Origin: Stenomitos rutilans HA7619-LM2
GTDB taxonomy: Bacteria > Cyanobacteriota > Cyanobacteriia > Leptolyngbyales > Leptolyngbyaceae
Reading direction: 5' to 3'
DNA: 64,000 nucleotides
Assembly: GCA_019358945.1 (NCBI GenBank)
Contig: JAHHIE010000010.1
Span: 1 to 64,000 of the forward strand
Below the pieces are notes generated by a model, which searched no databases, had not been told where the DNA came from, and worked only from the letters and a program-made list of their open reading frames with translations. Both the position numbers and the translations under genes were made by a program. Numbering within the stretch: the first letter of the stretch is position 1; each line of letters starts with the position of its first letter. Of the stretch, positions 1 to 64,000 are shown piece by piece.

Positions 1-117
1 TACTTCAACTGGATTTGGCAACACAGCCGACTCAAAAACACTGCTGCTCAACGAGCAGGATTAACGACGCGATCGTGGCATTGGCATGACATTGCCACCT
101 ATCCCACATTAATCTAA
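1..117 (+). CDS. transposase, C-terminal end (partial at window edge)
   Basis: An open frame runs from the first base to a TAA at 115-117 and encodes about 38 residues. The pattern HSRLKNTAAQRAGL, then WHWHDI and a terminal YPTLI, resembles the C-terminus of DDE transposases common in cyanobacteria, where a short basic motif followed by T-A-A-Q-R-A-G-L closes the protein. The rest of the gene lies left of the window. The following 200 bases have no gene and probably include the right end of the element, but I could not identify its terminal repeat. The family is not certain from this fragment. Confidence 0.45.
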   Translation, partial: YFNWIWQHSRLKNTAAQRAGLTTRSWHWHDIATYPTLI

Positions 118-317
118 TGCACTGCCGATTATTCTGGAGACATTATTCACTACTGTTTTGTAACGCTGAGTCAAACGGTTGATGTTCTTTGTAACGAAAT
201 ACCTGAAGCATCCTGGATAACCCTGTTAGACTAGCGATGCTGTGCGCGGCCGTGCAGTAGTCTATTGTCATTTACACCACACTACACCCGTCCTGATATG
301 ACTGTGGCTTTTACCAA

Positions 318-890
318 TTAGTAGCTGCTATCAGTATATCTCTTAAAGTCCGATCGTGACAGCTTGTAAAGGCAGTGCTCTGCAAGAGGATGACCGATCG
401 AAATCCTTGGATGCAGAAAGGTTTCGGGCATCTTACGCATGTTTAAGCGTTCCATCACGGCCTGCGATCGCCGATTGGGAATGGCAGTAAACGAAACGAT
501 TTCCTCAAATTGGAGAACTTCAAAGCCAATGCGTAAGGCTTCTCTTGCTGCTTCCGTCGCGTAGCCCTTGCCCCAGTAGGGAAAGGCCAGCCGCCAACCC
601 ACTTCTACACAGGGCGAACATGGGAGATCTGGTGCAGGTATATTCAATCCTACAAAGCCAATAAATTCCCTGGTTGCCGTAATCTCAACGGCCCACCATC
701 CCCAACCTTGATCGCGAATCTTTGTTTCAATGCGATCCAGCAGCGCATCACTAGCAGCCTGATCGAGGAGGTTTGGAAAAAATTCCATCACGCGTGGATC
801 GGCGTTGAGCTGAGCAAAGGGTTCGCGATCGTCCGCACACCACTGACGCAGGTGAAGCCGTTCTGTATTGAATTCAATGAGCTTTGGCAT
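318..890 (-). CDS. GNAT family N-acetyltransferase (RimJ/RimL type)
   Basis: This 190-residue protein has the layout of RimJ/RimL-type GNAT acetyltransferases, which move an acetyl group from acetyl-CoA to an amine. The N-terminal strand TERLHLRQW (residues 9-17) is the usual opening. EVGWRL (about 96-101) leads into the acetyl-CoA pyrophosphate loop WGKGYATEA (106-114), and NRRSQAVMERLNM near residue 145 is the typical C-terminal helix before the last strands. Length is normal for the family. It stands alone, with a transposase end on one side and a non-coding stretch on the other. The substrate cannot be read; protein N-termini or small amines are both possible. Confidence 0.9.
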   Translation of the reverse strand: MPKLIEFNTERLHLRQWCADDREPFAQLNADPRVMEFFPNLLDQAASDALLDRIETKIRDQGWGWWAVEITATREFIGFVGLNIPAPDLPCSPCVEVGWRLAFPYWGKGYATEAAREALRIGFEVLQFEEIVSFTAIPNRRSQAVMERLNMRKMPETFLHPRISIGHPLAEHCLYKLSRSDFKRYTDSSY

Positions 891-1445
891 GATTAAACTT
901 GAGACATTAAAAATGAGGAGACTCTTGGAGCAGTCTAACCGTGTTTGAAGAAATGCTTAGGTTTGAAGAAACACTTAGGATCGCGGCTTAAATAACTTCG
1001 ACAAGTGAGATGTTCTGTAGGGGTCGTATAGCCGTGCGCCCGTACCTCAAGATCACACTTTAATTAATTCTCGTTCCTTAGCTGATCACAAATCCTTTAG
1101 AGGTGTATGTTTGCGTTCTACATTATGGCTCCTCGACAACTGCTTAAGATATCCTTTAGGGCAGCACGATCGTGTTGAGGTAATCTAAAAACGGCTTGAG
1201 GGATCTGCCTTTCTCACACTCAAAGCATTGTTGAAGCCATATGGAATGACCCGGTTCTATACGGATGGTTGGCTCAACAGTATGAACGCCATCTTGAGCC
1301 TATTGTTCATACTGTTGAGCCAACTGTGTAATCATCTCCATTTAGGGACTCGCTGGAAAATCACATTCCATTGCTCATCCACTCATCCGCGCCCTTCAAC
1401 CTGGGATTTTATTTGTCACCGATTCCCTTATTCTGCAAAAACTTG
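891..1445. other. non-coding stretch with a large palindrome
   Basis: No convincing gene was found here. Short open frames are present but have no family features and overlap a long perfect inverted repeat (listed separately at 1268-1324). The stretch lies between the divergent acetyltransferase and CheR genes, so it should carry the promoters of both; I could not pick out promoter elements with confidence. Confidence 0.5.
1268..1324. repeat. 20-bp perfect inverted repeat, 17-nt spacer
   Basis: The left arm at 1268-1287 (GTTGGCTCAACAGTATGAAC) is exactly complementary to the right arm at 1305-1324, with 17 bases between them. Pairing stops outside this range. No T-run follows, so a simple terminator is unlikely. 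It lies about 120 bases before the proposed CheR start. It could be a cruciform-forming site, an mRNA hairpin in the CheR leader, or the core of a small mobile element; the sequence alone does not decide. Confidence 0.85.
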
Positions 1446-2294
1446 ATGTTGAGTGATGACAATACGGCCTTTGAAGCTCTGCTAGAGTATCTGAAGCGAT
1501 CGCGGGGCTTTGACTTTTCGGGCTATAAACGGTCTAGCTTTCAACGGCGCGTGCAAAAGCAAATGCATCTTAGAGGCGCATCTTCCTATGAAGACTACAT
1601 CGATTATCTAGAAGTGCATCCAGAAGAGTTTGTCAGCCTGCTTAGCACCGTTTTAATTAACGTCACCAGCTTTTTTCGGGATGCGGCGGCTTGGAGCTAC
1701 CTGCAAGAGCAAGCGCTGCCCCCATTGTTGCTGGCAAAGTCTCCCAATGAGCCGATTCGCATCTGGAGTGTGGGCTGTGCGTCGGGCGAAGAAGCCCATA
1801 CCCTAGCCATGATTCTGACTGAATTATTGGGAGCCACTGCCTTTCGGCAGCGCGTAAAGCTCTACGCCACCGATATCGATGAAGACGCGTTGAGCCATGC
1901 TCGTCATGCAACTTACAGTCAGCGCGATCTAGAGCCACTGCCAGAAGGCTATCGGGAACGGTACTTTGAGCTAAGCGGCGATCGCTACATTTTTCGGGCT
2001 GACTTGCGCCGGGTGGTGATTTTTGGTCGCCATGACCTGGTGCAGGATGCGCCCATTTCGCGGCTAGATTTACTAGTTTGCCGCAACACGCTTATGTATT
2101 TTAATGCTCAGACGCAGGCTCGCATTCTATCGCGGCTGCATTTTGCCCTCAGCAATACCGGGGTTCTCTTTTTGGGTAAGGCAGAAATGCTGCTCACCCA
2201 TACTAATTTGTTTACGCCCATCAACCTCTCGCACCGCATCTTCGCCAAGGTGCCCAAGCCAAACCTCGGCGATCGCGTTTTAGAAACGCCCTGA
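1446..2294 (+). CDS. CheR-type protein-glutamate O-methyltransferase
   Basis: About 282 residues with the standard CheR order. A helical N-terminal domain contains YKRSSFQRRVQKQM (about 27-40), followed by INVTSFFRD (71-79). The SAM-binding motif I is in GCASGEEAHTL (110-120), and LLVCRNTLMYF marks the motif IV region. CheR enzymes methylate glutamates of chemoreceptors using S-adenosylmethionine. The ATG at 1446 is chosen because the upstream in-frame extension has no family similarity and runs into the palindromic region. No chemoreceptor, CheB or CheW gene is nearby. A hybrid sensor kinase follows on the same strand after 530 bases, so the enzyme may serve a signalling system other than flagellar chemotaxis. 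Confidence 0.9.
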   Translation: MLSDDNTAFEALLEYLKRSRGFDFSGYKRSSFQRRVQKQMHLRGASSYEDYIDYLEVHPEEFVSLLSTVLINVTSFFRDAAAWSYLQEQALPPLLLAKSPNEPIRIWSVGCASGEEAHTLAMILTELLGATAFRQRVKLYATDIDEDALSHARHATYSQRDLEPLPEGYRERYFELSGDRYIFRADLRRVVIFGRHDLVQDAPISRLDLLVCRNTLMYFNAQTQARILSRLHFALSNTGVLFLGKAEMLLTHTNLFTPINLSHRIFAKVPKPNLGDRVLETP

Positions 2295-2824
2295 AATTAG
2301 AGACAGCTTACTGTCTGCCTATATCCGCTACAAAATCTCGCCCGCATCTACCGCCCGCTAAAGCTACGGTCTTGCATGGAGGAGGGTTATAGTGAGGCGC
2401 GATCGCTCACACTGAATGAGGTGACTTGCTACCTGCTAATGACACAGAGCACTACCTGGAGGTGCGATTCATCCGCCATAGGCAAATAGCGATCGACTGG
2501 GCGTGAGCATCAGCTTCAAAGACGCCAACGCTTATCATACAGGCTTTACATGAGCTTACATGACATAAATCACTCCCTCTGCTCAGGCTTGAAGGTTCAA
2601 TTTAAGCATGATCAGGGCACCGCTCGTCTCAATTTAAATTTGCTAATTGGGTATCTTGTAACAGCATATTAAGTTCTGGCGACTCTTCCGCCTTGGTTCG
2701 AAGTCTTACCGATAGTTGTCATCAGTCCTTTTAAGGTGACCATCGCTTAAAGCGTTTCTTTAGACGCAAGCGCAACGGTCGTGATTGCCAATCAGTTACA
2801 TCCCACTGCATCATTCTAAAACTT
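2295..2824. other. intergenic region without a recognisable gene
   Basis: Between cheR and the histidine kinase there are 530 bases with several stop codons in all frames. I saw no transposon end, tRNA-like structure or strong terminator hairpin. Two HIP1-type GATCG cores occur. It probably contains the promoter for the downstream kinase. Confidence 0.4.
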
Positions 2825-5035
2825 ATGTTGATTGCGCCCCTACCTGATGATGAACCTGCCAGATTGCAAAGTCTTTGTCAGTACCGCATTTTGGATACTG
2901 AACCTGAAGTCGCGTTTGACGATCTCGCTAACTTAGCAGCCTGGGTCTGCAATACCCCGATCGCACTTGTGAGCTTGATAGGTGCTCAGCGCCAATGGTT
3001 TAAGGCAAAAGTGGGTATAGATGTGGTGGAAACCCCTCGTGAAATTGCTTTTTGCAGCCATACCATTTTGCAATCTGACCTTTTGCTCGTGACAGATACG
3101 TTGGTTGATGAGCGCTTTGCAACTCATCCAGCAGTAGTGGCTGAACCTCACGTTCGCTTTTATGCCGGGATGCCACTGGTTATGCCAGATGGTCACGCAT
3201 TAGGAACACTATGCGTAGTTGATTTTGTCCCACGTGAACTCACGTTCAGGCAAATTGACTCATTGAAAGCACTGGCTCGTCGAGTCATCGCACAGCTAGA
3301 ACTACGACGGCAACTGCTGGAGGCCAACTACCAGATGCGTGAGCTTCAGCACAGTGAATTGGCCCTACGCGAAAGTGAAGCCCGGTTTCGGACGATCGCC
3401 GATAGTGCTCCAGTGCTGATCTGGATTGATGATCCTGTAGAAGGCTGCATTTTCCATAACCAGACCTGGCTCAATTTTACAGGTCGAACGTCTGCCGAAG
3501 AAGCCGGTGATGGTTGGCATAAAGGCGTACATCCGGACGATCGCTTATTCTGGTCGCAACGCTATGCCTTAGCCGTTGAGGCTCGTGAACCGTTTACCGC
3601 CGAGTATCGCCTCAAACGGGCAGATGGCGAGTATCGTTGGGTACTAGAAACTGGCGTGCCTCGGTTTTTACCAAATGGGCGGTTCAATGGTTTTATTGGC
3701 TCTTGCGTAGACATTACCGATCGTAAAGAGGCAGAGCAAGATCGCCAACTCCTGAAATCCGTCACTCACGCGATCATGACCTCTGCCGACTTTCATTCTG
3801 CTTTGCAGGTGGCGCTTCAAAAAGTGTGCGAAGCAACCCAGTGGGAGTTTGGGGAAGCGTGGGTACCGAATCCGGATAAAACGGTCATCGAATGTAGCCC
3901 TGCCTGGTATAGCAAAACAGATCGTCTGACGGAATTTAGACGGCAAAGTGAAGCGTTTACATTCTCTCTGAACTCCGGCCTTCCGGGTCGCATTTGGGCT
4001 TCTAAGCGCACCGAATGGCATCAAGATGTTTCGTTAGAACCGACTTACTGTCGAGCAGAAGTGGCAATGCAGGCGGGGCTAAAGGCAACGCTAGGCATTC
4101 CACTGCTGGCAAACGATGATGTCATTGCAATCCTCGTCTTCTATATGTTTGAAGCTCGTCAGGAAGATCAGCGGCTGATTGACCTGATTGCAGCTTCCAC
4201 TGAACTAGGTTTGTTTATCCAACGAAAGCAGGCTGAAGAGGAGATGCAGAAGTCCCTGGTAAAAGAGCAAGAACTTAATCGCTTCAAGTCCAACTTTATT
4301 GCCAATATGTCTCATGAACTGCGAACGCCGCTAACTTCAGTCTTAGGGCTGTCAACTGTGCTGCTGCAACAGCATTTTGGCACTCTCAATCCTAAGCAGA
4401 AGCAGTATCTTGATCTGATTCATAGCAGTGGTAATCATCTGCTGAAGCTGATTAATGATTTGCTAGACCTTGCCAAAATTGAAGCGGGTAAGCAGGAGCT
4501 AAACAAGACAGTCGTTAATGTTGTTCAACTGTGTCAGAACGCGATCGAGATGGTGGATGTCCGCGCGATCGAAAAACAGCAGATCATTTCTCTAAATTTG
4601 CCACTGGCTGTGGAGTCGGTTGTGGCAGACAAACAGCGTGTAATGCAAATTCTGCTGAACTACCTGTCGAATGCCGTAAAGTTTACACCCGTAGACGGCA
4701 CGATTACCATCAGCAGTCGCTTGGCATCGAGACTGGAGTTAGAAAACAGCACACTGCCACCCATTGCCACAGACACTAGTGCTATGACCATCACGCCTGA
4801 TGACCGCTTTCTGGTACTAGAGGTAACGGATACCGGCATTGGTGTTGCACCAGAAAAACAGCATTTGCTGTTTCAATCCTTTCAACAGCTCGATGTTGCC
4901 AGCGATCGCAAGTATGAAGGATCAGGTTTAGGGCTTTCTCTCACCAAGCAGTTGGCAGAGCTGCATGGTGGACGCGTCTCCGTTTGTTCAACACTGGGAA
5001 GCGGCAGTACGTTTTGTGTTTGGCTGCCGTTGTAG
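2825..5035 (+). CDS. sensor histidine kinase, GAF-PAS-GAF-HisKA-HATPase
   Basis: This 736-residue protein has five domains in order: GAF (about 15-160, with a GTLCVVD strand); PAS/PAC (about 180-305, with FRTIADSAPVLIW and ending SCVDITDRK); a second GAF (about 310-475); HisKA with MSHELRTPLTS, phospho-accepting His near residue 497; and a HATPase domain with NYLSNAVKF (N box), VTDTGIG (G1) and GSGLGLSL (G2). There is no membrane segment, so it is a cytoplasmic sensor that autophosphorylates in response to a ligand or chromophore. The first GAF lacks an obvious bilin-binding Cys-His pair, so I do not call it a phytochrome. No response regulator is adjacent; its partner is probably elsewhere. 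Confidence 0.93.
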   Translation: MLIAPLPDDEPARLQSLCQYRILDTEPEVAFDDLANLAAWVCNTPIALVSLIGAQRQWFKAKVGIDVVETPREIAFCSHTILQSDLLLVTDTLVDERFATHPAVVAEPHVRFYAGMPLVMPDGHALGTLCVVDFVPRELTFRQIDSLKALARRVIAQLELRRQLLEANYQMRELQHSELALRESEARFRTIADSAPVLIWIDDPVEGCIFHNQTWLNFTGRTSAEEAGDGWHKGVHPDDRLFWSQRYALAVEAREPFTAEYRLKRADGEYRWVLETGVPRFLPNGRFNGFIGSCVDITDRKEAEQDRQLLKSVTHAIMTSADFHSALQVALQKVCEATQWEFGEAWVPNPDKTVIECSPAWYSKTDRLTEFRRQSEAFTFSLNSGLPGRIWASKRTEWHQDVSLEPTYCRAEVAMQAGLKATLGIPLLANDDVIAILVFYMFEARQEDQRLIDLIAASTELGLFIQRKQAEEEMQKSLVKEQELNRFKSNFIANMSHELRTPLTSVLGLSTVLLQQHFGTLNPKQKQYLDLIHSSGNHLLKLINDLLDLAKIEAGKQELNKTVVNVVQLCQNAIEMVDVRAIEKQQIISLNLPLAVESVVADKQRVMQILLNYLSNAVKFTPVDGTITISSRLASRLELENSTLPPIATDTSAMTITPDDRFLVLEVTDTGIGVAPEKQHLLFQSFQQLDVASDRKYEGSGLGLSLTKQLAELHGGRVSVCSTLGSGSTFCVWLPL

Positions 5036-5146
5036 CGTCCAACTCTACTCAACCGTATTTGTGGTTATCACGAGTGCAAGCTTAAACTGTAAGCTTTAGC
5101 CTGGATGAGTTCTGCAGTGCAGTAGAGCGGGCAGGAGGTTAAGCAG

Positions 5147-5767
5147 ATGCCCAATGCGATGAATGACACCCCCAGATTAGAATATCCGCTGCTGTGGGCA
5201 ATGGGACGACCACGCGCCGAGCAAAGAGAACCTGTGCGATCGAAAATATCGCTGGCCCGCGCTACAGATGATTTGCTGTACGAACTTCAGTTGCTTAACG
5301 CAACCGCCATCATCATCAGTTGCAACGTGGAGCCGCTAAAACAGTTTCCCGGTTACCCTGAACAGTACGAAGCGCCGATCGATCCAGGTGTTGCGGTCTA
5401 TTTTACGCTTAGTGGCGTATCTTACCTTTTTGCCTGCGATGACTTTGACGGTGCTCAGGGAAATATGCGTGCCATTGGTCAATTGCTCCGTGAAAAACGT
5501 ATGCTGAGCCAGCTTCACCCGTGTGCGTCGATCGAGCGTGAATTTGCTGGGTACAAAACTGCCACCATTCCAGTGGAAGCCTCGCCTCGTCGCAAACCCT
5601 GGTGGAAAGTGCTGTACGTCGCACCAGATGCACCGCTTATCGTGGTTGAGGCAGCGTACAAAAGTTTAGCCAGAACGGTTCATAGCGACATCACTCAAAA
5701 TAGCAATGATGCCGCCATGTCAGAACTCAATCGAGCGATTGAAGAAGCACGATTGATGCGGCTTTAG
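5147..5767 (+). CDS. J-domain-like protein with degenerate HPD motif
   Basis: The protein has 206 residues. The first 140, containing GRPRAEQRE, LLNATAIIISCNVEP, GVAVYF and an FAGYK segment, resemble a family of bacterial proteins that carry a C-terminal DnaJ-like domain. That domain is visible from about residue 152: WWKVLYVAPDAP, then AYKSLARTVHSD (170-181). In a working J domain the loop is His-Pro-Asp, which stimulates DnaK ATPase; here it is His-Ser-Asp (179-181). The protein may therefore be a non-canonical J protein unable to activate Hsp70 normally. It starts 112 bases after the kinase gene on the same strand, with the purine-rich AGGAGG just upstream of ATG 5147 acting as a strong ribosome-binding site. 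Confidence 0.75.
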   Translation: MPNAMNDTPRLEYPLLWAMGRPRAEQREPVRSKISLARATDDLLYELQLLNATAIIISCNVEPLKQFPGYPEQYEAPIDPGVAVYFTLSGVSYLFACDDFDGAQGNMRAIGQLLREKRMLSQLHPCASIEREFAGYKTATIPVEASPRRKPWWKVLYVAPDAPLIVVEAAYKSLARTVHSDITQNSNDAAMSELNRAIEEARLMRL

Positions 5768-6005
5768 GCAGGTTTACCAAAAAAATAAATTTATCGATCG
5801 GGATCGTGCAGTAAGATACATCGGGCACCTTCAGGCGAGAGCCTCAAAGACACTTTCAGCAGTAACGGTTTAGCCGTAAAAGGTGGCTTTATCCGGATTG
5901 CTGCTCGCAAAGTTCGTCAATGTAGCAGAAATCCGTAACAGAACCTCATTCACCGATTGTGTGCAGCGAAAACAGATTATCGACTCCTCAGGCCGTTGAG
6001 GAGCA

Positions 6006-6677
6006 ATGGACATGACACAGCACTTAACCCCTTCATGGGGCCATCGGCTCGCTCTCGTCAGTCAGATTTTCCTTCTGACAAGTGTAGGACTGGCAACTGC
6101 GTTCTCCCTTGAGACTGAGCAGGCAACCGTCAAAGCGTCCGAAGCTAGCTCCGGTCAGGTAGCTACGTCAGGCGGTACTTGGCGCGGAGCTTCTTTCCCA
6201 GTGGAGAATTTTCAGGCGTATACTTCTCCCTTTGGTTATCGGGGGTCTCCTGATGGCTCTCCCGGTCAAGAGTTTCATCGCGGGTTAGATATGGCGGCTC
6301 CCGAAGGCAGCTATATTCGCAACTGGTGGGCAGGTAAGGTCGTCGAAGTCTCCGACGATAGCGCATGTGGTACGTCGATCGTCATCCAGTCGGGTGAGTG
6401 GGAACACGTCTACTGCCACATGAAAGGGCACGTAGAATCCGCAAACGGCTCACGGTATCTGAGCGATCGCGGTGGTGGCATTCAGCTTTCTGAAGGGCAG
6501 GTTGTGCCAGCAGGTGTTCGTATTGGTCGAGTCGGCATGACAGGACGTACTACCGGGCCACACCTCCACTGGGGCCTTAAATACATCGGAAAATGGGTCG
6601 ATCCAGCGCTAGTGCTACGTGCCATGTACGCAGAACAAGTGCGTGCCAGAGCGCTTTCAACTCGCTCGCAGGGATAG
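6006..6677 (+). CDS. M23 (LytM-type) peptidoglycan endopeptidase, secreted
   Basis: This 223-residue protein has an N-terminal hydrophobic segment (about 13-34) that reads as a signal peptide or anchor. An M23 metallopeptidase domain follows. The zinc ligands are visible: FHRGLDMAAP gives His91 and Asp95, and GPHLHWG gives the His-x-His pair near 186-188. Such enzymes cut peptide cross-links in the cell wall, in the periplasm. No LysM or SH3 binding domain is present, so it is a compact version. The ATG at 6006 is preceded by GAGGAGC. The 238-base leader contains small hairpins (AGGC-GAGA-GCCT and ACGG-TTTAG-CCGT), but I could not match it to a known riboswitch. Confidence 0.9.
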   Translation: MDMTQHLTPSWGHRLALVSQIFLLTSVGLATAFSLETEQATVKASEASSGQVATSGGTWRGASFPVENFQAYTSPFGYRGSPDGSPGQEFHRGLDMAAPEGSYIRNWWAGKVVEVSDDSACGTSIVIQSGEWEHVYCHMKGHVESANGSRYLSDRGGGIQLSEGQVVPAGVRIGRVGMTGRTTGPHLHWGLKYIGKWVDPALVLRAMYAEQVRARALSTRSQG

Positions 6678-6812
6678 GTTCCAGGCTGAAAGCTAGCGCA
6701 ACTCTAACAAGACTGACGCATTCTGACTGAAACCTTGGAGATTTGACCGACCATATCTGGTGACAATGCCAGATGCTTGGTCAAAACCTCCGAGGTTTGC
6801 GTAAGCCCCAGA

Positions 6813-7838
6813 CTAAATACCACTACCAGCATTTTGCAGCACAAACGATTTTGCTTTCTTGGGTTTTAGATAAACTTTTTGCTTCGGCTTGAGGTCTAAT
6901 TGGTCAAACTTTTCTCGCGTCAAGAAAGCATTGACAACCTGCCCATCTTCTAGCGTTAGCTCCGCCTGAATCTCCCAACCCAAATGCACCAGCCTCTCTA
7001 GGATTGCAGGTGCGCTTGCAACTCCGGGTGTTGTTTCAATCACGATATCGTGGGGACGCAGGAATGTTTCAGCCTGTGCCGCATCAATACCATTGCGCTG
7101 AAAAATTTGGGAATGACTGGGAAGCACGTTGACTGGCCCAATGAAGCCCATGACAAACGGCGTGGTTGGATGGTCGTAAATTTCAGCCGGACTGCCGACC
7201 TGCTCCACTTTGCCGTGATTCATCACCACTAGTTCGTCAGAGACTTCCATTGCCTCTTCCTGGTCATGGGTGACAAAGACCGTCGTGACATTTACCTCGT
7301 CATGCAGATGGCGTAACCAACTCCGCAGATCTTTCCGCACTTTGGCATCCAACGCTCCAAACGGTTCATCCAGCAGCAAGACGTTTGGTTCGATCGCCAA
7401 CGCTCTCGCCAGCGCCACCCGTTGACGTTGCCCACCCGAAAGCTGAGACGGATAGCGATCGCCCAAACCGTGTAACTGCACCAGGCTCAACAGTTCGTTC
7501 ACTCGTTCGGCAATGCGATTTTTCTTCCACTTCGCAATTTCCAGCCCAAACCCAATATTCTGGCGAATCGTCAGATGCTTAAACAGGGCATAATGCTGAA
7601 AGACAAACCCAACCTGACGATCTTGCACACTGGCATGCGTTGCGTCTTTCCCTGTAAGCAAAATCTTGCCGCTGTCAGGTTTTTCTAAACCAGCAATTAG
7701 CCGTAAGAGCGTTGACTTTCCAGAGCCAGACGGGCCTAACAGCGCTACGAGCGAACCTGTTTTGATTTCAACGCTGACCTCGTCAACTGCTTTGAAATTG
7801 CCGAACTGCTTTGAAACGTTGTCAACGGTAATTCCCAC
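6813..7838 (-). CDS. cysA: sulfate/thiosulfate ABC transporter ATP-binding protein CysA
   Basis: A 341-residue ABC ATPase with Walker [10 protein letters not shown] (35-43), Q-loop FVFQHYALF, signature LSGGQ (133-137), Walker B LLLDEP (154-159) and the H-loop THDQEEAM. The opening [11 protein letters not shown] and the C-terminal extension, with [12 protein letters not shown]-like and FLRPHDI segments, are typical of CysA, which powers sulfate or thiosulfate import with CysT, CysW and a periplasmic binding protein. Those partners are not in this window, so cysA is separated from its permease genes. Related molybdate or spermidine ATPases look similar, but the GPVNVLP and LRPHDI features favour CysA. 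Confidence 0.88.
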
Positions 7839-8234
7839 GGTGTGAACTCCTAGTCACTGTAGAACAAATCTGACCCCAAAACCCAGCTTTTTGATTGGGA
7901 TACCGTAGTTCTACCATAAATTCACGCAAGTTGGTCTAACAAGCTGCAACTTCAATAGACTTCCTGCATGAATCAGATTTTGCCCCCCCATCCCCCCAAA
8001 TTTGGGGGGCATCAGTTTTAGCTTCCCCCAAACTTGGGGGACGGGAGGGGGCTTTTAAGTATTCGCGCAGGAGGTCTAATGCTTTGTAGCCTGCTGGCAT
8101 TGCTGAGGGCAGGAGGTAGGACATTTTCTTGCTCTTTGCTTCAGCGTTCAACACATGTATGGGGCATTCTGCATGACCTGGGTGGTTTCAACGTGCCGAT
8201 TTCTAAAGCACCGATCGCAAAGTCCGCTGCCTTA
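7839..8234. other. intergenic region carrying a small foldback element
   Basis: This lies between the start of cysA and the stop of the AI-2E transporter, both on the minus strand. It holds the inverted-repeat element at 7956-8078. The remaining sequence contains no gene that I can support; short frames in it have no family features. Confidence 0.5.
7956..8078. mobile_element. MITE-like foldback element, type 2 (123 bp)
   Basis: The ends are imperfect inverted repeats: TAGACTTCCTGCATGAAT at the left and, as reverse complement, TAGACCTCCTGCGCGAAT at the right (15 of 18 match). Between them are complementary C-rich and G-rich tracts (CCCCCC..AAATTTGGGGGG and CCCCCAAACTTGGGGG), so the whole unit can fold back. 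No open frame is present. The design is like the TAGGACTTACGCA elements elsewhere in the window but the termini differ, so I treat it as a separate family. I found no exact target duplication. Confidence 0.6.
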
Positions 8235-9377
8235 TCAAGATGGGGTTAAGCCTTGGGAGGTCGTTTCTGCGATCGGTTGCGATGGTTCTTGCGACCCGAT
8301 CGCGTGCGTTGCTGTAACCCCACCATTGTTCTCCTGCTCATCTTTCGCTGGTAGGTTCAGGTCTTCTAGCACGTCCTGAATGAAACCTGCTACCGGGACT
8401 GCCGTCAAAAGTCCTGGTAAACCAGCGATCTTCGTGCCAATCAGGAGCGATATGACCACCCAAATGGGCTTGAGTCCTGTGAAGCCACCCAATACACGCG
8501 GTGCGATCGCCTGATCGACTAACTGATCAATCACAGCAGCCGTGACCAGCGTTTTGATCCCTAACCCTAAATCTTGCGCTGCTACCAGGATGCTAATCAG
8601 CCCGAAACTCAGCACATCCCCAAATGGAATGAGAGTCATCAGCCCCACTAACAGCCCAAGCAGCAGACTATAGGGCACGTTGAGCAAAAAGAATGCGATC
8701 GTTAGCGCGGTGCCCATAATTAATCCCATCGCTGCTTGACCGATAAAGTAACGATGGAAATTGCTTTCTAGCTGTTGGCCCATACGATCGCGGTATTTTA
8801 GCGGCACCCACCGAAGCACCCCATCCCAAACACGCCGACCATCCAGCAGCAAATAGAGTGTCAGGACAATGACCAGCAAAGCTTCTGAAAGGCTACCGAT
8901 CGCGTCCAGGGTCAGCGTCAGTGTTTCATCAGCCACTCCTTGTACTTCTGTTGGCAAGCGATCGGACAACTGAGCAATTAAGCGGCTCAAATTAATGGGC
9001 AACCGATGGCTGACAGCCCACCCTTGCAGTGCCTCTAATTTTTGACCAACAGCATTCACCCAATCTGGCAGCAGTGTGACGATTTCGGTCAGTTGCGCTA
9101 CCACCGTCGGAAACAGTGTGATGCCAAGCATTACCAGCACCAGCAGGCTGATGACCAGCACAATTAAGACGGCATAGCCTCGTGTGATGCCGCGCTGACA
9201 CAAAAACCGCACGGGGTAGTTGAGCACATAGGCCAGTACCGCAGAGAGGACAAAAATTGTAAAAAGTGGCTCAAAGTAATCCATGAGCTGGAGTAAAACC
9301 CAACCGTTGAGGACTATCAGCGGCAGAGCCAGCCGGGTTTTGAGCCATTGGTTCCAGTTATTGGGCAGTGCAGGCAT
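8235..9377 (-). CDS. AI-2E family transporter (UPF0118/PerM-like)
   Basis: A 380-residue polytopic membrane protein. Hydrophobic segments cluster as three near the N-terminus (about 15-90), one around 160-185, and a C-terminal group of four (about 215-340), the usual arrangement of the AI-2 exporter/PerM superfamily. The conserved tail region GLMTLIPFGDVLSFG followed by QAIAPRVLGGFTGLKPIWVV-like sequence is diagnostic. The last 40 residues are hydrophilic and variable. Members export diverse small compounds, or in some cases ions; the substrate is unknown here. It is the third of several minus-strand transport genes but is not clearly co-transcribed, since about 180 bases of repeats separate it from dppC. 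Confidence 0.9.
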   Translation of the reverse strand: MPALPNNWNQWLKTRLALPLIVLNGWVLLQLMDYFEPLFTIFVLSAVLAYVLNYPVRFLCQRGITRGYAVLIVLVISLLVLVMLGITLFPTVVAQLTEIVTLLPDWVNAVGQKLEALQGWAVSHRLPINLSRLIAQLSDRLPTEVQGVADETLTLTLDAIGSLSEALLVIVLTLYLLLDGRRVWDGVLRWVPLKYRDRMGQQLESNFHRYFIGQAAMGLIMGTALTIAFFLLNVPYSLLLGLLVGLMTLIPFGDVLSFGLISILVAAQDLGLGIKTLVTAAVIDQLVDQAIAPRVLGGFTGLKPIWVVISLLIGTKIAGLPGLLTAVPVAGFIQDVLEDLNLPAKDEQENNGGVTATHAIGSQEPSQPIAETTSQGLTPS

Positions 9378-9554
9378 AGAAGGGGAGTGGGGAGTCGGGA
9401 GTGGGCAGTGGAATCTTTAGCAGCACGATCGCAGCGCTAGCTCAGTGATTCTGTGCTCCTCCCACCCTACACCCTATACCCTGTAACCTACACCCACCCT
9501 TCGGCATCCGCTCTAAATTCACTGATCACCCGATTTTCATTCATGACTCGATTT

Positions 9555-10409
9555 CTATTCATGACTCGATCGTGGATCAAGCCCATCTCGCAGTCCATCG
9601 CCCAAAAGATTGAAGGCAAGCACGGTCAGCGTAATGAACAAGCCGGGAAAGATTGTTGTCCAAGGCGATGAGAGCGAGTAGCCGCCCTTAAAGGCATCTG
9701 AGAGCATGGTGCCGAGTTCTGGCGTGGGAGGTTGTGCCCCCAGACCCAGAAACCCAAGACCAGCCGCTTCTAGTGTGGCAGTGCCGATCGACAACGTTGC
9801 CTGTACCACGATCGGCGCAAGGCTCGCTGGCAAAATATGGTCAATGATAATGCGATCGTCCGTAGCCCCTAACGCACGCGCTGCCTGTACAAATTCCTGC
9901 TCTCTTAACGAAAGCACCATTGCACGAGTCAGACGCGTGAAAATGGGAATTTGCACTACTCCAACCGCTACGATAACGCTCTGCAAATTGGGACGAGCCA
10001 CCGTGACAATGGCGATCGCCAGCAGAATGGAGGGAAACGCTAGCAAAATATCCGTCAGCCAGCCAATAATGCGTTCTAGCCAGCCTCGAAAATACCCAGA
10101 TAGCAGCCCCAAAACAACGCCGATCGCCAGTCCAAACCCCACTGAGATGACGCTGATCAATAATGATGTCCGAATGCCGTACCACACCAGCGTGAGCACA
10201 TCACGCCCCAGCGCATCGGTACCAAACCAGTGCGTGACTGTGGGTGCCACAAGCCTCGCCAAATAATCTCGATCGGTCGTTGGTTCGTAGGGATGCAGCA
10301 CCGGAGCGAATAGTGCTAGAGCAATGAGTGCGATCGTCAAGATGAGTCCAATTTTGCCAGCCGTAGATTGCCAGAAGTGCTGGAAGGTGCGTTGAGTAGT
10401 GTATTGCAT
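9555..10409 (-). CDS. ABC transporter permease, DppC/OppC type
   Basis: This 284-residue inner-membrane protein begins with one transmembrane helix (about 18-40), then a periplasmic stretch HPYEPTTDRDYLARLVAPT, then the permease core. The motif GTDALGRDVLTLVWYGIRTSL is characteristic of the C-type subunit of dipeptide/oligopeptide/nickel transporters, and the EAA loop for the ATPase is at EFVQAARALGATDDRII. The end GDGLRDGLDPR is classic for DppC. It follows the DppB-type gene on the same strand after 245 bases full of short repeats. No ATPase or binding protein is adjacent, so the full importer must be assembled from dispersed genes. Confidence 0.9.
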   Translation of the reverse strand: MQYTTQRTFQHFWQSTAGKIGLILTIALIALALFAPVLHPYEPTTDRDYLARLVAPTVTHWFGTDALGRDVLTLVWYGIRTSLLISVISVGFGLAIGVVLGLLSGYFRGWLERIIGWLTDILLAFPSILLAIAIVTVARPNLQSVIVAVGVVQIPIFTRLTRAMVLSLREQEFVQAARALGATDDRIIIDHILPASLAPIVVQATLSIGTATLEAAGLGFLGLGAQPPTPELGTMLSDAFKGGYSLSSPWTTIFPGLFITLTVLAFNLLGDGLRDGLDPRSSHE

Positions 10410-10654
10410 GAGAAGGGTAAAAGGCAGAGGGCAGAAGGCTAAAGGCTAAAGGCTAAAGGCTAAAGAAGTTGTTGGTTGTAAAGCTCTAAAGCCTTTCGGC
10501 ATATCAGAAACGGGCATACAAGAAAGGTTATTGGTTGTTAAAAGTAAGCTGTCAGCTGGTGGCTGACGATTCGTCGCTGATAGTTCTTCAACTCAAAACT
10601 CTCTAGCTTGTCGGCGCAAAGCGCTACTCAAAACTTCTACTTCCCCTTCATCTG
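10410..10654. repeat. short-repeat cluster between dppC and dppB
   Basis: At about 10435-10465 the 7-base unit AAAGGCT is repeated four times. A composite repeat at 10576-10640 recurs at 20655-20719 on the other strand (63 of 65 bases match), and a 39-base core of it (10597-10635) recurs unchanged at 29934-29972. A segment GGGCATACAAGAAAGG at 10514 belongs to another family seen near 11750, 11815 and 14645. No gene is present. Confidence 0.8.
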
Positions 10655-11701
10655 TTACTTAAACTGGACTCTAGGATCAAACGCAGCGTAGGACAGATCG
10701 ACGAGTAGGTTGATGAGGACGAAGGCGATCGCCACTGTAATCACGCCGCCTTGCACAACAGGATAATCGCGCGCCAAGATACCGTCGTAAATCCAGGAGC
10801 CGATGCCAGACCACGAGAAAATCGTTTCGGTGAGAATTGCGCCTCCTAGTAAGGTGCCGAATTGTAAGCCTGCGATCGTGGTGATGGGCAGCAGCGCATT
10901 CTTAAAGGCATGGCGTAGAATGACCCAGCGTTCGGGTAGCCCCTTGGCGCGAGCCGTGCGAATGTAGTCCTGCGACAGGGTTTCGAGCATGGCACTGCGG
11001 GTAATGCGTGCCAGAATAGCGAGCGGAATGGTGCCCAGCGTCAGTGCAGGCAAGATGAGATGCGCCAGAATATCGGTTAGTGCGTTGCCATCAAGGCGCA
11101 ACAGTGCATCCAATACATAGAAGCCCGTCAGTGGTTGAAAGCGAAACCCAGCATCAACGCTGATGCGTCCACCGGGTGGCAGCCAATGTAGGTGAACCGC
11201 AAACAGATAGATCAGTAGCAATCCCAACCAATACACAGGCAGCGAAACACCCAACAGTGAGCCAGCCATCGCCAGGTTGTCTAGCCAGCGATTTTTACGA
11301 ACCGCCGCAAAAATTCCAGCCGGGATGCCAACTAGCCCTGCAACCAGCATGGCCGCGATCGACAGCTCTAGCGTCGCCGGAAATCGCAACCGAATCTCTT
11401 CAGCGATAGGAATGCCGCTCATAATGCTAGTGCCCAGCTGAACGTGCAGCAGGTCATTGAGAAACGTGAGGTATTGAGTGACTAATGACTGATTCAACCC
11501 AAGCCGTTCTCGCAGTGCGATCAGCTGTTCGGGTGTTGCGCGTTCTCCAAGCAAGGCTACTGCTGGATCGCCGGGGATAAAGTGCAGGAAGCCAAAGACT
11601 AAGAGAGTAATGCCAAACAAAACGGGCACCAGGCTGAGCAATCGTTTAACAATGTAGAGCCACACAAGCAGTTGACCAAAGATTCGTATGGTTGATGACA
11701 A
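10655..11701 (-). CDS. ABC transporter permease, DppB/OppB type
   Basis: A 348-residue permease. The N-terminal segment KRLLSLVPVLFGITLLVFGF followed by IPGDPAVALLGERATPEQ is the hallmark of the B-type subunit of peptide/nickel transporters (Phe-Ile-Pro-Gly-Asp-Pro). The EAA loop is at DYIRTARAKGLPERWVI, and the closing segment FVLINLLVDLSYAAFDPR is also typical. Six membrane helices are expected. The start could lie up to about 15 codons downstream, nearer KRLL, because the first residues are not conserved. It pairs with the DppC-type gene downstream. Substrate could be peptides, nickel or another small solute. Confidence 0.9.
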   Translation of the reverse strand: MSSTIRIFGQLLVWLYIVKRLLSLVPVLFGITLLVFGFLHFIPGDPAVALLGERATPEQLIALRERLGLNQSLVTQYLTFLNDLLHVQLGTSIMSGIPIAEEIRLRFPATLELSIAAMLVAGLVGIPAGIFAAVRKNRWLDNLAMAGSLLGVSLPVYWLGLLLIYLFAVHLHWLPPGGRISVDAGFRFQPLTGFYVLDALLRLDGNALTDILAHLILPALTLGTIPLAILARITRSAMLETLSQDYIRTARAKGLPERWVILRHAFKNALLPITTIAGLQFGTLLGGAILTETIFSWSGIGSWIYDGILARDYPVVQGGVITVAIAFVLINLLVDLSYAAFDPRVQFK

Positions 11702-12467
11702 CGCTTCAGCAGTAACGACTTTAGGACTTACGCAGTCGCCCCTTTTTCTTGTATGCCCAAGGGGCTTAAGTCCCCCAGGATTGGGGGACTTTGAGTGCTT
11801 GCTCCCCCTTTCTTGTATGCCCGCTAGGGCTATAAATTGGGGGCTGGGGGGCTAGTTTTAGAGAATTTGCGTAAGTCCTGGACTTAAATCGTTTCAGCAG
11901 CCTGAGCATTTCGGTCGTCGGCTGATTCTAAACCATTTCTCAAGTTGGGATGCGTAGAAACATTCCGGCGTGCAAAATCTCTCCTCTCGATCCGTTGAAT
12001 TTGAGCAAAGGGTTGTGCGATCGCCAGTTTTTTCGCAAAGCTTAAAAGGGTTTTACATAGCGCAACAGATGGTTAGAGATCTTAACGATTTGCTAAGGTC
12101 TGTCAAATCAGCGATCCCAGCTTTGTTAACTCAAATGAATCAAAATACTCCGGATAAACATGGAAAATATGAGTGGAAAGAGCCATATTAAATATGTTGG
12201 CAAGTGGCTTCTTTTCTCAATCTTTCAGTGGCTTGAACGGCATTTAAGTGACAACCAGCACGTGTACTTAACGCCTAACTGAGCGTTGCTAATTCTGTGA
12301 ATAGATCGCGATCGAGCGCCTAAATTTGTGCGATCTTTCCCCCTGCTGCCACGTTTTCTTTGCGGTTGGCATTCTACATACGTTGCCCTTGTCATACCCA
12401 AAGACCTTAATGACACTAAAACGGTTACGGCTCAAAGCTCCTCAACTTTAACAAGGATAGATTTATT
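11702..12467. other. 766-base intergenic region with a MITE
   Basis: Upstream of dppB. It holds the foldback element at 11722-11880. A 73-codon open frame at 11970-12191 has no recognisable features, and I do not call it a gene. The rest is unremarkable apart from HIP1 sites near 12305. Confidence 0.5.
11722..11880. mobile_element. MITE, TAGGACTTACGCA family, 159-bp variant
   Basis: The left end is TAGGACTTACGCA (11722-11734). The right end, read on the other strand, is CAGGACTTACGCA (12 of 13 match). The 5 bases GACTT stand immediately outside each end (11717-11721 and 11881-11885), as expected for a target duplication, although GACTT also occurs within the terminus, so chance is somewhat more likely here than for the other copies. 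Internally two CTTGTATGCCC segments and several C5/G5 tracts are found. It encodes nothing and is longer than the two 112-bp copies. Confidence 0.75.
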
Positions 12468-12869
12468 ATGTCGTCACCATTTAAAACAGGCGTAGAAGAA
12501 TATGCTCGCCAGTGCACCGTACAACGGCGGCGTTATGAAGACTGTAGGCAACAAACTCGGCAGGATGAGACCTCTAGCGCCGTTACCCAAACCTGGACAG
12601 TGGCTCAAACGATCGCTGTGAGAGAAGCAGCCCAAGCGCATAACTTAGAGCACTGCACAGAACACACTCTGCAAAGCTGCATGATTGATCTATTAGAGTT
12701 GCCCGTTGATCCACTGAGTTGGGAAGGACAAGATTCGGTTTTAGGTAAGACTAAAACTTCAGAGTTTGAAGAGCAACAATGTCAGGATGATCATATATCA
12801 AACCCTTCTCAAACGGTTACTAACCCTGTGGGAAAAACTCCTTGTTCTGTAAGGTATGGTGCGCCGTAA
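12468..12869 (+). CDS. hypothetical protein
   Basis: A 133-residue open frame with ATG at 12468 preceded by AAGGAT, an acceptable ribosome-binding site. The product is hydrophilic and rich in Gln, Thr and Cys (seven cysteines), with no membrane segment and no motif I recognise. Its support is an isolated, reasonably long frame on the strand of the downstream GAF-LuxR gene. It may be a lineage-specific small protein or a chance frame. Confidence 0.35.
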   Translation: MSSPFKTGVEEYARQCTVQRRRYEDCRQQTRQDETSSAVTQTWTVAQTIAVREAAQAHNLEHCTEHTLQSCMIDLLELPVDPLSWEGQDSVLGKTKTSEFEEQQCQDDHISNPSQTVTNPVGKTPCSVRYGAP

Positions 12870-13062
12870 CTGGAGCAGTGCTTTGACAACATTGGCATTG
12901 TTATCAGCAAAGTCTCTCTTGCGGCAAGAGCACTCTTACTGTGAGGGCAGATAATACAGCAAGCACCAAGCAATTCTACTGTTGTGTAGAGTTGAATTGT
13001 ATTTCTAGATACAAAGCAAGCCTGATAATTGCGTCTCAATAGAGAGGAACGCGTTGTAGAGG

Positions 13063-14538
13063 TTGCTCGTGCCTGAGCCGACTTCTGGATTTTTAAACTC
13101 TACTCGGCTGTTATTTGAGTTGCAGCAAGGCAACGAAATTGCTCGCAGTCTCAGCGGTTGCTTGAAGCCTGAAGCGATCGCGCACCGCGTTACAGAGGGT
13201 ATGGTAGCCGAGTTTGGCTGTGCGTTTGCCCGCATCTGGTTGGTTGAGCCTGACCGCACCACACTTAAACTGGTGGCGTCCTCTGGTATGTATACCCGCA
13301 TTGATGGGTCTTTTGCCAGCGTACCGATGGGAGCCTTCAAAGTAGGCAAAATTGCTCAGAATGGCATTCCTTTTTTGAGTAATGCCCTGGCTGATGAAGC
13401 GTGGGTGCGCGATCGAGAATGGGCGATCGCAAACGGCATCCGTGGTTTTGCGGGCTACCCCTTAACAGCAGGTGGCGACGTGGTTGGCGTGCTGGCTGTT
13501 TTCAGCCGTCAGCCAATGGCACCAGAATTTCTCGAAGTGTTGCAGAGCCTTTGTGCAACGGTCACGATTGCCCTGGAAATTGCGCTACAGCATCAGCAAG
13601 AAAAGCAGGCATGGCTTCAGGAAAAGCAAGCATGGCAAGCATCGCCTCAGCTTAATTCTGCAAATCGTAGTCCGTTGTCTGAGCAACTCGCAAGCATTCT
13701 TGCCAACGTGCGACCGACTCTCGTTGGAACTGAAGTGCCATTATCCGCACCGCTCACCTACCTGTTTCTACGGGCAGCGGAGATTCTGCGCGACATGCAA
13801 TGTCTGTACTGCCGCCTCACGTATGACACCGCATCCATTTCTTTAGAAGCCATGACATCATCGTGGATACCCCAGGCTTCAGAGACCAATCACCTCAGTA
13901 TCTCGCCTTTTAGCGAGCTGTTGTTTGCTGTGAGCTGCTTGGGGGGACGTTTACAAATCTATATGGGGGGCGATCGACGGGCTGTCCAAGTGTTGCTGGC
14001 CGTTCCCTATCCGGGCTGTGTTTTAGGGCCGCGTTTACATGTCCGGTGCGCGTACCCTGTCCTACAGATGGCGTTTACGCACCTCGCCTACCTGGCAGGC
14101 TTAACTCTTTGCGAAACGGCAGACGATATGACCGTGCCCATTCTTACCGATACACTTACCCCCACTGAAAGGCTCAGTCCGCTTTTGTGGATCGAGACGC
14201 AAACGCAACCTGTGCCGAAACAGGCAAGAGCCAAGTTGAACCTGACGATCGCGCCTGTCCAATTGCGTGCTGCGGTCGAAGCAGTCACTCAAGGCGAAAC
14301 CTGGGGCTTTGACCAAAAGCCAGAAACCGATACAAAGCAGCTTTCGGAGCGTGAGCAAGAAATTATGGCATTGCTGGCGCAAGGGCTACGCGATCGCGAC
14401 ATTGCAATGACTCTGCACATCAGCGATCGCACAGTCAAATTTCATATCAACAACATCCTGGCGAAACTCAACGCCAAAACGCGCTTTCAGGCACTCTATC
14501 AAGTAACCCGCAACGGTTGGATTCATTCCAGTGGATGA
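13063..14538 (+). CDS. GAF domain LuxR-type transcriptional regulator
   Basis: This 491-residue protein has an N-terminal GAF domain (about 20-175, with FGCAFARIWLVEP and GYPLTAGGDVVGVLAVF). A poorly conserved middle follows, and then a C-terminal LuxR/NarL helix-turn-helix from about residue 427: LSEREQEIMALLAQGL, then ISDRTVKFHINNILAKL. It should sense a small molecule or redox state through GAF and bind DNA. A short tandem duplication, QQEKQAWLQEKQAWQ, lies at about residues 180-195. No ATG is available; TTG 13063 or GTG 13069 are the candidate starts, each with AGAGG-type purines nearby. It is convergent with the CHASE2 kinase gene. Confidence 0.88.
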   Translation: MLVPEPTSGFLNSTRLLFELQQGNEIARSLSGCLKPEAIAHRVTEGMVAEFGCAFARIWLVEPDRTTLKLVASSGMYTRIDGSFASVPMGAFKVGKIAQNGIPFLSNALADEAWVRDREWAIANGIRGFAGYPLTAGGDVVGVLAVFSRQPMAPEFLEVLQSLCATVTIALEIALQHQQEKQAWLQEKQAWQASPQLNSANRSPLSEQLASILANVRPTLVGTEVPLSAPLTYLFLRAAEILRDMQCLYCRLTYDTASISLEAMTSSWIPQASETNHLSISPFSELLFAVSCLGGRLQIYMGGDRRAVQVLLAVPYPGCVLGPRLHVRCAYPVLQMAFTHLAYLAGLTLCETADDMTVPILTDTLTPTERLSPLLWIETQTQPVPKQARAKLNLTIAPVQLRAAVEAVTQGETWGFDQKPETDTKQLSEREQEIMALLAQGLRDRDIAMTLHISDRTVKFHINNILAKLNAKTRFQALYQVTRNGWIHSSG

Positions 14539-14693
14539 GGAGTTTTGAGTTTTGAGTTGAAGAACTATCAGCGGGCAGCCAACCGTAAAACGGAAGCAAG
14601 CTACCTGCTCCACTGTCCCATTTGCTTCTGACAACCAAAAACTTTTCTTGTATGCCCTTTCTTATATGCCTGAAAGGCTTTAGGGCTTTACAA
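14539..14693. repeat. repeat-filled convergent spacer
   Basis: Between the convergent LuxR-type and CHASE2-kinase genes there are tandem TTTTGAG units (14541-14560), a CTATCAGCGGGCAGCC unit, a CGGAAGCAAGCTAC segment also seen at about 63215, and the CTTGTATGCCC unit followed by a GAAAGGCTTTAGGGC segment. Transcription from both sides enters this spacer; no T-rich terminator stands out. Confidence 0.7.
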
Positions 14694-17066
14694 CTAAAAA
14701 CTTCGTTCGCCTTCTTTTAAGTCTTGTTTGGAGTTGACTGGATATTTCAGCGGTAGCTGAACTGTAAAGGTTGTCGTTCCAGAGGCGCTGTTGACCAGAA
14801 TTTTGCCGCCTAGATAGTCTACCAGGCGACTAACCAGGGCTAGCCCTAATCCTGTGCCTCCACGCTTCCAGGGATCGGCTTGGGGCACACGGTAAAACTT
14901 TTCAAAAATGCGGGGAAGTTCTGATGCTGGAATTTCGGTACCAGAATTCTTCACCACCAGTTCCATATAGGGAGGTGCCCAATTGACCGCTACGTTAATT
15001 GCACCGTCTGGCGGCGTATATTTGCACGCATTGTTGACAAGTTCTACTACAATGCGCTCCAAACTCGGTTGGTCGGAGACCAGGACAGGGAGTTGCTGTG
15101 GCAGATCGATCGACAAACTTTGATGTTGCGTTTCTGCCCGCTCTAAGAAACCCTGAATGATAGGTGGAAGCCAATCGTTGAGGTTGATGCTTTCGGGCGC
15201 GTAGGTTTGAGCACCCGCTTCTAGACGCTGTAGATCGAGAAGATCATTGATGAGATCGGTTTCACGCGCACATTCATACTGCAAAATCTTTAGATAATGG
15301 GCAGTAGAGGCTTCCGAACGGGTGACTTTGAGCAATTCGATCGCCATTTTGATATTTGTCATCGGCGATCGCAGCTCGTGCGAAACGGTACTCAAAAAGT
15401 CGTCTTTGAGTTGTGCCAGTCGCTGAAGTTCTTTGACCTGTTGTTCGAGGGTAGCTTCTACCTGCTTACGGGGAGTGATGTCTTCTAGCACCAGCAGAAA
15501 GCCATCCAATTGAAAAGGGTCATCCGTCGTCATCTGCCGCTGATAGGTCAGCGGTTCTAGCTGTAGCTCAAACCAGCGATCGCCCTGCTGCAACTCATTG
15601 GGGCGCACGGGAACCTGCTGTCTCAAGGTTTGCAAGTCAGACTGCCACTGCTCAGCGCTGAGCCACAACGGTACCAGGTGCTCACTTAAATGGCTGCCAA
15701 TTGTTACCTGCAACCACTGCGCAGCCATTGGGTTGCAAAACCATACGAAACCATCCAGGTCAGCGGCCAGTAGCCCGATCGGCAGGCTGCGAGCGATCGC
15801 GGCCTGAGCCGACTGAGAGCGTGCAAACTGTTCTGCCAGCGTCGCCATGCGGGTGACACTTTGCACCAATCCCGCTTTTTGGCAGGGGCTGGTAGTTTTG
15901 TAAGCAATTGGCTGTAGCCGTGACCGTGAAATCAGGTCGCCTTGATGGTGCTGCCAGAGACGCTGCACCTGCACTTGTAGCAATGTTGCCAGCCGCATGC
16001 GATCGTTGATACTGACTGCAAGCGTCGTCAAGCTAGCCAAACCCAGCGGTAAGGCAATTGGCACCCAGTAACCGAACTTGAATAGCAGCAAACTCGCAGC
16101 ACCCCAGCCGGAACACAATCCCAAGAAGATGAGAAGCTGAAATAACTCTCGACGACCGCTCAACAGCCAACTCAGACCAGGTCCTGCTAAACACAACAGC
16201 AGCAATGACCAAATAAACGAAGTCGGTTGTAGGGCATTTTGCTGCAAGAGATTGTTGATGACAGCCGCATTAAGATACACTCCCCCAATCGGTGGATTGC
16301 GGTTGAAGGGAGTCAGGGATGGATCGATGCCCGCAGCCGTTACACCGATCAGAACAAGCTTATTTTGCAGTGCTTGCTCTGACACTCGACCCTGCATAAC
16401 GTCACTAAACGAGTATTGCTGTAGGCTCTGGGCTCGTCCTGCCCAGTTCAGCCACAGAGATTGGTTGTTTTTTGGTAAAGGTACAGGAGCGTGAACCAGC
16501 GTATAGGCTTCTACAGCCGCTAATCCCAGCGTTGGCACGCCCTTATCGTACAAGTCAACGTGACGTACCAGTCCATCCGCATCAGACTGAATGGAAATGT
16601 GCCCGGTGGCGATCGACGCATTTTGTAAAACTGGCACAGGCTTGAGCGGTAGACCTGTGCTATCACGTGCCTGCGCCAGCACTACACGACCAGAATGGGC
16701 GATCGCCTGTGCCAGATTAGCATCCTCTGGACTAGGCTCAGACCAGATCAGGTCGATCGCAATCACACTCGGTGCCATCGCTTCATCTTGTGACAACACT
16801 TTCAGTAATTTTACGTACTGTTCACGCGACCACGGAAACCGACCCAACTGATTAATACTGGCATCATCGATCGCAATCAGCACCAAGCGCTCGTCCCACG
16901 GTTGCTCTCCTCTTAATTGAAACAAAACGCTGTAAGCTATTTGCTCTAAGGGTTTCAGCGCTCCCAAAGAAAGTAGGCCAGCAAAAACAAGGGTCGTTAA
17001 CCCACCCGGAAGCAACCGCCAACCATAGTTACTGAAGCGCCAGATCATACATTTTTTGTCTTCCAA
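14694..17066 (-). CDS. CHASE2-PAS sensor histidine kinase
   Basis: This 790-residue membrane sensor opens with one transmembrane helix (about 20-36), followed by an extracytoplasmic CHASE2 domain (about 40-270, with LVLIAIDDASINQLGRFPWSR). Three membrane helices follow (about 280-350), a PAS-like segment (about 425-535), HisKA with VSHELRSPMTN (His near residue 563) and a HATPase domain with ELVNNACKYTPP and GGTGLGLALV. CHASE2 domains detect unknown external signals. The gene overlaps the stop of the upstream FecR-domain gene by 38 bases (20 if the second ATG at 17048 is used), so the two are translationally coupled. No response regulator is adjacent. Confidence 0.92.
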   Translation of the reverse strand: MEDKKCMIWRFSNYGWRLLPGGLTTLVFAGLLSLGALKPLEQIAYSVLFQLRGEQPWDERLVLIAIDDASINQLGRFPWSREQYVKLLKVLSQDEAMAPSVIAIDLIWSEPSPEDANLAQAIAHSGRVVLAQARDSTGLPLKPVPVLQNASIATGHISIQSDADGLVRHVDLYDKGVPTLGLAAVEAYTLVHAPVPLPKNNQSLWLNWAGRAQSLQQYSFSDVMQGRVSEQALQNKLVLIGVTAAGIDPSLTPFNRNPPIGGVYLNAAVINNLLQQNALQPTSFIWSLLLLCLAGPGLSWLLSGRRELFQLLIFLGLCSGWGAASLLLFKFGYWVPIALPLGLASLTTLAVSINDRMRLATLLQVQVQRLWQHHQGDLISRSRLQPIAYKTTSPCQKAGLVQSVTRMATLAEQFARSQSAQAAIARSLPIGLLAADLDGFVWFCNPMAAQWLQVTIGSHLSEHLVPLWLSAEQWQSDLQTLRQQVPVRPNELQQGDRWFELQLEPLTYQRQMTTDDPFQLDGFLLVLEDITPRKQVEATLEQQVKELQRLAQLKDDFLSTVSHELRSPMTNIKMAIELLKVTRSEASTAHYLKILQYECARETDLINDLLDLQRLEAGAQTYAPESINLNDWLPPIIQGFLERAETQHQSLSIDLPQQLPVLVSDQPSLERIVVELVNNACKYTPPDGAINVAVNWAPPYMELVVKNSGTEIPASELPRIFEKFYRVPQADPWKRGGTGLGLALVSRLVDYLGGKILVNSASGTTTFTVQLPLKYPVNSKQDLKEGERSF

Positions 17067-17880
17067 GCGGTGTCATAACGACTACCTGAATTCTCAGGTA
17101 TGATGGCACTAGCTGCAAGTCAGTGATAAACCTTCCCTCGCGATCGGTGCTTTGCGAAACGCCATCAACCACCACACTGTTAACCGGATTAACTTGGCCC
17201 TGGAGTCGCACTTTACGCACACCCCTCTCAATTCTTTTCTCAAAGTCATATTGCAAACTGGTGTCATCTGTCCACCGTACTGGGTGTGATGGCGGTTCTC
17301 CAGGTAAGGTAAAACTTTGAAACCCCGCTCCTACAGTAACAGACCGATTTTGTGCTGTACTCATCACAAGCCCCTGGCGAACTGCTAAACCGGTCTTGCC
17401 ATTGGGCTGTACTGCCACGCCAAACTCAGTACCACGTACTCCACTTAAGCCCACAGGAGTTTGAATCTCAAGCTCTGAGCCTTTATGAGTAAAGCGACGC
17501 ACTCGCAGTCGAGCATTGCCTATAGGCACATCTAGTCGTGTAATCCGACCGTTATCAGGTGCCATCGCTAACGATCGCACGCGCAACGTTGTTTGCTCAG
17601 ACACTTCAATGACACCCACACCCGTGTCAACGATGAGCGTAGCCGAAGATTTTTTACCTGTCGTAATGCTGTCACCCACCGCTTGCAGTCGATCGCCAAC
17701 CTGCGCTGCATGACGGCTAGAGCTATGTTCGATCGTGACCTCATTTGTCACTTCACGTACCTGAAGCCAGCGATCGACCCGTACCTGTATTGCCTGTTGC
17801 GCCATGCTCTGAGTCACAAGCACAACGAGAAGAATGGCTGCTATAACCACAGTCCCAATTGGCGCAGCCTGACGCTTCAT
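17029..17880 (-). CDS. FecR domain-containing periplasmic protein
   Basis: About 283 residues. The proposed ATG at 17880 gives MKRQAAPIGT followed by a hydrophobic stretch and a MAQQA cleavage-like site near residue 27, so the protein is probably exported; an earlier ATG at 17907 would only add nine residues before the signal peptide. The core (about 60-190) is a FecR domain: VGDRLQAVGDSITTGKKSS, then GVGVIEVSEQTTLRV and GLSGVRGTEFGVAV. FecR domains in cyanobacteria are often periplasmic and paired with CHASE2 proteins, as here with the overlapping downstream kinase. I infer that it presents the signal, or acts as a partner, for the CHASE2 sensor. Confidence 0.88.
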   Translation of the reverse strand: MKRQAAPIGTVVIAAILLVVLVTQSMAQQAIQVRVDRWLQVREVTNEVTIEHSSSRHAAQVGDRLQAVGDSITTGKKSSATLIVDTGVGVIEVSEQTTLRVRSLAMAPDNGRITRLDVPIGNARLRVRRFTHKGSELEIQTPVGLSGVRGTEFGVAVQPNGKTGLAVRQGLVMSTAQNRSVTVGAGFQSFTLPGEPPSHPVRWTDDTSLQYDFEKRIERGVRKVRLQGQVNPVNSVVVDGVSQSTDREGRFITDLQLVPSYLRIQVVVMTPLGRQKMYDLALQ

Positions 17881-19195
17881 GCATGCCTCTTTTGCTAATA
17901 GTCTCAAGATTGCGATTAATCTGTAGCTTGCGTAGTAACAATTATGCTTTAGCGGTTAAATACAGCGATCCTCTTTGCTTTGTGAAATGATTCTGGCTTA
18001 GCCTACGCCTTTGGCGAAGAGCTTTTAGCTTTCAGCTTTAAATTCCAGGCTGACCGCTGACCGCTGACCGCTAACTGCTGGCCGCTGCTTGAATCCAACA
18101 CAGCATGCTTTTCACGCATAATTTAGGACTGCCATAGCAAACTTAAACATAAAGATGCGGATGCTTTTCTTAAAAAAGAAGAGCAATCCGTGATCGTGCC
18201 GATGATTTCAACGTCATGTACGCCCAGAAACGGAGAAAACGATTTAGGCCTCAGGTCTTCGGGTGCTCAGTCACATGTGTAGTTCGATTCTGCTTTCCAG
18301 GGCGATCGTCTGCATTCATCCTTCTCAAAACTCAACATCCCCAGTGTGTGGCAGACACAAGCATTGTGAAAGAAAAGCAGTCTCAGCCTTTTAATCATAG
18401 GCTGCTTGACTGATGGCTACAAGCAACTTGAGTCAGCCGAGATTATTTGTTGTAAAGGCGCACAGCCGTCGCCCTACTCTGCTAGCGACTCGCTCAGTTT
18501 CTGTAGCGCGTTCTACGCAAAAGCCCTCCTCGTTGAGAGAAGGGCTGACACATGATGTTAAAGCGTAATCCAGCAATGGTTAGGTCATGTACTCACCACT
18601 CCACTGCTTGCTTTCTTGCGGTGTACCTCGGTGCACCATCACAAGCAACGGCGATCGTGGTCAATAACGGACTCCACGCTTATGCAGTGAAGCAAGAAGT
18701 TGGGGGCGAACCTGCTTTGCCCACAAGTCAAAATTAAAGTCGTTTGCATTGCTGCCAATGGCTTCAGCAGCCTTTTTTTGTTCGTTCTCAGCTTTCCCTT
18801 TCATACATTTCCCAATGGTCTCTATAGGTTACTTTGCAGCAAAACAGACGTTCATATCTACGCCTTACGGCATAATCTATGGTGAGAACATGCAACAAAT
18901 GCAATCAATCAATGTCATTTGCGCATGGCTTTCATCAAAGCATTCAGCACGGTCATCTCTAGCTAGCAATTGCCTTGCTAAGGGGCATTGCTAGAAGTTG
19001 TGTAAGTGATGTCTGTATCATTGATGACAGAATCATTCTAAAAGCGTCCGTCTAGGGCTGTGGTTAAGCTTTCGTAAATGTTCGACAAATCTAGAATACC
19101 CCTCCTACCCCAGGAAGACCCATCGTTCAGAGGCTAATTTTGTGTTTTCCTCATAAGCTTTTTTGCTCTGCTTTTGTCCTGCTGGTAAACCAGGG
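17881..19195. other. 1.3-kb non-coding region
   Basis: This is the largest gene-free stretch in the window. It contains a repeat cluster at about 17979-18090 (AATGATTCTGGCTTAGCC, also at 20615; TACGCCTTTGGCGAAG; and three or more CTGACCG units), a candidate structured RNA at 18571-18779, and no convincing coding frame. Short open frames in 18216-18990 have no ribosome-binding site or family features. Confidence 0.5.
18571..18779 (+). ncRNA. candidate structured small RNA with terminator
   Basis: CAGCAATG (18571-18578) pairs with CATTGCTG (18747-18754), closing a span of about 184 nt. Inside it, CTTGCTT (from about 18607) can pair with AAGCAAG (about 18691), and local hairpins are formed by GGTGTACC/GGTGCACC, by CGTGG/CCACG and by TTGGGGGC/GCCCACAA. 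A GCTGC-GCAGC stem followed by seven T residues (18773-18779) resembles an intrinsic terminator. The size and rod-like closure recall 6S RNA (SsaA), but I cannot identify the family and the purK gene often found beside 6S RNA is absent. This is a proposal from pairing by eye. Confidence 0.28.
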
Positions 19196-19738
19196 CTACG
19201 CCTTTCTGAGCACCTGTTTGACTTGCTCGATCGCTCGATCGGCTACTTGTTCTGGCGTTTCACCATCATGATGGCTAAGGCGTACATCAGCTTGCGCGTA
19301 GAGTGACTGCCGCTGCTCAAGGAGCGCATGAAGCTTCACGGCTGGATCGGTATCCTGGAGCAAAGGGCGCGTGTTGTCTGCTTGCAATCGCACCTGAAGT
19401 TGTGTGACTGGAACATCAAGCCAGACGACAATGCCATGACGCAGGTAGCCCCAGTTTTCGCGTTTAAGTACAATGCCACCACCAGTCGCAATCACCGACC
19501 GTGTATACGCCGCTAACTCTGCCAGAACCTGGCTTTCAAGCTTGCGGAAGGCTGCCTCGCCTGATTGAGCAAACAAGTCACTGACCAATAAGCCAGTCAC
19601 GCGCTCAATGACACGATCGGTATCAAAGAAGCGGTAGTTGAGCCTGTCTGCCAGATATTGCCCAACCGTCGTCTTGCCTGCACCCATCAGGCCAATCAGG
19701 TAAAGGTTTGTACCTTTTAAGAAATCACTCACCGTCAA
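19196..19738 (-). CDS. aroK: shikimate kinase
   Basis: This 180-residue enzyme phosphorylates shikimate at the 3-hydroxyl with ATP, step five of the shikimate pathway to aromatic amino acids. The P-loop is GLMGAGKTT (16-24). FFDTDRVIE (about 37-45) holds the shikimate-binding aspartate, and FRKLESQVLAEL carries the conserved Arg-Glu pair. VIATGGGIVL is the Gly-Gly-Gly substrate loop, and the NTRPLLQD segment is the lid arginine region. Length matches the family. It lies 61 bases downstream of the HAD phosphatase gene on the same strand, so the two may be co-transcribed. Confidence 0.95.
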   Translation of the reverse strand: MTVSDFLKGTNLYLIGLMGAGKTTVGQYLADRLNYRFFDTDRVIERVTGLLVSDLFAQSGEAAFRKLESQVLAELAAYTRSVIATGGGIVLKRENWGYLRHGIVVWLDVPVTQLQVRLQADNTRPLLQDTDPAVKLHALLEQRQSLYAQADVRLSHHDGETPEQVADRAIEQVKQVLRKA

Positions 19739-19799
19739 CGCTAAGCCAACTTGCCTTTGTCAGAATACCGCGATCGCGTTTCACCTGACACCCGTTACC

Positions 19800-20588
19800 T
19801 CAGTGCCTCATCATTGCTTGTGCGACAAGCTGTTGGGCTAAGGCTTGAAAGCCTTCCCCCTCTGCTAGATCTGCCACATAAGCTGGTTGGTACGCCAAAC
19901 GATCGCAGTAATCCAACACATTTGCCACACCCACCGAAAGGGGAAATTTGCTCGGATCAAAGAGGCTTTCATCATTAGGGCTGTCGCCAATCGTCACAAT
20001 ATTTTCGGTCGTGCAGGTCGGAAAATAGTGCTGCAACACGTATTGCAGTCCAGCGGCTTTTGTCTGCGATCGCAATGTAATGTGGCATTGCACAGTGCTA
20101 TAAGTGAAGCCCCAGGCATGCTCGTGACAAAGCTGCTCAAGTTGGACAAGCTCTGCCGTTGCTAAACCCTGCACATCAAACGTCCAGTCGGTCAAACGAA
20201 AGCGGTTGTCATCCGACTCTCTCAGCGTTGGGAATAGGGACTGTAAACGCTGAAACATCTCTGCTAGCTGCTGACGATGCAGTGTTGTATCCGCGATGGA
20301 AACAAGCAATCTTTCTGAGTCCTGCGCTCCAGCATAGAGCAAGCCACCGTTTTCAGCGATCGCGCCCCAAACAGGCAGGTAATGAGCCAAGCCGCTGACC
20401 CACCCCGCCGATCGTCCCGTGACAATAAGCACCTGAATCCCTACAGCGGCTAACTGCTCAAACGCTTGCAGCAAAGCAGGTGTAAATTTTCCTACCGTCG
20501 TTAATGTCCCATCCATATCCGTAGCCACCAGACACACGGACTGAGCGTTAATAGCAGACAATGGCTGTAGTAGGGGTGCGATCGACAT
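19800..20588 (-). CDS. HAD-superfamily hydrolase, Cof/SPP-like (IIB)
   Basis: The protein has 262 residues. Motif I is VATDMDGTLT (nucleophile Asp24, acid Asp26), motif II is LIVTGRSAGWV, and the C-terminal magnesium motif is VTIGDSPNDESLF. The cap is of type IIB, as in sucrose-phosphate or mannosyl-3-phosphoglycerate phosphatases and Cof proteins. The likely role is removal of phosphate from a sugar phosphate, but the substrate cannot be assigned. It is upstream of aroK on the same strand. Confidence 0.88.
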   Translation of the reverse strand: MSIAPLLQPLSAINAQSVCLVATDMDGTLTTVGKFTPALLQAFEQLAAVGIQVLIVTGRSAGWVSGLAHYLPVWGAIAENGGLLYAGAQDSERLLVSIADTTLHRQQLAEMFQRLQSLFPTLRESDDNRFRLTDWTFDVQGLATAELVQLEQLCHEHAWGFTYSTVQCHITLRSQTKAAGLQYVLQHYFPTCTTENIVTIGDSPNDESLFDPSKFPLSVGVANVLDYCDRLAYQPAYVADLAEGEGFQALAQQLVAQAMMRH

Positions 20589-20818
20589 GAATGGGAAAAA
20601 AGCTTTAAATTTATGAAAATGATTCTGGCTTAGCCATCAGCTATCAGCGGTCAGGTAGAAGTTTTGAGTAGGGCTTTACGCCGACAAGCTAGAGAGTTTT
20701 GAGTTGAAGAACTATCAGCGGTCAGCTTTCTTCTAACAACCAACAACCAACTTCTTTAGCCTTTTACCTTTAGCCTTTTACCTTCTTTGCCTCCTCCTAC
20801 CCTATCCCCTTCGTCTCT
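20589..20818. repeat. repeat cluster upstream of HAD phosphatase
   Basis: Contains AATGATTCTGGCTTAGCC (also at 17979), the 65-bp composite repeat at 20655-20719 (inverted relative to 10576-10640, 63 of 65 bases identical) and short CTTTTACCTTTAGCC tandem units near 20760-20790. It lies between two divergent genes, so their promoters must be embedded in or next to repeats. Confidence 0.8.
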
Positions 20819-22477
20819 ATGGGACAACTCACTTCTGCTCAGCGTAGGCTTCTGTATGTGGAAGCTGCAGCCCGATCGGGAATCCACAATGCCATCCTTG
20901 CAGCACTCTACCGGGTGCAAGCCAAGCCAGCCCTAACCGATGGTGAAATTGGCATGGGTATTGCGCCTGCAAATCAGATTTTATTGGAACAACTTGATAC
21001 CTTCCCTGCCCAGGTACAGTATGCCGCCCACACAATCCGTAGCTTCATCAATGACCTGATCAAGGCAGGATGGCAAAGTACAGACCTATGGAATGTAGAG
21101 AAGGGACGCTATACAGACAGGTTTGTGCAGGCGATCGCAGCGGGTTACACCGCACGATCAAGCGATCCAACAGCGGCCCTTTTGGAAGCAAGTGACGCAG
21201 AAGGGTTATTACAGGCATACATCGACAACGTTGCAGCAGACGCGCAAGCAGCGGGGCTACCCGAATCGCTCACAGGTCTTGAGGCTGCACTGCTAGCCTT
21301 TCTACAGCAATTGCCTCGCTGCTATTTCAGCCTGCCTCACCAACGAAATGCGTTAGTAGAAGCCGTCCGCCTGTGGCAGCAGTTAGATACGCACGCAGCC
21401 GCGATCGCCTTCCTTCAAATTGAGTCAGCCAATCAGGGCGCGATCGCAGACGAAGTTCAACTAGATAGGGCGTTACGGCAGTTTGTTCCGCTCATCGCCT
21501 CTGACTATGCTGGCTATCCTCATCAGCATGAGGCTCTGTTGCGGCTGACGCAACTCTGGCAGCAGTTAGACTCACGCGAAGCCGCGATCGACGCGCTTTT
21601 GCAACATCGTTCACCCACCCTAAACTTCAATAGCCTGGATGCAGCTTTGATTGCGATCGTCCAGCGGGTTCCCCAAAGCTACGAAGGTAAAGGCGACCAG
21701 CGTAACGCACTCGTCGAAGCCTTTCGCCTCTGGCATCGACATGGCACCCGTAGTGAGTCCTTGGTTGCGCTTGGCATCAATCCTGACCTTTTCACCACGG
21801 CCGACCCATCGCAGACCGACATTACCAACGCCGCCATTCAGCTTGACCAGGCACTGCTAGACTTTTTTCATCGCCTACCCAGGCTTTACACAGAGACTGA
21901 TGGACAGCGTGATGCGTTGCTGCGGTTAACCCAGCTCTGGCGATCGATCAGCACCCCCGAACAGGCCCTTCAGTCGCTGCTGAATGATCTAAAGCACATG
22001 GCAACCGCACAGCGCGATACACTAGAAGCGCCGCCCGCACCTGCTCTACTCCCGTTACCAACTCGCCCTGATCGCTGGACTCCAGACACCCTTCAACTCG
22101 ATGTTGCTATCATCCCGAACGGCAGTTTTACCTGGGCAGAAGCAACCAGTGGTGGCATCTGGATGCCAGCTAACCAATCAATCGTGGATGCCATTGTGCG
22201 ATTGGCCCAACTCATCCAGCAGGCACGCGATCGCCTCAATCGTCCGTTTCACATCACAAATTGGTACTGTACCACTGATATCACCGATACCTCAGACACT
22301 GCCTCCTACGCTTACTCGCTGGGCGATGCCCTCACCTTCTACTGCCACGGCTTCACAGGCAACCAGCTCTATTGGTTTCTAGACCCTTGGTGGACAGGAG
22401 GGTTGGGGCGTTATGAATCTTTTCCCTATCTCTGTTACGTCAATGCCCGGAGCGATCGCGCCCGCTGGGTACAGTAA
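20819..22477 (+). CDS. M15-like protein with four helical repeats and degraded zinc site
   Basis: This 552-residue protein opens with a helical domain (1-140, TSAQRRLLYVEAAARSG). Four imperfect repeats of about 70-80 residues follow (about 145-410). Each has the pattern L-x-x-A-L-x-x-F, then a short linker, then Q-R-(N/D)-A-L-x-x-x-x-x-L-W, for example HQRNALVEAVRLWQQLD and DGQRDALLRLTQLWRSI. The C-terminal 120 residues resemble cyanobacterial peptidase M15A (D-Ala-D-Ala carboxypeptidase-like) domains: WYC, GDAL, GFTGNQLYWFLDPWW and GGLGRY. In the family the zinc ligands fall in an S-x-H-x-x-G-D-A-x-D segment and a C-H-V-D-A-R segment; here these read AYSLGDALT and CYVNAR. It is probably a non-catalytic wall-binding protein. 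Confidence 0.7.
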   Translation: MGQLTSAQRRLLYVEAAARSGIHNAILAALYRVQAKPALTDGEIGMGIAPANQILLEQLDTFPAQVQYAAHTIRSFINDLIKAGWQSTDLWNVEKGRYTDRFVQAIAAGYTARSSDPTAALLEASDAEGLLQAYIDNVAADAQAAGLPESLTGLEAALLAFLQQLPRCYFSLPHQRNALVEAVRLWQQLDTHAAAIAFLQIESANQGAIADEVQLDRALRQFVPLIASDYAGYPHQHEALLRLTQLWQQLDSREAAIDALLQHRSPTLNFNSLDAALIAIVQRVPQSYEGKGDQRNALVEAFRLWHRHGTRSESLVALGINPDLFTTADPSQTDITNAAIQLDQALLDFFHRLPRLYTETDGQRDALLRLTQLWRSISTPEQALQSLLNDLKHMATAQRDTLEAPPAPALLPLPTRPDRWTPDTLQLDVAIIPNGSFTWAEATSGGIWMPANQSIVDAIVRLAQLIQQARDRLNRPFHITNWYCTTDITDTSDTASYAYSLGDALTFYCHGFTGNQLYWFLDPWWTGGLGRYESFPYLCYVNARSDRARWVQ

Positions 22478-22561
22478 TGCTCTACCGCTTCGTCACAATG
22501 CACCAAAGGCAAATTGGCACATCAATCGCGGTCTATGTACATCAACCCAACTTAAAGACTG

Positions 22562-22637
22562 GCTGTTGGAGGCTTTGAGCCTTATGCAACAATTCCAAGA
22601 GCAGCATAAGCAACAGCTCCTCAGCGGTTTTTATTTT
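22562..22637 (+). terminator. large branched hairpin followed by T-rich run
   Basis: GCTGTTG (22562-22568) pairs with CAACAGC (22611-22617), and inside it CTTATGC (22581-22587) pairs with GCATAAG (22604-22610). A small GGCT-TTG-AGCC hairpin sits in between. A T-rich run (GGTTTTTATTTTT, about 22625-22637) follows about ten bases later. It ends the M15-like gene, and the branched form is more elaborate than an ordinary terminator. Confidence 0.55.
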
Positions 22638-22722
22638 TGCAAATTAAGGTAGGTTAGTGATGTCCAATCGCTTTATTTAGGGAATCCTACCAATAGAACT
22701 ACACGTTTCAACCCTCACTGCC

Positions 22723-23514
22723 ATGTCAACCCCTATGCTCTTTGTAGAAACCTGGTTGGCTCAAACACCCAGCAAGACTGCAAAGCCAAAACCGATCACC
22801 ACAGAACCTGCAAAGGCTCCAGATGCTAACTCTAACCAGCTATGGATGATGACATCTGGCGGACTACTACTGCTGCTGCTTGTTTTGGGGGTTTTCTCCA
22901 AACTGGCGATGGACAAACTTGCCAAGCAGGTAAAGTTTGAAACCTTTAAGAACCGGGAGCTACAAAAGAAGCTAAAGTTTGCTGTGGAAACCATCGGCAA
23001 GATGGAGAAAAACCCGGATCTAATCCACTCCCGCGAGTTTAACCTCGACTATCTTAGAATGCGGATGGATGAGGAGGTCTTCCACTTTGCCATTCTGAAC
23101 CAAATTAAAATTAAGGTCAAGGATAAGATTTCGGTCGCCTTACGCCCCAGTCAGGCCAATCAGGGTGAAATCGGCATCGCCAGCACCGGAAGACAAATCG
23201 ATGAAATCTTTGACGTAGAATACGAACCGGGCGATTTGCCCAAAGGCACCAAGCGCGTGCTCTTTCGGGTTGAAATTAAAATCTTTAAGCTACCCACGCA
23301 GCCAACATCCGTCACGATCGGACAGATTATCGACTGCATGGAAACCTTTCTCAACCCCACTAGCGAACATGATAGTTGGCAACCTACCATTCAAGGGCGC
23401 ATTGCCAACATGCGCTGGGATCAAAAAGCGAAACCAACGCCGCTTCTGGTACTGGAGCAAACCCAGGAAGGCTCGAACGTCACCTTCAAAACTACCCGCA
23501 TGGCGCATAATTAG
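22723..23514 (+). CDS. conserved cyanobacterial membrane protein, unknown function
   Basis: A 263-residue protein with a Lys/Pro-rich N-terminal tail (about 14-36), one strong transmembrane helix (about 42-62, SGGLLLLLLVLGVFS), a coiled-coil-like basic segment KFETFKNRELQKKLKFAVE (about 70-90), and then a globular domain rich in beta strands with DEEVFHFAILNQIKIKVKDK and DCMETFLNP. I recognise no catalytic motif. The layout suggests a single-span protein with a soluble C-terminal domain. It is convergent with the SpkB-like kinase gene. Confidence 0.75.
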   Translation: MSTPMLFVETWLAQTPSKTAKPKPITTEPAKAPDANSNQLWMMTSGGLLLLLLVLGVFSKLAMDKLAKQVKFETFKNRELQKKLKFAVETIGKMEKNPDLIHSREFNLDYLRMRMDEEVFHFAILNQIKIKVKDKISVALRPSQANQGEIGIASTGRQIDEIFDVEYEPGDLPKGTKRVLFRVEIKIFKLPTQPTSVTIGQIIDCMETFLNPTSEHDSWQPTIQGRIANMRWDQKAKPTPLLVLEQTQEGSNVTFKTTRMAHN

Positions 23515-23581
23515 CTACACAAGACTATTAGCTGCACGGGGCGGTCGGTTTGGTAGAGAGCGGCTTGCATAGGATATAACC

Positions 23582-23605
23582 ACAGCTTCCAGTGGTGGAA
23601 GCTGT
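23582..23605. terminator. bidirectional terminator hairpin
   Basis: ACAGCTTCCA (23582-23591) and TGGAAGCTGT (23596-23605) form a perfect 10-bp stem with a GTGG loop, in the gap between the convergent membrane-protein and kinase genes. No long T-run follows on either side, so rho-independent action is plausible but not certain. Confidence 0.6.
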
Positions 23606-23627
23606 ATTACTAGCCAACGTCCTGTAT

Positions 23628-25241
23628 CTACCACATCCCTCGTTTACCGCTAGGGCGAACCGTCATCCAGTTGGTTCGTGCCATTGAGAGCTGATCTTCA
23701 GTCAACTTGGCACCCGTCAAATTGGCACCACATAGATTCGCACCGCGCAGATTGGCATTCAGCAAATACGCATGGGATAGGTCAGCGCCTCGTAAATCAG
23801 CCCCTTCTAAATCGGCGTTGTTCATGTATGCCTTGACCATTGTGGCATCGCGCAGGTTGGCTCGGTTTAAGTTTGCCCGCCCAAAATCTGCATTAAACAG
23901 GTTTGCACCTTGCAAGTTGATCTTGCTCAAGTTGGCTTGATGAAATGTTGCGCCAGATAAGTTTACTTTGGGCACGTTAAGCGAGTTGAGGTCAAAGGAA
24001 GCAAAGTCGCGCCGTCCCTTAGAATAGTAGCTTTGCAGGCCTTCCGCATCCAGGCGCGTGGGCGGTTTGGTCTTCTCACCCTGACCGTCTCTGCCTCGCC
24101 CTGTCGAGTCTTTGCTTTTAAGCGATGTGCTAGCAGCGCCTCTAGAGTCAAAGACCCGGCTCCGCGCTGGCCCAGACTGAAGGCTGGTCGCATCGGATTT
24201 GATTTGTCGTGCCCGGATCGCAGCCGCTGCACGGGCATGAGGAGAGGAGGGTGTGCCTGTGGAGTCAGGGCCAAAGCGATAGTCACCTGGCTTGCGGGCC
24301 GCACTACCTGGCTGCGTAATCATGCTGTTGGCAAGGCTATCCAGGTACGGCTCCAAGTCAAGCGCTCTAAAGATATCGTCCGCAGATTGATAGCGATGGC
24401 GCACGGACACTTCAAGCATTTTTTTCAAAACGGTGATGAAGTGGTCGTTAATGTGAACGTGCTTTTGCCAGAGCAGTTCGCCTGTAGAAGGGTCGTAATC
24501 CAGGTCTTTAGGCGATTTTCCAGTAAGCAGGTAAATACAGGTCACGCCCAGGGCATAAATATCACTGGCGGGTACTGGGCGCATCGCCATCTGTTCAGGT
24601 GGAGCAAACCCTGGTGTGCCGATCGCGTAGGACGTAAAGGCCGTTTGCTCAGAATTAGTCGAGTTTGGCTGATGCTGGTATTTGACGGCACCAAAATCAA
24701 TCAGCACAAGCTTGCCATCCTGAGCACGGCGAATCATGTTGGCAGGCTTGATGTCACGATGAATGACTCGATTTTTGTGGATGTATTCTAAGACAGGTAA
24801 AACCTCGCTCAAGAAGCGCTTTACTTCCTGCTCGATCATAGGACCGTCACGTTTCACAATTTGCTGCAAGGTGAAACCACTGACGTACTCTTGTACTAAG
24901 TAAAATTCTTGATTCGCTTCAAAGTAGTCGAGTAAGCGTGGCACTTGAGGGTGGTTTCCAATTTGGCCCAATGTACGAGCTTCGCGTTCAAACAGCTCCC
25001 GTGCCATCTGTAAAACATGAGGAGCGGTAGCACTAGGACGAAGTTGCTTGATTACGCAGTTAGGTTGACCGGGTAAGGATTCATCGATCGCCAGAAACGT
25101 TGCGCCAAAACCGCCTTGTCCTAATGCTTGCATGACCCGATAGCGATCGTTCAGCAAAATATTTGAGCCACAGGCTGGGCAGATGTCAGCCGTAACTGAG
25201 TCTTCAGGATTAGGACAGCTTGGGTTTAAGCAGTAGCTCAT
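23628..25241 (-). CDS. spkB: Ser/Thr protein kinase with zinc ribbon and pentapeptide repeats (SpkB-like)
   Basis: This 537-residue Hanks-type kinase starts with a four-cysteine ribbon (Cys4, Cys9, Cys21, Cys24). The kinase domain (about 34-300) has the glycine loop LGQGGFGATF, catalytic HRDIKPANM, metal-binding LIDFGAVKY and the APPEQM motif. A low-complexity linker (about 310-410) leads to a C-terminal run of about 18 pentapeptide repeats of the A-(N/D)-L-x-x type, such as LNRANLRDA, LEGADLRGADL and LRGANLCGANL. The cysteine motif plus pentapeptide tail is the design of Synechocystis SpkB, implicated in oxidative stress, which is why I use that symbol. Repeats probably form a right-handed beta helix for protein contacts. 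Confidence 0.88.
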   Translation of the reverse strand: MSYCLNPSCPNPEDSVTADICPACGSNILLNDRYRVMQALGQGGFGATFLAIDESLPGQPNCVIKQLRPSATAPHVLQMARELFEREARTLGQIGNHPQVPRLLDYFEANQEFYLVQEYVSGFTLQQIVKRDGPMIEQEVKRFLSEVLPVLEYIHKNRVIHRDIKPANMIRRAQDGKLVLIDFGAVKYQHQPNSTNSEQTAFTSYAIGTPGFAPPEQMAMRPVPASDIYALGVTCIYLLTGKSPKDLDYDPSTGELLWQKHVHINDHFITVLKKMLEVSVRHRYQSADDIFRALDLEPYLDSLANSMITQPGSAARKPGDYRFGPDSTGTPSSPHARAAAAIRARQIKSDATSLQSGPARSRVFDSRGAASTSLKSKDSTGRGRDGQGEKTKPPTRLDAEGLQSYYSKGRRDFASFDLNSLNVPKVNLSGATFHQANLSKINLQGANLFNADFGRANLNRANLRDATMVKAYMNNADLEGADLRGADLSHAYLLNANLRGANLCGANLTGAKLTEDQLSMARTNWMTVRPSGKRGMW

Positions 25242-25768
25242 TTAGCATCACTCGCTTTGACGTTGCCTACCGGGGTATTGCTACCCTAGCTTCATTATCT
25301 GTGCAGGAACAGCAAACAGGAGTGTCGTTCATGCGGGTTGCCCCTTGAAGAGTTGCTAAAGTTCTTCTGCCTGCGCGTAAAGCTATTGATCTTGTCCTTA
25401 CATCTACGGACTTCGCTGTCTCTTCAAGATACACCCTTACTTTTAATGTGCCCAAAAGCTAAAGGTGCTCAACAGGCTGAGAGCTAATCCTACTAAGTTA
25501 TTACTGAAGGCTGAGAAAAATTCCGAACATTTAGCGATTAATTTTCGCTTACTTGATTCTCCATTGCCGAAAGGATTTTGAAAAGGTGCTGGCAGAATTT
25601 TGTGGGAGAGGGGAGAAGGCAGAAAGTAAGAAATAGAGGGGAAGGGGGGACAGGAGAAGGGGGAAAGGCTAAAGGCTAAAAGCTAAAGGCTGACCGCTGA
25701 CGGCTGACCGCTGATGACGGGGAGAACGATAGAATAGTTTTGCATAAAAGAAGGTTAGCAGGCAGGTC
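25242..25768. other. divergent intergenic region with repeats
   Basis: A 527-base gap between the divergent kinase and pheT genes. Its right part (about 25600-25715) holds purine-rich GGGGAAGG tracts, AAAGGCT units and GCTGACCGCTGACGGCTGAC units. The remaining bases show no gene. The pheT start lies about 50 bases after the repeat cluster. Confidence 0.6.
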
Positions 25769-28288
25769 ATGCGTATTTCTTTGAACTGGTTGAGCGAACT
25801 GGTTGACATCACAATGAGTCCAGAGGCGCTGGCAGAAATGCTGACGATGGCAGGGTTTGAGGTAGAGGAAATTGAAGATCGGCGGATGTGGGCTGAGGGT
25901 GTTGTGGTCGGTAAGGTGGTCGATCGCCAGCAGCATCCCAATGCCGATCGCTTGAGTGTATGCCAGGTAGACATTGGTATGGGAACGCCTTCGACGATCG
26001 TTTGCGGGGCTGCCAATGTCAAAGCGGGGCTTTTTGTGCCTGTAGCAACGCTGGGTGCCTTTTTGCCTAAAGCTGGGGAGGGTCTCAGAATTAAGCCTGC
26101 CAAGCTGCGTGGTGTAGCATCCGAGGGCATGATTTGCTCGTTAGCTGAACTTGGTCTGACAAAGGAATCTGAGGGCATTCATAGCTTTGAGGGGGAAGAG
26201 CTACAGGTGGGCAGCGATGTTCGCTCGCTACTGGGGTTGGATGATGTCATTTTGGACTTGACCTCAACCGCTAATCGCGCCGATGCCTTGAGTATGGTGG
26301 GCATTGCGCGTGAAGTTGCAGCGCTAACGGGTGCCACCTTAAAGCTTCCTCAAGCAGCGACAACTACTATTCCAACTAGTGCAGAGATATTGACGCTCAA
26401 AATCTCAGAACCACAGGCGTGCCCAACCTACATTGGAACGGTCATTGAGCAGGTGACGATCGCACCCTCGCCACTTTGGCTCCAACAGCGGCTACAGGCA
26501 GCAGGAACGCGCCCCATCAATAATGTCGTGGATATTACCAACTACATTCTGCTGGAGTGGGGGCAACCGCTACATGCGTTTGATGGCGATCGGCGGTCAG
26601 CGGTCAGCGGTCAGCGATCAGCGGTCAGCAAGGAGTCAGAACTCAAAATATCTCCTTCGGAGACGCTTCGCGAACAAAACTCAAAACTCAAAACTATTAC
26701 AGTCGGTGTGCGCTTTGCGGAAGCGGGTGAAACGCTCAAAACGCTGGACGGGCAAGCTCGATCGCTTCAGGAGCAGGCCTTGTTAATCACAGCGGATAAT
26801 GAACCTGTAGCGTTGGCAGGCGTGATGGGTGGTGAGGCCACGGAAGTTCATGCTGGCACGCAGCGCTTAATGCTAGAGGCAGCATTGTTCGACTCTGCTG
26901 CAATTCGACGCTCTGCTCGATCGCAAGGGATGCGCACAGAAGCATCGGCGCGCTATGAACGGGGTGTCAACGAAGCGGAGCTGGAGGTTGCCTGCCGTCG
27001 TGCGATCGCGCTCATTAGTGAACTGACGGGTGGTGTGGTCGCAGCCCAAGCTGTTGCGGATGCCCGTAGTAGCCAGCCATCGACGGTGCGATCGGTTGAA
27101 TTACGGCTTGATCGGGTCAATCAAGTGTTGGGGCCTGTTACCGTCGGCGAAGAGTTAGGTGAATTGCAACCGCGAGACATTGAGCGGACTCTAACGGCGT
27201 TGGGCTGCGAACTAATGACCATTACCCCAGATCGTGTCTGGGCTGTGACCGTGCCACCCTATCGCTATCGAGACCTAGAGCGCGAAATTGATCTCATTGA
27301 AGAAATTGCGCGACTGTACGGGTACAACAATTTTTGCGATACGTTGCCTGACAAAACCGAGGCGGGCTTTCTCTCGATTGAGCAGGCGCTTAGTCGCAAC
27401 TTACGGCAGGCATTACGGGCGATCGGGCTTACCGAAGTGACCCACTACACGTTAGGCAAACCCGGTGACACACGGCAAATTGTCCTGACAAACCCATTAT
27501 TTGTAGAATATTCGGCGTTGCGAACAAATCTGACAGCGGGCTTAATTGACGCTTTTCAGTACAACCTGGAGCAAGGGAATGGCCCTCTGAACGCTTTTGA
27601 AATTGGTCGCATCTTCTGGTCTGAAGAAGACGGTTTTAGCGAGGCAGATTCCGTTGCAGGCGTTTTGGGTGGTGATGCGACGCGCGGTACATGGGTGCGC
27701 TCTGGTCGTGAACAACCGCTAACCTGGTTTGAGGCCAAAGGTTTGTTAGAAAGTGTTTTTCAGCGGTTGGGGTTGGCGGTTGAGTACCAGCCCGATCGTC
27801 GAGATGAGCGTCTCCATCCCGGTCGCACCGCGTCTCTGTGGATTCGAGGCATTCGGTTAGGCACCTTCGGGCAACTGCACCCACAGCTACGTCAAGAACG
27901 GGGTTTACCGGATGAAGTCTACGTGTTTGAACTGGATCTGGATGTGCTACTCGATCAGCTTGATCAGGATGAAGCCCAAGTCCCTATCTTTCAGCCATTT
28001 TCAACCTATCCACCGTCCGATCGCGATATTGCCTTCTATGTTTCGACCCAGGTATTGGTGGCAGACATCGAGCGCGTCATTACCAAAGTGGGCGGTAGTT
28101 TGCTGGAATCGATCGACCTGTTCGATGAGTATCGCGGCGAGAACGTTCCTGATGGGCAACGCAGCTTAGCGTTTCGGCTCCTGTATCGGGCGGACGATCG
28201 TACCCTCAAGGACGAAGACATTGATCCAGTGCATCAAAAGGTGCGCGAAGCGTTAGTCGATAAATTCCGCGTTGATCTCCGAAGCTAG
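25769..28288 (+). CDS. pheT: phenylalanyl-tRNA synthetase beta subunit
   Basis: An 839-residue beta subunit of the tetrameric enzyme that charges tRNA-Phe. It shows the N-terminal [13 protein letters not shown], the EMAP-type tRNA-binding domain (about 40-150, with [13 protein letters not shown]), the B3/B4 editing domain (about 200-400), B5 (about 410-490), the core with [11 protein letters not shown], and the C-terminal anticodon-binding FDX-ACB domain ([15 protein letters not shown] onward). Bacterial PheT is usually about 800 residues. The excess here is a repeat-derived segment at about residues 275-309 (bases 26589-26697), between LHAFDGD and the [17 protein letters not shown] segment, listed separately. 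Without it the flanking sequence aligns normally. pheS is not in the window. Confidence 0.95.
26589..26697 (+). repeat. dispersed repeat inserted in-frame in pheT
   Basis: Within pheT, 109 bases consist of five GGTCAGC-like units (26595-26629), a GGAGTCAGAACTCAAAA unit, a CCTTCGGAGACGCTTCGCGAA segment and two CAAAACT units. Each is also found between genes in this window. The translation is hydrophilic and low in complexity ([18 protein letters not shown], then NSKLKT). The reading frame is kept, and no stop codon results. Confidence 0.85.
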
Positions 28289-28375
28289 AAGTCAGGAGTC
28301 AGAAGGTAAAAGCTGACCGCTGATGGCTAACCAACTCAAAACTCAAAACTTAAAACTCTTCCTCCTCTCCCTCTT

Positions 28376-28645
28376 ATGACCAAATACGTTCTCTGGGGCA
28401 GCTATTGCGCTGATGTGCTGGAAAAGCGTGCCCCTCATCGGCAGGCGCATCTCGACGGTCTTGCGAAACAAAAAGAAGCCGGAGTGCTGCTTACGATCGG
28501 CCCGACTAAAGACCTCACCAAAGTCTTTGGCCTTTACGAGGCTGAGGATGAAGTGATCGTGCGTCAACTGGTTGAGTCCGACCCCTACTGGCAAAATGGT
28601 GTGTGGACTGAGTATGACGTGAAAGAATGGGTTCAGGCGCTTTAA
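28376..28645 (+). CDS. YciI family protein
   Basis: An 89-residue ferredoxin-like-fold protein. YVLWGSYCADVLEKRAPHRQAHL carries the conserved YciI opening with an Arg-x-x-His cluster, and VLLTIGPTKD, VFGLYEAEDEVIVRQLVESDPY and NGVWTEYDVKEW complete the fold. The His and Asp residues (HRQAH, ESDPY) form the presumed active-site pocket. The role of these proteins is generally unknown; some act as small dehydratases or fused dioxygenase-like domains. It follows pheT on the same strand but is separated by about 90 repeat-rich bases. Confidence 0.88.
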   Translation: MTKYVLWGSYCADVLEKRAPHRQAHLDGLAKQKEAGVLLTIGPTKDLTKVFGLYEAEDEVIVRQLVESDPYWQNGVWTEYDVKEWVQAL

Positions 28646-28654
28646 TGGTTCTAT

Positions 28655-28678
28655 AGGGACGTTACACGTAATGTCCCT
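28655..28678. terminator. inverted repeat, probable shared terminator
   Basis: AGGGAC..GTAC-like arms at 28655-28665 and 28668-28678 (AGGGACGTTAC against GTAATGTCCCT, one mismatch) form a hairpin between the convergent YciI and ABC-ATPase genes; the right arm includes the TAG stop codon of the ATPase. A related GGAACGTTACATATAGCGTCC sequence at about 40807-40828 suggests this is also a dispersed repeat. Confidence 0.6.
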
Positions 28679-29435
28679 ACGAAACAGGTGTTTGCATCAA
28701 ACGCTGCTTTAGGCGGTGCGGATCGCCGCGATCGACCACCTTGCCCTGCTCTAACAAAAAGGCACCATCGCAGTAATCCAGTTCATCTAGGCGATGGGTG
28801 ACCCAAAGTGCTGTTAAGCCACGATCTTTGACCAACCGCTGCACCTGTGCAACCAACTCAAGCTGACTATCAGGATCTAAGAGTGCCGTCGGTTCATCCA
28901 GTAGCAGCACTTCACAGCGTGTAGCGATCGCACCCGCGATCGCCACACGCTGCTTCTGTCCTCCGCTCAGAGCATAAATGGGTCGCCGGAGCAGCGGCAG
29001 CAAGTTCACAGCATTCAGCGCTTCTTCTACCCGTCGCCGCACTTGGGCATAGGTCAGCTTTTCGGCCACTAACCCAAAGGCAACATCAGCGCCCACAGTT
29101 GGCATCACAAGCTGGTGATCGGGATTTTGAAACACGAAACCAATGTGTGGGCTGATGTGAATGGAACCTGTCTGAGGCTGCAAAAGCTTTGCCAGCAATT
29201 TCAACAGCGTAGATTTACCACTGCCGTTGGTGCCTAAGAGCATCCAAAATTCGCCTTGAGGCACCTCTAAACTGCAAGACTCTAAGACCGTTTCGCCCTT
29301 GTACCAGCGAAACGACACATCTTGTACTTGAATGGCAGGCAGTACCTCTAGAGGCTCTAGCTTGCCAACATACATAGCGGGCTGATTGGCAAAGCTGTCA
29401 TCCTCTTGCCGTGCAAAACTTCCTGAGTTACTCAT
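28677..29435 (-). CDS. CbiO/ECF-type ABC transporter ATP-binding protein
   Basis: A 252-residue ATPase with Walker A LGTNGSGKST, Q-loop VFQNPDHQLVMPTVGADVAFGL (the Q-N-P-D-x-Q form is typical of energy-coupling factor ATPases), signature ALSGGQKQRVAIAGA, Walker B EVLLLDEPTALLD and switch WVTHRLDEL. It should energise uptake of a vitamin or metal (cobalt, nickel, biotin) with a T component and an S component that are not nearby. Its start overlaps the stop of the UPF0367 gene by four bases (ATGA type), which implies co-translation. Confidence 0.88.
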   Translation of the reverse strand: MSNSGSFARQEDDSFANQPAMYVGKLEPLEVLPAIQVQDVSFRWYKGETVLESCSLEVPQGEFWMLLGTNGSGKSTLLKLLAKLLQPQTGSIHISPHIGFVFQNPDHQLVMPTVGADVAFGLVAEKLTYAQVRRRVEEALNAVNLLPLLRRPIYALSGGQKQRVAIAGAIATRCEVLLLDEPTALLDPDSQLELVAQVQRLVKDRGLTALWVTHRLDELDYCDGAFLLEQGKVVDRGDPHRLKQRLMQTPVS

Positions 29436-29701
29436 TCCGCTAGGGCAAAGAAGCCAGGTGGTCTACCAGAAGCGGCGGCGGTACCAGACTTATCAGAAAT
29501 CTGCACAGCGGAGATTTCGTTGCCAAGGATACCAATTTTTTTTCCAGGCTGCTTTTCACAGGACAGTTCTAGCAGTTCATTGCTACCAGAGCGAAGCACC
29601 TGCAAGATTTTTTGATAGGTCGCTTCGGCATCTTCTTTCGCTTTGCGCTGTACAGACAACGAGAGGGGCGTATTTTTGAGCGTAATGTCGATAATAAACA
29701 T
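29432..29701 (-). CDS. UPF0367 family protein
   Basis: An 89-residue protein restricted to cyanobacteria and plastid-related genomes. It opens MFIIDITLKNTPLSLSVQRK and ends with EISAVQISDKSGTAAASGRPPGF-type sequence, matching my memory of UPF0367. It is small, soluble and of unknown function. It precedes the CbiO-like ATPase with a four-base overlap, an arrangement that suggests the two products are made together. Confidence 0.85.
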   Translation of the reverse strand: MFIIDITLKNTPLSLSVQRKAKEDAEATYQKILQVLRSGSNELLELSCEKQPGKKIGILGNEISAVQISDKSGTAAASGRPPGFFALAE

Positions 29702-30017
29702 GTGTTGCGTGCGTCACAGAACCAGCTTCTAGTATCGCAAATCGCGGCGATCTTGGTGGGGTGATTATGGCGCGATCGCTAGCTTAATTAGCTATCAACC
29801 ATCAGCTTTCAGCTCTAAATTTCAGGCTGGCCGCTAAAGCCGTTGTTGGTTGTATAGCCCGTTGGTCATTCAAAAAAATTGTTGGTTATTAGAAAAAAGC
29901 TGACCGCTGACGGCTGATCGCTCTTTAACTAAAAACTCTCTAGCTTGTCGGCGCAAAGCGCTACTCAAAACTTAAAACTTCTCCGCTGACCGCTGATAGC
30001 TGACCGCTCCAAACCCG
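29702..30017. repeat. repeat-rich intergenic region
   Basis: 316 bases between two minus-strand genes. CTGACCGCTGA-type units appear at about 29899-29925 and 29983-30008, and the 39-bp core at 29934-29972 is identical to 10597-10635. No gene is present. Confidence 0.75.
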
Positions 30018-31409
30018 TTAAAGCGAGGTCGCTTCATCCAGCAGTTGCCACGGTAAGAAGATTTGGAGCCAGCCGCCGTGGGTCTCAGGATGATTACTGG
30101 CCTGAACCCTGCCCTGGTGAGCTTCTACAATTTGGCGGACGATCGCTAAACCCAGACCACTGCCGCTGCTGATTGGTGTGGTTTGAGTGTCACTGCCTGT
30201 TTGTGTCTCATCGGTGTAGGCATTGCCAGCCAGGGCGCTTTTGCCCAACGCATACACTTTGGAGACTTCTAATTCAGCATAATTGCGAGCGCGTGACGGA
30301 TCTGCGCGGTAAAAGCGATCGAACACATACGGTAATGCCTCAGGTGGAAAGCCTGGGCCTGCATCGATAATTTCCAGGTGGACTAACTGGTCGTGAGTTT
30401 GACCATCGGCAATAAAACTCACATGCACTCGAATAGTCTGATGGGCCGGACTGTACTTAATGGCGTTGTCCAATAAATTCAGTAGAACTCGATACATCCG
30501 TGACTCATCCAGGTGCAGCAGTACACGATCGAGACCAGCGTAATCCAGTTGAAGCTGTTTTCGCCGCGCCAACGGTTCCAGGCTCAACCAGGCAGATTGA
30601 ATCACTTTGGCAAGATCCACCGTTTTGAGCTTTAAGCTCAGGTCAGGGTTTGCTTCTAATTGACTCAAATCGAGCAAATCTTGCACGAGGCTACTGAGCC
30701 GAATGGTTTCCTTCAGCAAGCGATCGACCCAATCGCGTAGGGGCGCTTCCAAACGCGTTTGAAGGGTTTCTGCTACTAGGCGAATTGACGTTAATGGCGT
30801 TTTTAATTCATGGGCCACATCAGAAATCCAGCGATCACGCTGTTGAGCCAGCAGCACTGCTTCCTGACGGCTTTCCAAAAACACTCCCACGCAATCATCG
30901 GGAAGGGGCACACTATGCGCTCGCAGCGATCGAGACAACTGACGCGAGAGCTGTGATGGATCGGCAGAGACCGGATGAAACGTCCAGTCACTCTGACAAG
31001 GCTTACGCAACAAGCGTGTTTGCTCAATCAGTTGATCAAGTTCATAGGAGCGAACAAGTTCCAACAACAAACGGCGATGAGCCGAGTGAGGTAGCTGAAT
31101 GCTGAGCAATTGACCAGCCTGAGCATTACACCAGACTAACTGATTCTCTTCATCTACCTGCAACATCCCGATCGGGGCAGTTTTGCAAAGATGCTGCCAA
31201 AGTTCGAGGTCTTGCGTTAGTTGCTCACGGTAATCTACATGACCTGCGATCGTCCGTATCAGCCGTGATGGTGTGCCAAGAGACCAGCGCGGCATTTCTG
31301 ACTGAAGAGACTCAGCCAGTCGCCCAAGTTTGCGGGTGAGTTGAATGTGGTACCAACCCAACAGCCCCAGCCCTAGCCCCAGCCCCAGCAAAAACCATAA
31401 AAATGTCAC
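30018..31409 (-). CDS. sphS: sensor histidine kinase, SphS-like (phosphate sensing)
   Basis: A 463-residue kinase with one N-terminal membrane helix (FLWFLLGLGLGLGLLGWY), a PAS-like domain (about 70-130, APIGMLQVDEENQLVWCNAQAGQLL), HisKA with VAHELKTPLTSI (His near 195) and HATPase with NLLDNAIKYSP, IDAGPGFPPE and GSGLGLAIV. Overall order and the single short membrane anchor agree with SphS/PhoR-type kinases of cyanobacteria, which control phosphate starvation genes. The adjacent upstream OmpR-type regulator supports this. About 35 residues between the D box and G2 (ALGKSALAGNAYTDETQTG) are an acidic, probably disordered insertion. Confidence 0.82.
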   Translation of the reverse strand: MTFLWFLLGLGLGLGLLGWYHIQLTRKLGRLAESLQSEMPRWSLGTPSRLIRTIAGHVDYREQLTQDLELWQHLCKTAPIGMLQVDEENQLVWCNAQAGQLLSIQLPHSAHRRLLLELVRSYELDQLIEQTRLLRKPCQSDWTFHPVSADPSQLSRQLSRSLRAHSVPLPDDCVGVFLESRQEAVLLAQQRDRWISDVAHELKTPLTSIRLVAETLQTRLEAPLRDWVDRLLKETIRLSSLVQDLLDLSQLEANPDLSLKLKTVDLAKVIQSAWLSLEPLARRKQLQLDYAGLDRVLLHLDESRMYRVLLNLLDNAIKYSPAHQTIRVHVSFIADGQTHDQLVHLEIIDAGPGFPPEALPYVFDRFYRADPSRARNYAELEVSKVYALGKSALAGNAYTDETQTGSDTQTTPISSGSGLGLAIVRQIVEAHQGRVQASNHPETHGGWLQIFLPWQLLDEATSL

Positions 31410-31517
31410 AGTAGCGTTAGCCCTCAGCCAAAGTCAGATTACGTAGCCGTAACCAATACAGGTAGAATGTGTCGCTATTCTAAGCCGATCGCTGGCTGCT
31501 GGCTGTGAAGGGTGGCG

Positions 31518-32315
31518 TTAACCGAAGCGGTAACCAAAGCCACGCACTGTTACCAGGTAAGTGGGGTTGCTGGGATCGACTTCAAGTTTCTCGCGCAGCC
31601 AGCGAATATGGACATCCACTGTTTTGCTATCGCCAATAAAGTCAGGCCCCCAGATGCGCTCTAGCAACTGCTCCCGTGACCAGACTCGTCGGGGGTAGCT
31701 CATAAACAGTTCGAGAATCTTGAACTCTTTAGGCGAAAAGCTGACGGCGACACCCCGTACGGTAATGCGGCACTCTTGGGGATACAGCGCAATGTCTTGA
31801 TATTTGATCGCTGGCTGCTCTGGCTGTACTTGAAACTGGTGGTGACGGCGCAGCAAGGCTCGGCAGCGGGCAATCAGCTCACGAATGCCGAAAGGTTTGG
31901 TCAGGTAATCATCCGCCCCAACTTCAAGACCCACGACGCGATCGGTCTCGCTGCCCTTTGCACTGAGCATCAAAATGGGTACGCTGATACCTTCTCGACG
32001 AATGAGACGACAGAGATCCAGCCCATTGATGTAAGGCAACATCAAATCCAGGATGATCAGGTCGAGCGATCGATTACTCAGTTGGGATACCGACAAGCCC
32101 ATTCCAAAACTGCCACTAGACTCCGCTTCTTTAAGCTGATGGATCAGATCAAGCGCTGCTCGACCATCTTCTGCCCTCACCACATCGTAGCCCTCATCCG
32201 TCAACGCCAGCCCAATGGTTTCTGAGATCAATCCCTCATCTTCAACCACTAAAACTCGCCCCAGCTTAATACCAGACCTGTGCTTTGCTCTTTCCGACGG
32301 TAGCGTAAGTGGCAT
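31518..32315 (-). CDS. sphR: OmpR/PhoB-family response regulator, SphR-like
   Basis: About 265 residues. The receiver has the acidic pair in VLVVEDEG, phospho-acceptor Asp in LIILDLMLPYINGLD, Thr/Ser in ILMLSAKGSE and Lys in DDYLTKPFG. A serine/glycine-rich insertion (about EAESSGSFGMGLSVSQ) precedes the phospho-acceptor strand, as I recall for SphR orthologues. The C-terminal winged helix reads SPKEFKILELFMSYPRRVWSR, then VDVHIRWLREKLE and VRGFGYRFG. The ATG at 32315 (MPLTLPSERA) is preferred over one 36 bases upstream because the extra residues are not conserved. It precedes the kinase by 108 bases on the same strand. It should activate Pho genes. Confidence 0.85.
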   Translation of the reverse strand: MPLTLPSERAKHRSGIKLGRVLVVEDEGLISETIGLALTDEGYDVVRAEDGRAALDLIHQLKEAESSGSFGMGLSVSQLSNRSLDLIILDLMLPYINGLDLCRLIRREGISVPILMLSAKGSETDRVVGLEVGADDYLTKPFGIRELIARCRALLRRHHQFQVQPEQPAIKYQDIALYPQECRITVRGVAVSFSPKEFKILELFMSYPRRVWSREQLLERIWGPDFIGDSKTVDVHIRWLREKLEVDPSNPTYLVTVRGFGYRFG

Positions 32316-32431
32316 AATGCGAATCCTGTAAACCCAGGTAAATTCTTTCAACCCACGGCGATTCTACCATTAGTAAGATATTTAGTAAGGATTGATACTG
32401 TTCCTAAACTTTCTCACGTCTCTGGCTGCCC

Positions 32432-33502
32432 CTAATCTTTATCCTCTTCAATACGTGCGACTCCCGTGCTGGGATAATAATTGCTCAAGATCTTCTTGTA
32501 AGAGTAGCCCTGCTCGGCAAGAGCCAGTGCGCCTAGCTGACTCATCCCCTTGCCTTGAAAGGCTTCGGCCACAATATCATCAGAGGCTGCATAGAGAGAT
32601 TCCACAATGCCACCGCGGTAGCTGACAAACTCGCCGGCTGTTGCGTCAACTGCTTCGCTGGTTGTGGCGGCTTCGCGTTGGGTGCCGCTATACACCTGGT
32701 AATACTCGGTCGCGCCCATGTGAAAGAGCGGGCTAACGGGTTTGAAGTAATAGGTTAAAGCGTAGGAACGGGCTGCAACCGCTTGAGCTTTTAAGGCTTC
32801 CATCTTCCAACTGGGCGACACTTCGCTGGCAACCACGCTGTAAAGGTACTGCCGCATGTTGATGTAGTTAACGCCCCAGAGTTTGCCTTCAGTCGCCACT
32901 AGTAGAAGTCGTCCCCGGTAAGTACGATCGCCTAACTGAAAAAGACTGCCTGACGGTATTTCTAGCCAAACCACTTCGGGTACCTGCCATTCACCAAAGC
33001 GTATGGCCTGTCCTTCGGGCTGAGCACTGTACGCGCTACCAGGCGTTAGTTGATGGAGTTGCTTCCCATTACGATCGAGCAAACGTGCGCCACCAGGTGC
33101 ACCGACCGTTACAGAAGGTTGTCCTTCTGCAATCGCCACATGCATCTCAATTAAGGCATCGACTGACGAACCAACGGAGCCAAAGGCCGCTTTCGCCTTC
33201 TGATTGAGCGCTTTCTGCTCTGCCGTCAGCGCCGTTGGGTCAACAGGTTTGGGTGAGGGTTTAGCGGCTGGCTTTTTGGCTACTTGCGGTGTTTTGCTCG
33301 GCGTGGCTGAAGGCGAAGGGGTGAGAACCTGAACCGACGACGCAACAGGTGAGGGACTGGGTGCCTGAGTCGCTGGCTGTACTTGCTGACGACTGAAGGC
33401 CACACCCAAAACTGCCAGCACACCCAGACAAGGGATGGAAAGCCAGAGGGCAGGTTTTAGCCAGGGCGATCGAGAGAGTGAGGGCGGTTTGTCAGCTTTC
33501 AT
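32432..33502 (-). CDS. SpoIID/LytB-domain protein
   Basis: This 356-residue protein has an N-terminal membrane segment (about 13-35), a Pro/Ser/Ala-rich linker (about 40-100) and a SpoIID-like domain. GRLLLVATEGKLWGVNYINMRQYLYSVVASEVSPSWKMEALKAQAVAARSYAL-type sequence (about 200-255; only parts quoted as one block here for position) leads to DAT-GEFVSYRGGIVESLYAA and the closing GMSQLGALALAEQGYSYKKILSNYY. SpoIID proteins are lytic transglycosylases that remove stem-less glycan in spore formers; in cyanobacteria their role is unknown but likely concerns the wall. It lies upstream of no clear operon partner. Confidence 0.87.
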   Translation of the reverse strand: MKADKPPSLSRSPWLKPALWLSIPCLGVLAVLGVAFSRQQVQPATQAPSPSPVASSVQVLTPSPSATPSKTPQVAKKPAAKPSPKPVDPTALTAEQKALNQKAKAAFGSVGSSVDALIEMHVAIAEGQPSVTVGAPGGARLLDRNGKQLHQLTPGSAYSAQPEGQAIRFGEWQVPEVVWLEIPSGSLFQLGDRTYRGRLLLVATEGKLWGVNYINMRQYLYSVVASEVSPSWKMEALKAQAVAARSYALTYYFKPVSPLFHMGATEYYQVYSGTQREAATTSEAVDATAGEFVSYRGGIVESLYAASDDIVAEAFQGKGMSQLGALALAEQGYSYKKILSNYYPSTGVARIEEDKD

Positions 33503-33544
33503 ATGTGGCTCCCCTAAGGTGACGATCGTATCTACGCCACTGCA

Positions 33545-34207
33545 TTACAACGCTCCTGTTTTGGTAAGTTGCTGCTGCTTAAGGTAGGCAAAGACGCTCT
33601 TGTCACCAATATCCGGCGGGATAGGTTGAATAACTTTACGAATGGCAAAGATGAGGAACAAAACTGCCCAGAGTGCCAGTAGGCTTTGTTCGATCGCTAA
33701 CGGTAGCCAGCCAAACAGGTGCCCTAACAACAGCAGCGGCAGAAGGGGTGTGAGCAGCTTGGTTTCTAGCCGATTGAAACAAAAGGCTTCTTTGAAGAAA
33801 ATGCCCGTGAGTGCTGCAAAGGTAAACCCAATGCCCAGAATGCTCAACGGTTGGTTATAAACAGTTACAGCAAGGGGTTCGAGGTGAAGATGCCCGATCG
33901 CAAGCGCCGAGAGGCTACCAATGACCCAAAAGGCTTGCAGCGCCCGATGTAATGGTGCCATATAAATGTGAATGGTGAGCAAGCTCACGCCTAACGCCAA
34001 ACTAAAGCCTGTATAGAGCAACGTCAGCCCCTGCAACACCGTGGGATTTTCTGTCTGCCAGAGGGTGAGTGCAACCCCGATCGCAAAACAGAGCGCTGCG
34101 ACCATCAGCCCGGCTCGATAGATTACGACACCCCGGCGATCGTCGGGCGTAATCGTAAACGTCCCAAACTGACCTTCGTAAACGGCTGGCTCAAATGCGT
34201 GTGTCAT
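33545..34207 (-). CDS. DUF2301 integral membrane protein
   Basis: A 220-residue protein with about six hydrophobic segments spaced regularly between residues 30 and 190. The soluble start EGQFGTFTITPDDRRGVVIYRAGLM and the segments IHIYMAPLHRALQAFW and GIFFKEAFCFNRLETKLLTPLLP agree with the DUF2301 family of cyanobacterial membrane proteins. The function is unknown; the conserved Glu and Cys in KEAFCFNR could be functional. It lies 42 bases before the SpoIID-like gene on the same strand. Confidence 0.82.
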   Translation of the reverse strand: MTHAFEPAVYEGQFGTFTITPDDRRGVVIYRAGLMVAALCFAIGVALTLWQTENPTVLQGLTLLYTGFSLALGVSLLTIHIYMAPLHRALQAFWVIGSLSALAIGHLHLEPLAVTVYNQPLSILGIGFTFAALTGIFFKEAFCFNRLETKLLTPLLPLLLLGHLFGWLPLAIEQSLLALWAVLFLIFAIRKVIQPIPPDIGDKSVFAYLKQQQLTKTGAL

Positions 34208-34372
34208 AAGGTTGAGTGTGGCGAAAGTGAGTGTACGAAAGCGTTATAGCGTTATGTAGAAGAAAAGCCCCTTTGAGGGTAGAGTTATGACGCGACGAAT
34301 GAAGAGAATTTGCAAGTTGAGTGACCCATTACCCACCGTCTATTCTGCCTCAACCGCTAACAGGTAACAACT

Positions 34373-34427
34373 CACGCCAGATTTGTTTGACCGCAACGCT
34401 GCTAGTTGACACGCCAGATTTGTTTGA
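34373..34427. repeat. 18-bp direct repeat spanning the 3' end of the hydrolase gene
   Basis: CACGCCAGATTTGTTTGA occurs at 34373-34390 and again at 34410-34427, 37 bases apart. The right copy encodes the last residues of the alpha/beta hydrolase (KQIWR), and the left copy lies just past its stop codon. This looks like a short duplication that moved the stop. Confidence 0.75.
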
Positions 34428-35367
34428 GAAACTGGTTAACGCTGCGCGCCCATTGTTCTCTATCAACCGTCACGAGTAAATCATGACCCGCATGAGGGAA
34501 AATGATCAGTTGTTTGAAACCACGCAGATTTTGCAAGATTTGCTTGATCTCTGCTTCGGTTGTCCACTGATCAAGTTTGCCGTGTAGTAGCAACGTAGGG
34601 CACTTCACTCGACTGGCATACGTGACTGGGTTATGCGTAAACCCATTAAAGCCATGCTGAATGCTTCCCCAAAAAACAACCAGCTCGGCGATCGGGAATT
34701 TAGGCAATCTAACGGCTCTCACCCGGCTTCTAACCGTATCAAGAAGACGCGCAAAAGGAAGCTCAAGAATGGCAGCATCAGGATTAACGTTTTCGTGAGC
34801 GATGGCTTTAAGAATGGCTACACTCCCCACCGACACACCATAAAGGACGATTGGGCGTTTCAAGTTTGAGCGTTGAGCATAACTCGCTGCCACGGCGACA
34901 TCTTTAGCTTCTCGTACACCCAGCGTTGTTGTGTTGCCACTAGAACCGCCTACCCCTCGAAAATCAACCAGCAAAGCATCATAGCCCAAACGATGAAAGG
35001 CCTGGGCTGGCGCTAGAAGTTGTTTGGCTTTGCTGCCTGCGTTACCAGGAAAGAGTAGGACAGTCCCCTTAGACTCAAGCGGCTGAGCAGGCATAAACCA
35101 GATTTCTAACCACTCTGCCTGACCGATTGGTATGCGCTGTGTGGTATATGCCAGTCCAATATCCGTTGGGAGCTTAGCACTGGTTGGTCTGGGAAGCCCT
35201 AATATCCAAGCGTTTGGGGAACTAAAATGTGTCAGAACATAGGCACCCGCAAACGATAGAACATTGAAAACACAAAAAGCAGTCAGTACAAATTGACAAA
35301 GACGCTTTCTTCTCAATTTGATGCGGTTCAACGACTGCATTAACGGTGCCCTCATCGACTGACTCAA
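34402..35367 (-). CDS. alpha/beta hydrolase
   Basis: A 321-residue protein with an N-terminal membrane anchor or signal (about 25-45, QFVLTAFCVFNVLSFAGAYVL). The hydrolase core has GTVLLFPGNAGSKAKQL (oxyanion region), LLVDFRGVGGSSGNT, the nucleophile elbow LYGVSVGS, and TLLLHGKLDQWT leading to the catalytic Asp. The catalytic His is in FPHAGHDLL. Substrate is unknown; relatives are often annotated as membrane-anchored BAAT/acyl-CoA thioester-type or serine-aminopeptidase-like hydrolases. The C-terminus appears altered by the direct repeat at 34373-34427. A second ATG five codons in is an alternative start. Confidence 0.88.
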   Translation of the reverse strand: MSQSMRAPLMQSLNRIKLRRKRLCQFVLTAFCVFNVLSFAGAYVLTHFSSPNAWILGLPRPTSAKLPTDIGLAYTTQRIPIGQAEWLEIWFMPAQPLESKGTVLLFPGNAGSKAKQLLAPAQAFHRLGYDALLVDFRGVGGSSGNTTTLGVREAKDVAVAASYAQRSNLKRPIVLYGVSVGSVAILKAIAHENVNPDAAILELPFARLLDTVRSRVRAVRLPKFPIAELVVFWGSIQHGFNGFTHNPVTYASRVKCPTLLLHGKLDQWTTEAEIKQILQNLRGFKQLIIFPHAGHDLLVTVDREQWARSVNQFLKQIWRVN

Positions 35368-35540
35368 ATGTTTTACAGTGGTTTAAACACAACTGGCTCA
35401 GGGCTTTCCGGTAATTGTACTTAATGGTTGTTTTAAATACAGCAGGTGCCAATGGGATGATGAAGTATCGACGGTCTAAGTACAGGACAGAAGTTGTAGG
35501 GACTGTAAAAAGTCGGACTCAAAGTCAGGAGAAGCCCATC

Positions 35541-35937
35541 AGGCTGATCATCACCGCAAGGTTTGGCGCGAAGGGTTAGAAGCGCTATGAAAATCAAAGG
35601 GTCTTAGGGAAACAGGCGGGTTGAGTGGGTTAAGTCTGAGCATCCATGCACAGCCCTTAGTCCCGCATCTGAGGTTCATGCCAATCACAACGAGGCTCAA
35701 AACAGCGCCCTCAGACGACGCTTTAGTGCCTATTGCAGACGACAGAACCTCTACGCCAAGTGCGTGCCGGGATGACAACGAGTCTTGGCGGTGCAACGAC
35801 TGCTCCATCATTGGGTTCGTTCTCACTGGGGCTTAGCTAAACAAACGACTCCAGCTATGGCAATGGGGGTGTGCGATCGTCCGACCTCAATCCAGGCACT
35901 CCTGACCTGTCGTGGTTTTGCTGCTATCCTCCATTAA
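35541..35937 (+). pseudogene. degenerate transposase fragment
   Basis: Translation in two frames with in-frame stops gives the C-terminal part of a transposase: a HRKVWREGLEAL segment, then KIKGS-stop-GNRRVEWV, EHPCTALSP, VHANHNEAQNSALRRR, then AYCRRQNLYAK, a stop, and VLAVQRLLHHWVRSHWGL with TTPAMAMG and LLTCRGF. The last motifs are common at the C-terminus of a cyanobacterial IS transposase group. At least one frameshift (near 35585) and two stop codons make it non-functional. The fragment ends with TAA at about 35937, directly against the helicase remnant, suggesting that this element removed the 5' part of the helicase. Confidence 0.7.
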
Positions 35938-36051
35938 GAAATCGGCTCAAAACGCCTGTGAATCACCTCGCCTGCGTGGGCACGTCCGCCACCCTGGGCA
36001 GTCATGCCAGCCAGGAGGATGTGCTCAACTATGCGTCTACCATCTTTCAAG

Positions 36052-36163
36052 TAGGACTTACGCACTTGCCCCCTATCCCCCAATGCTGGGGGCTTTAGTT
36101 GGCTCTGTTCCCCCAAAATTGGGGGATAGGGGGCGAAAGATGACCGCTTTTGCGTAAGTCCTA
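36052..36163. mobile_element. MITE, TAGGACTTACGCA family, 112 bp, in helicase
   Basis: The ends are a perfect 13-bp inverted repeat, TAGGACTTACGCA and TGCGTAAGTCCTA. TCAAG is duplicated immediately outside (36047-36051 and 36164-36168). Removing the element plus one copy of TCAAG (117 bases) joins TTT CAA to GAA CCC and restores the helicase frame. Inner arms GCCCCCTATCCCCCA and TGGGGGATAGGGGGC make it foldback. It has no coding capacity. It differs from the copy at 47577-47688 at about nine positions. Confidence 0.92.
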
Positions 36164-36907
36164 TCAAGAACCCTTTCTAGACGGCGCACTGATTCAGGAA
36201 GATCGCCTCACTGCTGCGGCGTTTTTGCAAGAGGCACTCTTGAATGTGTTGCCTGTGCCTGGGCTAGAGGCGATCGCCCAACTCAATCCTGACTCCTACA
36301 CCACGCCAGAAGCCTACATCCGAGCACAGGCGACCCTCTGGCTGCAAGATCTGACTCTCACCGATACTGCTGACCCTGACGCGTCCTTTAGCGATGAGTG
36401 GCGTGTCCAACTTGGCGAAGAACTCAAAACCCTACCGATCATCCACAATCTGATCTGCCTGCTGGGGCAGACAGCCCTCACCTATGCTGATCTGCTGGAT
36501 CGACTCAGCCGCCGACTTCAGCTCCCCCAAGAGCAACCCGGCTACAGTCAGTTACTCCTTGGATAGTTTGCTCAGTTTGGTGGCGATCGCCCGCCGTCGC
36601 GTTTTGCGGCCCAATGGCACAGCGCTCATTTTGCCCTGGGTCAACTTACACGTCCAGCTTCGGTTTCGCGAGTTAAAGCGGATGGTTGCCACCGTCGAAC
36701 CCCGCCCTCAATTGCTCTACTCTGACGATTTGACTCCAGAGCAGGCAAAGAAAACACTGCCCGTAATGCACTACCGCGACTGCGGAGCCACTGGCTGGGG
36801 AGGCATCAAACCCGCTCAAGGATCGACAAAACTTGTTGCCAACGATCTGCAACGCTTCTACCGGGAATATTTTGGACACAAGCTACTTGTTACCTTTGCC
36901 TTTCCAG

Positions 36908-37011
36908 TCGATCACCCTCATCTCCCCAACCCCCTTCTCCTACAGGCGAAAGAGGAGCCGAGCCTTTCTGGTTCCCCACGCCCTCTGGGAGAAGGGCTAG
37001 AGGTGAGGTAC
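36908..37011 (+). repeat. intergenic-type repeat inside helicase pseudogene
   Basis: CTCATCTCCCCAACCCCCTT, followed by CTCCTACAGGCGAAAGAGG and ending with TCTGGGAGAAGGGCTAGAGG, is a common intergenic repeat style in cyanobacteria. It adds a PNPLLLQAKEEPSLSGSPRP-type peptide before the zinc-finger region without a stop. Confidence 0.6.
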
Positions 37012-37540
37012 ATCCGCAAGCTGTGTTCAGAATGCCTGACCTTAAAGTTCTAGAGTGGAAAGCTGTCTTGCGTGTAGGCATCCTGATCTGATTCGCGTTC
37101 ACATCCCTGAGATTACAAAACCAACAGAAGATGCCGCCGGACAGAAAAAGCTCGTTTCCAGTGGTGACTGCCCCTTCTGTAACAGCAGCAATGGCTTGTC
37201 CATCTTGGGCGCACAAGCTGCTAGCCTGACCAGCGCCATGATCGGGACACTCTACACCACCCCATTCAACCGCGATAAAAAACTGCTCACCTTCTCAGAT
37301 TCAGTGCAAGATGCTGCTCACCGTGCTGGCTTCTATGGGGCGCGTACCTATCGCACAACCTTGAGAACGGCAATTGCCCATACAGTTTACTCAATCAAGA
37401 GACCATCGCAAAGCTGGGCATCAAGAACAAGCGACTGCGGGCAGGGTGGGACGAAGACTACTTGCTCACGGTCTTACTGGGATAAGATGCGTTTGCCCTG
37501 TACTTAAGGACTTTACTGTTGGCTTAGGAACTTTATTGCT

Positions 37541-37992
37541 TGTCTACATCGTCAAACGTCCAGCTTTGCGGCCTGCACTTCTGCGTTGACCGCAGTTGAC
37601 CCATCTTTATCAAGTGCCTGAAATGCTTTCTTGAAAGCCGTTTTAGGAAACAAGAAATTTTTAAAGAGAGATCTGGACTAGATTTGGACTAAAATTTCAA
37701 ACGGTTTTTAGCGTCGTTGATAGCACGCCTTCCATCTACGCTCAGCTACAACAATCAAAAACTACCTCAGTCCTCAGCAGACTAATATGATCTCACTTAC
37801 CTTTTTGAGACTCAATTTAAGTCCAATTTTGAGACTCAAAATCTTGTTTAAGACAACAATACTGCACTGCACTTGAAAATCGTTCAATGTAGTGCAGTAT
37901 TGTTGAAAACTAAACTGATTAGCCTTATCTTTCGAGAGAGCCAAAAACGCTTGTCTTCTATCTTTTGGAGCAAGCAGGCGTGCGATAAAGAC
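37541..37992. other. AT-rich spacer with paired motifs and long hairpin
   Basis: No gene. It holds two GAGACTC sites (37807-37813, 37831-37837) within matching TTTTGAGACTCAA segments, and a 15-bp perfect inverted repeat (listed separately). The same GAGACTC/GAGTCTC motif forms the array beyond the HHL1-like gene. Confidence 0.6.
37854..37905. terminator. 15-bp perfect inverted repeat beyond the HHL1-like gene
   Basis: CAACAATACTGCACT (37854-37868) pairs exactly with AGTGCAGTATTGTTG (37891-37905). The 22-base loop contains a further TTGAA/TTCAA pair. It lies about 90 bases past the stop of the minus-strand HHL1-like gene and could end its transcript. There is no clear U-run on the minus strand, so a processing or protection role is equally possible. 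Confidence 0.6.
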
Positions 37993-38427
37993 CTAGCCGC
38001 GCTGAAAAATTGACGCAACGCGATCGCCAACATGCGTCAGAAGGCTTTGAATTCCAGCAGTACCCTTGGGTGGTGGCGCAACAGCTAATTGAATCGGCTC
38101 ATCCTTAAACTCCTTTAGTCGATAGCCATACTCCAACTGGGTTTGATGTTTCCGCAAGATTGGAAAGAGGCGAAACGCACCTTGTAATAAATCATCCTGA
38201 CTACCAAAAACGGCTCGATTAATCTGATCCGATCGCGGTAAAGCGATCGACCCTACGGGATACCAGGCTTTTTTACCTTGAATGCGAATGTAAATCTCAA
38301 AATCTGGAATGCCCTCAGCCTTCAGCTTGTCATCCCGCTTGACGGCCTCAGCGCGCACTGCCGCACGTTTTGACACAGTTGGCTTTGATTGAGTCTTACC
38401 AAAGCCGGAATTGGCTGTCATAATCAA
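37993..38427 (-). CDS. HHL1-like protein
   Basis: A 144-residue protein with a Lys-rich N-terminal half (RAAVRAEAVKRDDKLKAEG) and a conserved block GIPDFEIYIRIQGKKAWYPVG, then IALPRSDQINRAVF, LLQGAFRLFPILRKHQ and LEYGYRLKEFKDEPIQLA. This is the pattern of HHL1 (hypersensitive to high light 1), which in plant chloroplasts associates with photosystem II and supports its repair, and of its cyanobacterial homologues. No membrane helix is evident here, so it is probably peripheral. The gene is flanked on both sides by GAGTCTC-type motifs. Function in cyanobacteria is inferred from the plant protein only. Confidence 0.8.
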   Translation of the reverse strand: MIMTANSGFGKTQSKPTVSKRAAVRAEAVKRDDKLKAEGIPDFEIYIRIQGKKAWYPVGSIALPRSDQINRAVFGSQDDLLQGAFRLFPILRKHQTQLEYGYRLKEFKDEPIQLAVAPPPKGTAGIQSLLTHVGDRVASIFQRG

Positions 38428-39210
38428 TACCCATTAGCTCTTAATAAAAGTTTACTTCATTTTCAAAAAATAGCGCCTGGGTGCAGCCTCAAGCAGCAAG
38501 ATTCTTTTCAGCTCAGATGTTACTAGAACCTACAAGGGCTTTTCCAGCGTCTGGACTCCGCAAACGTACTTCATCTGAAAAATAGCGCTCCGGGAGAGCA
38601 CTGCCATGATCCCTACAACCCAAACGAGATGTCTTTCCGTCTTAAATGAGTCTCAGTATAAGTCTTTTTGCAAGTCTCGAAATCTCAAATAAGAATCCCT
38701 TGGTCTTAAGTGTCTCATAACAGAATCGCTTTAGAACTTAATGTGAGTCTCATTTGAGATTATTCCAGCCTCTGGTTTAACGTCTCATTCAAACTCAGAT
38801 TCGTCAGCCTTGTCTTGTAGTCTTATTTTAGACTTTTTATGAGACTTTATATGAGTCTCGTTTGAGACCAAAAGACTAGAGTCGTGCTTGTTTAGTATCT
38901 CAAGCAACGTTGTCTTAATGTCTCAAATGAGTCTTGAAATGAGTCCAAAAAGGAGTCTCATCATCTCTCGTTGCAGGGTCTCAACAAAGGAAAAGTTGTC
39001 TTGCTGTCTCAAGTGAGTCCCAGCGCGAGTCTTATGGCAGATCTCAAAATCTCAATTGATTGCCTGTGATTTTCTAGCTGTAGTCCGCTGCAAAGAATGA
39101 ACGCAACGTACTAATTGGTCGTAGCCGCGTGAGTCAAACACAAGGCATCACTTCGTTGCTTGATACCGAGAGGGCAATATAAAAGCTGTAAAGCCTTGTT
39201 GCAAGCGAGT
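38428..39210. other. 783-base intergenic region with motif array
   Basis: Upstream of the HHL1-like gene and downstream of the L,D-transpeptidase gene, both on the minus strand. The part at 38648-39032 is an array of GTCT/AGAC motifs (separate entry). The remainder shows no gene. Confidence 0.6.
38648..39032. repeat. array of 22 GTCT/AGAC motifs at near-helical spacing
   Basis: The tetramer GTCT or its complement AGAC occurs 22 times in about 380 bases (about 3 expected by chance), often as GAGTCTC or ATGAGTCTC. Full GAGTCTC copies start at 38648, 38745, 38853 and 38953. Within clusters the spacing is mostly 8-13 bases, for example 38650, 38662, 38674 and 38812, 38820, 38830, 38842, 38855, 38865, 38873. 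The units are not tandem copies of one longer sequence. The pattern suits repeated binding of a small protein on one face of DNA, but this is inference. Confidence 0.7.
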
Positions 39211-39831
39211 TTAAGGTTCCACCATCACAGCCGTACCAATGGGAACTTGTTCAAACATCGTAGTCACATCACGATTTCGCATCCGAATGCACCCATGAGA
39301 AACCGCTTGCCCTAAAAGTTCTTCTTGATTGGTGCCGTGAAAGCCGATTTGGGTCTTGCCGTCCGTCCAGATGCCAATCCAGCGCGACCCTAATGGATTA
39401 TCAGGGCCAGGATAAATGAGTTGTCCAGTCCGAAAGTTCTTAAACACAGGGTTTTTCTCTTTCGACAACACCTGAAATCTGCCAGTTGGAGTTTCCCAAC
39501 CACGCTTCCCGATCGCGATTGGATACTTCGCCAACACCTGATCGCCACGATACACATAGACCCGCCGCTGACTCAGTCTCACTACAACACGAACGGCAGT
39601 CATTTCCTCTCCCTGGATGGGAATGGAGTCAATGACGGGTAGCGGTGGCAGAGTGGTTAGTAGAGCTGGCAATTGTCTAGGTGTGGCTGCATGTTGTGCA
39701 TTCACCGCTTGGCTTGTGCCCAAAACAACTGCGAAACTCAAACCCATTATGAGCGATCGTGATTTGCCGTGACATTGCTTAGGAGTAAAACCGCTGACCA
39801 TCACTAGACCTGATTCTCTGCTGTTTCTCAA
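39211..39831 (-). CDS. L,D-transpeptidase (YkuD domain), exported
   Basis: A 206-residue protein with a signal peptide: basic start, hydrophobic core LIMGLSFAVVLGTSQAV and a cleavage-like VNAQHA near residue 46. The YkuD domain begins RVVVRLSQRRVYVYRGDQVL, continues GKRGWETPTGRF, and carries the catalytic pair His165 (GFHGT) and Cys181 in VSHGCIRM. These enzymes form 3-3 cross-links in peptidoglycan or attach proteins to it, in the periplasm. It follows the Anbu-type protease gene on the same strand after about 80 bases. Confidence 0.93.
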   Translation of the reverse strand: MRNSRESGLVMVSGFTPKQCHGKSRSLIMGLSFAVVLGTSQAVNAQHAATPRQLPALLTTLPPLPVIDSIPIQGEEMTAVRVVVRLSQRRVYVYRGDQVLAKYPIAIGKRGWETPTGRFQVLSKEKNPVFKNFRTGQLIYPGPDNPLGSRWIGIWTDGKTQIGFHGTNQEELLGQAVSHGCIRMRNRDVTTMFEQVPIGTAVMVEP

Positions 39832-39913
39832 TTGAGCCTACCCGGTTGACTATCAATCCTCTCAGACCAAGTTCCTTAAGGGCTTTAAATAATAGTTTGT
39901 TGATAAACCCTTG

Positions 39914-40684
39914 TTAATCTTGGGAGCTAACTGGATCGTCTGAAAAATCTTGATAATGTTCCCAATCAATGTTGGGCATGCGATCGAACGCTTGATTCAG
40001 CGAAATTTCCCACATCTTACGAATTTGAGCCAGGTAAGGGGCACCTAGACTGAGCTTGAGTTCATACCGAATCTTGAATGAATCCGTTTCATACATCACC
40101 ACGTTAATCGGTGGCCCTACAGAAATGTTGGATTTCATCGTAGAGTCGATCGACAGCAGCGCGCACTTAGCAGCAGCCTCAAGCGGGGTATCAAAGTCCA
40201 GGATGCGATCGAGGATGGGCTTGCCATACTTCGCTTCACCAATTTGCAAAAAGGGAGTTTCCTTTGAGGCTTGAATGCAGTTGCCCTGACTGTAGACCAG
40301 AAACAGTGCTGGCTCTTCGCCGCGAACCTGCCCACCCACCAAAAACGTACACTTAAAATCAATCCCGTCTTTCTCCAACCAGGGACGATCTTGCTCTTGA
40401 ATCTGCCGTGCTTTCGCACCGACATAGCGAGCCACCTCGTACAGCGTCGGCAACGTATGCAAATTGCTCTCCTCCTTAGCCGTCAAGTCATGCCGCAGCA
40501 GCGTCAACGCCCCTTGCGTGACCGACAAATTCCCCGCTGTGCAGATCAAAATGACTCGTTTCCCAGGGTCGGAGAAATCGAACAGCTTTTGATGCGTCGA
40601 AATATAATCGACTCCGGCGTTTGTGCGAGAGTCCGCAGCCATTACCAAACCAGAGTGAGAAAGGATGCCGAGACAGTAGGTCAT
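39914..40684 (-). CDS. proteasome-type protease, Anbu-like
   Basis: A 256-residue N-terminal nucleophile hydrolase. The start MTYCLGILSHSGLVMAADSRTNAGVD resembles the Anbu (ancestral beta subunit/BPH) family rather than HslV: Thr2 becomes N-terminal after Met removal, Asp18 in ADSRT and a Lys in HQKLF (about 33) would complete the site. Ile-Gly-Glu-Ala-Lys-Tyr-Gly-Lys-Pro (IGEAKYGKP) in the second half is also family-specific. Anbu genes usually sit with an alpha-E protein, an ATP-grasp protein and a transglutaminase-like protease; none is here, so this is an orphan copy. Confidence 0.87.
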   Translation of the reverse strand: MTYCLGILSHSGLVMAADSRTNAGVDYISTHQKLFDFSDPGKRVILICTAGNLSVTQGALTLLRHDLTAKEESNLHTLPTLYEVARYVGAKARQIQEQDRPWLEKDGIDFKCTFLVGGQVRGEEPALFLVYSQGNCIQASKETPFLQIGEAKYGKPILDRILDFDTPLEAAAKCALLSIDSTMKSNISVGPPINVVMYETDSFKIRYELKLSLGAPYLAQIRKMWEISLNQAFDRMPNIDWEHYQDFSDDPVSSQD

Positions 40685-42189
<1,505 letters not shown>

Positions 42190-42195
42190 GCCCCT

Positions 42196-42492
42196 ATGAG
42201 CAGTCGCATCCTTGTGCTTCTAGTGCTGGTTGTCTTACCGGGTGCCGCCCTAGTCAGCATCAGCACTTATTACCTGTTTCCTGAATGGGCAACGCTGACA
42301 AAAAGCTACCAGAACGTGCAAACCCTCGCTCAAACGCCTACGTCATCAGGTCGAGAGTTAAGCCTTGCCCAGGCTGCCGAAAGTCGGCATCGGCTTAATT
42401 GCTTTGCTGAAGGCATGGGTGTTTTGGTGGGTACCGTTGTCGTTGCAATTGGTATTCATGGCATCTGCACTCTGCCTCAACAGCGGCTTTAA
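42196..42492 (+). CDS. small two-helix membrane protein between sqdB and sqdX
   Basis: A 98-residue protein with ATG six bases after the sqdB stop codon and 59 bases before sqdX. It has two hydrophobic helices (about 5-24 and 72-92) joined by a polar loop with NVQTLAQTPTSSGRELSLAQ and AESRHRLNCFAEG. I recognise no family. Its position in the operon suggests a link to sulfolipid synthesis, for example membrane docking of SqdX, but this is inference from location. Confidence 0.75.
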   Translation: MSSRILVLLVLVVLPGAALVSISTYYLFPEWATLTKSYQNVQTLAQTPTSSGRELSLAQAAESRHRLNCFAEGMGVLVGTVVVAIGIHGICTLPQQRL

Positions 42493-42551
42493 TGAATCTC
42501 GATCGCCGACTCTAAACCCTGCCCCATTCACCCTTTTGGTTCTCCGCCCCT

Positions 42552-43664
42552 ATGCGAATTGCCCTCTTTACCGAAACCTTTCTGCCTAAAGTAGACGGGA
42601 TTGTGACGCGGCTGCGCTACACGGTTGAACAATTGCAACGTCTGGGTGATCAGGTACTAGTCATCTCTCCTGACGGTGGGTTAACCGAATACAAAGGGGC
42701 ACAAATTCATGGGGTTTCTGGGTTTCCACTGCCGCTTTACCCAGAGCTGAAATTGGCGCTACCCCGTCCCTCGATCGGCTATGCTGTCGAACGCTTTAAA
42801 CCCGATTTAATCCACGTGGTCAACCCAGCCGTACTGGGCCTTGCCGGTCTTTTCTACAGCAAAACCTTAAATTTGCCGTTGCTTGCGTCCTATCATACCC
42901 ATCTGCCAGAGTACCTTCAGCATTATGGGTTAGGCATGCTGGAAGGACTCATGTGGGAACTGCTCAAAGCAGGCCACAATCAGGCACGGGTGAACCTTTG
43001 CACCTCAACGGCTATGCAACAAGCCTTAACCGAGCATGGCATTGAACGTGTGAGCGTCTGGCAACGCGGTGTGGATACCGAAACGTTTCAACCGTATCTG
43101 GCAGCCCAGGAAATGCGATCGCGCCTGAGTCAGGGACATCCCGAAAGTCCACTCTTGCTCTACGTGGGTCGCCTGTCGCCTGAGAAAGAAATCGATCGCA
43201 TCAAACCAGTCTTAGAATCTATTCCCGGTGCGAGGCTGGCGTTAGTCGGTGATGGCCCCCATCGGCAGGTGCTAGAACAATACTTTGCAGGCACTCCCAC
43301 CCACTTTGTAGGATATTTGCAGGGGCGAGAACTGGCCTCCGCCTTCGCCTCTTCTGATGCTTTTGTGTTCCCATCCCGCACCGAAACGCTGGGCCTGGTG
43401 CTGCTAGAAGCAATGGCAGCGGGTTGTCCAGTCGTGGCTGCACGATCAGGGGGCATCCCTGACATCGTACAGGATGGAGTCAATGGCTATTTGTTTGATC
43501 CCTTGGAGGAAAACGGTGCGATCGCTGCAACTCAGCGTTTGCTAGCGAATCCCGAAGAACGCGAAACCCTGCGCCGGAATGCTCGTCGTGAAGCCGAACG
43601 CTGGAGCTGGGAAGCCGCAACCCGTCAGCTCCGCAGCTATTACCAGGCTGTGGTCACTGCTTAG
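42552..43664 (+). CDS. sqdX: sulfoquinovosyltransferase (SQDG synthase)
   Basis: A 370-residue GT-B glycosyltransferase of family 4. The start MRIALFTETFLPKVDGIVTR and the segments LLASYHTHLPEYLQHYGLG and VSVWQRGVDTETF are characteristic of SqdX, which transfers sulfoquinovose from UDP to diacylglycerol. The C-terminal nucleotide-binding half shows LLYVGRLSPEKEID, LALVGDGPHRQVLE, SDAFVFPSRTETLGLVLLEAMAAGCPVVA (E-x7-E motif) and GGIPDIV. The neighbour sqdB makes its donor. The enzyme should work at the inner face of the thylakoid or plasma membrane. Confidence 0.94.
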   Translation: MRIALFTETFLPKVDGIVTRLRYTVEQLQRLGDQVLVISPDGGLTEYKGAQIHGVSGFPLPLYPELKLALPRPSIGYAVERFKPDLIHVVNPAVLGLAGLFYSKTLNLPLLASYHTHLPEYLQHYGLGMLEGLMWELLKAGHNQARVNLCTSTAMQQALTEHGIERVSVWQRGVDTETFQPYLAAQEMRSRLSQGHPESPLLLYVGRLSPEKEIDRIKPVLESIPGARLALVGDGPHRQVLEQYFAGTPTHFVGYLQGRELASAFASSDAFVFPSRTETLGLVLLEAMAAGCPVVAARSGGIPDIVQDGVNGYLFDPLEENGAIAATQRLLANPEERETLRRNARREAERWSWEAATRQLRSYYQAVVTA

Positions 43665-43704
43665 CAGGCAAATTCTATCGCAGCCTTGAGAAGCGACCAG
43701 ACGA

Positions 43705-43944
43705 TCACTGTGGCAATTCAGTTTTACCAATTCCAAGCTGCCGCTTGCTGCGTTTAAGCTGCTTCCACAGGGCTTTAATTTCTTGGTAAGACGCTTCTGG
43801 CGAAAGCTTACCCCCCGTTTCAAGGCAACAGATGTAGTTAACCCGCTGCGAAAACTCTTGCAGGTTCGCATTGAAGACCAGGTTTTCCGGCTTAACAGCG
43901 CCTCTATAGCGCGATCGAGGATACAAAAAATCAGCTTTGTCCAT
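43705..43944 (-). CDS. DUF7219 family protein
   Basis: A 79-residue small soluble protein. The ATG at 43944 gives MDKADFLYPRSRYRG; two upstream in-frame codons for Met exist but add unconserved residues. KPENLVFNANLQEFSQRVNYIC and LETGGKLSPEASYQEIKALWKQLKRSK complete a compact conserved cyanobacterial family of unknown function. It is convergent with sqdX. A possible Pho-box-like site lies about 170 bases upstream of its start. Confidence 0.8.
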   Translation of the reverse strand: MDKADFLYPRSRYRGAVKPENLVFNANLQEFSQRVNYICCLETGGKLSPEASYQEIKALWKQLKRSKRQLGIGKTELPQ

Positions 43945-44112
43945 CAAGACGCTCCTAATGTGCAACCTGCTCACCATGACCTACAGCGGAGCCAGACCAG
44001 CAATGACGGGTTTGCAAGGTGAGACCCCTGGCAGAGAAAAGCTTCTCTTTAACCCGACATCTTAAGTTGATGGCGATCGTTGTACAAGCATAATGAGTTG
44101 TGGAGCGTCTAT

Positions 44113-44131
44113 ATTAACCTAACCTTAACCT
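44113..44131 (+). promoter_or_regulatory. possible Pho-box half sites
   Basis: ATTAACCT (44113-44120) and CTTAACCT (44124-44131) are separated by three bases, matching the 8-plus-3 spacing of cyanobacterial Pho boxes bound by SphR. A third unit is not clear. The orientation faces the 3' end of the FTR1 gene rather than the DUF7219 gene start, which weakens the case. Confidence 0.28.
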
Positions 44132-44199
44132 GATTGTAATTATTCCTCATCACAGCTTGATGTTGATAAAGCTGTATTCAACGTCGCATGCCTATATCA

Positions 44200-45162
44200 C
44201 TAGGATGACTTGCTAGTTGAGGTTTCAACACCAACGGCTTTGACTGGCTTCAGTTTCCAACCCATCACGCTTCTGAGGTAGATGCCACCAATTACCAGCA
44301 GAAACACGACATAGCCAACGGCTTGCACGAGATAGAGCTGATCTTCGTAGCCAAACAGCGTATGGAGAATAACGCCAGGAAATTGGCTATCAGGCAGTAC
44401 TCTACTGGTATTCCAAACCAATGGCCCCAAGACACAGGAAGGAAACTTTGTGAACCGTTCGTAGTAGAAACAGAGACCCTCAGACTGACGATCCATCTGC
44501 GCGAGGGTGCTGATAGCAACATCAAGATGCCCCAGTGCTGAAACCACTAATCCTGCCACAATCAGCAGCAAGAACACGCCCATAACCAGGAAAAAAGCGC
44601 GAAGATTAATTTTAACTCCCCACCGGAATAGCAGAAACCCGATCGCAATCGCGCTAATGATGCCCGCTGTGGCCCCAATCGCAGGCACAAGTCCCTGCTG
44701 AAACTTGGCTGCAATAAAGAGCACCGTTTCAAACCCTTCTCGCAGCACCGCAAAAAAGACGAGTCCAAAAATCCCCCATCCTGCTGCACTACCGCCCGTT
44801 AATGTGGCATTGATCGCACCTTCCACCTGTCCTTTTAAGAGTCGGGCCTGCTGAGTCATCCATACCAGCATCCAGCTCAGCATGACGATCGCAGCAACAC
44901 TAAAAACGCCTTCTAGCAACGGTTCAAAAACAGGTGCATACTTTTGGTTTGACGCCCCTAGAGTTTGCAGCAGCAAGCCAAACAGCAACCCCACGATCGC
45001 GCTGATGATTAGTCCGCCAGCGATGCCACCATACACCCATGAGTTCAAGTGTGATTGTTTCGCTTTTTTGAGGTAAGCAAGCACAATGCCCACCACTAGA
45101 GCAGCTTCTACCCCCTCGCGGAGGGTGATGATAAAAGTCGGTAAAGCAGAGCTAAAGTCCAT
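44200..45162 (-). CDS. FTR1 family iron permease
   Basis: A 320-residue membrane protein with seven hydrophobic segments. The FTR1 iron motifs occur twice: LREGVEAALVVG (Arg15-Glu16-Gly17-x-Glu19) in the first helix and LREGFETVLF (about 140-149) in the fourth. Such permeases carry iron across the cytoplasmic membrane, in bacteria as EfeU with EfeO and EfeB. It follows the helix-hairpin-helix lipoprotein gene after 101 bases on the same strand and presumably works with it. EfeB is absent. The iron role is inferred from the family. Confidence 0.92.
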   Translation of the reverse strand: MDFSSALPTFIITLREGVEAALVVGIVLAYLKKAKQSHLNSWVYGGIAGGLIISAIVGLLFGLLLQTLGASNQKYAPVFEPLLEGVFSVAAIVMLSWMLVWMTQQARLLKGQVEGAINATLTGGSAAGWGIFGLVFFAVLREGFETVLFIAAKFQQGLVPAIGATAGIISAIAIGFLLFRWGVKINLRAFFLVMGVFLLLIVAGLVVSALGHLDVAISTLAQMDRQSEGLCFYYERFTKFPSCVLGPLVWNTSRVLPDSQFPGVILHTLFGYEDQLYLVQAVGYVVFLLVIGGIYLRSVMGWKLKPVKAVGVETSTSKSS

Positions 45163-45263
45163 AGCAAATGCCGATAGGGTTAAAGAGATAGGTTAAGCGT
45201 AAAGGGTTTACAAGCTTTAGTCTCCCACCCCCGCGAGAAAAGGGGAAGTAGATGCCTTCTAGC

Positions 45264-46277
45264 TTAAGAGGTCTTGACCGCTTTCTGAGTACCTATCTCC
45301 ACTGTTTTAATCAATTGAGACACCTGCGTGGGAGTTTTAATCGGTGTAGCAGGTGGTAAGGGAGCAGGCCAGACTTTCGTTAGCTCCGCCATTGTCTGCT
45401 GAATATCTTTGTGCGTTTCAGGAGCGTCTTTCTCAACCTGCGCTGAAACGCCGCTGTAGAGGGTGTTGGCATAGGCTACAAACCCGCGCGAATCTTGATA
45501 TTCAATAGCTTGAGTAATCTTGCCGTTGGCGATCGCGGCACCATACTCAGAATTAGCGGTATCCAGCAAGCCATTAATCACCTGCAAAACAAAGGTAGGC
45601 GACTGCCGCTGTGCCTCAGGTAAGGCCGCGATCGCGTCGTCTACAGCCTTCATTGATGTCTTAAATTCAGTATTGACTTTGGCCGTGTCTTTTGCCCCAG
45701 CCCGCACCAAATCTTGCAGAGCGATCAGCGTTGTCTTAAATTCTTTGACATTGCGCTCTTGAAGCTGGTCTTCAACATCAGCATAAATCTCTTCTACTGG
45801 GTGCCCAATATGAGGTTCTGCTTGAGCAGGCTTTTGCAAGTCCAACAATTCTCTCGCTACAAGCAAATGTCCCTTCATCAGCCCCAGCTTCGTCATATAA
45901 TCTACGTCTTTGGCTTCTCCGGTCAATGCAATATCCTCAACCGTCACCATCTCTTTAATTTGGTCAAACTGTGCCTGGGTAATAACATTCTTCGACACTA
46001 GCTCTTCTGGCTTTCCATAAGGACGGCTGGCTTGAATTTTGTTGGATAACGCAGGTACGCCAAGCTGCGCCTCAAACTTATCTAACTGAGACAAGATAGC
46101 TGTGTTGATGTTGATTTTAGGCTTGCCACTATGATTCATACTGCTCATAGTACTGCTCTGAGGAGAGGGCGCTGTTGTGGGTGCAGAAGCCGTATCAGGC
46201 GGTTGTGTGCTGCACGCAATCAGCACCGTTAAGCTCATCGACGCAAGCAGTAAAGCAAAAAACCTGAACAAAGACAT
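45264..46277 (-). CDS. lipoprotein with helix-hairpin-helix and helical domain, FTR1 partner
   Basis: About 337 residues. The ATG at 46277 gives a signal peptide with a lipobox LIACS (Cys near residue 22); an in-frame TTG four codons upstream is less likely. A Ser/Thr/Pro linker is followed by a ComEA-like helix-hairpin-helix segment (ININTAILSQLDKFEAQLG, then KPEELVSKNVI, about 55-110). A helical domain to the C-terminus contains HLLVARELLDL, PHIGHPVEEIY and MKAVDDAIAALPE. The His and Glu residues in the helical part recall EfeO-type metal-binding domains. The adjacent FTR1 permease suggests that it binds iron at the outside of the membrane. The HhH segment probably does not bind DNA here. 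Confidence 0.8.
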   Translation of the reverse strand: MSLFRFFALLLASMSLTVLIACSTQPPDTASAPTTAPSPQSSTMSSMNHSGKPKININTAILSQLDKFEAQLGVPALSNKIQASRPYGKPEELVSKNVITQAQFDQIKEMVTVEDIALTGEAKDVDYMTKLGLMKGHLLVARELLDLQKPAQAEPHIGHPVEEIYADVEDQLQERNVKEFKTTLIALQDLVRAGAKDTAKVNTEFKTSMKAVDDAIAALPEAQRQSPTFVLQVINGLLDTANSEYGAAIANGKITQAIEYQDSRGFVAYANTLYSGVSAQVEKDAPETHKDIQQTMAELTKVWPAPLPPATPIKTPTQVSQLIKTVEIGTQKAVKTS

Positions 46278-46289
46278 AGTTAGATCCAA

Positions 46290-46893
46290 AAGTTTTCAAC
46301 AAAAGATTTAGCCAAGCCTTGCAAAAGGCAACGAATGGTTCAAGACAAAACCCACTAGATCGCAGTGATTAGTAGTAAAGCTCCTGTAGGAAAGCATTTT
46401 TTTCGCTCTTTCCACTGACGATTTTGTCTTCAAAGTTAGAGCAACCGAAACACAGCAAGAACCTTATTGCAATCAATTCTTATTAGCGTGTGTAAAAATT
46501 ATTCTGAGCCTATCAGCACTAATTGTCAATAAGATTCCCAAATTTCTCCGGAAACATTACTTTAAGGCAGAGCAATTAAGCTGTTGCCACAGAAGTTAGA
46601 ACCTTGAAATCAGAAGGGAGATGTGGGCATTGGCCTCCAGCCATGAGTTTCACCCCTGGACGTCGTCCTAGCCAATCTGACTACACCAGTCTGTCTATGG
46701 TCATAGGTGAAAGATAAACGAGAGCCGAGGGCAATGCAGCCTGGAACGCTACTGAGGACGGCTGTCTAAGGCTACACGCGGTTAGCCAAGGGAATATCGA
46801 GGGGTCGCTTCATCAAGTCAACGCCCCATTCTCCCCTGGGTTATTTACAATAAGTAATAATGATTAAGCACTTATGCCGTTCTGGCTGTAGAA
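46290..46893. other. divergent intergenic region, 604 bases
   Basis: This separates the iron operon and the GAF gene, transcribed in opposite directions. It is AT-rich near 46440-46560. A Fur-box-like near-palindrome lies at 46520-46533 (separate entry). The part at 46590-46840 has no gene that I can support. Confidence 0.5.
46520..46533 (-). promoter_or_regulatory. possible Fur-type operator
   Basis: TAATTGTCAATAAG, read on the minus strand as CTTATTGACAATTA, is a near-palindrome of the AT-rich type bound by Fur. It lies about 240 bases upstream of the lipoprotein-FTR1 pair. It fits iron control by position and composition only. Confidence 0.22.
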
Positions 46894-47436
46894 ATGTCTT
46901 TTCCTGAAGAAATAAATTCTGGTAGGGTGCTGCGGGGCGATCCGAAACTGCGCCGAGTCAATGCTGTCATCTCCAAAACGCTTGAGCGCGATCGTCTGGT
47001 GGAACAAAGCACACAAGACCTACAGCAAAAGCTAGGAGTCGATCGAGTGGTGTTGTACTACTTCTACCGTCAGTGGAAGGGGCAAGTGACATTTGAGGCA
47101 CTTAGCGATCCTAGCTATTCTATTTTTGGCTCGACGGGGCCAGATGCCTGCTTTAACGATGAGTATGCGGCACTGTATTTGGCTGGACGCGTGCGGGCGA
47201 TCGCCGATATCGAAACAGACTCGATCGCAGAATGTCACCGCGATTTTCTTCGTACCATGCAGGTTCGCGCTAACTTAGTGGTGCCAGTGCTAACGATTCA
47301 AGGACTATGGGGGCTGTTAGTGGCTCATCATTGTCAGGCAGCGCGCTCCTGGATAGATGCAGACATCAGTGACATGCAGCGTTGTGCAGAGGCGTTGGCG
47401 ATCGTGCCGTCCATTCGCGGCAGTAGAAAGATGTAG
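46894..47436 (+). CDS. GAF domain protein
   Basis: A 180-residue protein made of one GAF domain: QKLGVDRVVLYYFYRQWKGQV, a middle with CFNDEYAALYLAGRVRAIADIET, and LVVPVLTIQGLWGLLVAHHC. The DIET..I..CH..FL arrangement (AECHRDFLRTMQVRANLVVP) resembles GAF domains of cyanobacteriochromes and phytochromes, but the Cys before His (ECHRDFL) would need structural support for a bilin role. No output domain is attached. It probably acts as a stand-alone sensor or regulator. Confidence 0.85.
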   Translation: MSFPEEINSGRVLRGDPKLRRVNAVISKTLERDRLVEQSTQDLQQKLGVDRVVLYYFYRQWKGQVTFEALSDPSYSIFGSTGPDACFNDEYAALYLAGRVRAIADIETDSIAECHRDFLRTMQVRANLVVPVLTIQGLWGLLVAHHCQAARSWIDADISDMQRCAEALAIVPSIRGSRKM

Positions 47437-47905
47437 CGGCATTCCATGAAAGCTCTTAGCGTTAAGGTAAAGCCTAATGCAAAGCAACAATCCCTTCGGT
47501 ACGAGGATGACAGTAGTTGGAAGATTCAGCTCATCCTCGCCGATAGACGGCAAATCAGGAGCTGATTCAACTATTATAGGACTTACACATTTGCCCCCTA
47601 GCCCCCAATGCTGGGGGCTTTAATTGGCTCGGTTCCCCCAGCATTGGGGGCTAGGGGGCGAAAGATGATCGCTTTTGCGTAAGTCCTATATTAGCAACTG
47701 AATTGGGCATGCCGAGGATTGCAATTCGCACCAAAACGGGTAGCGCTTGAAGCTAAAACGCGTTTAGATTGATGAGTCTTAAGGCACGATCAACAGCTTT
47801 CATGCACGCATCAACGGTTGCTCCAGGCAAAATCGTCTTTAGGTCGATCCTCGTTTAGGTCGATAGTGACTCGTTAGAATAGATCTTCGTTACCAACGTT
47901 TTGTG
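47437..47905. other. intergenic region with a MITE
   Basis: It contains the 112-bp element at 47577-47688. The rest holds no recognisable gene. Confidence 0.55.
47577..47688. mobile_element. MITE, TAGGACTTACGCA family, 112 bp
   Basis: Termini TAGGACTTACACA and, as reverse complement of the right end, TAGGACTTACGCA (12 of 13). The 5-bp duplication TATTA flanks it exactly (47572-47576 and 47689-47693). Inner C-rich and G-rich arms allow it to fold back. It has the same length as the helicase copy and about 92% identity with it by eye. Confidence 0.92.
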
Positions 47906-48685
47906 ATGTTGCCCAGAGAAAACCTGTTAAAGGGAGTGGAAAACCGTGAGGCGATCGCGCGGGTGATTGACCAGGCTGATCAGGCCATTAAGACCTGGGA
48001 TATCGTGCAAACCGATTTTCTTTCACCACCAGAGATGGCTGAAATTCAGCAGACCTTTAGTCGCTTATCAGAAGTACAGCTTGTAGCGTGGGGTGGCTAC
48101 CCTCAGGCAGAACGGCAGCGACTAGCGATCGCCCGCACAGAGACTCTCCTGGATATCACTCACGTTGAAATCGCTGCCCTAGAAATTGCAGGCAACTTTC
48201 TCTTTGACCAGGCAAGCCACCGCGACTTTTTAGGCGCACTGCTAGGGACTGGCATCATGCGCGAAAAAGTTGGCGACATCATCGTTTTAGGAGAGCGTGG
48301 CGCACAGGCGATCGCGGTACCAGCACTGGTCGAATTTCTCGAACTGCATCTGACTCAGGTACGATCGGTGCCCGTCAAAACTCGTCGCATCGAGTTATCT
48401 GAACTAAAAGTACGCGAACCCAAGAAGAAAGAACTCATCACCGTAGAAGCATCCCTGCGCCTGGATGCGATCGCCTCAGCGGGGTTTGGCATGTCTCGTA
48501 GCAAAATGGCAGACCTGATCAACAGTGGCGATGTGCGCGTCAACTGGAAAGAAGTCACCAGTGCCAGTCATACCGTTAAAACCAATGACCTGATTGCCAT
48601 TCGCGGTAAAGGCCGCGTCGAAGTTGGCGAGATTGCAGTCACGAAAAAAGACCGCTACCGCGTGCAGTTAACCCGCTTTGTGTAA
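47906..48685 (+). CDS. photosystem II S4 domain protein
   Basis: About 259 residues. The N-terminal half (MLPRENLLKGVENREAIARV, then TDFLSPPEMAEIQQTF, VQLVAWGGYPQAERQRL, and GALLGTGIMREKVGDI) matches YlmH-like proteins, and the C-terminal S4 RNA-binding domain is LRLDAIASAGFGMSRSKMADLINSGDVRVNWKE. Cyanobacterial members are annotated as photosystem II S4 domain proteins because of an early link with PSII; the more general role may be ribosome rescue or RNA binding, as for YlmH. ATG 47906 is preferred over the adjacent GTG 47903. Confidence 0.92.
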   Translation: MLPRENLLKGVENREAIARVIDQADQAIKTWDIVQTDFLSPPEMAEIQQTFSRLSEVQLVAWGGYPQAERQRLAIARTETLLDITHVEIAALEIAGNFLFDQASHRDFLGALLGTGIMREKVGDIIVLGERGAQAIAVPALVEFLELHLTQVRSVPVKTRRIELSELKVREPKKKELITVEASLRLDAIASAGFGMSRSKMADLINSGDVRVNWKEVTSASHTVKTNDLIAIRGKGRVEVGEIAVTKKDRYRVQLTRFV

Positions 48686-48695
48686 AGCAGCCTCC

Positions 48696-49247
48696 ATGCC
48701 CCCTCTTCTAAGACCCACCAAAACTGAGCTTCAAGCGGCGATCGACACCACAGTGCCCGACATCATTGCACCAGACTTACGGGTACTGTTCTGCGGCATC
48801 AATCCCAGCCTCTATAGTGCGGTTGTAGGGCATCATTTCGCACGCCCTGGGAACCGCTTTTGGCCCACGTTACATCGAGCTGGGTTTACGGATCGACAAT
48901 ACGCGCCGAGTGAAGATGAGTCGTTGCTGGCGTTAGGCTATGGCATTACCAATGTGGTCGATCGCGCAACCGCAACCGCCGATCAACTGTCAACTCAAGA
49001 GTTGATCGCGGGCGGACAGCAGCTTCAAGCAAAAGTGCAATGCTATCGACCGCAGGTGCTGGCAGTGTTAGGGATTGGTGCCTATCGCACTGCCTTTGCA
49101 ACTCCAAAAGCGACGATCGGGCCGCAAGCATCATTACAGGGTGCGATCGTTTGGGTCTTACCCAACCCCAGTGGTTTAAATGCCCATTATCAGCTCAACG
49201 ATCTTGCCCAAGTGTTTCGAGCACTGCTGGTGGCGATCGCAGATTGA
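48696..49247 (+). CDS. mug: mismatch-specific uracil/thymine DNA glycosylase
   Basis: A protein of about 183 residues. The active-site strand LRVLFCGINPSLYSA and the closing motif VLPNPSGLNAHY define the Mug/TDG branch of uracil DNA glycosylases; HHFARPGNRFWPTLHRAGF lies between. These enzymes excise uracil or thymine mispaired with guanine and ethenocytosine. The ATG at 48696 follows the S4 gene stop by 10 bases; an in-frame TTG at 48678 would overlap it. The two genes are likely co-transcribed. Confidence 0.93.
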   Translation: MPPLLRPTKTELQAAIDTTVPDIIAPDLRVLFCGINPSLYSAVVGHHFARPGNRFWPTLHRAGFTDRQYAPSEDESLLALGYGITNVVDRATATADQLSTQELIAGGQQLQAKVQCYRPQVLAVLGIGAYRTAFATPKATIGPQASLQGAIVWVLPNPSGLNAHYQLNDLAQVFRALLVAIAD

Positions 49248-49340
49248 TGCTGTCTTGCTCTGAGCGAGATTCAGACCGAAAACGCTTGGCACCATTGCCA
49301 CCTTTAGTTGAGCAGAGCACCTGGAGATGGCGGGTTCTGC

Positions 49341-50846
49341 TCATGAGCCGATCGCTGCCTGCCCCTGCTGATAAAAATCACGGGCATAATCTGTCCACGC
49401 GCCCTGTCCCCAGTAGCGAAAGCAGCTTGTTTGCAGCAGCAGATTATACAACAGTGCTTTGCGGTAGTGAGAGGTTTGCGTAATGGGTAGCTGCCCTAAC
49501 TCCGGGGGCGCTTCCAGGAGTGGATCGAAGGTTTGGTGGAAGTGGGCGCTGAGTTGATTCATTGGGGTCAGCACGTTGTCGTAATCTTTCACCCAACTGC
49601 GATCGTTCGTCCAGGATGAGCCTTCCATGTGAAAGTGAGAATTTTCTTGTTTGATCGCCACGATCGCGGCTTCGATGGCTTCTGGCGTAGCATGTTCGGG
49701 AGATACGCGCTGCCAGATCTGGTGTTGCCCGATCGCCTGACAGGTCGGGAAATCCTCTGACCTCGCACCTGCGGCTTCCAGCAGTTCCAGATACTCCGTC
49801 CCGTTGACACCCACAACGCTCGATCTGCCACCATTCTCTGCCATCTGATACCAGGCTTGCTTAAACGCAGGCGGAAATTCGTTCATCATCACGCCGCCAT
49901 TTTCGCCATCGCCAATTTGCGAGACGATCGGGGGAATGGAGATGCCGTTGAGCGATCGACGCGATAGTGTTTTCGCCTCGTAATAGGGCTGCATTTGAGC
50001 GACCAGCTTGGTATCTGACCCCTGCGTTTTAATCAGCACCGTGATGCTTACCGTTTCACCGTGCGAGTTCCGGGCAATGAGTTGATGGGGCAAATGCTTA
50101 TCGTGCAGCGACTCTCCCTGAAGCGTTTCAACGGAATGTTCCTGTACCAGCAGCCAACGGTATCCACATTCTTTCAGTGCTTTGACAAAGGCGTAGAGCG
50201 TGTCGGGCTGGTTCGGCAAGTGCATTTCTGGGGGTGAGAAGCCCTTCACTCGTGCCAATGCGTCCCAGCCAAACACCGCTGCAAAGTAGTGCTGCCACGC
50301 CTGAATGTGCAGCTTGATATCGGGAATGGGCGTAGAGGGCACAACCGAATGGCTCCACATTGTTCCCAACCACTCGACGTAGGGCTGATAGTTGGGGTCG
50401 CAGGTAATGCGCTTCAGGTTATCCAAAATATCGCCACGCCCCATTTGCCGCAGTCCCCACAGCAAGTTGCCGGAATAATCCAGCATGACGCGAGGATTGC
50501 AGCCGTTGCCCACCAGTTCGGGGATAAAGTCACCCATGCGCGAGTAGCACCAGGCAAAGGTGCCTGCGTTGTGGTTGTCGCCTTCACCAGAATGCTCAAA
50601 CATGTGTTGCAAATGCCCGATCGGCGTACCATTCCAACCAGTAGGGACGGTCGGTTGATGCATGTGCAGGGCGATCGCAAACGTTGCCGTCACATCATCC
50701 AGACGTAAGTTGGTTGTCGGTAAAAAGACCGGATGATTTTCGCTGGTGACTGCCTGTACATCAGCTTCCCAGCCCGAAATGTTTGGCAGATCATCAACCA
50801 ACTCAGGAATTGGTGCTGGATTGATGGTAAGTGTGGAGGAAACCAT
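49341..50846 (-). CDS. glycoside hydrolase family 57 protein
   Basis: A 501-residue protein. FAIALHMHQPTVPTGW (about 55-70) is the family 57 opening with its His-x-His substrate-binding pair. GNLLWGLRQM, YVEWLGTMWSHSVVPSTP, HLPNQPDTLYAFVKALKECGYRWLLVQEHS and a late KQAWYQMAENGGRSSVVGVNG segment follow. GH57 enzymes act on alpha-1,4 or 1,6 glucans (amylase, branching enzyme). The exact activity is uncertain, since the catalytic Glu and Asp motifs are not obvious to me. It is convergent with mug. Confidence 0.85.
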   Translation of the reverse strand: MVSSTLTINPAPIPELVDDLPNISGWEADVQAVTSENHPVFLPTTNLRLDDVTATFAIALHMHQPTVPTGWNGTPIGHLQHMFEHSGEGDNHNAGTFAWCYSRMGDFIPELVGNGCNPRVMLDYSGNLLWGLRQMGRGDILDNLKRITCDPNYQPYVEWLGTMWSHSVVPSTPIPDIKLHIQAWQHYFAAVFGWDALARVKGFSPPEMHLPNQPDTLYAFVKALKECGYRWLLVQEHSVETLQGESLHDKHLPHQLIARNSHGETVSITVLIKTQGSDTKLVAQMQPYYEAKTLSRRSLNGISIPPIVSQIGDGENGGVMMNEFPPAFKQAWYQMAENGGRSSVVGVNGTEYLELLEAAGARSEDFPTCQAIGQHQIWQRVSPEHATPEAIEAAIVAIKQENSHFHMEGSSWTNDRSWVKDYDNVLTPMNQLSAHFHQTFDPLLEAPPELGQLPITQTSHYRKALLYNLLLQTSCFRYWGQGAWTDYARDFYQQGQAAIGS

Positions 50847-50986
50847 AGGAAGCCTTGAGGTTAGTGGACGTGTGATTCTGACATCTCACAGTAGCGCACA
50901 TTCAGTTTAGCCAAACCTGGTTGAAGGGGAGGGAGAGGCGGAAGTCAGGAGGCGGAAGTCAGGAGTCAGAAGTCTGCGATCAACAC

Positions 50987-51745
50987 TTATGAAAATACGT
51001 GGGGTTCAATGAGTTTTGCCCAACGCTGATAGGCGATGCCGTTGAGGTGAATGCCATCGATCGTGTACGTTGTGTCTAACTGATGGTGAGCATCGAGAAA
51101 ATGAGAATGCAAGTCGATATAGGTATAGGAAAATTCGTCTGCTAAACTCTGGAGTTGTTCGTTTAAGGCTCGAATATTGCTATTCGTTGTAGAGCCAATA
51201 AACAGCCCTGGATGAATGGGTAAAACGCTTTGAATGAAGACATTCGTTTGAGGCGATCGCGCACGAATTTGAGTCAAAATCTCTTTGTATGATTGGCTCA
51301 CTTCAACGGGCGATCGTCCCAGGTTCGACAAATCATTCACACCAATCATCAAGAATATCTTTTGCGGTTGTGAGTTGATGATGTCAGGTAAGCGATCGAG
51401 AACGCCGATCGTCGTGTCGCTAGAAATACCACGATTCTTAATAGCAGGATTTTTAAGTAGCTCCGCCCATTCCCCCTCATCGGTAATGCTATCGCCCAGA
51501 AACACGATATCAGATGACTGAATGGGCAATCGTTCTAGTTGACTCTGGCGATGATCGTAGTAGGGGAAATTGAAAGCAGCAATCTGAACGATCGGAACGC
51601 CAAGCTTTTTCAGCAGTGGTACTCTCATCGCCAAATAGGATAAACCACCCCGCTTGAGAATAATCCATATGCCGAATGAAATGAAGAGTGCATTCAAGCA
51701 AACGGAAAGCCATAACGAAGCTTGAAGAATCAGTTTCACAGGCAA
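50987..51745 (-). CDS. SGNH/GDSL esterase, membrane anchored
   Basis: A 252-residue protein. One N-terminal membrane helix (about 8-30) anchors it. The GDSL domain has block I VFLGDSITDEGEW (Ser near 85), block II Gly in NRGISSDTT, block III GVNDLSNLGRSP (Asn), and block V DGIHLNGIAYQRW (Asp and His). Such enzymes are esterases or lipases, sometimes acetylxylan- or peptidoglycan-active. The active site is probably on the outside. No partner gene is evident. Confidence 0.9.
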   Translation of the reverse strand: MPVKLILQASLWLSVCLNALFISFGIWIILKRGGLSYLAMRVPLLKKLGVPIVQIAAFNFPYYDHRQSQLERLPIQSSDIVFLGDSITDEGEWAELLKNPAIKNRGISSDTTIGVLDRLPDIINSQPQKIFLMIGVNDLSNLGRSPVEVSQSYKEILTQIRARSPQTNVFIQSVLPIHPGLFIGSTTNSNIRALNEQLQSLADEFSYTYIDLHSHFLDAHHQLDTTYTIDGIHLNGIAYQRWAKLIEPHVFS

Positions 51746-51812
51746 ATCCTCCCTTTAGACTTTCGTTCTCCTGGAAAAGACTCCTTATTTAGTAACAGGC
51801 AGGTTAATATTC

Positions 51813-53591
51813 CTATGCCAAGAGTAAATTTATATCAGCTTCCGAAATCGATATCGCATAAAGAGCAAAAATTTTCTTTATAACTTCTTTGTGATTTTTA
51901 GTTAAATCTGAAAGGCCCCAGGTGTTGTAAGTATTAAATATTCTCACCGAATTGCTAAACAGTTCAATATTGCTTCTAAAGTATCTTTCTTTTTTTAGAG
52001 TGAAATCGAGATTGCTTTGTGCGGAGTTTTTCCTGCGAGATAGAAGAACAAGATTACCCATTCTATTTATCCATTTTTCTCTCTCATTAGTGTCAAAATC
52101 AATAGACCATTGACTTGATGGACTAGGATTTTGCGGAAGAATATGTTCAATACTTACGGTTTCAGGAGGTGAGAATTTAGTGTTATGCCCATGAAAAGCA
52201 AGATCTAATTTGAGAAGTAAGTAACGAGCATATCGACGACCATATACACTTCCTGACAATACCCTCTTTAGATCATCTACTTGAACATTAAAAACATTTG
52301 AGGTCATTATCACCTCTGGATCATCAACATCATCAATGAACTTGATGATAGAGTTCATATTTTCGATACGCATTGTTGGTGACAAACCAATAATCCAATC
52401 GGCAGAAAATTTCCTATCAAGAAGCTTGATAAAATGAATTAAATTGTGGTTCTTGAATTTGTCATAGTAGCGTAATAAAGGAGCGATCCAGTAATCTGCT
52501 TCCAAACCAAATTTCATCAGAGAAATCTGATTGCCCAGTTCAAAATTCTGGTTTTCACTGTCCTCAAATAAGGCGCAGTAGTAATCATAGTAAAGCTCAA
52601 CAAATTTAAAGGTATCCTCGCCCTTCTCCAGCAATGGTGGTTTTGGTATATATTGCTTAGTACTCTTATTGAAATCTTTTGGATTATAAATGTTATCTTC
52701 ATACTCTTTTAGGAGATTGTATCCTGCTTTCTGCTTGACCAAGATAGTCCGTATATGAGACAGGAAATTATCAAAATCTTCAGCAAAGTATCTCTCTATA
52801 CTTTCCCATGTCCGTGCATAACTTGCCCTTTTAATAACGTAAATTTTAGAAAGGTTTTCTGCTTTTAAAATGTCACTGTTGCGGAGCTTAATCCCGCGAT
52901 TATTCATTACTGTGAATAAGTGAAAAGCATCTTCAAGTTCTTCGGTTGCTACGTATATCAGTAAAACATTAGAGCGAAAAAACGGAAAGAATTGATCTAT
53001 AGAATTTCCGTTCTTGAAAGCGTCTTTTGTAAAGAATTCTTGAATAACTAAGATTGCATTAGCTATATTTTTGATAGAAATATCTTTATCGGATTTTTCT
53101 AAAATCTCCTTCAACTCATCTGTTTTGCTTGTACCACCGTCAAGTTTGACATATTTATCAACAAATTTTCGAACATCATCGCGGATGTCAAAAACAATCC
53201 GGCTTCTTTCAGGGATGTTATCGTAATGATTGGCTTTTCGATGTATCGCATCTTGACAAATTTTCTTAAGATCTGAATTGCTATCCGGAGTTAAGTCTCG
53301 AACAACAGCAGTAATTAGGAACAGCGTTGTAAGCCGCTGCTGCCCATCGAGAAGATCATATTCTTCATATTGGGTGCTTCCGTCCTGTTCGTTGCTTTTC
53401 TTAAGCACCATTGACCCAAGAAAATACTGTGAATTAGGATTAGATTTTTGCGCTTGACATACATCATCTAGGAGTTCATTAACTTGATCCGAACCCCAGA
53501 TATAAGGTCTTTGATACTCTGGAATGCGATACCATTTTTGAAAGACATCTTTGATGAAGAGCTTATCGCTCTCAATTCTTGTCTGTGGCAT
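51813..53591 (-). CDS. DUF262/DUF1524 (GmrSD-like) putative defence nuclease
   Basis: About 592 residues. The N-terminal DUF262 domain has QKWYRIPEYQRPYIWG (about 15-30) and the nucleotide-binding motif DLLDGQQRLTTLFLI (about 80-95). The C-terminal DUF1524 domain has the HNH-type VSIEHILPQNPSPSSQW and MGNLVLLSRRKNSAQSN. In GmrSD this pair forms a type IV restriction enzyme cutting modified phage DNA, using NTP at DUF262. The ATG at 53591 is preceded by AAAAGGAAAAG; an earlier ATG at 53657 adds 22 unconserved residues. Base composition is clearly more AT-rich than its neighbours and no HIP1 octamer is seen, so it was probably acquired by transfer. Confidence 0.88.
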   Translation of the reverse strand: MPQTRIESDKLFIKDVFQKWYRIPEYQRPYIWGSDQVNELLDDVCQAQKSNPNSQYFLGSMVLKKSNEQDGSTQYEEYDLLDGQQRLTTLFLITAVVRDLTPDSNSDLKKICQDAIHRKANHYDNIPERSRIVFDIRDDVRKFVDKYVKLDGGTSKTDELKEILEKSDKDISIKNIANAILVIQEFFTKDAFKNGNSIDQFFPFFRSNVLLIYVATEELEDAFHLFTVMNNRGIKLRNSDILKAENLSKIYVIKRASYARTWESIERYFAEDFDNFLSHIRTILVKQKAGYNLLKEYEDNIYNPKDFNKSTKQYIPKPPLLEKGEDTFKFVELYYDYYCALFEDSENQNFELGNQISLMKFGLEADYWIAPLLRYYDKFKNHNLIHFIKLLDRKFSADWIIGLSPTMRIENMNSIIKFIDDVDDPEVIMTSNVFNVQVDDLKRVLSGSVYGRRYARYLLLKLDLAFHGHNTKFSPPETVSIEHILPQNPSPSSQWSIDFDTNEREKWINRMGNLVLLSRRKNSAQSNLDFTLKKERYFRSNIELFSNSVRIFNTYNTWGLSDLTKNHKEVIKKIFALYAISISEADINLLLA

Positions 53592-53741
53592 TTTGCTTTT
53601 CCTTTTCTCTGTAAAATCGAGCGTATTAGTGGCAGCTAATTTCAGCAGTACCTTCAATAAGATTTCTGTTGCATAAGCTTACGGACTGTAGATTCAGCCA
53701 GTTCCAAACCATCATTCCCCTTAGCTAAATTCGACTAACAG

Positions 53742-56360
53742 CTATTTTGCCTTTGCTTCCAGGTTTTCCAGGCGGCTTCTCAACTCCTGGTTTGCTTGTT
53801 TCAATTGATCCAATTCTTCGCGGAGTTGCTTCACGGCTTTGTCGGAACCAACGTTTTTCTGAACGCGCTGGACGGCTTCTTCGGCGATGCGACGCACGCG
53901 ACCGTCGGGAGTTTGGTCTGCAAGAGCTTGCAAGATACCGATCGCCCGTGCGGTTTCCATCTGTCCCAGTGCAATCACAACGGCTACTTGCGTCAGGAAG
54001 AAGGTTTCGCGCGACAGTTCTCGAAGGCGATCGAGAATGCGTTCCAGGTTACTGTTCGCTTGTCCAGTAGAAATAGCACCGAGGGCACGAATGGCGGCGA
54101 GGCGCAGCGCTTGGGGTACACCGGGAGCCGTGTATTCTAGGATGAGGTTCAGGGCATCTTCGGAGGTTTTCATTTGGCTGAGGGCACCGATCGCGCCCGA
54201 TCTCACCACTTCATTCCAGCCCTGCCGCTCCTTCAGCACCGACTTGAGCACCTTCATCACCTTCTCTTCTCTTGACTCACCCAGGCTGGAGGTGACAATG
54301 CTGCCCAATCCACGAATAGCCGCCGCTTCCACGTAATAGCTGGCATCGCCCGCTTCGGCAATGGACTTCAGCGCTTTATAACTTTCGCGGGTCTTGATGG
54401 TTGCCAGAACTTCAACAGTGGCTCGTCGCACCCGTGCATCGGAGTCTTTCAATCCGGCCGTTAAGCCGTCAAAGGCCTGATCGAGCTTAATCGTGGCAAG
54501 ATTTCTAGCGATTTCAACGCGCACACCCCAGAAGGGTTCAGCTTTCAGTGCGTTCGTGAGCGCCTTTACAGTCTCCAAGCCGCCTTTCTTTGCCAGCATT
54601 TCAGCCGCCACAATGCGCGACAGCGGATCGGGATCAGCCTGTAGCTGCACTTTGAGTTCTGGTAGCGGATATTCCAGCACCACCGTTTTGAGAATATGGC
54701 TGCTCACGTCAAAGCTCACAAAATCCGGCTTTTTCTCCAGCGGGAAGTAGAAGGCTTGCTCGCGCTCGTGAATGCGGACGGGGAAAGTTTTGAGTTTTGA
54801 GTTTTGAGTTTCGAGTTTCGAGCCATTGTTAGTTTCTGACTCCTGACTCCTGACTCCTGACTCCTCTCCTACATACCCAAACCCGATCGGCACTTTCAAA
54901 TCAAACAACTCCGCCTGCGTCTGCGTAACGGTCACTTTAGCGAGGTTGCTGTCGTTATCCCAGGAGTAGGCGACTTTGTAATCGGGGTGCCCGCCGCGAT
55001 AGACGTACTGATCGAAGAGGAAGAGCAGGTTGCGTCCACTGGCTTTTTCGATCGCCCTCAGCAAATCAACGGTTTCCACCGTCTTGTGGGCATTGTCGTT
55101 AACAAACGTTGCAACTGCTTTCCAGAAAAGGGCATCGCCCAACTCGGCGCGAATCATGTGATAGACGCAGGCACCTTTTTCGTAAAGATGGCGATCGTAG
55201 AGTTCGATCGCTTCTCGGTAAACATGGGTGACGATGGGACGACGATAGCGAGAACTGTCTTCATCCAGGTAATTCCGGGCTTCACCAAGACGGTAATAGG
55301 CGGCATCTTCAGCACCGTATTCGTGGTCCGTCCACATGATTTCGGAGTAGGATGCCATGCCTTCTTTTAACCAGGCGTGCGACCAGTGCTTAATGACGAC
55401 CAGATCGCCAAACCATTGATGGGCAAGTTCATGAGCCACTAAGCTTTCGGTACCCCGGTTGTCGATCGCAGCGCGTTCATCCAGCAGGCAGCGATCGGTC
55501 AGCAGCGTTGTCGAAGTATTTTCCATCCCACCAAAGATGAAGTCATCGACACAAACCTGCGCGTATTTAGGATAGGGATAGGTGTAGCCGTACTTTTCGC
55601 TAAAAAACTCAATCATGCGGGGCGTTTTGCCCATGCTGATCCGTGCTTCTTTTTCTTTGCCTTTCTCGGCGTAGTAAGTGACGGGCTTACCCTTCCACTC
55701 ATCCCGTAGCTCAGCAAAATCTCCCACTGCCAGCGTCATCAGGTAGGTAGGATGCACCTGCTTTTGGTGCCAGTGATAGATTTTGTCGTCACCATCCGCC
55801 TCGGTGTTAACTAACTCACCATTGGAAATCGCCATGAGTTGCTTCGGCACGCGCACCCGAATTTCGGAGGTTGCCAGTTGTCCGGGATAGTCGAAGCAGG
55901 GAAACCAGAAGCGAGAGTCTTCGTCTTCGCCCTGAGTCCATACCTGGACGGGTTTATCGGGATAATGCTTGTCGGGCGCGATGAAGTAGAGGCCGCGTTG
56001 GGGGTTGTTAACGCGATAGGCGATCGTCAGCTCAATCGGTTCTCCGGCTCTTGTCGTCGGCTCTAGCTGGATGTGCAGCAGTTCTCCATCGTAGTCAAAG
56101 CGTTGTTTTGTCTCGCCTACGTAAACCGAGTCGATCTGTAAATTCACCGCATCTAACGTCAGACGATCGATGCCGTCGCGCACAGGATTTAATCGAATCG
56201 TACAGGTGCCGTGATAGCGCTGATTCGGAATATCCAGATCGAGATCCAGAAAAATATGCTCCACCTGTCCGGGACGATCGGGGTTGTAGTGAGGTTTCGC
56301 ACCGGGCAGTTCAAAGGACTTGTGACCATTCGTATCAGGGTCAAAATAAACCTGTGGCAT
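53742..56360 (-). CDS. pepN: M1 family aminopeptidase with HEAT repeats
   Basis: An 872-residue metallopeptidase. The M1 core has the GGMENTSTT motif (about 280), the zinc site VAHELAHQWFGD (about 307-318) and the second zinc Glu in KEGMASYSE. After about residue 560, HEAT-like repeats appear (VSFDVSSHILKTVVLE, then repeated ALG, DARVRRATVEVLATI, VRRIAEEAVQRV). The final 35 residues are a predicted coiled coil (LREELDQLKQANQELRSRLE). It removes N-terminal amino acids from peptides, in the cytoplasm since no signal peptide is seen. Residues at about 497-525 derive from an inserted repeat. The HEAT tail is unlike E. coli PepN but known in cyanobacterial M1 proteins. Confidence 0.93.
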   Translation of the reverse strand: MPQVYFDPDTNGHKSFELPGAKPHYNPDRPGQVEHIFLDLDLDIPNQRYHGTCTIRLNPVRDGIDRLTLDAVNLQIDSVYVGETKQRFDYDGELLHIQLEPTTRAGEPIELTIAYRVNNPQRGLYFIAPDKHYPDKPVQVWTQGEDEDSRFWFPCFDYPGQLATSEIRVRVPKQLMAISNGELVNTEADGDDKIYHWHQKQVHPTYLMTLAVGDFAELRDEWKGKPVTYYAEKGKEKEARISMGKTPRMIEFFSEKYGYTYPYPKYAQVCVDDFIFGGMENTSTTLLTDRCLLDERAAIDNRGTESLVAHELAHQWFGDLVVIKHWSHAWLKEGMASYSEIMWTDHEYGAEDAAYYRLGEARNYLDEDSSRYRRPIVTHVYREAIELYDRHLYEKGACVYHMIRAELGDALFWKAVATFVNDNAHKTVETVDLLRAIEKASGRNLLFLFDQYVYRGGHPDYKVAYSWDNDSNLAKVTVTQTQAELFDLKVPIGFGYVGEESGVRSQESETNNGSKLETQNSKLKTFPVRIHEREQAFYFPLEKKPDFVSFDVSSHILKTVVLEYPLPELKVQLQADPDPLSRIVAAEMLAKKGGLETVKALTNALKAEPFWGVRVEIARNLATIKLDQAFDGLTAGLKDSDARVRRATVEVLATIKTRESYKALKSIAEAGDASYYVEAAAIRGLGSIVTSSLGESREEKVMKVLKSVLKERQGWNEVVRSGAIGALSQMKTSEDALNLILEYTAPGVPQALRLAAIRALGAISTGQANSNLERILDRLRELSRETFFLTQVAVVIALGQMETARAIGILQALADQTPDGRVRRIAEEAVQRVQKNVGSDKAVKQLREELDQLKQANQELRSRLENLEAKAK
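54786..54872 (-). repeat. dispersed repeat inserted in-frame in the M1 aminopeptidase gene
   Basis: The segment consists of TTTTGAG units (54786-54815) and four ACTCCTG units (54839-54866), both common between genes here. Read on the minus strand it encodes EESGVRSQESE, then NSKLKT. The frame stays open, and the segment separates VPIGFGYVG from FPVRIHEREQAF, which adjoin naturally in the M1 domain. Confidence 0.8.
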
Positions 56361-56575
56361 AAATTGGACGCTCTGTTGCTTAGAAAATTAACGGTGGAAA
56401 TAAACGATCATCTCGCAGATTCAGCATTGCTTTCTTCTCAGCCTAGCGTGGATGCCTTCGATCGGCTGTCTCCATCATCCACTGCTGTCAATGGCATCAT
56501 CAGCAACCGCCTCAAACGATGCAGACTACTGAGATAATAATCCTATTCCACCCATTCTTTTGCTAAATCGTACTC

Positions 56576-57616
56576 ATGACGGCTACAAGTTTTGCACCCA
56601 ATCTTGCGTCCCACCTCATCAACGGTCTCTTAGCAGTCAAGCCGCTGGCAGCTTTGGCAAAGCACCAGGCACGTCAGATGATGATTAAGCGGGCAGAATT
56701 GATCGGGGTCTACTGGCTAAAAGAAGTAGAGGCATTGCGATCGCGCGCCTGGGACAACGATTTAGCGCAGGTACAAAACCCAGATCTGTTCTATCCGGAG
56801 TACTATGTCACCTCGTTTCATGCCTACGAAGAAGGCAATTTGGGTTGGGAACCCGCGCTGGAGGTAGAAGTTGCGGCTCATGCCGTCCACGCTCGCATTT
56901 GGCAAGACGCTGGAGCGCAGGGCGATGCGTGGTTGCGTCAGAGCTATCACGATGTCTTAAAGGCTCAACTGCCTGTAGCGCCCAACGACATTTTGGACAT
57001 TGGCTGTAGCGTGGGGATGAGTACGTTTGCGCTGCAAGAAACGTTTCCAACCGCGCAGATGACAGGACTGGATTTGTCGCCGTATTTTTTGGCAGTAGCG
57101 AAGTACCGGGGGGAAGGTAGAAGGCAGGAGGCAGAGGGAGCAGGGGGATCAGGAGTCAGGAATCAGGAGTCAGGGGAAGTAAGGGAAGCAGGGAGAGACG
57201 GAAATTTAACTCAAAACTCAAAACTCAAAACTCATAACTCTTCTCCTCACCCCTTACCCACCTGGCTACACGCAGCGGCTGAGTCTACGGGCTTACCGGA
57301 TGCGTCGTTTAATCTGGTGTCGGCGTGTTTAGTGTTTCATGAGTTGCCGCAGAGTGCTGCGATCGCCATCCTCCAAGAAGCGCGTCGTTTGCTGCGTCCA
57401 GATGGGCACCTGACCATTATGGATATGAACCCCAGGTCTGAGATCTACTCCAAAATGCCGCCTTATGTGAAGACGCTGCTGAAAAGTACGGAACCCTATC
57501 TGGATGAGTATTTTTCGCTAGATCTGGAGGGCGCGATCGCCGCTGCTGGTTTCGCTCAACCAACTGTGACGTGCAATAGTCCACGCCATCGGACGATCGT
57601 CGCTCAAGTAAAGTAA
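56576..57616 (+). CDS. class I SAM-dependent methyltransferase with repeat insertion
   Basis: A 346-residue protein. The SAM motif I is DILDIGCSVGMSTFAL (about 138-153), AQMTGLDLSPYFL is motif II, and motif IV is SFNLVSACLVFHELP, with DGHLTIMDMNPRS following. A helical N-terminal part (KPLAALAKHQARQMMIKRAELIG) precedes it. Between SPYFLAVAKYRG and TWLHAAAES, where SAM methyltransferases have adjoining strands, about 48 residues derive from inserted repeats (57112-57258). The substrate is unknown; the family includes ubiquinone/menaquinone-type and small-molecule methyltransferases. The neighbour on the left is divergent. Confidence 0.85.
   Translation: MTATSFAPNLASHLINGLLAVKPLAALAKHQARQMMIKRAELIGVYWLKEVEALRSRAWDNDLAQVQNPDLFYPEYYVTSFHAYEEGNLGWEPALEVEVAAHAVHARIWQDAGAQGDAWLRQSYHDVLKAQLPVAPNDILDIGCSVGMSTFALQETFPTAQMTGLDLSPYFLAVAKYRGEGRRQEAEGAGGSGVRNQESGEVREAGRDGNLTQNSKLKTHNSSPHPLPTWLHAAAESTGLPDASFNLVSACLVFHELPQSAAIAILQEARRLLRPDGHLTIMDMNPRSEIYSKMPPYVKTLLKSTEPYLDEYFSLDLEGAIAAAGFAQPTVTCNSPRHRTIVAQVK
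57112..57258 (+). repeat. dispersed repeat inserted in-frame in the methyltransferase gene
   Basis: About 147 bases made of purine-rich GGCAGGAGGCAGAGGGAGC, GAGTCAGGAATCAGGAGTCAG and three CAAAACT units (57210-57238). They encode GEGRRQEAEGAGGSG, VRNQESGEV and LTQNSKLKTHNSS, with no stop codon. These same units lie between genes at about 50940-50975, 60978-61010 and 61621-61635. Confidence 0.82.
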
Positions 57617-57745
57617 TTGGCGATTTTCGACACATCCTAACGTTTAGTGGTGCCCACCTACTTACCGCAGGAGTTGCCGCACTAAAAGCTACCTTAAATC
57701 GTCTATGTTACGCTTGGAAGTGGCTTTAGTACTCCAAAAAACGAC

Positions 57746-58213
57746 GTGGCCCAAACTGTCAATCAACTCAAGCTTTACGATCGCGACTTTGTAGCCTGGT
57801 GTGAAGACACGGTTGCCAAGCTAAGAGCGCATGACATTGAGGGGTTGGATTTTGACAGTCTGATTGAGGAGATTGAAGGCTTGGCAGGCAGAGACAAGCG
57901 AGAAGTTGTGAGCAGATTAGATGTGCTATTGGTGCATTTGCTTAAGCGAATCTACGTTGCCAGTCCCTATGACTATAGAGGTTGGGAAAATACGATCGCG
58001 GAACAACGTCGGGAGTTAAACACTTTATTGAAACAATCTCCTAGTTTGAAGCATTATTTTGTTGAAGTGTTTGATGACGGTTGGCAGTATGCATTGAAGC
58101 GAGTCAGAAAAGATTATCCAGACGTTAAATTTCCTGAGAAGTGGCAGTTTAGCCGTGAGATTGAGGCACTTCTGGATCAGGAGTTTTGGTTGGCGGCTGA
58201 GGATTTAGAATAG
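57746..58213 (+). CDS. DUF29 family protein
   Basis: A 155-residue protein with a GTG start at 57746; no ATG is available nearby. YDRDFVAWCEDTVAKLRAHD, DFDSLIEEIEGLAGRDKREV, LDVLLVHLLKRI, and YDYRGWENTIAEQRRELNTLL match DUF29, a family abundant in cyanobacteria, entirely helical and of unknown function, sometimes associated with mobile elements or toxin-like loci. It follows the methyltransferase on the same strand but with 130 bases between. Confidence 0.9.
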   Translation: MAQTVNQLKLYDRDFVAWCEDTVAKLRAHDIEGLDFDSLIEEIEGLAGRDKREVVSRLDVLLVHLLKRIYVASPYDYRGWENTIAEQRRELNTLLKQSPSLKHYFVEVFDDGWQYALKRVRKDYPDVKFPEKWQFSREIEALLDQEFWLAAEDLE

Positions 58214-58320
58214 GCGATCGCACAGCGACGTTGGACGTTGTTTCACCCAGCTTGCAAGCTTACCAAAACTCGATCGGCTGTTTCTTCCTTACAGCTATCA
58301 AGTAATTGATTCCATGTGCC

Positions 58321-60399
58321 TTACCAAACTGTCCAATCTTCCCATTTTTCGTTGAAGATCGAGGTGCTGGGGAATGCGGTTGGATTACCGTTTTGGTTCA
58401 GGCGCTTTTGCAGTTTTTGTAGCTTGGGTGTGGTGCCGGATAAATCATCAACTAACTGATAGGGATAAATGCCTTCGGACAGTACGAAGTCGGCTGTGGT
58501 GCCAGCCGCCGCGCCTACTGACCACTCAAAGGAATGAACGCGATAATCGGCGGCAACAATGAAGCTGGTAGCGATACTTTTGCTGGCAACGAGGAGATTG
58601 TCGAGTTTTTGCGGAATCATCGATCGCAATGGAATCTGCCCCGGATAGGACTGCCCATGCGCTTGCCGTACACCCGGACGCTCAATATTGCCAGGTTTTT
58701 CGGGTGGGGAGTCTTGCATACAGGGATGGAAGTCGATCGCGTACTGAGAAATACCAACCGAATCGGGATAGATGGTAGAGCGAGTGCGAGGAGTGACGTT
58801 CTCCGGTGGAATGTCGTTCACAATGACTTTTCCTGTTTCCAGTCCAGCCAGGGCAATGTAGAGCGATCGATAGAGCGATGCAGGCAACTTGCGGTAATAC
58901 TCCTGCCGATAGTCTGCACGCGAGACATCAATCTCATTCACGCTGAAACCGTTGGGGTAGCCAGTAGATGTTCGCCCGATCAACCGTCGCCCTTCGCGCA
59001 TGTAGGGATATTTGGACAAGCCGTGCGCGGTGCCCATTGGCGTATTGAAACCAGTAAGTAGGCGATGGTTGGGTGCAGGTTTCTTAAAGCCGGGGCCAAG
59101 TTGCGAATCGGTCGTACCTTCAACTAGCCAGTAGTAGAAGCCCAATGCTAACTCCTCGGCTTTACGGAGAGCATCAGGTCGTAAACCGCCCATCCAGCTT
59201 CCAGAGGCGAGTTGTCCCATTTGTTGCAACTGATCACGGCTGTAGACCAAATTATCCGCTGCGGTACCCGGACGGTAATCGTTGCCCCACACCCAGTTCT
59301 GCATGGAAATATCGCCAGGAGACGGGGCTGTGACGGTCAACGGGCCTGCTTTGATGCGCGCTCCCGGTCTAGGACTCCAGATGCGACGGTAGGTGAACAC
59401 AAAGTTGAAGTCGGCTTTGCGGTAATCGGCATCATAACCGTAGTACGGCTCGTATTGCTCATAAAAGGGTGGCTTTTGCTGGGGCTGATCACCATCCATC
59501 TGCTCCATTGCAAAGGTATAGGTGAAACCTTGCAAACAGTAAGGATCGCCTGTTTCTGTGGGCGAAGACGGATTCAGATAGGTACGAGGATCAAGCCCAA
59601 TCCGATACGGCACATCTGCTAGCGCGATTAGTTCGCCTGTTTCTGTGGCATCGACGACGATCCAGCGCTGTTTCAAGGGCACCAAGCGAATGACTTGCTT
59701 GGTCAGACGCGAGGAATTTTCGTAGCGATACGCATCTTCGATCGTCCTTGACAACGGTTCTGTATTCAGAGGTGGCGTACCGATTGCAGGACTGTGGTGA
59801 ATGGCGATCGCCGCTTGAATCAGCTTGCCATCCGTGCCTACAACCAGATCTTTGACGACGGTAGAGGGAAACCATTGCAGAGTGCCCTTCCCTTTCTTTG
59901 CCGCCTCTTGCAGCATCGTCATCAAAATCTGCTCGGCATCGTTTGGCAAAAAGCACGACACGCTGACCCAACATTGACCAGGGTTGAGTTTGCCATACTT
60001 TTGCTCAATCCGCTGACGTAGTTCGTTGTAGCCCCGTGCGTAGAAGAGAAGTGCCCGCTGCTTTTTCGCCTCATCCAGCGCAGAGGTACCTTGTGACGTG
60101 AGTTGTCCCCCAACCCAATCGGTAATTTCCGTCAGGCAAACAGTACGCCCAGCTTGCAATGCTTCGTAAGCCGTTGCTACGCCAGCAAGGCCGCCGCCTG
60201 CAACTAAAAGATCACAATTGACCGTGCGATCGATCGATCGAGGTAGGTTTATCGGCACTACAAGGTCGCTTTGAACGATCGGGCCTTGAGCCAAAGGACT
60301 TTGAGCAGGCGCACGAAACGCCCAACTTACCATGCTTACAATCAAAAAAGCGACAACAGTAAGCTTGATAGAACTGCGCCAGCGAACACGTTTAACCAT
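58321..60399 (-). CDS. FAD-dependent oxidoreductase, exported
   Basis: A 692-residue protein with an N-terminal membrane segment (about 12-30, TVVAFLIVSMVSWAF) and an APAQS cleavage-like site. DLLVAGGGLAGVATAYEALQAG (about 64-85) is the FAD-binding Rossmann motif with GWVGGQ-type DWVGGQLTSQGTSALDE behind it. This Val-Gly-Gly-Gln-Leu pattern is typical of the FAD-dependent oxidoreductase family that includes glucose-inhibited-division and glycoside-associated enzymes (Pfam FAD_oxidored). VVDATETGELIALADVPYRIG and LDNLLVASKSIATSFIV complete it. The export and unknown substrate suggest periplasmic or wall-associated redox activity. Confidence 0.87.
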   Translation of the reverse strand: MVKRVRWRSSIKLTVVAFLIVSMVSWAFRAPAQSPLAQGPIVQSDLVVPINLPRSIDRTVNCDLLVAGGGLAGVATAYEALQAGRTVCLTEITDWVGGQLTSQGTSALDEAKKQRALLFYARGYNELRQRIEQKYGKLNPGQCWVSVSCFLPNDAEQILMTMLQEAAKKGKGTLQWFPSTVVKDLVVGTDGKLIQAAIAIHHSPAIGTPPLNTEPLSRTIEDAYRYENSSRLTKQVIRLVPLKQRWIVVDATETGELIALADVPYRIGLDPRTYLNPSSPTETGDPYCLQGFTYTFAMEQMDGDQPQQKPPFYEQYEPYYGYDADYRKADFNFVFTYRRIWSPRPGARIKAGPLTVTAPSPGDISMQNWVWGNDYRPGTAADNLVYSRDQLQQMGQLASGSWMGGLRPDALRKAEELALGFYYWLVEGTTDSQLGPGFKKPAPNHRLLTGFNTPMGTAHGLSKYPYMREGRRLIGRTSTGYPNGFSVNEIDVSRADYRQEYYRKLPASLYRSLYIALAGLETGKVIVNDIPPENVTPRTRSTIYPDSVGISQYAIDFHPCMQDSPPEKPGNIERPGVRQAHGQSYPGQIPLRSMIPQKLDNLLVASKSIATSFIVAADYRVHSFEWSVGAAAGTTADFVLSEGIYPYQLVDDLSGTTPKLQKLQKRLNQNGNPTAFPSTSIFNEKWEDWTVW

Positions 60400-60531
60400 G
60401 CAAGTTGAGGAATGCGACTGAAGGTAAGACTCTCAACTCTGGACTATAGCTCACTTCTCAATTGAGGGATCGAACTAAACGAGCGATCAACAATGCTGAT
60501 AGCTTAGTTACTCCAAAGATGCCTTACCTAT

Positions 60532-60765
60532 CTACTCAGGAACACCTGCTGGCGCATCATGTTCCCGATAGTTGGCATCAACCCAACAGCGCGGCAGGCT
60601 CTCTCCCGATGGAAAAATCAACGTCTCTTTCGCGATCGGCTCTTTATCCTGCTCCTCTTCTCCTGACTGCACACGCCCAGAAATCTTATCTTTTGCAGGA
60701 TTAACCAAATCAACAATTTCAACCACTTCAATCAGTGACCCTGTGCGCTTGTCTTGTAGCAACAT
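60532..60765 (-). CDS. small conserved hypothetical protein
   Basis: A protein of about 77 residues starting MLLQDKRTGSLIEVVEIVDLVNP, with a central acidic stretch RVQSGEEEQDKE and ending LIFPSGESLPRCWVDANYREHD. The regular beta-rich pattern and the well-ordered C-terminus look like a real cyanobacterial gene, but I cannot name a family. ATG 60765 is used instead of the adjacent ATG 60768. It precedes the FAD oxidoreductase by about 130 bases on the same strand. Confidence 0.6.
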   Translation of the reverse strand: MLLQDKRTGSLIEVVEIVDLVNPAKDKISGRVQSGEEEQDKEPIAKETLIFPSGESLPRCWVDANYREHDAPAGVPE

Positions 60766-60768
60766 CAA

Positions 60769-61117
60769 CGTTTCCTCAATGCGATCGGTGGACAGTCATC
60801 ATTTCGTTTGTAAGGGCATTTCATGTAACCTCTTTACAAACATCCCATCCTTGAACACATCTCATTAAAGGTGAGCACGCAGATTTTTACGCCATCCCGC
60901 GGGAAGAGACCGCTGGAGAATAGTGCAGTCATTCTGAATGAGAAGGTGATCTTAGTGGTCAGCGGTCAGCGTAGAAGTTTTGAGTTCTGAGTTTTGAGTT
61001 TTGAGTTAAATTGCCGTCTTCCCCCGCTTCCCCGTCTTCCTCCGCACCCCAACTCCCAACTCCCGACTCCCTTCTTCTATCTTTTACCTTTTGCCTTTTA
61101 CCTTCTGCCTTTTGCCT
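60769..61117. repeat. repeat-rich intergenic region
   Basis: Contains GGTCAGCGGTCAGCG (about 60957-60971), four TTTTGAG units (60978-61005), pyrimidine-rich CCCGCTTCCCCGTC segments and CTTTTACCTTTTGCC units (about 61080-61120). No gene is present. Confidence 0.8.
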
Positions 61118-61501
61118 TCAACGTCCTTTCTCCGCCAACCAGTAACCTACTGCAATGCCCAAGAAGCTGGCGGCTAAGTCTGTGGCATCGAGTGTGCGAT
61201 TGGGTGAGAACGATTGGAGCAGTTCCTCTATCACTGTTCCGATCGCAAAGAGAATGGGAAACAGCGGTACTGCGATCGCTCGCATGACCAGCCGACGATA
61301 CGCAAACACTCGATGTCCTAAATAAACGGCAACACCATAAAGAACGACATGTCCAATTTTGTCGTAGTACGGAATCTGGCTAAATTGTGGCGGCAGATTG
61401 CCAGTATAGGCGAGCAGCAGAATGATGAGAAAGGCCGTGGTGTAGAGAACTGCTAAGAGTTGCCACCCGAAACGTTTTGCTGCGGTCGGTTGCCCTTTCA
61501 T
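61118..61501 (-). CDS. VanZ family protein
   Basis: A 127-residue membrane protein with about four hydrophobic segments. The central DKIGHVVLYGVAVYLGH and the last helix IEELLQSFSPNRTLDATDLAASFLGIAVGY (motif E-x-x-Q, then D-x-x-D-x-x-A) match VanZ-like proteins, which confer low teicoplanin resistance in Enterococcus and are otherwise of unknown function. Length is normal. It follows the Pr6Pr gene on the same strand after 244 bases with repeats. Confidence 0.88.
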   Translation of the reverse strand: MKGQPTAAKRFGWQLLAVLYTTAFLIILLLAYTGNLPPQFSQIPYYDKIGHVVLYGVAVYLGHRVFAYRRLVMRAIAVPLFPILFAIGTVIEELLQSFSPNRTLDATDLAASFLGIAVGYWLAEKGR

Positions 61502-61745
61502 CAGGTTGCTCCTCTAAGTTGTCTTTGCCATCACTACCCGTTTGGCACGATCGCTTTCGTAAGCTTCATCCAGGCTTGACGCAACCTTTAGTGACTTTCA
61601 GAGGCAACACACGGCATGCTTGAGGAGTCAGGAGTCAGAATGTATACTGCTCCTGGCTTCCGATTCCATGCTGAGGATGAACTAGAACAATCGCCAGAAT
61701 CAAAATACTGATGGGCAGGGTTGTGCCTTCTGCCTTTTACTTTAC

Positions 61746-62417
61746 TTACCGAAGCGATCGCACCGAAGATGGATCGCGCAGTGCAGTTGAGCGGGCATCT
61801 TTGCCTAGCGCGCGATCGATTGCAAGGAGCAGTAACCCAATGACCAGAAAGCCGATCGCCATAAAAAAGCTGTTGAGTAACGTCTGCGGGTAGCCCAGCT
61901 TTGCCACATCAATAAAGGGATAGGGATAAAACCCAAAAATAGCACCCCAAAACAAGGCCCAGCCTAGAAACGCCAGGGGAAACACTAACCATCGCACGGC
62001 ATCGTTCCAGCGCAGGTAGCCTTTGGGTGTGAAGAATAACCATTCAATGAGATACAACCCAGGCAGCACGTAATGCAGTGCGACATCGGCTAGCCACGAC
62101 AGCCCGGTGGGGGTCCAAATGTGTCTGAGGATGAGAACGTAAACAAGACTTGTGATAAAGATGTAGACTCCTACGCCAGTTTTCACTTTGGGATGAGCAA
62201 AGAAGCCGTCTGCGTAGCGCTGTACCCCTACCGTTGTAAACACTATGGCAACCAGAATATTGCTGAGAATGGTGAAGTAATCAAAAAACTTCATCACGCC
62301 CACGATGCCAGGTAAGCCCTTTTCCAGGTTGATCACGATCAGCAGATAAAGCTGTAGTGCCAAGGCGCTCCAACCTAAGATCGCGCTCAAAATCCTAAAC
62401 AACTGACGGCTATTCAT
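61746..62417 (-). CDS. Pr6Pr family membrane protein
   Basis: A 223-residue protein with six hydrophobic segments. FFDYFTILSNILVAIVF, LVYVLILRHIW, HYVLPGLYLIEWLFFTPKGYLRW and WALFWGAIFGFYPYPFIDVAKLGYPQTLLN match the Pr6Pr (six-helix, FAR-17a/AIG1-like) family. The function is unknown. The His in LRHIW and in LHYVLPG are conserved in the family and may be at the membrane surface. The last 20 residues are hydrophilic and variable. Confidence 0.88.
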   Translation of the reverse strand: MNSRQLFRILSAILGWSALALQLYLLIVINLEKGLPGIVGVMKFFDYFTILSNILVAIVFTTVGVQRYADGFFAHPKVKTGVGVYIFITSLVYVLILRHIWTPTGLSWLADVALHYVLPGLYLIEWLFFTPKGYLRWNDAVRWLVFPLAFLGWALFWGAIFGFYPYPFIDVAKLGYPQTLLNSFFMAIGFLVIGLLLLAIDRALGKDARSTALRDPSSVRSLR

Positions 62418-62560
62418 TACGTCTCCCCACTACCTATTCCCTGAGTTCTTTTTAACGTGGTTGAATGGGCACCTCTGGAGCCACTAATGCACGCCACACT
62501 GGAAGCTTCCTCCTTAAAAACGCTTTCGACTATATTTTTTACCGTCCGGGAAATAATAGC

Positions 62561-63070
62561 TTAGATAGCGAGAGCTATTCTGACCTTTGCCAGGGCAAGT
62601 GCCTCTCGTTCGCTGACTTTGGCCCCAGAACCAAAGAGTCCTTTCCCTGCCGCGTTTGCTACAGCTTCAGCACAGGTGTAAATGAATGCCTTATACTCGC
62701 CAATTTCTTCCGGTGTGGCTTTGCCGTGTAAGGAGTCAAGCGCCGTATTGATGGCTGCGATCGCCTGATCGACTAAAACACCTGCTTTGACATCTTCAGG
62801 CTTCACGGAGGGCGGTTCAAGTACAACCGCGCCACTGCGTAATGCTGCTTCTGAAAACACGGCTTGAATAATTGAATTTTGGGGATATTTTTGAGCCGCT
62901 CTCACAATGGCTCTAGACAATGCTGCTAGTTCGATCGCGGTTGACACAAGGCCCAGATCTGATGTAGCAATCGCAAAACCAGCCATTAGAGGCGCTTGGG
63001 CAACCGTTGCTTGCTCTTGTGAGGTGTAGCTTGTGATCATTCTTTGTAGCAACAATACGCTGTCGCTCAC
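62561..63070 (-). CDS. hypothetical helical protein
   Basis: A 169-residue product that is almost wholly helical by pattern, with Ala-rich segments LVSTAIELAALSRAIVRAAQKYP, IAAINTALDSLHGK, EEIGEYKAFIYTCAEAVANAAGKG and KVSEREALALAKVRIALA. The IYTCAEAVANAAGKG segment resembles helices in small cyanobacterial proteins of unknown function, but I cannot place it. No membrane segment is visible. A second ATG 10 codons in (MITSYTSQEQ) is a possible start. A weak AATAGCT/AGCTATT inverted repeat lies right at its 3' end. Confidence 0.6.
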   Translation of the reverse strand: MSDSVLLLQRMITSYTSQEQATVAQAPLMAGFAIATSDLGLVSTAIELAALSRAIVRAAQKYPQNSIIQAVFSEAALRSGAVVLEPPSVKPEDVKAGVLVDQAIAAINTALDSLHGKATPEEIGEYKAFIYTCAEAVANAAGKGLFGSGAKVSEREALALAKVRIALAI

Positions 63071-63472
63071 TATAGGTAAGAAAGATAAGGAATCTATAAG
63101 TGCACGTTAATAAATGCAGCATCGCCGACTGGACTGCCTGCATCTAGTGTTCTGAAACAGAATGATGCAACATGCTTGAGCGCTACTCAGTCCTCAGCAC
63201 TCAGTCCACCGCAAAGCGGAAGCAAGCTACAGCACTCAGCACTCTTGCAACCGACATTGCAGAACTTTTGATGCGCTGTACTAGTGCTCTGTTCAGTGCC
63301 ACCACGATCGACATTAATGGTGCAACGGTCAATTTGGGGACTGGTGAGACTGCCGAAGCATTACAGGCTGTGCTAGATGGAAAATGGGGTATAGCCGCAA
63401 TCGATCGCTTGTGAAACCACTAACCTTCTTAGTTTTTCTATCTTCTACCCCAACTGCCAATTTACAATGCCC
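63071..63472. other. intergenic region with repeat-derived frame
   Basis: An 80-codon frame at 63172-63414 on the plus strand begins in repeats (ACTCAGTCCTCAGCACTCAG), and I give it its own low-confidence entry. The rest holds no gene. Confidence 0.45.
63172..63414 (+). CDS. doubtful small protein
   Basis: An 80-residue frame. The first 25 residues (RYSVLSTQSTAKRKQATALS) are translated from dispersed repeats. The remainder, LATDIAELLMRCTSALFSATTIDINGATVNLGTGETAEALQAVLDGKWGIAAIDRL split over 55 residues, looks more like a folded protein, with amphipathic helices. It could be a real small gene whose 5' end was altered by repeats, or a chance frame. No ribosome-binding site is clear. Confidence 0.25.
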   Translation: MLERYSVLSTQSTAKRKQATALSTLATDIAELLMRCTSALFSATTIDINGATVNLGTGETAEALQAVLDGKWGIAAIDRL

Positions 63473-64000
63473 TTACGACACGGCCTCTTTAGGCCGAAAA
63501 TCGCTTGGGCAGCCTGGTTGCCGCTTCGCTTCTAGATACTCCGCCATGATTTCGTGATAACGATCGCGGCCAAAGGTGTGGTAGTGACCGGGATAGACAG
63601 TTTCGATCGGCAATTTTTGCAACCGCTCATAGGTCGCAATATAGGTGGGAATGTCGCTTCCCGGCAATTGGTCGAGTAAATCGCCATCGTAAATGACATC
63701 GCCAGAGAAGAGTTCCTTGCTTTTGGCATCGTAGAGCGCAATGCAGCCGGGTGAATGTCCTGGCAGGTGCAACACTTCAAAGGCGCGATCGCCCAGATCC
63801 AGCACGTCGCCTTCCTGCAAGAGCTGTGTCGGTTCAGCACTGTTGAGTTTATATTGCATGGCTGTAAAGCCTGCGTAGGGCAACTGCTCGAAGTGCTCAT
63901 CCAGCACAAAGCCCAGTTCATGGGAGCACACAGCCGCATGGTTATCGCCCGATCGCAAAGCGTCTGCTTCAGCGAGATGGATTGCTCTATGGTCAAATTC
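63473..64000 (-). CDS. MBL-fold metallo-hydrolase (5' end outside the window)
   Basis: The frame is open to the last base, so the gene starts beyond position 64000. The visible 175 residues hold the second half of a metallo-beta-lactamase fold: VLHLPGHSPGCIALYD (His ligand), LFSGDVIYDGDLL (Asp ligand) and VYPGHYHTFGRDRY (His ligand). The missing N-terminal part should contain H-x-H-x-D-H. Glyoxalase II-like or related thioester/lactone hydrolases share this pattern. The true start cannot be seen. Confidence 0.88.
   Translation of the reverse strand, partial: EFDHRAIHLAEADALRSGDNHAAVCSHELGFVLDEHFEQLPYAGFTAMQYKLNSAEPTQLLQEGDVLDLGDRAFEVLHLPGHSPGCIALYDAKSKELFSGDVIYDGDLLDQLPGSDIPTYIATYERLQKLPIETVYPGHYHTFGRDRYHEIMAEYLEAKRQPGCPSDFRPKEAVS

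What the first reader, a model, noticed from the sequence alone, without database searches (positions are those of the whole stretch)
38648..39032. Array of 22 GTCT/AGAC motifs with near-helical spacing
In about 380 bases upstream of the HHL1-like gene the tetramer GTCT/AGAC occurs 22 times where about 3 are expected, often as ATGAGTCTC or GAGTCTC. Within clusters the motifs are 8-13 bases apart, so they tend to lie on one DNA face. The units are not tandem copies, so selection or a binding protein is more likely than slippage. No known cyanobacterial operator or origin with this motif comes to mind.
Basis: partly seen in the sequence, partly recalled or inferred. Interest (0 to 1): 0.75.

Follow-up and report, generated by a model that had tools for sequence, protein, structure and literature searches.

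The report
Repeated DNA at cyanobacterial replication terminus
A dense cluster of short repeated DNA boxes, first seen beside one gene, recurs at essentially one place per genome in many cyanobacteria, usually opposite the replication origin, so it looks like an undescribed terminus site that a protein binds when the chromosome is finished or separated.

Summary
In detail: 22 GTCT/AGAC in 38648-39032 (24 in 38627-39060; about 2.5 expected). It is not an operator of the HHL1-like gene. The boxes (TRAGWCTYA-like, 11-12 bp apart) form a ~50-bp quasi-palindromic unit. A model of it matches 40 of 42 family genomes; of 35 with two or more listed rows, 33 have them on one contig. A broader model matches 87 of 388 class genomes in 9 families. 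The locus lies opposite dnaN: median 0.484 of the genome in 47 picocyanobacteria, mean 0.40 in 11 others. Local GC skew changes there as at a terminus in 21 of 24 genomes. In picocyanobacteria a ribbon-helix-helix/J-domain gene lies within 601 bp of the units wherever both were located (32 of 32). Best reading: a cyanobacterial replication-terminus element whose phased boxes a protein binds for the last step of chromosome processing. The location is well supported; the general binder and the exact job (organiser/segregation array, dif-equivalent, fork trap) are not. Against: chromosome-wide skew is flat in both genomes sampled, and the window's own genome shows no local flip.

The parts
38627..39060 (.). 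box array (24 GTCT/AGAC), main cluster of the element
   Evidence: arrays at the same place in congeners
38631..38694 (+). composite unit, boxes spaced 8-11-12-12 bp
   Evidence: R1 match E 5.2e-14; in the training set, so partly by construction
38745..38761 (.). isolated palindromic box pair GAGTCTCATTTGAGATT
   Evidence: sequence, inverted repeat I2
38812..38876 (.). quasi-palindromic unit matched on both strands
   Evidence: R1 38812-38861 + E 1.6e-6 and 38826-38876 - E 5.0e-6; not in the training set
38912..38968 (+). composite unit
   Evidence: R1 E 2.0e-11; in the training set
38998..39059 (+). composite unit
   Evidence: R1 E 3.1e-9; in the training set
37791..37854 (+). composite unit on the far (3') side of the HHL1-like gene
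   Evidence: R1 E 1.1e-10; in the training set; units 3' of HHL1 also in G002, G003 and G006

Best explanation
The array is the window genome's copy of a cyanobacterial replication-terminus element. A protein, probably dimeric, binds short palindromic boxes (TRAGWCTYA) placed 11-12 bp apart and builds a nucleoprotein cluster at the one place where the two replication forks meet. That cluster marks or organises the terminus for the last step of the chromosome cycle (segregation, or dimer or catenane resolution). Shown here by computation: essentially one locus per genome, boxes and spacing kept while order turns over, a position opposite dnaN, a local GC-skew change. Inferred: that a protein binds, which protein (a ribbon-helix-helix/J-domain protein is the candidate in picocyanobacteria only), and which step it serves. 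Among the possible jobs I rank an organising or segregation array first and a dif-equivalent second.
For: One locus: R1 matches 40 of 42 family genomes; 35 have two or more listed rows (capped list), and in 33 these lie on one contig (G020 and G051, fragmented, on two; within one contig up to 27 kb apart in G039 and 110 kb in G016). Distribution: R2 finds 87 of 388 class genomes at E<=1e-4: 33 of 37 in f1, 35 in f2, 19 in seven other families. Position: distance to dnaN as a fraction of the genome, median 0.484 and 46 of 47 at >=0.40 in picocyanobacteria (RHH-J gene as position proxy); mean 0.400 in 11 others I chose with near-complete assemblies, p 1.6e-4 for the mean, KS p 0.002 (some genome lengths rounded to two digits). 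Local skew: left minus right positive in 21 of 24 genomes, mean 0.069, p 4.6e-5; f1 11 of 14, others 10 of 10. Conservation with drift; in 68 picocyanobacterial loci the units are among the most conserved intergenic blocks. Phased boxes. Linked candidate binder: RHH-J gene within 601 bp of the element in 32 of 32 f2 genomes with both positions listed, and present in 72 of 80 loci fetched by DNA pattern alone, element always on its 3' side.
Against: Chromosome-wide GC skew does not split into two arms in G130 (20 samples, p 0.63) or G044 (40 samples, p 0.45). The window's own genome shows no local flip (0.001), and G006, G019 and G053 go the wrong way; random points in 400 kb of G044 scatter with sd 0.059, so no single genome is decisive. 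Some positions are far from antipodal: G162 0.20, G046 0.22, G244 0.33, G047 0.36. No RHH relative was found in the fetched element loci outside f2 apart from a weak one in L157, and only 3 weak hits in 24 non-f2 genomes. 301 of 388 genomes gave no R2 match at E<=1e-4, among them 52 of the 87 f2 genomes that have the RHH-J gene. The crude three-motif pattern was no commoner than its reversed control in most genomes. No binding data exist. Related genomes are not independent.
Confidence: 0.72

Rival explanations
1. The element is the missing cyanobacterial dif: a core recombination site with accessory arm-type boxes, used by a conserved cyanobacterial tyrosine recombinase to resolve chromosome dimers.
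For: Published dif prediction failed in all 5 cyanobacteria tested, with divergent Xer and site offered as a cause (PMC3025954, passages); one group of cyanobacteria is reported to lack Xer and carry a separate 'Cyan' recombinase subgroup (PMC8138268, passages). All 20 genomes searched have a PF00589 hit, the only one in G120, G065, G179, G362 and G162. In 9 of 10 genomes whose long hit was fetched (f2, f25, f6, f1; not G044) it is one orthologous family of 363-455 aa with conserved R, K, R, H and Y motifs. A XerC-like gene has its domain about 0.5 kb from the element in G044. Skew switch points coincide with dif in other bacteria (recalled).
Against: Many non-identical copies in both orientations within 1-30 kb would delete or invert DNA if each recombined. 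Boxes repeat at 12 bp, not as two ~11-bp arms around a 6-8 bp centre. The best match to the recalled E. coli dif 28-mer lies within 300 bp of the element in only 1 of 24 loci, with scores of 16-19 of 28. In the genomes where both were located, the conserved recombinase gene is far from the element. Its ortholog was not identified in G044, nor among the 9 of 20 hits fetched for the window genome.
Confidence: 0.22
2. The element is a replication fork trap or barrier (Tus-Ter-like or RTP-like in effect).
For: Terminus position and a local skew change between the 2-kb bins on either side. Several Prochlorococcus-like genomes have two units in one orientation and a third inverted about 530 bp on.
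Against: Units are nearly symmetric (R2 matches both strands at one place in several genomes), and a fork trap is polar. No Tus or RTP homolog was searched for.
Confidence: 0.1
3. It is an operator array for the HHL1-like gene or its neighbour.
For: Beside HHL1 in the window and in all 5 congeners where HHL1 was found.
Against: 24 HHL1 loci of other genera lack such an array, and for 20 of these genomes the listed matches lie elsewhere. Units lie on both sides of HHL1. In congener G001, where no HHL1 hit was found, the array is still present.
Confidence: 0.04
4. It is a neutral repeat family or a mobile-element remnant.
For: Copies diverge fast and number varies; the window carries many other short repeats.
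Against: Essentially one locus per genome rather than dispersed; antipodal to dnaN in many genera; boxes conserved while flanks drift.
Confidence: 0.03

Closest known systems
dif/Xer chromosome dimer resolution site
   Same: single terminus locus; local skew switch; tyrosine recombinases present in these genomes
   Different: dif is one 28-bp site with two 11-bp arms; here many degenerate 12-bp-phased boxes, no dif-like match
matS/MatP terminus organiser (enterobacteria; recalled)
   Same: terminus-specific palindromic boxes; MatP has a ribbon-helix-helix domain, as does the picocyanobacterial candidate
   Different: matS are single 13-bp sites spread over hundreds of kb; here dense arrays within about 1 kb (in some genomes tens of kb); different motif
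Plasmid parC/parS iteron centromeres bound by ribbon-helix-helix proteins (ParR, ParG, omega; recalled)
   Same: array of short boxes at 11-12 bp; candidate RHH gene adjacent (picocyanobacteria)
   Different: at the chromosome terminus, not on a plasmid; no motor gene noticed beside it; a J domain is attached
MetJ met boxes AGACGTCT (recalled)
   Same: half-site AGAC/GTCT; RHH strand with a basic residue and Ser/Thr at the recalled contact positions
   Different: 8-bp tandem boxes of a gammaproteobacterial repressor of methionine genes; not a chromosome element
Tus-Ter and RTP fork traps (recalled)
   Same: terminus location, several sites
   Different: polar sites of other sequence; the units here are nearly symmetric

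Membership tests
dif/Xer | located at the replication terminus, one locus per chromosome | tested here: met
   chromosome-wide skew did not confirm it
dif/Xer | 28-bp site with XerC and XerD arms | tested here: not met
   best match to the recalled E. coli dif within 300 bp of the element in 1 of 24 loci, scores 16-19 of 28
dif/Xer | bound and recombined by a Xer-type recombinase | not testable with these tools
   a conserved tyrosine recombinase exists; binding unknown
chromosomal parS/ParB | 16-bp TGTTTCACGTGAAACA-like site (recalled) | tested here: not met
   best match within 300 bp of the element in 0 of 24 loci
replication origin | near dnaN with DnaA boxes | tested here: not met
   antipodal to dnaN; best DnaA-box match within 300 bp in 2 of 24 loci
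matS/MatP | GTGACRNYGTCAC sites spread over a terminus macrodomain, bound by MatP (recalled) | not tested
   matS and MatP were not searched; the consensus here is a different sequence
RHH plasmid centromere | short iterons with helical-scale spacing | tested here: met
   11-12 bp spacing dominates (partly circular)
RHH plasmid centromere | adjacent RHH gene plus motor NTPase gene | tested here: inconclusive
   RHH-J gene adjacent in f2; the gene before it is DUF3370 in the two loci scanned; motor genes were not searched for systematically; no such RHH in f1
Tus-Ter/RTP | polar fork arrest | not testable with these tools
   units nearly symmetric
known RNA family | Rfam match over the gathering score | tested here: not met
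   window 36000-41000: only sub-threshold microRNA look-alikes

The most novel reading that the evidence does not exclude
Cyanobacteria segregate or release their chromosomes through a centromere-like nucleoprotein array at the replication terminus. It is built on 12-bp-phased palindromic boxes, is ancestral to many lineages, and in Prochlorococcus and its kin is served by a fused ribbon-helix-helix/J-domain protein that hands the complex to Hsp70: a terminus system unlike dif, Ter or matS.
Probability: 0.33. Interest if true: 0.92.

Novelty: new variant of a known kind. Interest (0 to 1): 0.82.

Why it matters
No paper that I saw describes a terminus, dif or partition site for cyanobacterial chromosomes: dif prediction failed in all 5 cyanobacteria tried (PMC3025954, passages), and the terminus of Synechococcus elongatus was placed only by GC disparity (PMC3480399, passages). 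My seven searches on this returned listings, several of them capped, in a library that lacks most subscription papers; none of the listed titles or abstract openings describes this element. It would also give growth estimates based on origin/terminus read depth a fixed terminus, and it names a candidate DNA-binding protein (RHH-J) and a recombinase to test against it.

Tried and rejected
Operator of HHL1: rejected. Origin of replication: rejected, antipodal to dnaN. Dispersed repeat: an early pattern search hit 21-bp, coding-type repeats on other contigs, unrelated. The three-motif DNA pattern was too weak by itself: its reversed control matched more often in most genomes; it only gave leads, of which about half proved to be arrays. 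Transposon ends: compared by no call; dropped because no shared flanking gene emerged. tRNA or known RNA: none in the stretches scanned. The same RHH family as binder in all cyanobacteria: not found outside f2. Structure of the RHH-J protein: AlphaFold with 8 close sequences gave mean pLDDT 40, unusable; no fold search run. Chromosome-wide GC skew as proof of a terminus: failed in both genomes sampled. ORFs beside the element in f25 and f6 were listed but not scanned with Pfam.

Rows dropped before a count: 28 element loci were given and 4 left out for short flanks; 3 further fetched loci (L097, L158, L166) were not given. In one search, G063 was left out because its element position was not listed, and some multi-contig genomes (such as G118, G206, G144) were not used. 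In one search, 68 of 72 sequences were aligned after removing near-duplicates.

Full report
What was checked. The reported stretch 38648-39032 holds exactly 22 GTCT/AGAC (18 GTCT, 4 AGAC). The natural cluster is 38627-39060 with 24, against 2.46 expected from the rest of the window and at most 8 in 1236 other stretches of that length; 1000 dinucleotide shuffles of the region itself gave mean 7.1, maximum 14. TRF lists no array there. The array lies between a YkuD-domain gene (39211-39831, Pfam E 1.5e-27) and an HHL1-like gene (37993-38427, PF20133 E 9.2e-51).

Conserved in relatives although unalignable. In 39 genomes the 651-bp region matches itself and, over 61 bp, G017; none of 6 congeners matches. 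Searching the HHL1-like protein in 42 family genomes gave 30 loci, the window's own included. All 5 congeners with the gene carry a box array on its upstream side (13-20 motifs per 400 bp), while 24 loci of other genera have 3-10. Read side by side, the congeners share a composite unit: boxes spaced 8, 11, 12 and 12 bp, then a palindrome ATCTCAnnTGAGAC. Each box is itself a short palindrome, TRAGWCTYA.

Essentially one locus per genome. A sequence-only model of 22 units (R1) was run on 42 family genomes: 40 have matches at E<=0.1. G020 and G051, fragmented assemblies, have rows on two contigs; within one contig the rows span up to 27 kb in G039 and 110 kb in G016. In the window genome all listed rows lie at C119:37791-39059, including a unit on the other side of the HHL1-like gene. 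In the loci compared, the HHL1-like gene is shared next to the array only among congeners, and no neighbour gene is shared by all. Congener G001 gave no HHL1 hit but has the array on contig C102.

Spread. R1 on 290 class genomes: 46 at E<=1e-5. A broader 51-position model of 58 units (R2) on 388 class genomes: 87 at E<=1e-4, of which 33 of 37 in family f1, 35 in f2 and 19 in seven other families. Many of the 19 are single, marginal matches. The searches used strict filters and scored few candidates, so absence in the other 301 proves little. A plain DNA pattern scanned over one genome each of 84,980 bacterial and archaeal species gave 104 stretches; of the 80 listed, 79 are cyanobacteria by title (mostly Prochlorococcus, one Scytolyngbya record whose contig length equals that of G017:C16) and 1 is a Dehalococcoidia; 24 were not listed. 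That f2 is the Prochlorococcus/Synechococcus group ('picocyanobacteria' here) is inferred from these named loci carrying the same gene and units.

The place looks like the terminus. dnaN lies at oriC in Synechococcus elongatus (PMC7198777 and PMC3480399, passages). It was located in 14 and then 45 genomes. In 47 single-contig f2 genomes the locus, taken as the adjacent RHH-J gene, lies at a median 0.484 of the genome from dnaN, 46 of 47 at 0.40 or more. In 11 non-f2 genomes the element lies at a mean of 0.400 (p 1.6e-4 for the mean against uniform, KS p 0.002) (several genome lengths known to two digits only). GC skew left minus right of the element is positive in 21 of 24 genomes with usable flanks (28 loci given, 4 dropped), mean 0.069, p 4.6e-5: 11 of 14 in f1 and 10 of 10 outside, with the change in the bins next to the element. 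These genomes are related, so the p values overstate.

What speaks against. Sampling the whole chromosome gave no two-arm skew in G130 (20 samples, p 0.63) or G044 (40 samples, p 0.45). Irregular skew is reported for most cyanobacterial genomes (PMC7198777, passages). The window's own genome has no local flip (0.001), G006, G019 and G053 go the other way, and random points in G044 scatter with sd 0.059. G162 (0.20), G046 (0.22), G244 (0.33) and G047 (0.36) are far from antipodal.

The candidate binder in picocyanobacteria. Right beside the units in G120 and G136 lies a 336-aa gene whose protein begins like a ribbon-helix-helix domain and ends in a J domain. Pfam: DnaJ E 2.1e-6; RHH_1 only 0.03, under its cut-off. 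The RHH profile aligns weakly with NikR 2bj1 (E 0.0033), NikR 1q5v (0.013) and CopG 2cpg (0.022); an unrelated leucine-rich repeat protein also scored 0.013. The whole-protein profile hits 88 of 388 genomes: 87 f2 and one J-domain-only match in f31. All 35 f2 genomes with an R2 match have the gene (broken by stops in G274); for the 32 with both positions listed the nearest gap is at most 601 bp. The other 52 f2 genomes with the gene have no R2 match at that cut-off. I looked at 13 f2 loci (11 of them from those 52): the best unit score in the 3.5-4 kb around the gene exceeds the 95th percentile of 95 pieces of G044 in all 13, and their maximum (19.7) in 5; the control differs in base composition. 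Of 80 loci fetched by DNA pattern alone, 72 carry the gene, the element always on its 3' side, nearest gap median 194, maximum 375 bp. The 8 without it are five Prochlorococcus loci with the element within 460 bp of an edge, one Prochlorococcus (L230) with it inside, the Dehalococcoidia and Scytolyngbya. Conserved local gene order is part of this: a DUF3370 homolog directly precedes the gene in the GC-richer f2 loci. From memory, MetJ reads AGAC through a basic residue and a threonine on its strand; the RHH-J strand has R/K and S/T at the like positions. That is a lead, not a test. Outside f2 no such protein was found, so the general binder is open.

The dif alternative. Every one of 20 genomes has a PF00589 hit (18 over the cut-off). 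Of ten genomes whose long hit was fetched, nine (f2, f25, f6 and f1) share one orthologous protein of 363-455 aa (open frame, some cut by the stretch) at 42-82% identity with conserved GLR, TKTG, LRH, GH and TY motifs; the tenth, G044, does not. One shows a weak arm-binding-domain match (E 0.047). Of 20 hits in the window genome 9 were fetched and none is this protein. Published work reports failed dif prediction in cyanobacteria and a separate 'Cyan' recombinase group (passages). The multiplicity and the 12-bp direct phasing of the boxes argue against a simple core site, but boxes as accessory arm sites remain possible.

How it most likely works. Shown: position, near-uniqueness, box grammar, drift with kept boxes, linked RHH-J gene in f2. 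Inferred: dimers fill boxes 11-12 bp apart, neighbours bind cooperatively, and the cluster serves as a handle or marker at the terminus, as RHH proteins do on plasmid centromeres or MatP on matS (recalled). In picocyanobacteria the J domain could bring Hsp70 to dismantle or remodel it. Between organiser/segregation array, dif-equivalent and fork barrier the present data do not decide; I put the first ahead because of the many non-identical, nearly symmetric copies.

Noticed in passing
L148 8898-9908; L150, L154, L339-L351: Fused ribbon-helix-helix/J-domain protein gene adjacent to the element in picocyanobacteria; some genomes also have a separate 64-116 aa frame with an RHH-only relative elsewhere (G310, G358, G282, G372, G322, G330).
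   Followed up: partly
L355-L361, L363, L364: Conserved divergent tyrosine recombinase (363-455 aa) orthologous across cyanobacterial families, the only PF00589 hit in several Prochlorococcus-like genomes; target site unknown.
   Followed up: partly
L372 65-1069 (G044:C1, about 303 kb): XerC-like 335-aa frame whose domain lies about 0.5 kb from the element in G044; homolog (85% identity) near it in G018.
   Followed up: partly
window 37856-37907: Long inverted repeat (CAACAATACTGCACT ... AGTGCAGTATTGTTG) between the distal unit and the HHL1-like gene, maybe a terminator; it draws sub-threshold microRNA hits in Rfam.
   Followed up: no
window 25748-28285: ORF homologous to a gene that also neighbours the terminus element in five picocyanobacteria (35-42% identity), PheT-like by eye; might reflect an old terminus-proximal gene order.
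   Followed up: no
L007-L011 (G000:C55:8444-8660): 21-bp repeats with GAGTCT, looking like a 7-residue coding repeat, unrelated to the array.
   Followed up: no
window 10435-10465, 26593-26629, 54786-54865, 57208-57240, 60976-61119: Several short tandem arrays of 7-bp units.
   Followed up: no
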